A DNA stretch of 36,375 nucleotides from Promethearchaeota archaeon (lineage in GTDB: Archaea > Asgardarchaeota > Lokiarchaeia > Sigyniarchaeales > SOKP01). Below, piece by piece: positions 1 to 36,375 of this stretch (its first letter is position 1; every line of letters starts with the position of its first letter). The translations under genes and the position numbers were made by a program. The notes under the pieces are model-generated. The model was not told the DNA's origin and did no database searches. It saw nothing but the letters and a program-made list of their open reading frames with translations. Location of the stretch: positions 88,739 to 125,113 of the forward strand of contig JAGXNS010000001.1 of the NCBI GenBank assembly GCA_019894855.1, in the 5' to 3' direction.

Positions 1-1010
1 AAGACCTTATTGATAAAAAATATTTGACTCTTGAGGATATATTCCCCATAGAAACAATGCCCGGATTGAGATTGGTTACTGATTTGATGTCTAAAGGGGA
101 ACCATCTGATCCAATAATGAGACCTCAAATTACTAAAATTTACGATAAAGATAAAAAAATAAAATGGACTGAATCTGAATTGTCTACCGTTAGTATAAGC
201 GGGGAACTAATGATTTTAGCAATAATACAAGATATTACGGAAAAAAAACTCGCTGAAGAGAAATTACAAGAGTCTGAGCGAATGTTAAGGCAACAAAATA
301 TTGAATTGAAAGAATTGGATAGGCTAAAGACAGATTTCATCAGCATTGCTGCTCACGACTTAAAAACACCTCTAATTTCCGTGGGAGGGTACGTTGATTT
401 AATTCTCTTAAGAGAAAAAGAATTGAAAGAAGAGGTTAAGGAGGATTTAAATCGAGTTTTGAGTAATGTGCATCGATTAGATGGGTATATCAATAGGTTA
501 TTAGATGTAATGAAAATCGAAGCAAAAAAGGTAGAGTTAGTTAAAAGAGAAGAAAATATTCATACCATAATAAAAAACTGTCTTTCTGATTTGGAGTTTC
601 AAGTTAGCCAGAAAGATCTAACGGTTAATGTTGACATCTCAGAAAATCTTAATATGAGCGTAGATAATTTCAGATTTTCGCAAGCTTTATTAAATCTTTT
701 GTCGAATGCGGTCAAATTTACTCCCAAGAATGGAAAAATCGATATCTCGATTGTAGAGGAAGATGAAAATGTTTTGTTTAAAATAAAAGATAACGGAAAA
801 GGTTTAACTCCAGAAGAAATTCAAAAGCTCTTTGGTAAATTCGTGACAATTGAACAAGGGGTTGATGGATATTCTACTTTAAATAAAGGAAGTGGGTTAG
901 GATTGTACATCGCTAGAGGTTTTATAGAGGCACATGGAGGAAAAATATGGGTTGAATCAAAAGGAAGAGATTTAGGGGCTGTATTTAGCTTTACTCTCCC
1001 AAAACAATAA
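1..1010 (+). CDS. Sensor histidine kinase, 3' part (5' end outside window)
   Basis: This is the C-terminal part of a PAS-containing sensor histidine kinase, which would autophosphorylate on His and pass the phosphate to a response regulator. The frame is open from base 3 with no stop, so the TTG at 24 is not a convincing start and the gene continues upstream of the window. In order, the visible protein has the end of a PAS domain (about bases 60-260), a helical linker, a HisKA dimerisation domain with H-box AAHDLKTPL (phospho-acceptor His codon at 354-356), and a HATPase_c domain with N-box NLLSNAVKF, G1 box DNGKGL and G2 box GSGLGLYIA. No transmembrane segment lies in the visible part. No response regulator gene follows; topoisomerase I is next, 171 bases on. 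The family assignment is firm, the signal sensed is unknown. Confidence 0.93.
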   Translation, partial: DLIDKKYLTLEDIFPIETMPGLRLVTDLMSKGEPSDPIMRPQITKIYDKDKKIKWTESELSTVSISGELMILAIIQDITEKKLAEEKLQESERMLRQQNIELKELDRLKTDFISIAAHDLKTPLISVGGYVDLILLREKELKEEVKEDLNRVLSNVHRLDGYINRLLDVMKIEAKKVELVKREENIHTIIKNCLSDLEFQVSQKDLTVNVDISENLNMSVDNFRFSQALLNLLSNAVKFTPKNGKIDISIVEEDENVLFKIKDNGKGLTPEEIQKLFGKFVTIEQGVDGYSTLNKGSGLGLYIARGFIEAHGGKIWVESKGRDLGAVFSFTLPKQ

Positions 1011-1181
1011 ACCCAATTTTTTAAAAGATTATTAAGCAAAACCAATATCGCCAATAAAAAATTATAATAGGACGAATTATCTTATTCAAATTAGTTGATT
1101 TTTATTTAAAAACAATTAGAAATATATTACAATTATATGGATCTATTGTTATTTATAAAAGCTTGAAGTAGCTATAACCTA

Positions 1182-3368
1182 ATGCCGACTTTAATAATAT
1201 CTGAAAAAAATAAAGCTGCTAAAAGAATCGCAGAGGCGTTAGGACCGGTCACGGTCATAAATAGATCAAAATACCTAAAAGTTTATCAAATACCTTCTAA
1301 AAATATTTATGTTGTTCCTCTTCGAGGTCATCTTTTAGAGTATAGAAACACAGATCAATTTAAAAGCTGGACTAATTCAGATCCAAGAGAAATCATTACA
1401 AACTCAAATTCAATCGATAAAGTCCCCATCAGCTATGCTAATCCATACATTAAAGTATTAATCGATTTCGCTAAAAAAAGCGATGAATGCGTTATTGCAA
1501 CTGACGCCGATGTCGAAGGGTGTAATATTGGACTTTTTGATGCATTACCCTATGTAATTAAAGCTAATAGAAATATTAAAGTAAACCAGTTATGGTTAAG
1601 TTCATTAGAAAAAAATGAGATCGTCTTAAAATATAGAAATTTAATTTCCCCTAAATGGAGCTGGGGAGAAACAGGGGAAGCGAGAGCAATTATCGACGCA
1701 GTTATCGGCTTTTCAAGCACTAGGGAAGTCACAAATACGTTCAGACCAATATTAAATGAGATAAATAATAAATTTGTATCGATAGGTAGAGTACAAACTT
1801 CATTACTCTATTTGATATATTTAAGAGACCTTGAGATCGAACAATTTGTTCCTGAACCATACTGGACGATTATCGCTAATTTAGAGCATAAAAGTCATAT
1901 AATAAAAGCTGTGCATACTAAAAATCCATTCGATAAGGAGAAAGAATCCGAAGCGAAAGCCATATTTCAAAAAATTAAAAACGAAAAAATCGCTATAATT
2001 TTAAACAATACAAAAGAATCCGCATTAATAAATCCACCAATGCCATTAAATACTTCTAAAGCTCTTGTATTGTTAACCAAAATCTTAAGAACTAGCGCAA
2101 AATCTGTCATGAATGCTATGAATTCTCTGTACTTAAATCAAATTATCTCTTATCCAAGAACTGATAGCGATAAATACAACTCAAATTTTAACCACATTCA
2201 ATACTTAGAAAAATTTAAGCCCCATATGAATTATGGGAGCTACGCAGTAAAGTTATTTAAAGAAAATCGATTGAAACCTACAATAGGAAAAGTTGACGCT
2301 GGAGACCATCCGCCCATTACTCCATTAGTAAGTTTAGAACAAGCTAGCTCGAAATTAGAAAACAATCTACAACAAAAAGTTTATGATATATTGGCACGAC
2401 ATTATTTAGCCCTTTTTGGTGAGAAAGCGAAGGAATTAAGAATTAAATTAAAAGTATCAATCAAAGATGAACTATTTACCTCCCGAATCGTTTCGTTAAC
2501 CCAGAGTGGATTTTACGAAATCGCTCCATTTTTGAAAAAATCGTACCAACCAGCATTCGAAATCGAAGCTAAGGAGCTTCCGGTTAATGAAATCATTTTA
2601 GACAATAAAGAAACTCAACCTCCACCACATTATACTGATACCACTTTGTTGAAATTAATGGAGAGGGAACATTTGGGTACAAAATCTACTCGTCCAACAA
2701 TAATAAAGATTCTGCTAGACCGTAAATTGACTTATAATATTGCTAAAAATAGCTTTAAAATAACTGAATGGGGTAAATTTCTCATTCAGGAGCTAATTAA
2801 AGTGTGGTTGCCATTTTTAAAGCCTGAGTTTACCCGTTTTGTTGAAAATTTACTTGAAGATGTAAAGGAAAGAAGAAAAACAAAGGATAATGTCGTTGCA
2901 ACCGTAAAAAAGATATTTCTTGCTCTTTTTGATAAATTTCGTAATGAGAAAAATGCAATAACTCTTAAATTTGACAGCGTCAAAGATAATTTAAAAGCAA
3001 CAATGCAACAAACTTCTCAGAAAAATTTTCCTCAAACTACTTCAAAATGCCCAACTTGTAAAAATCATCCTATGAAATTAGTGACAACTTCACAAAAGAA
3101 AAGATTCCTAGCGTGTTCTGATAGAAGTTGTAAAACTTACCTTTCAGTTCCAAAAACTGGAAGGATTACCATATTAAAATCCACGGCTTGTTTAAAGTGC
3201 GGTTTTAATGTGTTCAAGATCCAAAAAAGTAAGAATAATAAAAGTCATATCTATTATATTTGTCCAAAATGTTGGAATGATAGCTTTGAAGACGAAGGTG
3301 TTAATGGTTTCTGTTCTAATTGTACAAATTACCAAATCTCTAAAGAGCAATGCCTAAAAAGAAATTAA
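1182..3368 (+). CDS. topA: DNA topoisomerase I, archaeal type IA
   Basis: A type IA topoisomerase, which cuts one DNA strand through a 5'-phosphotyrosine and relaxes negative supercoils. The N-terminal Toprim domain carries the first acidic residue in IISEKNKAAKRIA and the metal-binding DxDxE as D108, D110 and E112. The sequence DADVEGCNIG resembles the archaeal TopI form more than the bacterial DREGE form. The catalytic Tyr is Y324 in ISYPRTDSDKY, close to its position in E. coli TopA (Y319). The last ~110 residues hold three Cys-pair zinc-ribbon modules (CPTC, CLKCG/CPKC and CSNC). At 728 aa it is full length. It starts at an ATG; I see no strong ribosome binding site. There is no helicase domain, so it is not reverse gyrase. 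Confidence 0.93.
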   Translation: MPTLIISEKNKAAKRIAEALGPVTVINRSKYLKVYQIPSKNIYVVPLRGHLLEYRNTDQFKSWTNSDPREIITNSNSIDKVPISYANPYIKVLIDFAKKSDECVIATDADVEGCNIGLFDALPYVIKANRNIKVNQLWLSSLEKNEIVLKYRNLISPKWSWGETGEARAIIDAVIGFSSTREVTNTFRPILNEINNKFVSIGRVQTSLLYLIYLRDLEIEQFVPEPYWTIIANLEHKSHIIKAVHTKNPFDKEKESEAKAIFQKIKNEKIAIILNNTKESALINPPMPLNTSKALVLLTKILRTSAKSVMNAMNSLYLNQIISYPRTDSDKYNSNFNHIQYLEKFKPHMNYGSYAVKLFKENRLKPTIGKVDAGDHPPITPLVSLEQASSKLENNLQQKVYDILARHYLALFGEKAKELRIKLKVSIKDELFTSRIVSLTQSGFYEIAPFLKKSYQPAFEIEAKELPVNEIILDNKETQPPPHYTDTTLLKLMEREHLGTKSTRPTIIKILLDRKLTYNIAKNSFKITEWGKFLIQELIKVWLPFLKPEFTRFVENLLEDVKERRKTKDNVVATVKKIFLALFDKFRNEKNAITLKFDSVKDNLKATMQQTSQKNFPQTTSKCPTCKNHPMKLVTTSQKKRFLACSDRSCKTYLSVPKTGRITILKSTACLKCGFNVFKIQKSKNNKSHIYYICPKCWNDSFEDEGVNGFCSNCTNYQISKEQCLKRN

Positions 3369-3389
3369 AAAAAGAATATTAATTAAAAG

Positions 3390-3755
3390 TTAATCCATTT
3401 TAAACCTATATTTGTTGTATGCCGCGCGAGTAAGACCGACATAATTATCTGAGATTCTATAAGATAATTTTCCGTTTATCATGCTTTTTTCAACGTAATC
3501 GTTCTTTAGATGGTGGTTTAAAGAGTGAATCATTGTCCCTAAGGTTACAGCACCCATATATCTCATTTTTTGTTTAGCTACTCTTATCAAATCCAATTCA
3601 GTATGCCAATTCCCATCAAGTAAAGTCATTAAAATTTCATTTTTTACTGGAGTTTTAATGTCTTTTATTTTATTGAACAGACCTGAATAGTCAGGTTTAT
3701 AAAAATTTTTTAGAATTTTGCTTTGTTCAAAACTAGTATTTTGAGGTTCTTCCAT
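3390..3755 (-). CDS. Small winged-helix-like protein
   Basis: An unrecognised 121-aa protein whose middle reads like a winged helix-turn-helix. A helix (KNEILMTLLDGNWHTELDL) is followed by a likely recognition helix (AVTLGTMIHSLNHHLKN) and a short beta wing (GKLSYRISDNYVGLT). This suggests DNA binding and a transcriptional role, but it is inferred from sequence pattern only. The start is chosen at the second of two in-frame ATGs (3755, not 3761), because a GGAG at 3764-3767 is 8 nt from the second and only 2 nt from the first. It lies downstream of and on the same strand as the actin-like gene, with 131 bases between them that contain a perfect palindrome, so autoregulation is possible. Confidence 0.7.
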   Translation of the reverse strand: MEEPQNTSFEQSKILKNFYKPDYSGLFNKIKDIKTPVKNEILMTLLDGNWHTELDLIRVAKQKMRYMGAVTLGTMIHSLNHHLKNDYVEKSMINGKLSYRISDNYVGLTRAAYNKYRFKMD

Positions 3756-3820
3756 TTTCATTTCTCCACTTGAGATGAAATTATACTAAGATATAATATC
3801 AGAATAATATTTTTAAAAAA

Positions 3821-3845
3821 TTGTAATACGCTTGTAATATTACAA
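3821..3845. promoter_or_regulatory. Candidate operator: 14-bp palindrome with an adjacent half-site
   Basis: Bases 3832-3845 form a perfect 14-bp palindrome (TTGTAATATTACAA). The same half-site TTGTAATA also occurs as a direct repeat at 3821-3828, 11 bases away. The site lies 66-90 bases upstream of the winged-helix gene, next to an A/T-rich stretch (about 3803-3820) that could serve as its TATA element on the minus strand. That position suits a repressor or activator site, perhaps bound by the neighbouring winged-helix protein. The palindrome is seen directly; its function is inferred, and AT-rich palindromes can occur by chance. Confidence 0.4.
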
Positions 3846-3886
3846 TAATACTTTGAAAAACAGATGCTTTAATCTTAAGCAATTAT

Positions 3887-5002
3887 TCATAGAATATCTT
3901 CAGGGATACCTTCATTAAAATATTTCGCTCTGCTTATCCAATTCTGCTCGAATTCAGGAATCATTGCTAAAATTGATCCTCCAACCCAAACTGAGAAAAC
4001 TCGTTCCCGGGGTGCTATTATTTTGATGATTTGATTCTTCTTTTTACGTCGCGCCAGCTCTAATTCTAATTCTTGATAGATTCGAGATTTGAGATTTGGA
4101 AACATCGAAGACCCTCCCGATAAAAAAATGTTATTTAATAAATCTGGACGGACATCTAAGTCACACATTTCAATTACATCCAAGATTGCTTCTGGGAGAG
4201 AAATTTCTTCTAATTCGATTGAAGGATTAAACAACAATTCCGGAACTTCGAATCGCTCTCTAGCTAAAGAAATTGTAGAACCATCAGGTAAGGAATACTC
4301 TTTTTCGTATTGTTCAACTCTCTTCAAATCTTCTTTATAATCAAGGGAAACAAAACACGCTTTTTCCTTTAAAGCTCTGACAAGCCCTCTTCTTATAGAA
4401 GAATCTGCTGAATAACCTTTTGTACCTAATATTTTTTCCATATACCTTGTTAGCGTTCTTCCACCAATTTCAAGAATTCTAATTGCGTGATCAAGTTTAT
4501 AACCTTGATAGATTGGGACTATTCTTGTTAGACTATCTCCGATCTCTACTATCAAGCCCGTTTGAAATCCACCAGCATACAGAGTAAGCATGGAATCTAA
4601 TACAGGATAAAACGCATTACATTGATAATGCTCTAGAAATAATTTAAATAGTATTTTTAAATTATTGCGAGGAAACAATGGATGTGTAGCAAATAAGACA
4701 TTTACTAAACTAGGGTCGACTCTTAAATTATAGAAAATGTAATCAATTATTTTCTCGAAAGAGACCCAGTCTTGTATTACGCCCTTATCAATAGGGTATA
4801 GCACTTTGTATAGTCCTAAAGATTGAATCTCATCTCCGACGTAATAGTCATCTTGTCGAACCATTCCATACTCGTAATCAATTTGTCTATACTTGGGCTT
4901 TCCTACGATCGTGAAGAATACTTGACTTGGCATATCTTCGCCAGCGAAACCCGCTTTTGCTGAAAATTGTCCAATGTCTAAAACAACAGTAAGATTGCCC
5001 AT
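3887..5002 (-). CDS. Actin-family protein (Asgard actin-related protein)
   Basis: A 371-aa actin-fold protein, colinear with eukaryotic actin (375 aa) from end to end. Conserved parts are phosphate loop 1 (DIGQFSAKAGFAGED, with D9 and K16 matching actin D11 and K18), the YVGDE and YPIDKG segments, VPIYQGY, the SLPDGSTI region, LSGGSSMFP, and the C-terminal KIIAPRERVFSVWVGGSILA. It probably binds ATP and may polymerise. Residues that drive hydrolysis in actin are changed: Q137 is D136, D154 is E153, H161 is R160, and S14 is Q12. It therefore looks like an Arp-type paralogue rather than a standard lokiactin. The start is uncertain: an ATG at 5002 matches the actin N-terminus, and a TTG at 5011 is in frame. 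A PIG-L deacetylase gene lies upstream on the same strand. Confidence 0.93.
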   Translation of the reverse strand: MGNLTVVLDIGQFSAKAGFAGEDMPSQVFFTIVGKPKYRQIDYEYGMVRQDDYYVGDEIQSLGLYKVLYPIDKGVIQDWVSFEKIIDYIFYNLRVDPSLVNVLFATHPLFPRNNLKILFKLFLEHYQCNAFYPVLDSMLTLYAGGFQTGLIVEIGDSLTRIVPIYQGYKLDHAIRILEIGGRTLTRYMEKILGTKGYSADSSIRRGLVRALKEKACFVSLDYKEDLKRVEQYEKEYSLPDGSTISLARERFEVPELLFNPSIELEEISLPEAILDVIEMCDLDVRPDLLNNIFLSGGSSMFPNLKSRIYQELELELARRKKKNQIIKIIAPRERVFSVWVGGSILAMIPEFEQNWISRAKYFNEGIPEDIL

Positions 5003-5071
5003 AATATCCAACTAATTTTAGCAATATATTCGCTTATATAATTAACAATATTTAATCTTTTTATATCTATA

Positions 5072-5818
5072 CTATACTAATAAAAGTTTAAGTGGCGTAT
5101 AAGTAGTTTCTGGTATAAAAGCTTCCCCATACGTCGAATTTATTTCATTACCTCTTAAAATCGCAGTATCTTCCGCCCACTCCATTACTCTTTCTAAAAC
5201 TTCTTTCTGAGTAAGGTAGGCAATATTAAATATCTCTTTTTTCTTATCCCAAAATTCTTCAATATCTACTATAACAAAAACTGAACTCTCAATATATTGA
5301 AATTTACACGAAGGTCCTTCGTAATAATACACGCCTAATGGAGTCCAGCTTCTTTCATATCCTCCATAAGCTTTACCTGTTGAAGAATGATAAATAGCTT
5401 CTCTTGAGATTAGGGCCAAGTTTCGATGCACTCGATGAAAATCAGAATGATGAGGCAATAAAATAACTTGAGGTTTAATGTCTCTTATAAGATTTGTTAT
5501 CTTGGAGATTTTTTCTCGAGTTATCTCCATATTAGGAAATTCTAATTCGATAATGTCACAGTTCAACGATGATCGAACTGAATCAAGCTCATGTTTTCTT
5601 TGATTTATAATTCCTTCTTTTTGATTATTTTTTGCATATCCACCAATACCACTTGTTGCAACCACAACGATTATTTTTGAACCTAAAGACTGGTATTTTA
5701 GAAGAGTACCTCCACAAGATATTATTTCATCGTCTGGATGACCAGCTAACACCATTATGCGTTTAGGAACGACGATCGGTATATTGTTTTCGCAGATGAT
5801 AGAATTGTTTTTGTCCAT
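5072..5818 (-). CDS. PIG-L/LmbE-family N-deacetylase
   Basis: A 248-aa zinc-dependent deacetylase of the PIG-L/LmbE family, whose members remove N-acetyl groups from GlcNAc conjugates such as GlcNAc-inositol or GlcNAc-malate. The zinc and catalytic motif GHPDDE sits about 27 residues in, after a short extension. The second signature, HHSDFHRVHRN, supplies the distal zinc His. The Rossmann-like core is complete, with strand IIVVVATSG and helix RKHELDSVR. No signal peptide or membrane span is visible, so it is probably cytoplasmic. It starts at an ATG (5818) and lies 69 bases upstream of the actin-like gene on the same strand, so they may be co-transcribed. The substrate cannot be read from sequence; glycolipid or low-molecular-weight thiol precursors are possible. 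Confidence 0.88.
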   Translation of the reverse strand: MDKNNSIICENNIPIVVPKRIMVLAGHPDDEIISCGGTLLKYQSLGSKIIVVVATSGIGGYAKNNQKEGIINQRKHELDSVRSSLNCDIIELEFPNMEITREKISKITNLIRDIKPQVILLPHHSDFHRVHRNLALISREAIYHSSTGKAYGGYERSWTPLGVYYYEGPSCKFQYIESSVFVIVDIEEFWDKKKEIFNIAYLTQKEVLERVMEWAEDTAILRGNEINSTYGEAFIPETTYTPLKLLLV

Positions 5819-5947
5819 TATACTAAATAGTTCACAATTGATGATTAAAAATGTTTTGAATTAAAAATTTTGAATCTTGTAAGTTTTACAGACATTCGTT
5901 AAAAAAGTATATAAATAAGTATTAGATGAGAAACAAGGAGTTAGCTC

Positions 5948-6637
5948 TTAATCTCCTCTCATGATCTTCTTTAAACGATTTAATTCCTCTAACATTTCAT
6001 CTCGAAGAGAACTTAAACCTCCTCCTGCTTGAGTTGCTGTTGCAGGGGATGCAGGGGGTGCTCCTGGAGCTCTAGCTGGAACGCCCATTGCCGGTGCTGC
6101 CGGGGGCGTTGGTCTCTTAGCAAATGTAGGTGTTTGTACAATTCCTGAACTGGGAGCTTTAGGGGGTATACCACTCGAACTGGGAGGCAATTTTGGCGCC
6201 GGAGGTAAATTGGTTCGTTTAGGAGGTCCACCTGCGCCGGGTGCTTTAGGAGGTCCACCAATTCCAGGTCTCTTAGGAGGACCCCTCCCAGGAACTTTAG
6301 GGGGTCCACCTACAGTTGGTGAAGTTACAGCTGCGGTAGCTGGAGGTATTTCTTGTGCTGGAGCAGGACTACCACTTAATAAACTAAATAAAGTGCTCGC
6401 CGCTGCAGTTTTAGCCGTACCACCCACAGGTGCTACGACTTTCTTAGAGGATGTGCTAACAGTTTTTACTCCTTGTTCAAGAGAAACATCTTTCAAATCT
6501 TTCAAGGCTTTATTTAATGATTTTTTAAAATCAGTAATCCCTTTAACCGTCTCTTCCAAATCGTCGCTTAAAGAGGTTAAACCCTTTTTCATAAAATTGA
6601 CGACTCTCTCAATCTTCTTATATTCTTTCGAAACCAA
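5948..6637 (-). CDS. Proline-rich low-complexity protein with helical ends
   Basis: A 229-aa protein in three parts, not recognised as a known family. Residues 1-60 are charged and helical, possibly coiled coil (SDDLEETVKGITDFKKSL). Residues about 70-205 are a disordered Pro/Gly/Ala-rich tract with repeated GGPPKxPG units (four or more), then PPKAP and PPA runs. Residues about 207-229 form an amphipathic helix, SLRDEMLEELNRLKKIMRG, whose LKKI ending recalls actin-binding WH2 motifs; an ESCRT-type MIM-like helix is an alternative. Poly-proline plus such a tail, two genes from an actin homologue, suggests a scaffold or actin-network partner, but this is inference. The TTG start at 6637 is uncertain: a GGAG lies 13 nt upstream, and an ATG encoding M16 is an alternative. 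The local G+C rise comes from the Pro/Gly codons. Confidence 0.8.
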   Translation of the reverse strand: MVSKEYKKIERVVNFMKKGLTSLSDDLEETVKGITDFKKSLNKALKDLKDVSLEQGVKTVSTSSKKVVAPVGGTAKTAAASTLFSLLSGSPAPAQEIPPATAAVTSPTVGGPPKVPGRGPPKRPGIGGPPKAPGAGGPPKRTNLPPAPKLPPSSSGIPPKAPSSGIVQTPTFAKRPTPPAAPAMGVPARAPGAPPASPATATQAGGGLSSLRDEMLEELNRLKKIMRGD

Positions 6638-6903
6638 GGTAGTTCATTTACTCCAAAATTTTAATCATTTTTTTTAAAAGAATACTATGTAGCTATAGTA
6701 GTAATATAGTAGTAATTTATTAATTTATATTTTTATTTTTGTATAATATTTGTATCATAGTATTTCCTAAATTAAATTCAATGCTTCAAAATTTTTCACA
6801 GTTAAAAATAAACTATTAAATGTTCCAAATCTAATATATTATATATCATATTTCATTTGTAATTTTAATAATTAGTATTCAATATAATAGGTGTATTAAT
6901 ATT
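6638..6903. other. AT-rich intergenic stretch
   Basis: This stretch lies between the proline-rich gene (minus strand) and an orphan open segment on the plus strand. It is very AT-rich, with runs such as TTTATATTTTTATTTTTG that could hold promoters for the minus-strand genes. No open frame of note, RNA gene or clear repeat is seen. Confidence 0.6.
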
Positions 6904-7167
6904 CCCAAGAGAGAACTCTTCATCAAGCGAGTATATGAAATTGTTAATGAGCTTAAAATTCCCTTAATTGACGAAAGAGTCTACGAAAAAGCTAACTTCA
7001 GCACTGGCGCTGCTATTGCTAAGATAGTGTTTAAATTTGAGGAAGACGAATCAGTTATTCGAGGTTTCTTAGGTTTAGCTGAGTATTTTCATACAGTCGT
7101 GATTAAAGTACGTGACCAATTCTATATCCCTCACGCTTCGATTCTCTTTCAGCTTCTTAGCTCGTAA
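6904..7167 (+). pseudogene. Orphan coding segment without a start codon, probable gene remnant
   Basis: An open plus-strand frame runs to a TAA at 7165-7167 and translates into protein-like sequence: IPKRELFIKRVYEIVNEL, then KANFSTGAAIAKIVFKFE, then a hydrophobic IPHASILFQLLSS end. Its G+C is visibly higher than the AT-rich flanks, as expected for coding DNA. The frame has no ATG or TTG. The only GTG is internal, at about 7027, and would leave 46 residues. Upstream the frame runs into low-complexity AT-rich codons and a TAA at 6832-6834. The simplest reading is the 3' remnant of a gene that lost its 5' part. A rare start codon, a frameshift or an intron are alternatives. I do not recognise the family. 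It is followed by T-rich sequence. Confidence 0.5.
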
Positions 7168-7351
7168 ATTTCTATTTTTTTTACTTTTCTTTTATGATAT
7201 ATAGAGGTAAAGAGACCTCAATTAACGTGGAATTTTTAACTATTTATTAATTCAATTTCTGTCTTTCTATTTACTTAAAAATAAAAATAAGAACCCGATT
7301 CTATAATTAAAATCTTTTTTTATTGAAAAGAAAGGATGCAAGATTAGAGAA
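7168..7351. other. T-rich spacer before the HEAT-repeat gene
   Basis: A T-rich tract at 7170-7195 could terminate transcription from the left. The rest is AT-rich leader that presumably holds the promoter for the HEAT-repeat gene. AAAGGA lies about 17-22 bases before its ATG, rather far for a standard ribosome binding site. Confidence 0.4.
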
Positions 7352-8878
7352 ATGGGATTTCAAGAATTTAAGGACAATTATCTTAAAGCGGCTATTCCAG
7401 AAAATAAAGTGGATATGATAAATTCATTTGTAAAGTTGATTGATAAAAAAAATTTAAGTTTTTTTGTTACACATTATAAAAATGAGTCAGACGGCAAAGT
7501 ACGAGCAACAATTATCAAGGTTATAGCGATAAGTGTACCAGAAGCTTCAAGTCCAATATTAATTGAAGCTCTTACAGATAATTTTATAGAGGCTAGAAAA
7601 GCAGCGGTGATAGCTATCGGTAAAATAAAAATCCTCTCTGCATTAAAACCTTTGTTAGAAATGCTCAGTAATCCCTCTTTAGAAATAAAGGACGATGTAA
7701 TTAAATCAATCGTGAATATAGGAAAATTAGGAGATATTAGTGAGATTATAAATTTTTTCGGTAAAGGGAATATATACGTTAGAAGATCAATTCCAATCAT
7801 CTTGGGTAAAATTCAATGCGATGATTCAACTAGTTACTTAAAGGAATTGCTTCATAAAAATGATTCTGAAGTCAAACGCAATGCCGTTCAAGCTTTAGAA
7901 AAAATTCTTCAAGTAAAGGATTCAAGACTAATAATCAATTTATTGGATGATACAGATGTGGAAGTTAAGAAAGCAAGTATAAAAGCTTTAGGTTCAATTA
8001 ATAGCAAACGAGCAATAGATCCCCTTCTTAAAATATTAAAAAATAAAAATGAAGATGTACGTCGGTTATCTATTCAATCGTTAAAACGAATTTTTATGAA
8101 CATTAATTCTTATGAAAAAATATATGAAGTTGCAAATAGCAAAAATATGATAGAAAGGAGGGAAGCAATCAAGCTTTTAGGTTTACTTGAAGACAAGAAC
8201 TCTGTAGACTACATGATTAATTCCTTCAAGAGTAGTGATAATAAAACCAGAAAATTAGCTTATAATTCACTTCTTCAGATTTCTAAAGATAGTGTTCCAG
8301 ATCAAGTTCTTGAAGGTCTTAAGGCTAAAGAATGGAAAATAAGAAGTCTATGTGCAAAACTAACAGGAAGGCAGGGTAACGAACAGCAAATTTCATTATT
8401 ATTAAATCTTTTAAACGATCCTGATAATAGAGTGCGAGACATTGTTATTGATGCCTTATCCAAAATAAAGAATCAAACTTACGTTAATAAGGTGAAGTCC
8501 TTCTTGAATTCTTCGAATTGGAAGTCTAGAAGAGCAGCAGTTAAGCTTTTAATTAAAATAGGAAATGAAGATAGCTTAGACGCTCTATTACCTTTAATTA
8601 ATGACGACGATCTTTTCATTAAAAGTTGGATCGCTTTAGCATTAGGAAAATTCGAGAACATTAGCGACATTTCTCCATTTATTGAGATGCTTGAAGACAG
8701 TGATTCTAAAATTAGAGTTGCTGCTGCAAGAGCTTTAGGACAAATAGGAAACAACGATGCGTTAGAACCGTTAGCAAAATCTCTATGGGACGATGACTGG
8801 GCCGTAAGAAAAGAAATTGAAGCAGCACTTAACAATATCGATTCAAATTGGTTGAAATTAATTAAATCCAATGATTAA
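7352..8878 (+). CDS. HEAT-repeat protein
   Basis: A 508-aa protein built almost wholly of HEAT/PBS-lyase-like repeats of about 31 residues, more than a dozen in all. Each has the pattern of paired helices with a central Asp/Val-Arg step, as in DDTDVEVKKASIKALGSI, NKNEDVRRLSIQSL, DPDNRVRDIVIDALSKI and DSDSKIRVAAARALGQIG. Such proteins form curved solenoids that scaffold other proteins. No catalytic domain, signal peptide or transmembrane span is seen, so it is probably cytoplasmic. It starts at an ATG and is followed after 140 bases by a secreted protein gene. HEAT repeats are common in Asgard genomes, and neither a partner nor a pathway can be deduced here. The fold assignment is firm. Confidence 0.92.
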   Translation: MGFQEFKDNYLKAAIPENKVDMINSFVKLIDKKNLSFFVTHYKNESDGKVRATIIKVIAISVPEASSPILIEALTDNFIEARKAAVIAIGKIKILSALKPLLEMLSNPSLEIKDDVIKSIVNIGKLGDISEIINFFGKGNIYVRRSIPIILGKIQCDDSTSYLKELLHKNDSEVKRNAVQALEKILQVKDSRLIINLLDDTDVEVKKASIKALGSINSKRAIDPLLKILKNKNEDVRRLSIQSLKRIFMNINSYEKIYEVANSKNMIERREAIKLLGLLEDKNSVDYMINSFKSSDNKTRKLAYNSLLQISKDSVPDQVLEGLKAKEWKIRSLCAKLTGRQGNEQQISLLLNLLNDPDNRVRDIVIDALSKIKNQTYVNKVKSFLNSSNWKSRRAAVKLLIKIGNEDSLDALLPLINDDDLFIKSWIALALGKFENISDISPFIEMLEDSDSKIRVAAARALGQIGNNDALEPLAKSLWDDDWAVRKEIEAALNNIDSNWLKLIKSND

Positions 8879-9018
8879 TTTCGTTAATCATTTTAAATCA
8901 TTTATTTTTATCATAAGAGTCTAATATTAGAGTTTAAATATCTTAAGAGCAAGAATTTTTAAACTTACAATTTTATGTATTTGCTAACAAAAAATTTAAT
9001 AATAAAGGGTTAAAATTT

Positions 9019-11433
9019 ATGAATAATTTAAGAAATAGAACAAAATTAACTGTAATCTTACTTTTAGCGTTCACAGCAGCTATAAATTTAAGTGTGTTTT
9101 TTACGTCAGTGAAAGCGGGTCCGTATGTTCCCGAAGAACACGCATATAATGGTTGGCATTGGGGCGTCGATGTTGGTGACGAGTTTTATTGGGAAGTAGA
9201 AATGATCCTTACTAACGCTTCAAATGATGAGGTTACCATGATGTTTAAAGACATCTGGATATATAACATAACCTCAATCGAAAACGTGACAATAGATTGG
9301 CTAGGAGTAAACGATTTTTCGTTGGTTAACGCAACCCAATGTTATTTCAATGTTACAGAAGGAGAATTGGAATCCTATGATAGTCCTATGGAATTCGCTT
9401 TATTTGGATTTAACAACTCAGACACCATTAAGCATAAATATAGAGCAGGAATGGGTGCTGCACCTTACATACTACCTCTAAATGGGTCAAACAGTTTAGA
9501 AGTCGATGTATTAGCCAATATTCTCAACCAAACGTTTTACGATCCACTTTCTCCTGATAGATTCAACCAGTTTGATGGATTTACTTCGATTCCTTCAGCT
9601 AACTCTATGTCTTTTACAAATTCGTCCGATGGATATTATCTTAACCTCGAGTACGGTGCTACAGATGGAGTGGCAGAATATGCAGAAGGATACATGATGG
9701 TTCAAATGGGTGTGCCAATGTTACTTAATTTTACGATCGAAAGAGTTCTTGATTACGATATAACTGACGAGATTGAATGGGGAGTTACTGTTGGAGACAC
9801 ATTTTATTTTGATTTTACTGAAGGCGGTTCAAATTACGAAGATATAAAAGTTGAAGTTATTGACTTTGTAGACGTTATGCTTCCTAAATCTCGTAACGGG
9901 TTTATGGAAGACGAGATACCTATGGTATTTCAAGCAGTTTATTGTAATTTATCTTTATGGAATGGAATTGAGTATTACGTAGTAGAATCAAATATTCCCG
10001 TAGGTTTTGCAAACAACTTTTATTTCCAATACTTTGACGAAGGTGTTTCGCCTGAGTTAACTTTTTTCTATCCCAATAATACCGTTAGGGAAGATATCGA
10101 ATTCATGTGGAATTCTGACACGCTTCGTATGTGGAATACTCCTTTTAACGATCTCGAACTCACTGAGAATACAAACTTTGAGTTTACCCTAAGAAATTCT
10201 TCTACGACCTTTAGAGTGAATAGTGTCATTGATAAATCAACTGGAGTAGTGCAATCATTTTTAGTTTCAGGAGACGGTGAAGTTCAACTTTATTACGAAA
10301 TAAAACACCAAACATTAGTTGATTGGGACTTAGAAATAGGTGATGTTGTGTATTATAAACAAAATTCTCAAGATGGTGGAACGTACATGAGAGCAACAAT
10401 GGTTTTTACGGATGGTGAATTTGTTAATTTGACAAATTGGGAAGTGGATAGCGGTGGATTCTTTACTAAAATACCTGGACAACCAGAATTGCAATTCTTT
10501 AAAGCACTCATTGCTGAATTTGAAGAATTTGATGAAAACACAGGCACCTGGGATTATGTTGGAGGTGACTTGTTCCTTGAAGCTAATATATACTGGGCAA
10601 TCTCTCCATATGCTATGTTCGGAGGTATAGCGCCACCACTTTTTGTACCTTTAGGTTTTACGGGAGAAGATTTTGAAAATCTATTAGCATTGCTTGGAGG
10701 CATGTTTGATGTAATGACATTTACTGAAGACCATGTGTTTCTTAGAAATTCGACGAACAATAAAGAATACGACACATATCTAGATACAACCAGTGGAAGA
10801 ATAACCTTTATGGGAGGATGGATGAATATGCCGGGCGGAGACGACACAACTTGGAATTATTTGAGCATTTATCCGATGATTAACGAAACCATTAATGTTG
10901 GAACAAATAGTATATCCGTTCCTAATGATGCTGTAAGTGAAATAACCTCCTCACGTATTGACATTATTACTAATAACACGGGAGTAGAGTTAGTAAACGC
11001 AATTTTGAACTATAATCCAATAAATACCTCTATCACTAATGGAACAATACTTTACTATAGCGACCTTTTAATTACGAACACTACAGGATTAGAGAACTTA
11101 ACTTTTTACATCAAATTCGACGAATCTTTTGATCTAGATAACTATAACCTTACCTTTTGGGCATGGAACATGAGTGGTAATAGTGAATGGGACGCAGCTC
11201 CTCCAGAAGCAACGGAGATGTTTGTTTATGATTATGCGGATAACTCCTTGACTATAATTTTTCCATTAGGTGGTAGTTCAGGTGCATTTTCCATAATCAT
11301 GGCAGTTTCATACATATACGTTGGTCCTCCCGAAGCAATACCAGGCTTTCCACTTTTAATGACTCTCGGATTTCTTGCAGTGAGTCTGGTTGCTCTAATT
11401 ACGATACATTTCAAGAAAGTTAAGAAATTATAA
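9019..11433 (+). CDS. Secreted membrane-anchored repeat protein with C-terminal PGF-type anchor
   Basis: An 804-aa surface protein of unknown function. An N-terminal signal peptide (hydrophobic stretch in residues 11-30, likely cleavage after SVKAG) is followed by a long extracellular region rich in Asn-X-Ser/Thr sequons, suggesting heavy N-glycosylation. Three repeats share the start W-x-hydrophobic-x-hydrophobic-GD-x-hydrophobic-Y: WGVDVGDEFYW (D54), WGVTVGDTFYF (D260) and WDLEIGDVVYY (D442), about 180-205 residues apart. Near residue 775 comes PGFPLL, then one transmembrane helix and a basic tail (HFKKVKKL). That tripartite end resembles archaeal PGF-CTERM sorting signals handled by archaeosortase; a plain C-terminal membrane anchor is the alternative. 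No enzyme motif is seen. The ATG start lies 9 bases after an AAAGGGTT stretch. Confidence 0.85.
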   Translation: MNNLRNRTKLTVILLLAFTAAINLSVFFTSVKAGPYVPEEHAYNGWHWGVDVGDEFYWEVEMILTNASNDEVTMMFKDIWIYNITSIENVTIDWLGVNDFSLVNATQCYFNVTEGELESYDSPMEFALFGFNNSDTIKHKYRAGMGAAPYILPLNGSNSLEVDVLANILNQTFYDPLSPDRFNQFDGFTSIPSANSMSFTNSSDGYYLNLEYGATDGVAEYAEGYMMVQMGVPMLLNFTIERVLDYDITDEIEWGVTVGDTFYFDFTEGGSNYEDIKVEVIDFVDVMLPKSRNGFMEDEIPMVFQAVYCNLSLWNGIEYYVVESNIPVGFANNFYFQYFDEGVSPELTFFYPNNTVREDIEFMWNSDTLRMWNTPFNDLELTENTNFEFTLRNSSTTFRVNSVIDKSTGVVQSFLVSGDGEVQLYYEIKHQTLVDWDLEIGDVVYYKQNSQDGGTYMRATMVFTDGEFVNLTNWEVDSGGFFTKIPGQPELQFFKALIAEFEEFDENTGTWDYVGGDLFLEANIYWAISPYAMFGGIAPPLFVPLGFTGEDFENLLALLGGMFDVMTFTEDHVFLRNSTNNKEYDTYLDTTSGRITFMGGWMNMPGGDDTTWNYLSIYPMINETINVGTNSISVPNDAVSEITSSRIDIITNNTGVELVNAILNYNPINTSITNGTILYYSDLLITNTTGLENLTFYIKFDESFDLDNYNLTFWAWNMSGNSEWDAAPPEATEMFVYDYADNSLTIIFPLGGSSGAFSIIMAVSYIYVGPPEAIPGFPLLMTLGFLAVSLVALITIHFKKVKKL

Positions 11434-11444
11434 CCATAAATTCA

Positions 11445-11467
11445 ATTTTTTTTATTTTATATTTTTT
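11445..11467 (+). terminator. T-rich terminator after the secreted protein gene
   Basis: Two T-runs (T9 at about 11445-11453, then a second T-rich run) lie 12 bases after the stop codon. Archaeal RNA polymerase terminates at such U-tracts without a hairpin. The sequence is seen directly; the function is inferred. Confidence 0.5.
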
Positions 11468-11678
11468 AAATCTTCCTTTTAGGTGCATCTAATTTTATTT
11501 AAAAAAAATCATCCATTTTCTTTATCCAAACCAAAATAATTGAAGAATTTAATTGATTTTAAATGATTATATAGCATTTTCAATTTATTTAGTAATTTTT
11601 AAATAATTTCGAACCTTAATAAATTAGTAAGAGAATGAACGAAAATTTGATAATAAGTTCATCTGATGATGATGACAT

Positions 11679-12233
11679 ATGGAAGCTCGAGATACTAAAG
11701 GTAGAATCGTTAAAGAAACGTTTCCATCTGAAATGGTTTCCATTGTGGGCGATATCCTTGCAGGAATCGTACTCTCTCTTCTAATAGTCTCATTTAAGAG
11801 CTTCCTTCTATTAATTCTAATTATACCGGCTTTACTTTCTCTTAGAGGTAATTTAAGTGGACCATTTATTGCTCGAACTTCAAGAGACTTCATTATCGGC
11901 GAATTTAATAAAAAATCATGGTTTGAGAATGTCTTAGCTACGTTAGCTCTATCGTTATTAACAGCACTAGCGATTGGAGTTTTCAGCATCCTCATTAATT
12001 TATTATTAATTAAGCTTTATATTTTTCATCTTGGTTTGTTGATCGTAATTCCAATTGTTTCAATCGCGTTAACCCTAGCAATTTCAATTCCTTGTTCAAC
12101 GCTCTTAAATTTCTTAGCATTTAGGCGGGGACTCGATCCAAATAATATTGTAAATCCGGTAATGACAGCGATTGACGACTTTTTTACCGTTATTTGCTTC
12201 TACTTAACAATTATTATGTTGGGGGTGCCATAA
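11679..12233 (+). CDS. MgtE-like divalent cation transporter, half-protein A
   Basis: A 184-aa membrane protein matching the MgtE/SLC41A integral membrane domain, which carries Mg2+ or related divalent cations. Signatures are PALLSLRGNLSGPFIARTS after the second helix, and the RGLDPNNIVNPVMTAIDDF segment before the last helix; its conserved Asp residues line the MgtE pore. About five transmembrane helices are predicted. The cytoplasmic N and CBS gating domains of bacterial MgtE are absent. A second half of the same kind follows after 2 bases, so the two probably form a heterodimer. The ATG start is supported by an in-frame stop just upstream (11673-11675). The promoter should lie in the 245-base spacer before it. 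Confidence 0.88.
   Translation: MEARDTKGRIVKETFPSEMVSIVGDILAGIVLSLLIVSFKSFLLLILIIPALLSLRGNLSGPFIARTSRDFIIGEFNKKSWFENVLATLALSLLTALAIGVFSILINLLLIKLYIFHLGLLIVIPIVSIALTLAISIPCSTLLNFLAFRRGLDPNNIVNPVMTAIDDFFTVICFYLTIIMLGVP
12221..12227 (+). promoter_or_regulatory. Ribosome binding site fixing the TTG start of MgtE half B
   Basis: GGGGGTG, inside the last codons of half A, lies 8 nt before TTG 12236. It favours that TTG over the in-frame TTG at 12194 and indicates translational coupling of the two halves. Confidence 0.6.
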
Positions 12234-12235
12234 AT

Positions 12236-12787
12236 TTGGATTACTTCAAAAAAATCTTCAAGGAATCAGTAATAGTAGTTCTAATTAGTTCCGTTATGGG
12301 ACTCTTTTCCGGGACCCTTCTCTCTAATAACGAAAGGGTGTTATCTAGTTTTCCTATTATATTATTGGTTTTACCGTCCTTAAATTCATTAATAGGTGAT
12401 ATATCAACTGTTCTGGTATCTCGTCTTACCTCTCATCTGTATATAGGTACGTTGTCTCCAAAAATTCGAGTCTCTGATCGATTAAAACAGGATTTTTACG
12501 GGTTGTTTATAACAATTTTATTAAGCCTTGCTGCATTAATAAGCCTAGGATACATATTGGGAAGCGTAACTGGAATACAAATCGTTAATCCCTTATTGAT
12601 TATATCAATTTTTATTATTACTATTTTGATTTTATTTGGACTAATGTTCGTATTTTTATTTATGGGTTCCATATTAATATTTAGAAAAGGAAAAGACCCA
12701 AATAATTTCTTAATTCCAATGGTGACATCGTTAGCGGATTTCTTAACCCCCTTATTTATAATAATCTTCATCCAAATATTTGTGTAA
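12236..12787 (+). CDS. MgtE-like divalent cation transporter, half-protein B
   Basis: A 183-aa second MgtE/SLC41A half-domain, paralogous to the preceding gene and nearly the same length. It repeats the same layout: VLPSLNSLIGDISTVLVSRLTS after the first two helices, and the GKDPNNFLIPMVTSLADF segment before the last helix, with about five transmembrane helices in total. Together the halves would supply the ten-helix core of a dimeric MgtE-type channel. The TTG start at 12236 is chosen because the Shine-Dalgarno-like GGGGGTG is 8 nt upstream and it falls directly after the upstream stop codon. A longer frame from TTG 12194 would overlap half A by 40 bases. The 3' end overlaps the PhoU/TrkA_C gene. 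Confidence 0.87.
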   Translation: MDYFKKIFKESVIVVLISSVMGLFSGTLLSNNERVLSSFPIILLVLPSLNSLIGDISTVLVSRLTSHLYIGTLSPKIRVSDRLKQDFYGLFITILLSLAALISLGYILGSVTGIQIVNPLLIISIFIITILILFGLMFVFLFMGSILIFRKGKDPNNFLIPMVTSLADFLTPLFIIIFIQIFV

Positions 12788-14066
12788 TTATCTAAACGAG
12801 AGTGAGAAAATAATTAAAAAGCATGAAAAAAGAAAGAAATTTCAGTACCAACCTATATCTCTAAAGGATATTTTAAAAGAGATGAAACAGAAGATCGACT
12901 TGATGATTGATCTTGCTTACAGCGCTATTAAATTTAGTAGTAAGGAAATTGCAGACGAAACGTCTAAACTTGAAAAAAGAATCCATGAATTAACATTTCT
13001 ATTGAATTTGCAAATTATTCAAACTCAAACTGGTGGTTTCAAAGAAGCAAAAGCTTTAGAACCTATTGTTGTTATGGGTTATTCTATTGACAAGATCTCC
13101 GATGCTCTTGCAGATATCGCTCGAGTTGTATATATTAATAGCGATATTTCTGATTTTACCCAATTGTTTTGGGACGAAGTCCCTGAACCAATAGTAAAAA
13201 TTGTTGTCAATGACGCTTGTGAATTTATAGGCATGAAACGTAAAGAAGTGCATTTTAGGTCTAAGTACGGAGTAGATTTGATTGCGATAAAAAGAAAAGA
13301 TGATTGGTTATTTGAAAGAGATAACGAAATTCAAACCGGGGATATATTAATTATTAAAGGGGAAATTGAGCCAATTAAAGAATTAAAGAAGTTAACATAT
13401 GACTCTGAAGATTTTTCTTTTCACATGGGGGAAATAAGAGAAGAATCGGATTATGATCTAAAAAATCCTGAATTTTACGAAGAAATTAAAGAACTTAAAT
13501 TTGATTATGTCTTGATAACAGATATTTCTGAGACAATGATAGAATTAGCCTTAGCAGCGTTATTTTTTAACAGTTACGAGCTTGCAGAGGATGTATTAGA
13601 GATGGAGTCTTTAATGGATGGTCTTAACATAAGTTTTGAAAAGGATCTTTTAAATTTAACACAATTATTTGATAATCCAAAAATTTTAACAGGGATACTC
13701 CGTATAGTATTTTCATGTGAGTTAATAGCAGATGCCGCGGCTCATTTGGTCGAAAATATTTTGGAAGGCTTTGAACCACATGTTATTCTTCAGAAAGCTA
13801 TCAAAGAAACTTCAGAGATAGTTGTTAGGGAAACTATTTCAGCAGATTCTTATTTTAAAGATAAAACGTATAATCAGTTACAAAATCAAAAATATAAGCG
13901 AGGGTTTCACATTATAGCCTTAAAAAGAGAAAGTAAATGGATTTATAGCTTTAAGTCAGATTTCATTTTTGAAGTGGGAGACCTTTTGATAGGTTTAGGA
14001 CCTAAAGAAACCGTAGATCAATGGAGAAGTTGTGTCCATCCCGAATTATCAAAGGAGGAGAGATAG
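12780..14066 (+). CDS. PhoU/TrkA_C-domain regulatory protein
   Basis: A 428-aa soluble protein made of two tandem units, each a PhoU-like helical bundle followed by a TrkA_C (RCK_C) ligand-binding domain. The first PhoU-like part is about residues 25-120 and the first TrkA_C about 130-200 (VHFRSKYGVDLIAIKR, then TGDILIIKGE). The second PhoU-like part is about 215-325 and the second TrkA_C ends at FEVGDLLIGLGP near the C-terminus. Proteins of this composition (COG3273 type) accompany split MgtE genes in archaea and are thought to gate them, replacing the missing CBS domains. The start is uncertain: TTG 12780 overlaps the previous gene by 8 bases and has no obvious ribosome binding site, and the first in-frame ATG is about 34 codons in. 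Confidence 0.85.
   Translation: MCNYLNESEKIIKKHEKRKKFQYQPISLKDILKEMKQKIDLMIDLAYSAIKFSSKEIADETSKLEKRIHELTFLLNLQIIQTQTGGFKEAKALEPIVVMGYSIDKISDALADIARVVYINSDISDFTQLFWDEVPEPIVKIVVNDACEFIGMKRKEVHFRSKYGVDLIAIKRKDDWLFERDNEIQTGDILIIKGEIEPIKELKKLTYDSEDFSFHMGEIREESDYDLKNPEFYEEIKELKFDYVLITDISETMIELALAALFFNSYELAEDVLEMESLMDGLNISFEKDLLNLTQLFDNPKILTGILRIVFSCELIADAAAHLVENILEGFEPHVILQKAIKETSEIVVRETISADSYFKDKTYNQLQNQKYKRGFHIIALKRESKWIYSFKSDFIFEVGDLLIGLGPKETVDQWRSCVHPELSKEER
14054..14060 (+). promoter_or_regulatory. Strong ribosome binding site of the SIS-domain gene
   Basis: GGAGGAG at the end of the PhoU/TrkA_C gene lies 8 nt before ATG 14069. It selects that ATG over an in-frame ATG at 14021, which would overlap the upstream gene by 46 bases. 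Confidence 0.7.
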
Positions 14067-14068
14067 AA

Positions 14069-14665
14069 ATGAAAAGTTCTAATACAAACTTATTACGGGA
14101 AAGATTTCAAAATACTCTTTTAGAAATCGCAGATCAAGTAAAAAAAAATTCTAATTCAATTGATACAACTCAAGTGTTAAAGTTGATTAATTTGATTGTC
14201 GAAATTGATTCAAATGGCGGAAGGATTTTTATATATGGCGCTGGTAGATCTGGATTTATTGGACGATGTTTTGCTCAAAGATTAATGCATCTAGGTATTA
14301 AATCTTGTTTTGTTTCTGACGCAGTTACATATCGCTACAGTGAAGATGACCTATTGATAGTAATAAGTGGAAGCGGTGAAACGACTTCACCTAGAGCTAT
14401 AGCCGAAGAAGCAAAAGAAATTAGAGGAAAAATCGCTTTATTTACGGGGAATCCTAAAAGTAAGATCGCTACGTTATCTGATTTGACCATTAAAGTTGAG
14501 GGTAAAAGTAAAGAAAAAGCGATTTTACAAGATTCTTTAGCTCCGTTTACCTCTTTATTCGATATTTCTACGCTTTCCATATTAGATTCTATTGGAGCCT
14601 CATTAATGGTGCTATTAGGAATAACTGAAAACGACATTGATAAGCGTCACGCATCAATTGAATAA
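14069..14665 (+). CDS. hxlB: SIS-domain isomerase, 6-phospho-3-hexuloisomerase-like
   Basis: A 198-aa single SIS-domain protein closely matching archaeal 6-phospho-3-hexuloisomerase, which interconverts 3-hexulose 6-phosphate and fructose 6-phosphate in the ribulose monophosphate pathway. Archaea use this pathway to make ribose phosphates or fix formaldehyde. Family signatures are GAGRSGFIGRCFAQRLMHLG, the phosphate loop ISGSGETTSPRAIAEEAKEI, and the C-terminal KRHASIE with its conserved His. The partner hexulose-phosphate synthase is not in the window. The start is set by GGAGGAG at 14054-14060. It begins 2 bases after the PhoU/TrkA_C stop, so it is in the Mg2+ transport operon, which is an odd partner. 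Another SIS-type sugar-phosphate isomerase activity remains possible. Confidence 0.8.
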   Translation: MKSSNTNLLRERFQNTLLEIADQVKKNSNSIDTTQVLKLINLIVEIDSNGGRIFIYGAGRSGFIGRCFAQRLMHLGIKSCFVSDAVTYRYSEDDLLIVISGSGETTSPRAIAEEAKEIRGKIALFTGNPKSKIATLSDLTIKVEGKSKEKAILQDSLAPFTSLFDISTLSILDSIGASLMVLLGITENDIDKRHASIE

Positions 14666-14688
14666 AAAAGAATAGAATTATTTTATTA

Positions 14689-15096
14689 GTGATTTCATTG
14701 CATGAATTTATAGAAGTTAAATTTATATCTGAAATAAAAGGAAAAGGTGCCTTTGCGAAGAAGGATATTAAAAAGAAAACTGTAATCGATGTTGCAAATG
14801 TAGTTTTAATACCTAATAAAGATTATAGAAAGATTAAAAAAACTCAATTATACAATTATTGCTATATTTGGGAAGACCCAAAGCATAAACCGGCTTTTAA
14901 AAACGCAATCACTCTAAGCGTTAGTCAGTTCATCAACCATTCCTATGTTCCTAATTTGCAGTATTTTTACGATTATAAGAATAAAGCAATTGAATACACG
15001 GCTATTCGAGACGTTAAGAAAGGGGAGGAATTAACAGTAAACTATAATGGTTTAGTTGACGATACTAGTCCTTTATGGTTTAAGGTTCGGGATTAA
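14689..15096 (+). CDS. SET-domain protein, probable lysine methyltransferase
   Basis: A 135-aa minimal SET domain, the fold of S-adenosylmethionine-dependent protein lysine methyltransferases. Motifs are GKGAFAKKDIKKKTVI (N-terminal SET strand, AdoMet site), FINHSYVPNLQY (the NHSxxPN pseudoknot motif, with Tyr where Cys is usual) and IRDVKKGEELTVNY (catalytic Tyr at the end). There are no pre-SET or post-SET cysteines, as in other short prokaryotic and chlorovirus SET proteins. The substrate is unknown; chromatin or ribosomal proteins are possible. The likely start is GTG 14689 (TTG 14698 is an alternative). It lies 23 bases after the SIS gene and could be the last gene of that operon. Its 3' end converges with endonuclease IV, 3 bases away. 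Confidence 0.85.
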   Translation: MISLHEFIEVKFISEIKGKGAFAKKDIKKKTVIDVANVVLIPNKDYRKIKKTQLYNYCYIWEDPKHKPAFKNAITLSVSQFINHSYVPNLQYFYDYKNKAIEYTAIRDVKKGEELTVNYNGLVDDTSPLWFKVRD

Positions 15097-15099
15097 CGA

Positions 15100-15975
15100 T
15101 TAACTTCTTTTTTTTATCAAAGATCTAAGAGTTGTAAGATTCATTACATCTTCTTTCATATCTTTACCTTTTGGAGTTTCGATAATTCCAGGATGATCTT
15201 TAAATCTTTCATCATTTAATAAGAATCCAAAGGGCTCTTTGCCGATTTTTCCTTGTCCTATGTGAGTATGACGATCAACTCTAGAACCTAACTCTTTTTC
15301 AGTGTCATTTAAATGAAAAGCAAATAAATACTTCAATCCGATAATATCGTCAAACTCATTCCACATTTCGTTATATTTTTTCTTGGTAGTAAAGTCGTAG
15401 CCTGCTGCGAATGAATGGGCGGTATCAAAACAAACCCCAATTCTATTTTTATCTTTGATTTTATCAATAATCGTAGTCAAATGATGAAATTTATTACCTA
15501 AACCCTTACCTTGCCCAGCGGTAGTTTCGAGCAAAACTTTAACTTTTGACCCTTTGGTTTCATCTATTAATTTGTTTAATTGATTAGCAATTTGAGTTAA
15601 CGCTTCTTTTTTGGAGATTTCATCTTTATCGCTTATAGGAATAACTCCAGGATGCATGTTTTCCAATTCGATATTAAGTAAATCAGCTTTAATAAGCTCG
15701 TCTAGCATAGAGCTATATGATTTTTCCAATTTTTCGTTATCTATACTTGCTAAATTTATTAAATAACTATTGTGACTAATAATAGGCCAAATTTCTTCTT
15801 TTAATTTTTCCTTTATTCTAAGAAAATCGTCAATATCACTTTGTATTAAAGGTTTTAACGACCAAGAACGCACATTTCTAATAAATACTTGAATCGTTTC
15901 ACAATCTAGCTCTTTTCCCCTTTCAAGAGCCATGTATTTTCCACCTGTAACGCTCATGTGAGCACCTAATCTCAT
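15100..15975 (-). CDS. nfo: Endonuclease IV (AP endonuclease)
   Basis: A 291-aa endonuclease IV, which cleaves DNA 5' to abasic sites in base-excision repair, in the cytoplasm. The TIM-barrel family and its trinuclear zinc ligands are all visible: RLGAHMSVTGG at the N-terminus, SHNSYLINLAS, NMHPG, LETTAGQGKGLG (Glu), CFDTAHSFAAGYD (Asp and His), FHLND, the DRHTHIGQG pair and the C-terminal IETPK Glu. Length is typical (about 280-290 aa). ATG 15975 is chosen over an in-frame GTG at 15984, because the GTGAT just ahead is Shine-Dalgarno-like and the RLGAHMS start matches the family. It is 80 bases downstream of the GlcF-like gene on the same strand. Confidence 0.95.
   Translation of the reverse strand: MRLGAHMSVTGGKYMALERGKELDCETIQVFIRNVRSWSLKPLIQSDIDDFLRIKEKLKEEIWPIISHNSYLINLASIDNEKLEKSYSSMLDELIKADLLNIELENMHPGVIPISDKDEISKKEALTQIANQLNKLIDETKGSKVKVLLETTAGQGKGLGNKFHHLTTIIDKIKDKNRIGVCFDTAHSFAAGYDFTTKKKYNEMWNEFDDIIGLKYLFAFHLNDTEKELGSRVDRHTHIGQGKIGKEPFGFLLNDERFKDHPGIIETPKGKDMKEDVMNLTTLRSLIKKRS
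15107..15115 (+). terminator. T-run ending the MgtE-SET operon
   Basis: A run of T8 begins 12 bases after the SET stop, inside the 3' end of the convergent endonuclease IV gene. It would serve as a U-tract terminator on the plus strand. On the minus strand it encodes the Lys-rich tail of endonuclease IV, so the run may simply reflect AAA codons. Confidence 0.35.
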
Positions 15976-16055
15976 TTTAATCACATCTACAAACTAAATA
16001 TTATCTTAAAACCAATATAAATTTTAAAACAAAAAGAGGTAATGAATTCTATTAA

Positions 16056-17237
16056 TTATTGTTTAGTATCAGTAATTTCGAAGTCTAATTTATCTATTAT
16101 TTCAATCAAATCGATAACTTCAAAATTCATACCAAAGTTATCGTTGGCGTCGCTTAAGTTCGTTCTACAAAAAGGACACACTGATGATATAACGGAGGCT
16201 CCAGTCATATTTGCTTCTTCAAGTCTTTCCTTTGAAATCTCAACAGACCATTCAGGATATCCTATTTTTACGCCTCCTCCAGCACCGCAGCACCAAGCAT
16301 TCTCTCGATTTCTTTTCATTTCTACAAGTTTAATTCCGGGAATTTGCTTATACACCTCTCTTGGAACTTCATAGACATCCATATGTCTACCAAGGTGGCA
16401 GGGGTCGTGATAAGTTACTATTTTGTTGTATTCTGATTGAAATTTTAATTTTCCTTCGTCTAATAGCTCTTTAACTAATTCTACGGTGTGATATATTTGG
16501 AAATTATAGTCAGCACCATATTTTAACCAATCTTTTTTTAGTGTACGATAACAACCCGCACACGATGTGATGACCTTTGATGCGTCCACATTGTTTATTT
16601 GAGCAATATTATAATTTATGAAGTCTTTGACAGAATTAATTTGACCAGTTCGCATTACCGGGCTACAACAACAATGTTCGTCAATCAAAGTAAAATCAAT
16701 ATTAGCTTTCTTCAAGAATCTCAAAGTAGCGTCTCTTAGGCTTTTTTGACGATAATTGGATGTGCAACCGATAAAATAAACCCACTCTGCTTTATCTGGT
16801 AAATCGTATTCTTTTTTCAAATCTTCGTTGTTTGAATTTTGTTCGCCATATGGATTGTACATCTCAGAGTTCTCTATACGTTCAATTAATGCTTTTTGCT
16901 TCTCTGGACAAAATCCATTTATCACAGCCTCTGCTCGAGCAGCTTCAATAATGTCTACCAGAAAATCTCTAAATTTGTCAAACCTACAGTTTTCCATACA
17001 GTTTCCGCAAGTAGAACAAGCGTAAAGTACATTTGCTACGCTATGATTCCACGGGATTTCCCCACTTATTAAACCATAAATGAGCCATAACCTTCCGCCA
17101 GTGGAATAAGTCTCAAACAGATGTTTTTTATAGCTCGGACAATTAAAATCAGAATAATCGTAAGTAAATTTGCAATATCCACATCTAAAACATCTATGAA
17201 CTATATCCTTCCAATCCTGCTCTATGTTTAATTCCAT
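16056..17237 (-). CDS. Iron-sulfur oxidoreductase subunit, GlcF/HdrD-like
   Basis: A 393-aa electron-transfer subunit. The N-terminal part carries a modified ferredoxin-like pair of cluster motifs: CFRCGYC with a distant CP, and CSTCGNCMENC. The C-terminal half has the two cysteine-rich CCG-type domains of heterodisulfide reductase D and glycolate oxidase GlcF: ECCCSPVMR-like HCCCSPV with SCAGCYRTL, and DPCHLGRH with AWCCGAGGG then CPFC. It probably accepts electrons from the FAD subunit encoded just upstream and passes them to a quinone, ferredoxin or another Fe-S protein. The start is ATG 17237, set by GGGAGGT at 17247-17253; it is 2 bases after the stop of the FAD gene. There is no membrane span. 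Confidence 0.9.
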   Translation of the reverse strand: MELNIEQDWKDIVHRCFRCGYCKFTYDYSDFNCPSYKKHLFETYSTGGRLWLIYGLISGEIPWNHSVANVLYACSTCGNCMENCRFDKFRDFLVDIIEAARAEAVINGFCPEKQKALIERIENSEMYNPYGEQNSNNEDLKKEYDLPDKAEWVYFIGCTSNYRQKSLRDATLRFLKKANIDFTLIDEHCCCSPVMRTGQINSVKDFINYNIAQINNVDASKVITSCAGCYRTLKKDWLKYGADYNFQIYHTVELVKELLDEGKLKFQSEYNKIVTYHDPCHLGRHMDVYEVPREVYKQIPGIKLVEMKRNRENAWCCGAGGGVKIGYPEWSVEISKERLEEANMTGASVISSVCPFCRTNLSDANDNFGMNFEVIDLIEIIDKLDFEITDTKQ

Positions 17238-17239
17238 AC

Positions 17240-18610
17240 TTAAAGTACCTCCCAATTCCCTGAATTCATGATATTATTTGGATCCAGAGTGTTTTTAATA
17301 GTTTTCATCAGCTTTTTATAACTAGGATCCATTTTTTCAAGCGTTAATCTTTGTCCTTCTAACTCAGCTTTCCATGGAATTCCTCCCAATTCTAATGCCA
17401 ATTTATTGGTCTCATGAAGGGCTTTTCTAGCGTTTTCCATATCTTTAGGATCAGCTCTATTGAAGGAATAAGAAAAAAACATTACAACGGTATGAACTCC
17501 ACCTATTAATCGAGAGCCTAAAGTTGGAGGTATGCCATATTTTCTTGCAAGATCTGCACCCTTCTCATATGCTTCGGGGATTTTTTCAAGAGGCATAAAC
17601 GCTCCTACATATTCGAATCCTCCACCTTTTCTAAAATCAGCAGCCCCTGCAGCAAAGATAGGCTTGTCCAAGTACAGATTTCGCATTTTTTCTGGAGCTT
17701 TCATAAATCTCGCGTTAGACTTTCGATATATCCGTTTAAGAGCCTTATTTTGGCGACTTATATCCTCTTCTGAATCACCAGTGATATAAGTCATAATGAA
17801 AATGTATCCTTTCATCCATTCAGGTTTATCTTGCATTCCAAGAAGTATATCTTCAGCATAACCGGTCGCAGTGATTTTCAGTAGTAAATCTGGTATATCT
17901 TTAGGATCATTCATTAATCCAAAAATTATTTCTCTCATTTTGGGTTTTGGAAACAATTGTATCGAAAGCTTAGTTATTACTCCCATTGTCCCAAAAGCAC
18001 TAATAAATAAGCCAATAAAATCCGGAATTGGTCCTCTATCAAACCAATAATCTGAAACCGCACAAGATCCTAATTTGCATACTTCACCATTAGGTAAAAC
18101 AACTTCAAGACCATTAATCATTGCTCCATGTCCTCCATATCTTTGAGATAAATATCCTGACCCATGAATTAACATATTTCCAGCGACAGTAGCAGATGGA
18201 GGTGCGTCTGGAATAGGTGGTTGTAGATCTGGATAATTTTCATTTAAAAGCGAAAGTATTTGACCAGTTGTTACTCCAGCTTCAATAAGTGCATAACGGC
18301 TAAACTCATTTATTTCAAGGATTTGATTCATCCTTTTCATATCTAATACGATGCCTCCTTTTACAGGGATTATTAATCCGCTTAAAGTAAGTCCCCCACC
18401 CATAGGAACGATAGATATTTTTTCTCGATTTGCTAATTTAACTATCTCTTGAACTTGTTCAGTGGTGTTAGGCATCACTACAAAATCTACGGGTCGAGAA
18501 AGTGATGCTCCTGGGTCTTGGGAGTAAATATATAAATCTTCCGAACGATTAGAAGCAAATTCTTCCCCAACTATCTCTTCCAGTTCTTTTAAAATATTAA
18601 TTTCACTCAA
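17240..18610 (-). CDS. FAD-linked oxidase, GlcD/D-lactate dehydrogenase-like
   Basis: A 456-aa flavoprotein of the GlcD family (FAD_binding_4 plus FAD-oxidase C), oxidising a 2-hydroxy acid such as D-lactate or glycolate. The FAD-binding region includes VVMPNTTEQVQEIVKLA, the phosphate-binding VPMGGGLTLSG, PPSATVAGNMLIHGSG and SAFGTMGVITKLSIQLFPKP. The C-terminal cap contains VGAFMPLEKIPEAYEK and ends with LDPNNIMNSG, the typical closing motif. The adjacent coupled GlcF-like iron-sulfur subunit makes a two-subunit dehydrogenase likely. The start is TTG 18610, with AGG about 9 nt upstream and no nearby ATG. The substrate cannot be decided from the sequence; alkyldihydroxyacetonephosphate synthase-like use is a less likely alternative. 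Confidence 0.9.
   Translation of the reverse strand: MSEINILKELEEIVGEEFASNRSEDLYIYSQDPGASLSRPVDFVVMPNTTEQVQEIVKLANREKISIVPMGGGLTLSGLIIPVKGGIVLDMKRMNQILEINEFSRYALIEAGVTTGQILSLLNENYPDLQPPIPDAPPSATVAGNMLIHGSGYLSQRYGGHGAMINGLEVVLPNGEVCKLGSCAVSDYWFDRGPIPDFIGLFISAFGTMGVITKLSIQLFPKPKMREIIFGLMNDPKDIPDLLLKITATGYAEDILLGMQDKPEWMKGYIFIMTYITGDSEEDISRQNKALKRIYRKSNARFMKAPEKMRNLYLDKPIFAAGAADFRKGGGFEYVGAFMPLEKIPEAYEKGADLARKYGIPPTLGSRLIGGVHTVVMFFSYSFNRADPKDMENARKALHETNKLALELGGIPWKAELEGQRLTLEKMDPSYKKLMKTIKNTLDPNNIMNSGNWEVL
17247..17253 (-). promoter_or_regulatory. Ribosome binding site embedded in the end of the FAD gene
   Basis: On the minus strand, GGGAGGT overlaps the codons for the last Trp-Glu-Val of the FAD protein and lies 9 nt before ATG 17237. 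It fixes the GlcF-like start and shows the two genes are translationally coupled. Confidence 0.75.
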
Positions 18611-18723
18611 TATCTACAACCTGTTATATTTAATTATGCTATTTTTGGAATTATTTGAATAAAGATTCAAATATTAATGTAATAATTCAAAATACTTTTT
18701 TTTCTATATAAACTTATAATTTC

Positions 18724-19308
18724 TTGGAATTATTGAAAAATATAGGTTACGAGATGGGTATTAAAGGTAAAAAAGAAGGCATCTATAGACTTTTAGGTTC
18801 CATTTTACTTCTAATAAGTCTTGTTTTAGGTTTGTTATTAGGATTTCTGACACTTAACAATCTGCTCTTATCCATTACTTTGATATTAATCACAGTCCCT
18901 CCTTTTGCTTTGAGTATCCTCTTAAAACTAGAACAAGATTTTTTCGTTAACAACGCTAAAAGATTTTTATATTTGCTCCTAATAGAAAATATCGTAGTAA
19001 ATTCCATAATATTTGCTTTTTATAACACATCTGTAGCGTTAACAAGTGTTATAACTTCAAGCTCGATTATACTTCTTATCATTTGTTGGCACTTTTCGCT
19101 CTCAATTTACAAGAAAAATAAAATTATATTCTTTATTTGTGGCGTTAGTTATATTTTAGTAAATACTCCAATATTGTTGGATAGTGTTTCAGCTTATCAT
19201 TTATTTATTATTAACTTAATTCTACTAATAATCCTCTCTCTTGGGTTATTACTAATAATCTCGGCGGAATTAATAATGAAAAAAAAGGGATGGTTGAAAT
19301 ATATTTGA
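18724..19308 (+). CDS. Multi-pass membrane protein of unknown function
   Basis: A 194-aa protein of unrecognised family with about six hydrophobic segments: residues near 22-42, 47-66, 82-102, 105-125, 132-152 and 160-185. It ends in a short basic tail (KKKGWLKYI). No transporter or enzyme signature is visible. The TTG at 18724 gives a 12-residue N-terminus before an in-frame ATG (18754-18757 region), which is a possible alternative start. The gene lies alone on the plus strand between two minus-strand metabolic genes, transcribed divergently from the FAD oxidase with 113 bases between them, where both promoters presumably lie. Confidence 0.65.
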   Translation: MELLKNIGYEMGIKGKKEGIYRLLGSILLLISLVLGLLLGFLTLNNLLLSITLILITVPPFALSILLKLEQDFFVNNAKRFLYLLLIENIVVNSIIFAFYNTSVALTSVITSSSIILLIICWHFSLSIYKKNKIIFFICGVSYILVNTPILLDSVSAYHLFIINLILLIILSLGLLLIISAELIMKKKGWLKYI

Positions 19309-19331
19309 TTAAAAGCACAAAAAATTGTTTT

Positions 19332-21050
19332 TCATTCTAGTTTCTTCCAAAAATTCTGTAATTCTTCTTTAGTGAAAGTAAATTTCAAACCGCTAGGTTC
19401 AGAAGGCTCAATTTTTAAAAATTCAGGAACATCATTATCATCTTTGGTAATACCTGCCTTCTCATTGAATGCAATCTCAGTTTTAAGAATATGCTTTCCA
19501 ATATTAATTACTTCTGCTCTTGTTAAATCTAAATTATACATTGCGTTAATAGCAGCAGTTACAATCTTCATGTTCTCATAGCTCGGTCCTATAAAATAAC
19601 AACAGCCCATCGAATCCAATATTGTGGTGTATACTTGCAATTCAAACGATAAATCAAATTTACCCTCATTTTTAGTAAGTTCACCATAGTCTTTGGTTTG
19701 ACTCGAGACCCTGCCAATTATAGCTGCTCCACTTGTATGATCAGCACCCATTGGGCTTGTAGCGTAAGTAACACCCATTCCTTTAAAGACTCTAGGATCA
19801 TAAGCAGATATACCTTGACCTTTTATTTCAGGTATTCTTTGAGCATTTAACTTCTTCCCAATATTTTTAACACCACTCCCATACAAATTGCCAATTTCAG
19901 TATTCTCCCGGATTTCTTTATCCAAGATATTAAAAACTGCCTCGGCATCTCCCCAAGGAATCTCACCACAATCCATAGCTACTCCAACTGTACACCCGAA
20001 CTCAATGGTATCGATTCCTACATCGTCACAGAAATGATCGATTTTAGCTAAGCTGTCTAAGTCATCAATGAGCAAATTTGTACCATTTAAACACATTGTT
20101 TCGTATTCAAGACTAGAAGTTATATGGTTCCCGTCCTCGTCTACAATTAAATTCGAGCATTTTATAACACAATTAGGGGAACAAGCCAAATTTTTCTTTC
20201 CTCCTCTGGCCATTACTAGTTCGTGGAGTTTTTCTCCACTAATATTTGAAATTTTATCGAAGGATCCAAATCGGAAGTTTTTCGTAGGGATTCCTTGATG
20301 TTCACTCATTATGCTCATATTTAATGCTGTTCCGTAGGTAGAAAATACTTTCTTAGTTTCTGCTAATTGTTTAGCAAAAGGCGTCGAAGCTTCTCTAAAC
20401 TTCTTTAAATCGTGCATTTTTACCTTTGATTCTTTAGAAGGGATAATTACTATAGCTTTAATACCTTTAGAACCCATAACTGCACCTAAACCGCCACGAG
20501 CTGCATGTCTACTTGGATAGCCTTCTAAGTCGTTGGCAGCAACAGTTGCCGATGGCAGCCTATGTTCACCAGCAGGACCTATAGAATAAACACCTATTTT
20601 TTCTCCGTATTTACCTCTCAGTTTCCGATGTAGTTTGTAGTTTCCTAACCCTTTATATTCGTTACCTGGTAATAACTCAATTCGATTCTCGTTGATTAGA
20701 AGTATTTTTAATTCTGAAGATACATCTTCAAAGACTAAGGCTCTAATACCATGCTTGGCGAGCATAAATGAAGGTCTACCGCCCACGTTCGCTTCCTTTA
20801 TACCATTTGTCAATGGACTTTTAGCACCGATTGAAGTGCGCGCAGAATTTGGGAATGGACTTCCCGTAAGTATACCATTTGCTAAAATCAATTTATTTTC
20901 AGGTCCAAGCGGATCGCATCTTGGAGGAACCTCATCGTGAACGATTTGTGAAGTTAGCCCTCGAGCACCCAATAAATAGTATTTTGAATTCTTAACTATT
21001 TCTTCGTATTTAATCGTGTTTGAATTAGCATTAATTCTTACAATATTCAT
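19332..21050 (-). CDS. Aldehyde ferredoxin oxidoreductase family protein
   Basis: A 572-aa member of the tungsten/molybdenum-pterin AOR family, which oxidises aldehydes or related carbonyls with ferredoxin as electron acceptor. The N-terminal domain has LGARGLTSQIVHDEVPP, GPENKLILANGILTG and SARTSIGAKSPLTNG. The middle domain has SRHAARGGLGAVMGSKGIK. The [4Fe-4S] ligands are C290, C294 and C298 (CSPNCVIKC, spacing x3/x3), with C483 or C484 (GCCYFIG) as the fourth. The C-terminal pterin-binding part includes KGMGVTYATSPMGADHT. The x3/x3 cysteine spacing recalls YdhV-type members rather than classical Pyrococcus AOR (x2/x3). It starts at ATG 21050. The nitroreductase gene 80 bases upstream is on the same strand but separated by a T9 run. 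Confidence 0.92.
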   Translation of the reverse strand: MNIVRINANSNTIKYEEIVKNSKYYLLGARGLTSQIVHDEVPPRCDPLGPENKLILANGILTGSPFPNSARTSIGAKSPLTNGIKEANVGGRPSFMLAKHGIRALVFEDVSSELKILLINENRIELLPGNEYKGLGNYKLHRKLRGKYGEKIGVYSIGPAGEHRLPSATVAANDLEGYPSRHAARGGLGAVMGSKGIKAIVIIPSKESKVKMHDLKKFREASTPFAKQLAETKKVFSTYGTALNMSIMSEHQGIPTKNFRFGSFDKISNISGEKLHELVMARGGKKNLACSPNCVIKCSNLIVDEDGNHITSSLEYETMCLNGTNLLIDDLDSLAKIDHFCDDVGIDTIEFGCTVGVAMDCGEIPWGDAEAVFNILDKEIRENTEIGNLYGSGVKNIGKKLNAQRIPEIKGQGISAYDPRVFKGMGVTYATSPMGADHTSGAAIIGRVSSQTKDYGELTKNEGKFDLSFELQVYTTILDSMGCCYFIGPSYENMKIVTAAINAMYNLDLTRAEVINIGKHILKTEIAFNEKAGITKDDNDVPEFLKIEPSEPSGLKFTFTKEELQNFWKKLE

Positions 21051-21088
21051 ATATGAAATAAAATATGAGATTATTTTACTTTTTCTTT

Positions 21089-21097
21089 AAAAAAAAA
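21089..21097 (-). terminator. T9 run between nitroreductase and AOR genes
   Basis: On the minus strand there is a run of nine T's about 34 bases after the nitroreductase stop and about 39 bases before the AOR ATG. It fits an archaeal U-tract terminator and argues against a single nitroreductase-AOR transcript. Confidence 0.45.
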
Positions 21098-21130
21098 TCA
21101 AAAATCAAAAAGAAAGATTTTCAAGCTAAA

Positions 21131-21646
21131 TTAGAATTTGTCGTAATGAACGATTTCTTCAATAGGTTTGCGTTCTATTACTTCGCCTTTTTCTTTAACA
21201 GGATATCCTAATGGTGTTATAGCCATAACTCTGAAATCCTCAGGTATTTCAAGGACTTTTTTTACTTTAGTTTCATTAAACCATCCAATCCAACAAGTAG
21301 CTAAACCTTCAGCTGTTGCAGCTAAAATTAAATGTTCAAAACAGATTCCGCAATCTAAAGGAAAATATTTTATACCATTAGTATTGGTCCCCGAACCTGA
21401 TTCAGAAATAACACCTACGACGTACATAGGTGCCTCAGCAAATTTTTTTCTTTGACCAACTGCTTTCCATACTCCTTTTACGGTTTCAGGGTCTTTAACA
21501 ACAATATAATGCATTCCTTGCATATTTGCCCATGTAGGAGCTAATCTAGCAGCTTCTAAAATTCGATTAACCTTATCATCTTCTGGCATGTCCGGTTTAA
21601 ACACTCTATAACTTCTTCTCTTCTTTACAACTTCATAAAAATCCAT
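21131..21646 (-). CDS. Nitroreductase-family FMN protein
   Basis: A 171-aa flavin-dependent nitroreductase-family protein, a homodimeric FMN oxidoreductase using NAD(P)H or other donors. Visible signatures are the FMN phosphate-binding RRSYRVFKPD near the N-terminus, LEAARLAPTWANMQG, the central DCGICFEHLILAATAEGLATCWIGWF, and MAITPLGYP near the end. The C-terminal HYDKF is typical of these short archaeal members. The likely start is ATG 21646 (MDFYEVVKKRRS fits the family); an in-frame GTG at 21655 adds three residues. The physiological substrate is unknown. Its location upstream of an AOR gene may be fortuitous. Confidence 0.9.
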   Translation of the reverse strand: MDFYEVVKKRRSYRVFKPDMPEDDKVNRILEAARLAPTWANMQGMHYIVVKDPETVKGVWKAVGQRKKFAEAPMYVVGVISESGSGTNTNGIKYFPLDCGICFEHLILAATAEGLATCWIGWFNETKVKKVLEIPEDFRVMAITPLGYPVKEKGEVIERKPIEEIVHYDKF

Positions 21647-21655
21647 AGTAAACAC

Positions 21656-21998
21656 ATTAATTCATTGAGTAATTAATAATTAAAAATATAGATTTTTCTT
21701 AAGTTTACTTCTTATAGATTATTGTAAAAAAAATTACTGGTATCATTAATTCCCATGTTATTCCCCGTAAACAAAAATGTCGAATATCTTCAATATCGTA
21801 CAAACTTAGGCTTCCCACAACTTGTCTTGGTGAGCTACAATGCATTGGAATAATAAAATTCGTCAAGATGCCTTCATAAACGATTTAAATTCAAGGAGAT
21901 ATTTAAACTATTGGATAAGCAAAATTTAGTGAGTGTCTATATTTAAATATGTTCGCTTTCTTTTTTTCTTTAAATTAATTACTATTTTTATTTTTGAT
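21656..21998. other. Intergenic stretch with a possible 32-codon ORF
   Basis: This spacer separates the nitroreductase gene from the 197-aa protein gene. At 21755-21853 a small plus-strand frame (ATG to TAA) encodes about 32 residues, including VNKNVEYLQYRTNLGFPQL, which reads like protein. It may be a micro-gene or a remnant; I cannot support either firmly. Upstream of 21999 the frame of the next gene stays open back to GTG 21933, but the added residues are only hydrophobic low-complexity sequence from T-rich DNA. Confidence 0.35.
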
Positions 21999-22592
21999 AT
22001 GAAAGGTGATAAATTGCCGTTTACAGAGGATTCCTTTACTGCGATTTGCTCTATAACAGATGCGGAAGGGAAAGAAGTTAAAAATCTATTCTCTCATCAT
22101 AAATCTGCGCTTGGTTGTAAGATTCTTGAAGGATTTTTTAACGTAATAAAAGGTGAAGCGTTAAGAAGTAGTCATATTGGCGATAATGAAGGTGAATTTG
22201 ATAAAATCTCTGACGTTCTTTACCAAAATTTTGAGTCAAAAAATCTATCTGGTAGTAAGAGTCTTGAGAAATCAATAAAGCGTTTTATTGTGGAATTAGA
22301 ACATTCTGAGTATTATATTCCTGAAGAACTAGTTGAAGATAATAAAAAAGGGTTAACACCTTTGGAGATTAATTATTATTTGGGCTCATTTGACACATTG
22401 ATTTCACTGATTAGCAATGCGTTGAAATCCTTGCGGGAAGAAAAGATCCAATTCTGGAAGAGACTTCTTGAGAAATATAGGAAGGATAAGGAACCCCTCG
22501 ATTACGAGTTTAAGATGAGTAAGCTACGGACAAAGGAAATGAAAGATCGAGTATCTAAACTAAATCCAGAGGATTTTAAAGATTTGCTGTAG
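21999..22592 (+). CDS. Protein of unknown function, 197 aa
   Basis: An unrecognised soluble protein, mostly charged and predicted helical. Its N-terminal part (TDAEGKEVKNLFSHHKSALG) may be beta/alpha. The middle is acidic (ELEHSEYYIPEELVEDNKKG). The C-terminal third (LREEKIQFWKRLLEKYRKDK onward) looks coiled-coil or helical-bundle. No catalytic motif or zinc ligand set is visible. ATG 21999 is preferred to GTG 21933, which would add a 22-residue Phe/Ile-rich tail typical of translated T-rich spacer. It is followed after 174 bases by the TFB gene on the same strand. No function can be assigned from context. Confidence 0.6.
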   Translation: MKGDKLPFTEDSFTAICSITDAEGKEVKNLFSHHKSALGCKILEGFFNVIKGEALRSSHIGDNEGEFDKISDVLYQNFESKNLSGSKSLEKSIKRFIVELEHSEYYIPEELVEDNKKGLTPLEINYYLGSFDTLISLISNALKSLREEKIQFWKRLLEKYRKDKEPLDYEFKMSKLRTKEMKDRVSKLNPEDFKDLL

Positions 22593-22766
22593 CGACTTTA
22601 ATTTTAATTTTTTAATTTTTATTCCCATCTTGTTCCCCTTTGTATTAATACACAAAGATTTAAAAAGTCATATTGGAATATTATATAATATCATATTTAT
22701 TAAAGTCGTAACATCATCTGATTTTTTATATAATATTATGTATAAAATACATTTTTGTGATATCGT

Positions 22767-23702
22767 ATGAATAGCAATTACCGTGATCGATTAGTTTCTA
22801 AAGATAATAATGATCAAGATAATTTGCCCCCTAGTAAAAAAGTTAATTGTTGTCCAAACCCATCCATTGAAGAACGCGATGGGAATAAAGTTTGCTTAAA
22901 TTGCGGTATGATCGCAGAAAGAACATATGTGGGTAATGAGAGAAGAGCTTACACTGTAGAAGAGATACAGAACCGCCGAAGGACTGAGCCGAGGTGGCGG
23001 GACTTTGGACCGAGAACAATGCTCCCAAACACGAAAACAGATTCAAAAGGGAAATCAATAGGTCCTAAGGAGCAAGCTTTGTTTTCACGTTTATCAAAAA
23101 TTCAAAATTCTCTTATTTCAAGTATAGAACGTAACTTTTGGGAAGCTAAGCCCAAATTGAAAATGCTTACCTCAAAATTAAATATTCCTGAATACATATC
23201 AGAAACTGCGTGGAAGATTTATAGTATTGTAGCTAAGAAGAAATTAACAATGGGAAGGTCAATTAATGGATTTATTGCGGGATCTTTATACGCCGCGATT
23301 AGAGTCCATGATTTTCCACGATTATTAGACGAGGTTTGCGAAGCTTCGTTAACTCCTAGAAGAACTGTTCACAGAAGTCTCGCGATGATTATAAGAGAGG
23401 TACTTCCTAGTTTAGGTCTTAGATATCAGCCTATCACCGCTGAGAGTTTAGTTTTCAGGTTTGGTAACGAATTGAAACTCCCAATGAAAATCCAAAAAGT
23501 TGCAATCGACATGTTAAGAACTGCATCTAAGAACGGTTTACAGCGAACAGGGAAGGATCCGAAAGGGTTAGCTGCAGCGTGTATCTATATCGCAGCAAAA
23601 GATGGAGAAATAAGAAGAACACAATCTCTCGTAGCAGATATAGCTAAAATAACAGAAGTTACTTTACGTAGTAGAGCAAAGCAAATCAAAGGTAAGCTCT
23701 AG
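22767..23702 (+). CDS. tfb: Transcription initiation factor B (TFB), with atypical zinc ribbon
   Basis: A 311-aa archaeal TFIIB homologue that binds TBP-DNA and recruits RNA polymerase. The N-terminal ribbon has C28/C29 and C43-x2-C46 (CLNCG). The first ligand pair is adjacent Cys-Cys rather than C-x2-C/H, and the intervening loop is shorter than usual, so zinc binding may be altered. The B-reader/linker region is about residues 50-100 (WRDFGPRTMLP). Two cyclin-like repeats follow: about 125-210 (ISETAWKIYSIVAKKK, FIAGSLYAAIRV) and about 235-311 (VAIDMLRTASKNGL, GLAAACIYIAAKDG, TLRSRAKQIKG). It starts at ATG 22767; an AT-rich TATA-like stretch (about 22722-22740) precedes it. A second TFB-like gene lies 0.8 kb downstream. 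Confidence 0.93.
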   Translation: MNSNYRDRLVSKDNNDQDNLPPSKKVNCCPNPSIEERDGNKVCLNCGMIAERTYVGNERRAYTVEEIQNRRRTEPRWRDFGPRTMLPNTKTDSKGKSIGPKEQALFSRLSKIQNSLISSIERNFWEAKPKLKMLTSKLNIPEYISETAWKIYSIVAKKKLTMGRSINGFIAGSLYAAIRVHDFPRLLDEVCEASLTPRRTVHRSLAMIIREVLPSLGLRYQPITAESLVFRFGNELKLPMKIQKVAIDMLRTASKNGLQRTGKDPKGLAAACIYIAAKDGEIRRTQSLVADIAKITEVTLRSRAKQIKGKL

Positions 23703-23736
23703 TAAGAGATTTTATAGACCGGGCAGATTAAATTAA

Positions 23737-23750
23737 TTTTCTTTTTTTTT
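23737..23750 (+). terminator. T-rich terminator after TFB
   Basis: T4-C-T9 lies 34 bases after the TFB stop. It fits an archaeal U-tract terminator and is the boundary with the convergent membrane-protein gene, whose coding end is at 23787. Confidence 0.5.
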
Positions 23751-23786
23751 GTTATAAGAAACTGAATAATAAAGCTAAATTCAGCT

Positions 23787-24353
23787 TTAATTTTTATTAG
23801 ATTCTTCTTCTTCAATAAGTAGCATCCACTTAAGACCAATTCCGCCGAAAATTAATCCAGAGATTAAAAAACAAGCAACACCAAAAGGGAAATACAGCCA
23901 CATAATCGCTCCAATAACAGGAGTAATCGAAGGCGAAAGGAGTGCTTCTTGGACAATAATATTAGTGATACCTGTATTGATGGTGCTTTTACCTAATAAA
24001 ACTATGAAACTCATCGTGATAAAACCACCAATAATTAGGAATAAACCTATAAGTAATAAAAATTTAGCAAGAATTTTATCTTCGACGGTGTTTTTACTAA
24101 CAAATTTGAAAATTGAGCACGATAACGCAATAAAGCTACAAAAAATACTGAGTAAAACAATCCATATCAACACTGCGTGAAAAGTCATAAAGTCTGATTG
24201 AAATATTATCGTTAGAATAGTATATTGCTGACTGTCTAAAGTTAGGTTAATAAGAGTGCTGAACAAGATGAGATCAATTAATCCAACTAATGAAAGAATT
24301 AGAAAACTAATACTAAAGATTTTTACCCATTTTATTACTACTTTACGCTCCAT
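23787..24353 (-). CDS. Four-to-five-span membrane protein, unknown function
   Basis: A 188-aa integral membrane protein. Hydrophobic segments are near residues 11-33, 58-82, 94-118 and 143-178, and the last may be two spans. The N-terminus is basic (MERKVVIKWVK) and the C-terminus is acidic (EEEESNKN), consistent with both lying in the cytoplasm if there are four spans. No family signature was recognised. It starts at ATG 24353. It is transcribed opposite to both flanking TFB-type genes, convergent with the first and divergent from the second, with 182 AT-rich bases between divergent starts that probably hold both promoters. Confidence 0.65.
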   Translation of the reverse strand: MERKVVIKWVKIFSISFLILSLVGLIDLILFSTLINLTLDSQQYTILTIIFQSDFMTFHAVLIWIVLLSIFCSFIALSCSIFKFVSKNTVEDKILAKFLLLIGLFLIIGGFITMSFIVLLGKSTINTGITNIIVQEALLSPSITPVIGAIMWLYFPFGVACFLISGLIFGGIGLKWMLLIEEEESNKN

Positions 24354-24535
24354 AACTAATCGCTTGTTTTTTTCTCATAATATTATATATATTGTATACT
24401 CATTATTTTCTTTTAAATCTTTTATATAATATTTAATTTGATGGTTTTTTTTATACTACATTTATAAATTAAAGATTAATACTTTTTTTGAATAGATGTG
24501 ATAGATTATAATTATATCAATTAATTGTTGAATCA

Positions 24536-25489
24536 TTGAATAATTCTAATAAAGAAATAACTGAATGCGAACACAAGAACTTAAAGCTGGAAGGTGGATA
24601 CTATGTCTGTCAAGATTGTGGTTTAATTGATAAAGATAAAATCGCTTTCGAGATAGATCCGTCCCTTGACTTTTATTCTGAATCTCAATTAGATTACGAA
24701 AGAAAAATAAGAATAGGTGATTCAAGAGCTACTCAGGATCCAAAAACAAGAGCTCGTTTTGAGCAAATTAAAACTTTATCCAAGTGGTTTAAGGATTCTC
24801 AGAGTAGTTTTACCGAACAAAAGAAGACTATTAGCATGCTCAAAAGTTACGGTATTGGACTAAGTATTGACAAGGTTAAATATAACGAAATAAAGGACAA
24901 ATATCTCCGGTATAACAAATATCATAGGCAGACCTACGAAAATATGGTAATTATATTTCTTGCAATTATTTGGATGGAAATAAAAGAAACTACAAATGTT
25001 AGGATTGAAGACTTCATTAAAGCGTCTAAAGATTTAGGTCACAAGATAAACAAAAAAATGCTCAACAATGCAATGCTAAAGGTTAAAAGAACGGATAAAA
25101 GGTTGAAGGGATATAAAAACGCTAATAATCTAGAAGAAGATATAAAAAATAAGATTAAAATTCTATTTCAAAAGGATTTAAACAATATCAAGTTTGAACG
25201 AGTTGAACAATATTTTTCCAGCGAATCAGATTACACCAAATTAAAGTTGGAAATGCAATTATTAGTAGCCAAAGTTTTACAGAAAATTACTTACGAGCAA
25301 ATTCAAAACGTGAACTACAAAGCTTTTACAGCAGGATTAATTTACTATATTGGACAGACGTTAGAGAATCGCAAGATTTTTACTCAAAGTATTGTCGAAC
25401 AAACAAGCAGATTTTCGAGCACAACTATTAGAAAAAAATATCATATGTTCCTTGATATATTAGGAAATCCTTTAGAATTTGATCTTTAA
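24536..25489 (+). CDS. Divergent TFIIB-like protein
   Basis: A 317-aa protein with TFIIB architecture but strong divergence. The N-terminal ribbon is complete: C11-x-H13 and C25-x2-C28 (CEHKN, VCQDCGLI), typical of TFIIB-family zinc ribbons. It is followed by a reader-like charged region (residues about 35-95) and two helical parts that could be degenerate cyclin folds: about 125-205 (NMVIIFLAIIWMEIK, NNAMLKVKRTDK) and about 235-317 (EMQLLVAKVLQKI, FTAGLIYYIGQTLEN, SSTTIRKKYHMFLDI). The second repeat keeps the pattern of the TFB recognition helix. It is probably a TFB paralogue or a promoter-specific factor. The start is TTG 24536, with no ATG nearby. P-type ATPase genes follow on the same strand after 105 bases. 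Confidence 0.75.
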   Translation: MNNSNKEITECEHKNLKLEGGYYVCQDCGLIDKDKIAFEIDPSLDFYSESQLDYERKIRIGDSRATQDPKTRARFEQIKTLSKWFKDSQSSFTEQKKTISMLKSYGIGLSIDKVKYNEIKDKYLRYNKYHRQTYENMVIIFLAIIWMEIKETTNVRIEDFIKASKDLGHKINKKMLNNAMLKVKRTDKRLKGYKNANNLEEDIKNKIKILFQKDLNNIKFERVEQYFSSESDYTKLKLEMQLLVAKVLQKITYEQIQNVNYKAFTAGLIYYIGQTLENRKIFTQSIVEQTSRFSSTTIRKKYHMFLDILGNPLEFDL

Positions 25490-25594
25490 TCATAACAGTT
25501 AACTTTGTTTTAGAGAAAAAAATATATAATTAAAAATGTTTAAAGCAGTATTTATTAGTAATTAATCTAATCTAAATTAGAAATAAATATTGAA

Positions 25595-28462
25595 ATGAAT
25601 CAAACCCAACCTCCTTCTGATATAGCCTATTCTCAATCAATAGATGATCTAATTACTGAGTTTCAGACAGATACTAGCAATGGTTTGCACGCTTCGGAAA
25701 TAGAAAACAATTATCTTAAATATGGCTACAACGAATTACCAAAGATTAGAAAATCATTGTGGAAAATATACCTTGCGCCGATCTTTAATTTCTTAATTAT
25801 AATTTTAATAATTTCGGGAGCAATTGTAATAATACTCGGAGATCAAACTTCAACAATCATCACTTTTGCAGTTGTAATTATTAATTCAATAACCGTGATA
25901 TCTCAACAATATAGAGCTCAAAAAGCTTTAGAAGCTCTTAGGAAAATTGGCGCTCTAAAAACGATTGTTTTACGAGACGGAATTCAATTCGAAATCCCTA
26001 CAAGAGAACTAGTTCCAGGAGATATTATTTTATTAGAGCAAGGTGATAAGATCGGTGCAGATGCGAGAATTCTTGAATTGACAAATTTAACCATTGACGA
26101 GGCTCCACTCACCGGGGAAAGCGAACCAGTAGAAAAAAACAATATGCCACTCAAAGATAGAGAATTACCTATTCAAAAGCAAAATAATATGGTGTTTATG
26201 GGAACCTACATAAATACTGGTAGAGGGAAAGCACTTGTCACCGGAACAGGACTTAATACTGAGATTGGCAAAATTTCAAATCAACTTAATGAAATGGGAA
26301 GTATTGAGGACATTCCACTAACGAGAAAGCTAAATAGGTTAGGGTATATCCTTGGAACGATAGTTATCATTTACCTAATCGTCTTAATTGTGTATAAATT
26401 TTCTATTTTGGGATTAGAAGGTTTATTTTTTGGTGATAATATAACTAACGCGATTATATCTTCTATATTAAGAGCAATGGGAATCATGCCTATTAACCTA
26501 CCTCTATTAACAACGCTCGTTCTCGTTACAGGGGTACTTAATATGGCTCAAAGTGGAGTAATCATCAAGAATTTGTCAGCAATTGAATCTCTTGGCCGTG
26601 TATCCGTAATATGCTCAGATAAGACTGGAACTATTACTAAAAACGAAATGACCGTTGAAAAATTTTGGATTAACAACAATGAATACGAAGTTACAGGTTC
26701 AGGATATGATCCTGAAGGAATCATTCTCGAAAATGGAAAGGAAATGAGCTTAAAGGAAAATCCTACGTTTATTAAATTCATTGATTCAAGCGTATTAAAT
26801 AATAACGCTAAATTAGTGTATGAAGATATTAAAGTCCAATTGAAAGAATCAAAAGAAATAGCAGTAAGAAAAGCTTTAGGCTCGCCAACAGAGGCTTCTC
26901 TATTAGTGTTAGCTGAAAAGGCTGGATACATTCCTTATGACGTGAAAAATAAATACTCAATATTGAAGGAGTTTTCGTTTAGTTCTGAAGTTAAGCGAAT
27001 GACTACCGTATGCAAACTTAAAGCAGATGGTGCTCATATTATTGCATTCTCAAAAGGAGCACCGGAGAAGTTCTTAGATATATCAAGCAAAATTGAAATA
27101 AATGGTGTAGAAGAAACATTTACCGAAAAAGTAAAAAACCTCTTAATCGATAAAATTCAAATTCGAGCGAACCAAGGATATCGAACTTTGGCTATTGGTT
27201 ATAGGAAAATCGAGGGTGAACAAGATTTTAAAAGACAAAAAGTTGAAAATGATCTTGTCTTCTTAGGTTTTGTTTCAATATTAGACCCTCCTAAACTTGG
27301 AGTGAAAGCATCAGTAGAGGAATGTGAGTCAGCCGGTATCAAAATTGCAATGATCACAGGCGACCATCCAGCTACTGCCAAAACTATTGCGGCTCAAATG
27401 AGAATTTACAAGGAAGGGGATTTAATCGTAGAAGGTTCAGATATTAAAAATCTAAACGACGCTGATTTCAATAGAGTGTCTGTATTTGCGAGAGTTAATC
27501 CTTCAGATAAAGAGATAATAATAGAAAAGTATCAGTCAGAGAATCACGTCTGTGCTATGACGGGGGATGGTATTAACGACACTTTAGCTTTAAAACTAGC
27601 GAATGCTGGGATAGCTATGGGTATTATGGGTACCGATGTTGCTAAGGAAACTGCTGATATGGTTGTTAGCGACGATAACTTCACATCTATAGTTAGAGGT
27701 GTAAAAATTGGTCGTGGATTATTCGCGAGAATACGAACCATCATATTCTTTTTTATCTGCTTAAATCTAATGGAATCAGTTATTTTTTTTGCCTATGAGT
27801 TTGTCCCATTATTTGATTTGTTTAGTTCAGAGTGGCAACATATTTATATCTACGCAATAGTTCATTCTTTACCTGCTTTAGCTCTAGTGGTTGATAAACA
27901 TCCAACAGATGTGATGAAAGAACATCCCAGAGACGAAGAACAACTATTAAACAAGAATATGTGGATTATGTTGGTATTCCAAGCGTTATTGATGGGAATT
28001 GGTTTGGTATTAGTTCTTCAATTTACATTAGGAGGCGCAATCCCGTTAAATGGGTGGAACCAAAATCCTTCTATTAGTTATATTCCTGTTGGATCAACAC
28101 AACCCGAATTGTTAGCACAAAAAGCAAGAACTATGTTTATCACCACGCTTTACATTGTTGAAACTACCTTCATCTGGACATTTAGACGACCTAACAAATC
28201 ACTTATCAAAAGCCTTAAAAACGAATTTTCGCTAACCTTGTTCGTAATAAGTTCATGTACGCTCGCTCTGCACATCTTATTCGTTTTCTTCTCAAACACC
28301 GTTAATTACTATGTGAACGATGAATTTGGCTTAGATTTACAAATTAACTTTCTCTTTTTAAGTGGAACCGATTGGATTATATGTATATTGCTAGCACTAC
28401 CAGGCTTAATGGGAATAGAAGTTTTTAAATACATTGCGAGAAGAAAAAATATTCTTTTCTAA
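25595..28462 (+). CDS. P-type ATPase, cation-pump-like, copy 1
   Basis: A 955-aa P-type ATPase with a Cation_ATPase_N-like N-terminus, about ten transmembrane helices, an actuator domain with LTGES, the phosphorylation site D342 (DKTGTITKNE), a nucleotide-binding domain (FSKGAPEKFL, KGAP motif) and the hinge motif TGDGINDTLALKLA. The layout is that of P2 (Ca2+, Na+/K+) pumps. The ion-binding helices differ: helix M4 has PINLP (P299) instead of the PEGLP of Ca2+ pumps, and M6 has His (H757 in IVHSLPALAL) where SERCA has Asp800. The substrate is therefore not predictable; the PIxxP motif recalls P3A proton pumps (PIAMP). It ends in a four-helix C-terminal membrane domain. It starts at an ATG. 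A paralogue follows after 182 bases. Confidence 0.9.
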   Translation: MNQTQPPSDIAYSQSIDDLITEFQTDTSNGLHASEIENNYLKYGYNELPKIRKSLWKIYLAPIFNFLIIILIISGAIVIILGDQTSTIITFAVVIINSITVISQQYRAQKALEALRKIGALKTIVLRDGIQFEIPTRELVPGDIILLEQGDKIGADARILELTNLTIDEAPLTGESEPVEKNNMPLKDRELPIQKQNNMVFMGTYINTGRGKALVTGTGLNTEIGKISNQLNEMGSIEDIPLTRKLNRLGYILGTIVIIYLIVLIVYKFSILGLEGLFFGDNITNAIISSILRAMGIMPINLPLLTTLVLVTGVLNMAQSGVIIKNLSAIESLGRVSVICSDKTGTITKNEMTVEKFWINNNEYEVTGSGYDPEGIILENGKEMSLKENPTFIKFIDSSVLNNNAKLVYEDIKVQLKESKEIAVRKALGSPTEASLLVLAEKAGYIPYDVKNKYSILKEFSFSSEVKRMTTVCKLKADGAHIIAFSKGAPEKFLDISSKIEINGVEETFTEKVKNLLIDKIQIRANQGYRTLAIGYRKIEGEQDFKRQKVENDLVFLGFVSILDPPKLGVKASVEECESAGIKIAMITGDHPATAKTIAAQMRIYKEGDLIVEGSDIKNLNDADFNRVSVFARVNPSDKEIIIEKYQSENHVCAMTGDGINDTLALKLANAGIAMGIMGTDVAKETADMVVSDDNFTSIVRGVKIGRGLFARIRTIIFFFICLNLMESVIFFAYEFVPLFDLFSSEWQHIYIYAIVHSLPALALVVDKHPTDVMKEHPRDEEQLLNKNMWIMLVFQALLMGIGLVLVLQFTLGGAIPLNGWNQNPSISYIPVGSTQPELLAQKARTMFITTLYIVETTFIWTFRRPNKSLIKSLKNEFSLTLFVISSCTLALHILFVFFSNTVNYYVNDEFGLDLQINFLFLSGTDWIICILLALPGLMGIEVFKYIARRKNILF

Positions 28463-28644
28463 TTGTCTTGAATAGTGTATTTTTGAATCTTTTCTATTAT
28501 TTTTTGTAAATTATTTTTAATAGCTAATATTATTAAATAAAAATACTATAAAATAAAAAGAAGAATTTCTATAGTATAGTTATAATTATTTTTTATCGTC
28601 AATTTTTTAATCAAAAATAAGATTAAATCCCGGGAGAATAGCTA

Positions 28645-31509
28645 ATGGTGGAAGAAATCTATTACAATATGGAGTTAAATCAGATTTATAAAAAATTTCA
28701 AACAAACTCAACTAATGGATTAACGAATGAAGAAGCCCAAAAAAGGCTTGAACTTTATGGATTTAACGAGATTCCAAAAGCTTCTAAAGGATTTATCAAA
28801 ATTTACCTCGCTCCTTTATTCAATTGGTTAATCGTAATTTATCTATTCGCTTCGTTAATATTGTTTTTAGCAGCAATCACAATGGGCGAGGGAAATTTAA
28901 TATTCGTCATGCTAACTTTAGGCATAGTGGCTCTCAATTGTATAGTCGCCATCATACAGCAATATAGAGCAACAAAAAAATTAAACGCTCTACGAGAAAT
29001 GACAGCACCCACAACCACCGTAATAAGAGACAGTCAAAAGGAGGATATTACGACAAAAAATGTAGTTGCTGGCGATTTACTAGTCCTAAAACAAGGAGAC
29101 CGAATACCTGCTGATGGGAGAATTATTCAATCTTCTAACCTAGAAGTTAACGAATCCAGTTTGACGGGAGAATCTGAGCCAGTTAGAAAAGCTCATGACG
29201 GAGCTGCAATAAAAAACGAGGACATAGCTATCGCAGAACGATTTAATATGGTGTACTACGGAACCTTTATTGCTACTGGTAATGCAACGGCAATATCCGT
29301 AAAAACAGGTAAAGATACCGAAATAGGAAAAATATCACAAGGTTTAGAAGATGCAGGAACAAGCGAGATTCCAATTCGAGAAAAAATGAATAATTTTGGT
29401 AAGTGGCTTGGGTTGATCGTTATTGGTTTTTGGTTTGTTATTCTCATGATTCTTTGGGGCGCTACAGGTGAGTTAGATATAGTCAAAAGTCTTAACTCTG
29501 CCATGGATCTACTACCTATCAATATACCACTCCTTGTAACAATTATTTTGTTAACGGGTGTTGTAACTATGGCCCGCCATGGTGTCATCATCAGAAATCT
29601 CGCTTCAGTAGACAGTTTAGGTCGAGTAAGCGTAGTTTGTTCGGATAAAACAGGCACTCTGACAAAAAACCAGATGTCTATTCAACATATATGGACAAAT
29701 GGTTCTACATATAATGTCTCAGGTAGTGGCTATAGTCCTGACGGAGACATAATATTAGTCGACGATCCGAAAAATTCTGTATTTGTAAAACACATTGATG
29801 ATCATCCTCAACTCAAGTTGCTTTTAACTTCAGGTTTCTTGAACAATAACTCTGCTTTGGTAAAAAATGAGATTGAAATATCAGGTAAAACTATCAATAA
29901 TTGGAAAGTAATTGGTTCTCCTACAGAAGGAGCGTTAATGGTTCTTTTTCAAAAGGGAATGGGGGATTATCTCTTAGAAGATTTTGATTACGTTAAAGAG
30001 CATCCATTTGATTCTAGAGTTAAAAGAATGACTAAAGTTTATAAAAAAGAGGGTATATATTATTCTTTTACTAAAGGTGCGAGCGAAATTCTGATTCCAT
30101 TGTGCCAAAAAGTCTTATTTAAAGACCAAGAGTTAGAATTTACAGATGAAATTAAAGATAAAGTCATAAAGATTTCGGATATCTACGCAGGACAAGGATA
30201 TAGAATTCTAAGTTTGTGTTATAAAAAATTGGATGCTATTCCACCAGAAGATGAGAAAAGTAGAAAGTTGTGCGAGTCGGATATGATTTACATTGGGTTT
30301 GTAACGATTCTTGATCCTCCTCGGGAAGGCGTGAAACAAAGCATTGAGCAATGTCACAACGCTGGGGTGGATGTAGTAATGATCACCGGGGATTCTCCCA
30401 CGACGGCAAAAGCTATTGCCCAACAAATCGCGATTATTAAAAACAAGGATGAAATTGTAGTAGAAGGAAAAGAAATAAAAAAAGTTAAATCGTTTTTTGA
30501 TTTTAGCAGAATCAAAGTGTTTGCTAGAGTATCTCCAGAGCATAAACAAGATATAATTGAAAAATACCAAGAAGCTAATCAAGTTGTGGCTATGACCGGA
30601 GATGGGGTTAATGACGCTCTAGCCTTGAATATGGCAGATGCAGGAATAGCTATGGGGATTCAAGGAACTGACGTTGCGAAAGAAGCGAGCGATATGGTAA
30701 TAAGCGATGATTCTTTTACATCGATCGTTACAGGGATCGAACAAGGGCGTGGCATTTTTGCTCGCATCAGAGCAGTTGTGTTTTTCTATATCTGTATAAA
30801 TGTTTTTGAAGGCATTGTCCAATTTATATTATCTGTTATATTGAATTTCCCCTACTTTTTAGACGACGCATTCTATTACCAATGGATTTTCCTCTCAATA
30901 ACGGTTCACATTTTTCCAGGTTTAATTCTCACCTTTGACCGTAATTCTAAAGATTTAATGAATCAAAAACCTCACGACGAGGAGGAAATCTTATCAAAAA
31001 ATACCGTTGTCCTTTTATTTATTTTTGGAGCTTTATTGGCTATTAGTATGATCGTCGTTTATTTCACGACACTTTTAGGTCCTGAAGTTTCTGTTATCAA
31101 TTTCGGAGATTTAAACGAAGCCTATTTGTTTTCTCCCCTTACATTCCCAGATGGAAGTGGAATTTCTCTAAACGAAGCTAAAACTCTTACTATGTTGATG
31201 GTTACTATTTTCATCTGCGAGTCATTTTTAGTGTTACAAATTAGGAGACCTAACAAATCACTAATCATGAGTATTAAAGAAGATAGCACCCGATTTATGT
31301 ATTTACTAATTGGATTCTTGTTTGCACTGTTTCTTGCACTCATGTATATTCCCGGAGTCCAAGTAACGCTCGCTGATTGGGGTTTAAACTTCAGATTTAT
31401 GTTCCTTACGGGATTAGACTGGTTAGTGTGTTTCTTAATTTCGCTTATCTGTATTGTTTCCTTCGAATTCGTTAAATATATGGCAAGACGATCTGACATA
31501 TATTTCTAA
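28645..31509 (+). CDS. P-type ATPase, cation-pump-like, copy 2
   Basis: A 954-aa paralogue of the preceding ATPase, with the same layout: an N-terminal cytoplasmic domain (NSTNGLTNEEAQKRLELYG), actuator LTGES, phosphorylation site D334 (DKTGTLTKNQ), FTKGASEILI in the nucleotide-binding domain, TGDGVNDALALNMAD hinge, and a C-terminal four-helix membrane domain. Helix M4 has PINIP (P291), and M6 has His (H755 in ITVHIFPGLI) in place of the SERCA Asp. So the pair share the same unusual membrane motifs and may transport related substrates, or work as a pair. It starts at ATG 28645, with GGGAG about 9 nt upstream. A T13 run lies directly after the stop. Confidence 0.9.
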   Translation: MVEEIYYNMELNQIYKKFQTNSTNGLTNEEAQKRLELYGFNEIPKASKGFIKIYLAPLFNWLIVIYLFASLILFLAAITMGEGNLIFVMLTLGIVALNCIVAIIQQYRATKKLNALREMTAPTTTVIRDSQKEDITTKNVVAGDLLVLKQGDRIPADGRIIQSSNLEVNESSLTGESEPVRKAHDGAAIKNEDIAIAERFNMVYYGTFIATGNATAISVKTGKDTEIGKISQGLEDAGTSEIPIREKMNNFGKWLGLIVIGFWFVILMILWGATGELDIVKSLNSAMDLLPINIPLLVTIILLTGVVTMARHGVIIRNLASVDSLGRVSVVCSDKTGTLTKNQMSIQHIWTNGSTYNVSGSGYSPDGDIILVDDPKNSVFVKHIDDHPQLKLLLTSGFLNNNSALVKNEIEISGKTINNWKVIGSPTEGALMVLFQKGMGDYLLEDFDYVKEHPFDSRVKRMTKVYKKEGIYYSFTKGASEILIPLCQKVLFKDQELEFTDEIKDKVIKISDIYAGQGYRILSLCYKKLDAIPPEDEKSRKLCESDMIYIGFVTILDPPREGVKQSIEQCHNAGVDVVMITGDSPTTAKAIAQQIAIIKNKDEIVVEGKEIKKVKSFFDFSRIKVFARVSPEHKQDIIEKYQEANQVVAMTGDGVNDALALNMADAGIAMGIQGTDVAKEASDMVISDDSFTSIVTGIEQGRGIFARIRAVVFFYICINVFEGIVQFILSVILNFPYFLDDAFYYQWIFLSITVHIFPGLILTFDRNSKDLMNQKPHDEEEILSKNTVVLLFIFGALLAISMIVVYFTTLLGPEVSVINFGDLNEAYLFSPLTFPDGSGISLNEAKTLTMLMVTIFICESFLVLQIRRPNKSLIMSIKEDSTRFMYLLIGFLFALFLALMYIPGVQVTLADWGLNFRFMFLTGLDWLVCFLISLICIVSFEFVKYMARRSDIYF

Positions 31510-31522
31510 TTTTTTTTTTTTT
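31510..31522 (+). terminator. T13 terminator after the second P-type ATPase
   Basis: Thirteen consecutive T's follow the stop codon of the second ATPase directly. This is the strongest U-tract terminator in the window and separates the ATPases from the DUF362 genes. Confidence 0.65.
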
Positions 31523-31659
31523 CTAAAGAAATTATATAGTAATCCTAAGAAAAAACGGGCAAACTAAAGAAATGGAGTAAATTTATAAAACAAATTAATT
31601 TTTAAAATAGTTAATATTCAATTCAGTAATAATCTTTAATAAAAGAATGGTATGAATAT

Positions 31660-32982
31660 ATGAGTAAATCAATTGTTTCTATTGTTAAATACAAGAAAGG
31701 ATCAGGTTCTGTTTGGAAAGCCGTCAAACTTGCAAATGGATTCGAAAAACTCGACTCAAACGCTAAAGTTTTTATAAAGCCTAATTTGGTCTATTGGAAT
31801 CGACATTGTAATTTTCCAAAGTGGGGTATGCTCACAACTTCGAGCGTAATGGAGGAAATTTTAATATTATTAAAAGAGCATGGTGTAACTGACATTACTA
31901 TCGGAGAAGGAATAGTTACTGAAAGCCCAAAAGATAGAGAAACATCTAAAGACGCATTCGAAAAACTTGGATACAACGCTCTTAAGGAACGATATGGCGT
32001 TAAAGTATACGATATTTTTCAACGACCATTTGAAAAAGTAGAGTTAGCAGAAGGGGTATCCGCAAAAATGAATGCAGATATGCTTCATTCAGATTTTTTA
32101 ATTGATGTTCCTGTTCTTAAAACTCACGCGCAATGCGTTGTTAGTTTAGGGTTAAAAAATCTGAAAGGTTTGATAAATATTCCATCTCGTAAAAAGTTCC
32201 ATGGGGACGATCCCAAATACACCTTACATTATAATGTATCACACCTTGCAGATAAAGCACCGCCTGGCCTTACAATCATCGATGGGATTTATACGCTTGA
32301 ACGAGGTCCAACTTTTGACGGTAAAGCTCATAGAAGCGATATAATAGTTGCTTCCAATAACATGCTCTCCGCGGATATGGTGGGTTCTAGTTTACTAGGC
32401 ATAGCACCTACTGCTGTTCCCCATTTGGTTCAAGCAGCTAAGGACAGAAATCGTCCAGTAGATTTATCAGATATTGAAGTCAAAGGAGAAAGCATAGAAG
32501 ATCTTGCCGTGCCCCATGGATGGGACTATATCTACAAAAATAATAATACGTTACCTCTTTCTTACGCAAAAGCGGGTATTGGAGGGCTAAGTTATCCAAA
32601 ATACGATGATACTATATGTACTTATTGCAGTTTTTACAATGCAGTTTTATTAATAGCAATTAAATCAGCGTGGAAGGGTAAGGATTTTGACAATGTAGAA
32701 GTACTTACCGGAAAAATCATGGAACCCTCTGAGGGGATGAATAAAACAATATTACTTGGACAATGCATAATCAATAAGCATAAGGACCATCCAAATATTA
32801 AAGAACTGATTGCAATTGATGGATGCCCTCCTGAAGTTGATAAAATACAAGACGCTCTAAGGCAAGCAGGAATCAGAGCACCTTCATATATTTTTAAGAA
32901 CATAGAAAAGGCCCCGTTGATCTTCATGCAGAAGTATCAGGGCAAGCCTGAATTTGAAGAACATTTTTATCAAATAAATTAA
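31660..32982 (+). CDS. DUF362-family protein, copy 1
   Basis: A 440-aa protein of the DUF362 family, whose function is not established. Family signatures are KVFIKPNLVYWN, DITIGEG, PVLKTHAQCVVSLGLKNLKG, SRKKFHGDDP and IDGIYTLERGPTFDGKAHR. Near residue 320 is a CTYCS pair, and other Cys (GQCIINK, DGCPPE) might form a metal site in the C-terminal third; no full ferredoxin domain is attached, unlike in some DUF362 proteins. There is no signal peptide, so it is probably cytoplasmic. It starts at an ATG. A close paralogue follows after 59 bases on the same strand, and each has its own AT-rich leader. Confidence 0.85.
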   Translation: MSKSIVSIVKYKKGSGSVWKAVKLANGFEKLDSNAKVFIKPNLVYWNRHCNFPKWGMLTTSSVMEEILILLKEHGVTDITIGEGIVTESPKDRETSKDAFEKLGYNALKERYGVKVYDIFQRPFEKVELAEGVSAKMNADMLHSDFLIDVPVLKTHAQCVVSLGLKNLKGLINIPSRKKFHGDDPKYTLHYNVSHLADKAPPGLTIIDGIYTLERGPTFDGKAHRSDIIVASNNMLSADMVGSSLLGIAPTAVPHLVQAAKDRNRPVDLSDIEVKGESIEDLAVPHGWDYIYKNNNTLPLSYAKAGIGGLSYPKYDDTICTYCSFYNAVLLIAIKSAWKGKDFDNVEVLTGKIMEPSEGMNKTILLGQCIINKHKDHPNIKELIAIDGCPPEVDKIQDALRQAGIRAPSYIFKNIEKAPLIFMQKYQGKPEFEEHFYQIN

Positions 32983-33041
32983 TTTTTAAAATACTTAATA
33001 ATCATTTCACTAATTATTTCAATAAAAAAAGGTGTAACTAC

Positions 33042-34349
33042 ATGAGTAAAAATTTAGTTTCTGTTGTTAAATATGAAGAACCTTTAGAATCTGTCCGAAA
33101 AGTAATTGAATTATCAAAGTTATTCGATGATTTGCCTAAGGATGCAAAAATTTTCATTAAACCCAACATTGTCTATTGGAGTAGTTTTCCTCATCCAAAA
33201 TGGGGTGTAATCACTACCTCTCGAGTCATCGAGGATGTTGTTGTGTTATTAAATGAATACGATATTAATGACATTACTATCGGAGAAGGATTTGGTACCC
33301 CAGAGGCCGCCGAAGACGCTTTTAAAAAATTGGGCTATAACAGCCTAAAAGAAAGATATGGTGTTAAGTTAGTTAATACAGGGGAAGGTCCATTTGAAAA
33401 AGTAGATATGGGATGTGAATTTCTCGTAAATTTTAGTTCCCATCCACTAAAGGCAGATTACATCATAAGTATTCCAACACTAAAAACTCATTCTCAAGCC
33501 CATGTAACTCTTGGACTAAAAAATTTAAAAGGATTTATCAATATAGCATCCCGTAAAAAGTTTCACGGTGCTGATCCTATTAAAAACTTACATTTTAATG
33601 TTGCAAAGTTGGCCAATAGCATTCCCCCCTGTTTAACCATTATTGATGGGATTTATACATTAGAAAGGGGTCCTACAATGGATGGAAAAGCGCATCGAAC
33701 CAACCTTTTAGTTGCATCAAAAGATGTTCTCTCAGCTGATCTTGTAGGCACAAAACTCTTAGGGATAGAGCCTTCTAGTGTACCTTCTCTTGTTCAAGCG
33801 GCAAAAGATAGAGGTAAGACAACTGAAATATCTGATATAGAGATTGTTGGTGAAGAAATAGAATCCGTAGCAAAACACCATGAATGGGAGTTTATATACA
33901 ATGAAGCTGGAGATCTACCTTTACCGTTTTATAAAAGACAATTTAAAGGCCTTAAATATCGAAAATACGATACAACTATGTGCACTTACTGCAGTGTAAT
34001 GAACGGGTTAATGCTAGTATTACTGAAGAATGCTTGGAATGGTGAGACATTTGGTGGTCTTGAATTTCTAACAGGAAAAATAATGGAACCATCTGCGGGG
34101 AATAATAAAACTATTCTTGTCGGTCAATGTCAATACAATAAAAATAAGGACCATCCGAATATAAACGAGTTAGTTCCTATTAAAGGATGTCCTCCATCAA
34201 TGGGAGATCTCGCAGACGCATTTGAGAAATGTGGTATAACGGTTAATCGCCAACTTCTTGAGGGAGGGTCCGATCAAGGGGGAGTTATTTTCCTTCAAAA
34301 ATACAAGAAAAAACCAGAATTTAAGGAAGAATTTTATAAAATCAAATAA
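33042..34349 (+). CDS. DUF362-family protein, copy 2
   Basis: A 435-aa tandem paralogue of the preceding gene, colinear throughout, with more than half of residues identical by eye. It keeps IFIKPNIVYW, DITIGEGFG, PTLKTHSQAHVTLGLKNLKG, ASRKKFHGADP, IDGIYTLERGPTMDGKAHR, CTYCSVMNG, VGQCQYNKNKDHPN and KGCPP. Shared cysteines at CTYC, GQC and GCPP support a common metal or redox site in the C-terminal part. A gap of about seven residues relative to copy 1 lies near the first Cys (RHCNFPKWG against SSFPHPKWG and after GEG). It starts at an ATG preceded by AAAGGTG (about 8 nt). Function unknown; neither gene is broken. Confidence 0.85.
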   Translation: MSKNLVSVVKYEEPLESVRKVIELSKLFDDLPKDAKIFIKPNIVYWSSFPHPKWGVITTSRVIEDVVVLLNEYDINDITIGEGFGTPEAAEDAFKKLGYNSLKERYGVKLVNTGEGPFEKVDMGCEFLVNFSSHPLKADYIISIPTLKTHSQAHVTLGLKNLKGFINIASRKKFHGADPIKNLHFNVAKLANSIPPCLTIIDGIYTLERGPTMDGKAHRTNLLVASKDVLSADLVGTKLLGIEPSSVPSLVQAAKDRGKTTEISDIEIVGEEIESVAKHHEWEFIYNEAGDLPLPFYKRQFKGLKYRKYDTTMCTYCSVMNGLMLVLLKNAWNGETFGGLEFLTGKIMEPSAGNNKTILVGQCQYNKNKDHPNINELVPIKGCPPSMGDLADAFEKCGITVNRQLLEGGSDQGGVIFLQKYKKKPEFKEEFYKIK

Positions 34350-34618
34350 TTTCCTTCTTTATCTATCCGTTTACTTAAAATTTAGGGATAAAAAAATATC
34401 TTTCTTTTCATCTTTTTTTCCATTTATTATATTTATTATTATCATATGAGAAACAATTTTCAGTATTTATTGTCCATAAATGTTTTAATGTTTATCTTTA
34501 GACAATGGAGTCAAAAACATTAAATATGATTTTAAGTTCTTTTCTCATGAAAAGCTTTATCTTCCATTTTATAATTTGTATATTTAGTATACTTTTGTAT
34601 AAATAGAGGGATTAAAGA

Positions 34619-35245
34619 ATGTCTAAAGAAGTAAAAGAAAGAATTAATTGGAGTATAAAAGGCGTATGGCATGAAGCATGCGCATCAGAAGGGCACTGCT
34701 CTTTTTATTTTGGAAGAGACAGAGAAACTCCTTGTAAATCATTTTAATTATATCATATTGAAGAAGGAAAAATAGGAGATGTAGATATCAGCGGTGTATT
34801 GGCGATTCATGTAGTTGATTTATATTCTAATAAAGCTGCTGATGTATTATCTAAAGGTGGAGAAGGAGGGGTATATCTTAGCGATAAAACCACTGAAGAA
34901 CAAAGAAGATACTTGGAACCTTTTTTCACTAACAGAATTCCTGGTGGGATGATTCTATCGAAAGTTTTAGGAATAAAATATGTGGATATTAATTTAAATC
35001 GAGAAGGAAATACTTTCCACGTTACTATGCCTTACGGAGAAATGAAATTATCCTATACTCCAGGACTCGATGGAAAAAATCCTCAAAGACTTGAAAATTC
35101 TCTATTCGGTATGTACCTTTCAGATTTAAAAATCTGTAACACTCATTTCTGGAAATATAATGATTTTGGAAGAAATTGGGAGTTCAAAAATAGAAGTGGA
35201 GTTATAGCGAGTTTCGATATGAAAGGAAAATCAAGAAACTTTTAA
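34619..35245 (+). pseudogene. DUF1326-family gene interrupted by one in-frame TAA
   Basis: From ATG 34619 (GAGGG about 9 nt upstream) the frame encodes a DUF1326-like start, INWSIKGVWHEACASEGHCS. It meets a TAA at 34745-34747 after CKSF, then continues in the same frame as LYHIEEGKIGDVDISGVLAI, LSDKTTEEQRRYLEPFF and PGGMILSKVLGIKYVDINL up to 35245. Both halves are needed for a normal DUF1326 protein of about 208 aa, and the break falls inside the conserved domain. A single base change explains it: a sense codon turned into TAA. It may be a recent pseudogene or a sequencing error. Being TAA, it is not a selenocysteine or pyrrolysine codon. The downstream half alone could start at TTG 34799 but would lack the conserved Cys region. 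Confidence 0.75.
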
Positions 35246-35575
35246 ACCAAGAACTATTGCTTTTTTTGGTAAAACTTAATTTTTTTTATTAATTTTTTAT
35301 TAAAATTCACTTTGAGGTTAAATAATTCCAGTCACATTATGGGCTGGGACCTTATTCACTGATGATTAAGTCTTCAGTTTTATATTTATATTACAGTTTC
35401 ATTAATATTCTATGATTCCAAATTCAATAACATTGTAAAACCTGAAAATGCAAAGCATCATGTATGCGTTTCTATTGTAAACACATGAAATCTGTGTATT
35501 CTGTAGTATTACACAATACAGAATGACTATTTCTAGTACACTATTGTTAATTGTTCAAGACCTCGCTCAAAAAAG
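35246..35575. other. AT-rich spacer at the compositional boundary
   Basis: It holds T-runs at 35261-35267 and 35280-35287, fitting terminators of the DUF1326 gene on the plus strand, and an imperfect inverted repeat at 35498-35524. No open frame or RNA gene was recognised. The base composition changes around its right end, where the minus-strand tail genes begin. Confidence 0.5.
35498..35524 (-). terminator. Imperfect inverted repeat downstream of the tail genes
   Basis: ATTCTG (35498-35503) pairs with CAGAAT (35519-35524), extended by TATT/AATA around an ACAC loop, with a small bulge. It lies 52 bases after the stop of the small minus-strand gene, so a role in ending or stabilising that transcript is possible. 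The stem is short and could be chance. Confidence 0.3.
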
Positions 35576-35800
35576 TCAGTCTTCGTCTACTTTGAAGTAG
35601 TCCAGATTGTCGTAGTCCTTGATTGTAGCTGACAACTTCTTGAGAATTGGACTCCACTCTGCGTCTAGCTCTACGAATGGCTGTGGGTCATCTGGTTCAC
35701 TCATAGAGCCAGAAATCCAATCGTGCAACATCGCACTCATGGATCTCAAGTTTAATTGGGGATCGGGTTCTTTCTTTTTATCGCGAAGTTCAAACTTCAT
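35576..35800 (-). CDS. Small acidic protein of unknown function, 74 aa
   Basis: A short soluble protein with many Asp/Glu/Pro residues (KKKEPDPQLNLRS, SEPDDPQPFVEL, DYDNLDYFKVDED). No family is recognised. ATG 35800 is chosen because it overlaps the end of the upstream membrane-protein gene by 11 bases, a common coupling pattern; the longer open frame to 35851 would read through the upstream gene in another frame. Base composition matches its neighbour on the right and differs from the AT-rich genes on the left. Confidence 0.55.
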   Translation of the reverse strand: MKFELRDKKKEPDPQLNLRSMSAMLHDWISGSMSEPDDPQPFVELDAEWSPILKKLSATIKDYDNLDYFKVDED

Positions 35801-36266
35801 ATTGTCGGTGTAGCGTGCGCCCGTTGAGCCTATTGTATAGATAGCCAACAACTATTCCAAGAGCAAGAAACCTTGGCACGTTCATTCCTGTGTCGATCAA
35901 AAGGTAGACAGAGGCATTGCTTAGATTAACAAAAGTTGAAAAGACTTCGATAACGACTAAGGCAACAAAGCTGAGCATCACGGATTTTAGAATTGGATTC
36001 TTTTTTGGAATCTTGTCAAAAAAACGAAGCAAGAAATAGCTGACGCAGCACCCGATAATCAGACCACCAAGCAAAGCTTCAACAAGAGCCATTGGAAGAT
36101 AAGAAATTGAAAAGGCAGCTCTATACTCCGCAGCGATGGGAGACAGGGAAATTGCGAAGTCAGCTGCCCAGAATGCTACTCCGCCCGCTACAGTCAGTTT
36201 ATATAGTTTCTTGTAGAACTCGTGTGAAGTCTGTCGCTTACTTCGACCTGAGGCTTGGGTTTCCAT
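35790..36266 (-). CDS. Small multi-pass membrane protein, tandem copy 1
   Basis: A 158-aa protein with about four hydrophobic segments: near VAGGVAFWAADFAISL, LPMALVEALLGGLIIGCCVS, ILKSVMLSFVALVVIEVF and the terminal RFLALGIVVGYLYNRL. Function unknown. ATG 36266 is chosen because it follows the stop codon of the upstream paralogue (36277-36279) by 10 bases, while a longer open frame back to 36305 would overlap that gene. The upstream gene's C-terminus (FLALGIVIGYLYKRL) is almost identical to this gene's, so it is a tandem duplicate. The G+C content is visibly higher than in the preceding 35 kb. Confidence 0.7.
   Translation of the reverse strand: METQASGRSKRQTSHEFYKKLYKLTVAGGVAFWAADFAISLSPIAAEYRAAFSISYLPMALVEALLGGLIIGCCVSYFLLRFFDKIPKKNPILKSVMLSFVALVVIEVFSTFVNLSNASVYLLIDTGMNVPRFLALGIVVGYLYNRLNGRTLHRQYEV
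35833..35870. repeat. 38-bp repeat, copy 1 (partner at 36338-36375)
   Basis: This segment matches 36338-36375 at 35 of 38 positions, in the same orientation. Both encode the same C-terminal transmembrane part of the paralogous membrane proteins. The second copy runs into the window edge, so the repeat is probably longer. Confidence 0.8.
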
Positions 36267-36276
36267 AGTTGTTTCA

Positions 36277-36375
36277 CTATTCCACCTGAGGAGACTTGGA
36301 AGCAATTACGGATGGATTGAATCCTTTGTACAGCCTTTTGTATAGATAGCCAATAACTATTCCAAGCGCGAGAAA
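36277..36375 (-). CDS. Small membrane protein, tandem copy 2, 3' end only
   Basis: Only the last 32 codons lie in the window; the gene continues beyond base 36375. It reads FLALGIVIGYLYKRLYKGFN, then a tail ending SKSPQVE and TAG (36277-36279). The first part matches the C-terminus of the neighbouring 158-aa protein almost residue for residue, so the two are paralogues in head-to-tail order. The distal tail is different. Confidence 0.7.
   Translation of the reverse strand, partial: FLALGIVIGYLYKRLYKGFNPSVIASKSPQVE
36338..36375. repeat. 38-bp repeat, copy 2 (partner at 35833-35870)
   Basis: The direct partner of the repeat at 35833-35870, with three mismatches, cut by the window end. It is explained by duplication of the small membrane-protein gene. 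Confidence 0.8.

Follow-up and report, generated by a model that had tools for sequence, protein, structure and literature searches.

A near-invariant C-terminal helix of a proline-rich Asgard protein recurs on unrelated proteins and looks like an undescribed docking tag

The window, by which we mean the whole 36,375-nucleotide stretch of Lokiarchaeial DNA analysed here, encodes on its minus strand a proline-rich protein (PRP) of 229 amino acids (positions 5948–6637). The gene starts with TTG at 6637, and the homologues share this start site, where they use ATG, GTG or TTG. AlphaFold2 modelling with a 34-sequence alignment placed a long helix at residues 4–50 (6488–6628; pLDDT ∼80–94), which bears out the helical N-terminus that a preliminary description had anticipated. 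A second, short helix, modelled with low confidence at residues 75–88 (6374–6415), contains the family-conserved AASTLFSLLSG element, of which L83 and L87 are conserved in the family alignment. Residues 89–207 (6017–6373) form a disordered proline-rich linker, the length of which varies among relatives. The GGPPKxPG/PPA repeats described earlier are indeed present in the open reading frame, and an LPPAPKLPP element at residues 144–152 (6182–6208) recurs in the same or a similar form in most homologues of the window's own family (f1) and of family f2. The longest proline run in the window's PRP and most f1 homologues comprises two residues, and runs of five to seven occur in some f23, f25 and f28 proteins. 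The protein closes with the predicted docking helix at residues 208–227 (5957–6016), which was modelled with a pLDDT of ∼90. Its motif core extends from L211 to M226 (LRDEMLEELNRLKKIM), and the amphipathic helix ends LKKIMRGD, as previously noted. No family was named for the PRP or for its tail by Pfam, PDB-sequence, PDB-profile or PDB-fold searches.

Downstream of the PRP gene, on the same strand, lie a PIG-L family deacetylase (5072–5818; Pfam PF02585, 4.2e-21) and an actin homologue (3887–5011; Pfam PF00022, 1.9e-88), in agreement with the earlier placement of the PRP two genes upstream of actin. In family f1, 33 of the 34 loci have the PRP–actin pair, with both genes on one strand. In the other families read, however, no actin neighbour was seen beside the tail proteins, although the tail itself is conserved there. 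Conservation of the gene pair, which had been suggested as a check, holds, among the families read, in the window's family only. Beside actin, a 123-aa protein (3390–3761, minus strand) that looks like a winged helix by eye is conserved in family f1; it had no Pfam match over the cut-off. Divergent to the PRP gene, the plus strand carries a conserved neighbour of ∼88 amino acids with an alpha/beta fold, F0 (6901–7167), for which an ATT at 6901 is a possible start. The F0 frame of the window (6880–7167) is without an ATG, GTG or TTG start, and the F0 relatives have one of these codons at the equivalent position. Elsewhere in the window, we noted by eye two close TFB-like proteins (22767–23702 and 24536–25489), the second strongly diverged, and two large tandem cation-ATPase-like genes (25595–31509), which are followed by two DUF362-like genes (31660–34349).

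PRP matches were obtained in 77 of 117 Asgard genomes (the window's own and relatives; E≤0.001), generally at one locus per genome, a few of these matches being the tail alone on a different protein (L052, L058, L066). The named organisms retrieved in a scan of a public genome collection with the whole PRP were all Lokiarchaeota, and viral contigs gave no confirmed relative. While the linker varied in length, the final ∼20 residues were nearly constant and represented the most conserved part of the protein. A family-weighted comparison of 53 sequences from 18 families yielded the motif [IVLF]xxLRxEM[LM]xELxRLKx[LIF][MF], in which L1, M5 and R11 are invariant and E8, L12 and K13 are conserved at 95%. 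Only positions 3, 7, 10 and 14 vary freely; these make up one face of the helix and the remaining surface is mostly conserved, which is what docking in a groove would predict. In all PRP-type proteins the tail ends 2–8 residues before the C-terminus, and this spacing holds on soluble, single-pass and polytopic proteins alike. When the tail profile was searched across Asgard archaea, as the preliminary description had proposed, the tail proved to be widely conserved, with matches in 207 of 228 genomes and 57 of 62 genera at E≤1, a threshold at which some of the weakest matches will be due to chance. Strong PRP-type matches had E-values of 1e-8 to 1e-14, and membrane-type matches mostly of 1e-4 to 1e-7. 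A non-exhaustive search of the open-access literature found no description of this motif.

The main new result is that the tail is modular. In about ten other Asgard families it closes proteins that have one transmembrane segment, a helical hairpin (both assigned by eye) and a proline-rich stretch, so that the soluble N-terminal helix is exchanged for a membrane anchor; in family f26 it terminates a polytopic membrane protein, with tandem copies in one genome. The motif also occurs internally, namely in a Sec23/24-like protein (Pfam Sec23_BS, 8.8e-9; Sec23_trunk, 3.6e-8), in a Ras/Roc GTPase (3.8e-10) with a zinc domain, and in DUF4140-like and zinc-domain proteins, some of which have two or three copies. 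Since it serves as a terminus in these other families and is found inside yet other types of protein, we conclude that the tail is a modular docking helix, carried by the PRP on a disordered tether, and we regard this conclusion as well supported. Altogether, a near-invariant helix that recurs on unrelated proteins looks like a docking tag that has so far escaped description.

Several individual carriers deserve mention. The Lokiarchaeal Sec23/24-like proteins L087, L090 and L128 have their internal motif copy ∼80 residues before the end, and L087 displays zinc finger, trunk and beta-sandwich matches. In the zinc-domain proteins L092 and L093, two or three motif copies precede a CPxCGxxNH...CCNCF domain without a Pfam match. 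Protein L130 (genome G068) resembles the product of the window's 3390–3761 gene, and its long N-terminus, which is disordered, includes a motif-like YLRTQMLKELRTQ segment. Weak matches in ABC-transporter-like, ParA-like and radical-SAM-like proteins (L127, L131, L134) were judged to be chance. The identifiable conserved neighbours of the membrane-anchored forms, rpiA, PIN-ATPase and EndA, were set aside as partners, being housekeeping synteny, and a 235-aa neighbour once considered as ESCRT-III reads instead as ribose-5-phosphate isomerase.

Conceivably, the PRP is a tethered adaptor that recruits a shared hub, possibly a protein with an MIT domain (Vps4/ESCRT), a model that we favour tentatively and rate at somewhat less than an even chance. 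Its N-terminal helical part would anchor or oligomerise the protein, probably together with F0, which may share in the anchoring; the proline-rich stretch would provide a flexible spacer, and the near-invariant C-terminal helix would capture a hub protein that most Asgard archaea possess. The other families keep the tail but have the transmembrane segment and helical hairpin where the soluble helix would be, so that these proteins probably serve, as a rule, to keep the hub close to a membrane or scaffold. The Sec23/24-like and Ras-like proteins, which are of a trafficking type, would be brought to this hub by their own copy of the motif. Of this adaptor model, the conservation, terminal position and modularity of the tail, the domain swap and the linkage to F0 are observed; docking and the anchoring by F0 are inferences, and the least certain part is which protein the hub is. 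An MIT-type ESCRT partner such as Vps4, reached via a MIM1-like helix, would be the likeliest named hub, and we expect this best guess to hold about one time in three.

The tail most nearly resembles, in the same register but weakly, the MIM1-like helix at the C-terminus of Asgard ESCRT-III. The pattern [LMI]..E[LIMV].[KR][LIM][KR] was present in the PRP register at the C-termini of seven of ten Asgard ESCRT-III proteins, compared with 0.3% of background tails. This pattern was defined after the sequences of these ten proteins had been viewed, and the fair figures are therefore those of the PSSM test and of hhalign. The former gave p = 5e-5 for the motif versus the ESCRT-III tails when judged against all tails, and p = 0.012 against charged tails, although the ESCRT-III tails scored far under the motif itself. 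The latter gave P = 5.8e-4, and 2 of 307 decoy windows did better. On the other hand, the eukaryotic MIM1 consensus [DE]xxLxxRLxxL[KR] was matched by none of the 53 tails and also by none of the 10 Asgard ESCRT-III tails, and the tail has a near-invariant Glu at the position where MIM1 has Arg. The MIM-like alternative offered in the preliminary description is a somewhat better fit than the WH2 comparison, though as a candidate only. In favour of an ESCRT partner, three genomes of families f14 and f20 (only 77–81% complete) are without detectable ESCRT-III and have no convincing motif match, and actin is present in them; against it, in family f12 ESCRT-III and actin are both present and the motif is absent. 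An MIT match over the Pfam cut-off was obtained in 8 of 10 Asgard genomes, and not in the window's own genome, which is 84% complete.

About as likely as the MIT-type partner is a shared hub that is neither an MIT protein nor actin. On this account, to which we assign a slightly lower but still appreciable probability than to the adaptor model as a whole, the hub would be an uncharacterised pan-Asgard protein, and the resemblances to actin regulators and ESCRT-III would be coincidental. The conservation of the motif, which far exceeds its similarity to any known motif, argues for such a hub, as does the functional diversity of the proteins that carry it. However, no candidate was found, the identifiable neighbours of the membrane-anchored forms being the housekeeping genes named above.

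Actin is a less likely hub. The PRP could be an actin regulator, the C-terminal helix of which would, by analogy with WH2, bind the hydrophobic cleft of Asgard actin, with the linker feeding profilin-actin, so that the PRP and its membrane-anchored counterparts would act like VASP, WASP or an elongator; we consider this combined proposal improbable. It is in line with the same-strand actin neighbour in family f1, with the occurrence of actin in all strong motif-bearing genomes tested, with the VASP/WASP-like layout of an anchor, a proline-rich stretch and a C-terminal amphipathic helix, and with the likeness of LPPAPKLPP to the VASP peptide used with Heimdall profilin (PMC8410842). Yet the membership of the WH2 and WASP/VASP proteins put forward in the preliminary description could not be upheld. 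Pfam WH2 (PF02205) scored over the cut-off in none of the 117 Asgard genomes and had no listed weak match at the PRP, and similar weak matches appeared in bacterial controls. None of the 53 tails fitted a WH2-like pattern with LKK[T/V] spacing: the LKK lies inside the continuous helix 208–227 with no linker, and positions 14 and 15 vary; neither the second K nor T/V is conserved. The PRP also has no Pfam EVH1, GBD or CA domain. The profilins of Heimdallarchaeota LC3 and Thorarchaeota reportedly bind polyproline, as the preliminary description says of some Asgard profilins, and the Lokiarchaeal ones reportedly do not (PMC8410842); the proline runs of the window's PRP are limited to two residues. 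Moreover, actin synteny is restricted to one family, the genomes of f12, f14 and f20 carry actin and lack the motif, and the tail is also found on zinc-domain and DUF4140-like proteins. In our view, the PRP belongs in neither the WH2 nor the WASP/VASP class, and it should not be listed as an established MIM protein either.

F0 is linked to the PRP: in 60 of the 74 genomes with both, the two genes lie at most 6 kb apart, in nine families and in varied orientation. Its predicted fold is confident (pLDDT 90.6), with no significant PDB fold match, and neither Pfam nor PDB-sequence searches named a family for it. Within the phylum, 86 of the 88 F0-positive genomes belong to soluble-PRP families, the exceptions being two f8 genomes. 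Since F0 is nearly confined to these families, it may pair with the soluble N-terminal helix and so replace the membrane anchor. The same adjacency, confident fold and distribution could be taken to mean that, in the soluble-form lineages, the C-terminal helix has F0 as its receptor, which we regard as very unlikely: F0 was not found in most motif-bearing families, its distribution tracks the soluble N-terminal helix and not the tail, and in the two f8 genomes F0 has no soluble PRP as its neighbour. The F0 proteins of these f8 genomes (L186 and L187, from G195 and G196 of one genus) are close to the Lokiarchaeal form in sequence, and the gene was perhaps acquired by horizontal transfer. In a genome of family f4 (L096, G075), the PRP and F0 resemble those of family f17; this bin is listed at 9% contamination, and the finding may thus be a binning error. 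Least probable of all is a role of the C-terminal helix as a small element for self-assembly (coiled-coil) or membrane binding, as its amphipathic character and alternating charges might suggest, for it comprises only 16–18 residues, its hydrophobic moment is not unusual compared with shuffles (p = 0.16), nearly all positions off the exposed face are conserved, charged ones included, and the motif occurs internally beside folded domains.

Among known prokaryotes, Asgard archaea are the nearest relatives of eukaryotes, and to our knowledge little is established about how their ESCRT and actin systems, their GTPases and their coat-like proteins are wired together. The adaptor model may extend to an Asgard-wide linear interaction code, in which one docking helix would bring diverse carriers to one common hub, with an organising role for membranes or the cytoskeleton; we see this as a real possibility, though one a little short of even. 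The carriers of such a code would be the disordered tethers, membrane-anchored or linked to F0, and the Sec23/24-like, Ras-like, zinc-domain and DUF4140-like proteins. A single near-invariant peptide on several types of protein offers a direct experimental handle, as a bait of ∼20 residues could identify the hub.

Compared with known systems, the PRP is like the WH2 and WASP/VASP proteins in that its proline-rich linker leads into a short amphipathic helix with LKK and that, in one family, an actin gene lies nearby. It is unlike them in having no WH2 match, no linker before the LKK, no T/V residue, no EVH1, GBD or CA domains and, in the window's PRP, no long proline runs. The tail is like the MIM1 of the Vps2/24/46-class ESCRT-III proteins, which binds the MIT domain of Vps4, in being an amphipathic helix at the C-terminal end of a flexible tail, and it shares the [LM]xxE[IL]x[KR]L[KR] register with the Asgard ESCRT-III tails; it differs from MIM1 by the Glu in place of Arg at the core, by an extra conserved LRxE turn on the N-terminal side, and by its presence on proteins other than ESCRT-III. 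Lastly, in the CdvA E3B peptide of TACK archaea, the C-terminal peptide of an adaptor recruits the ESCRT machinery to the membrane. A PDB profile search gave no sequence match between the two, and it is in the proposed role of an adaptor that the PRP would be like CdvA.
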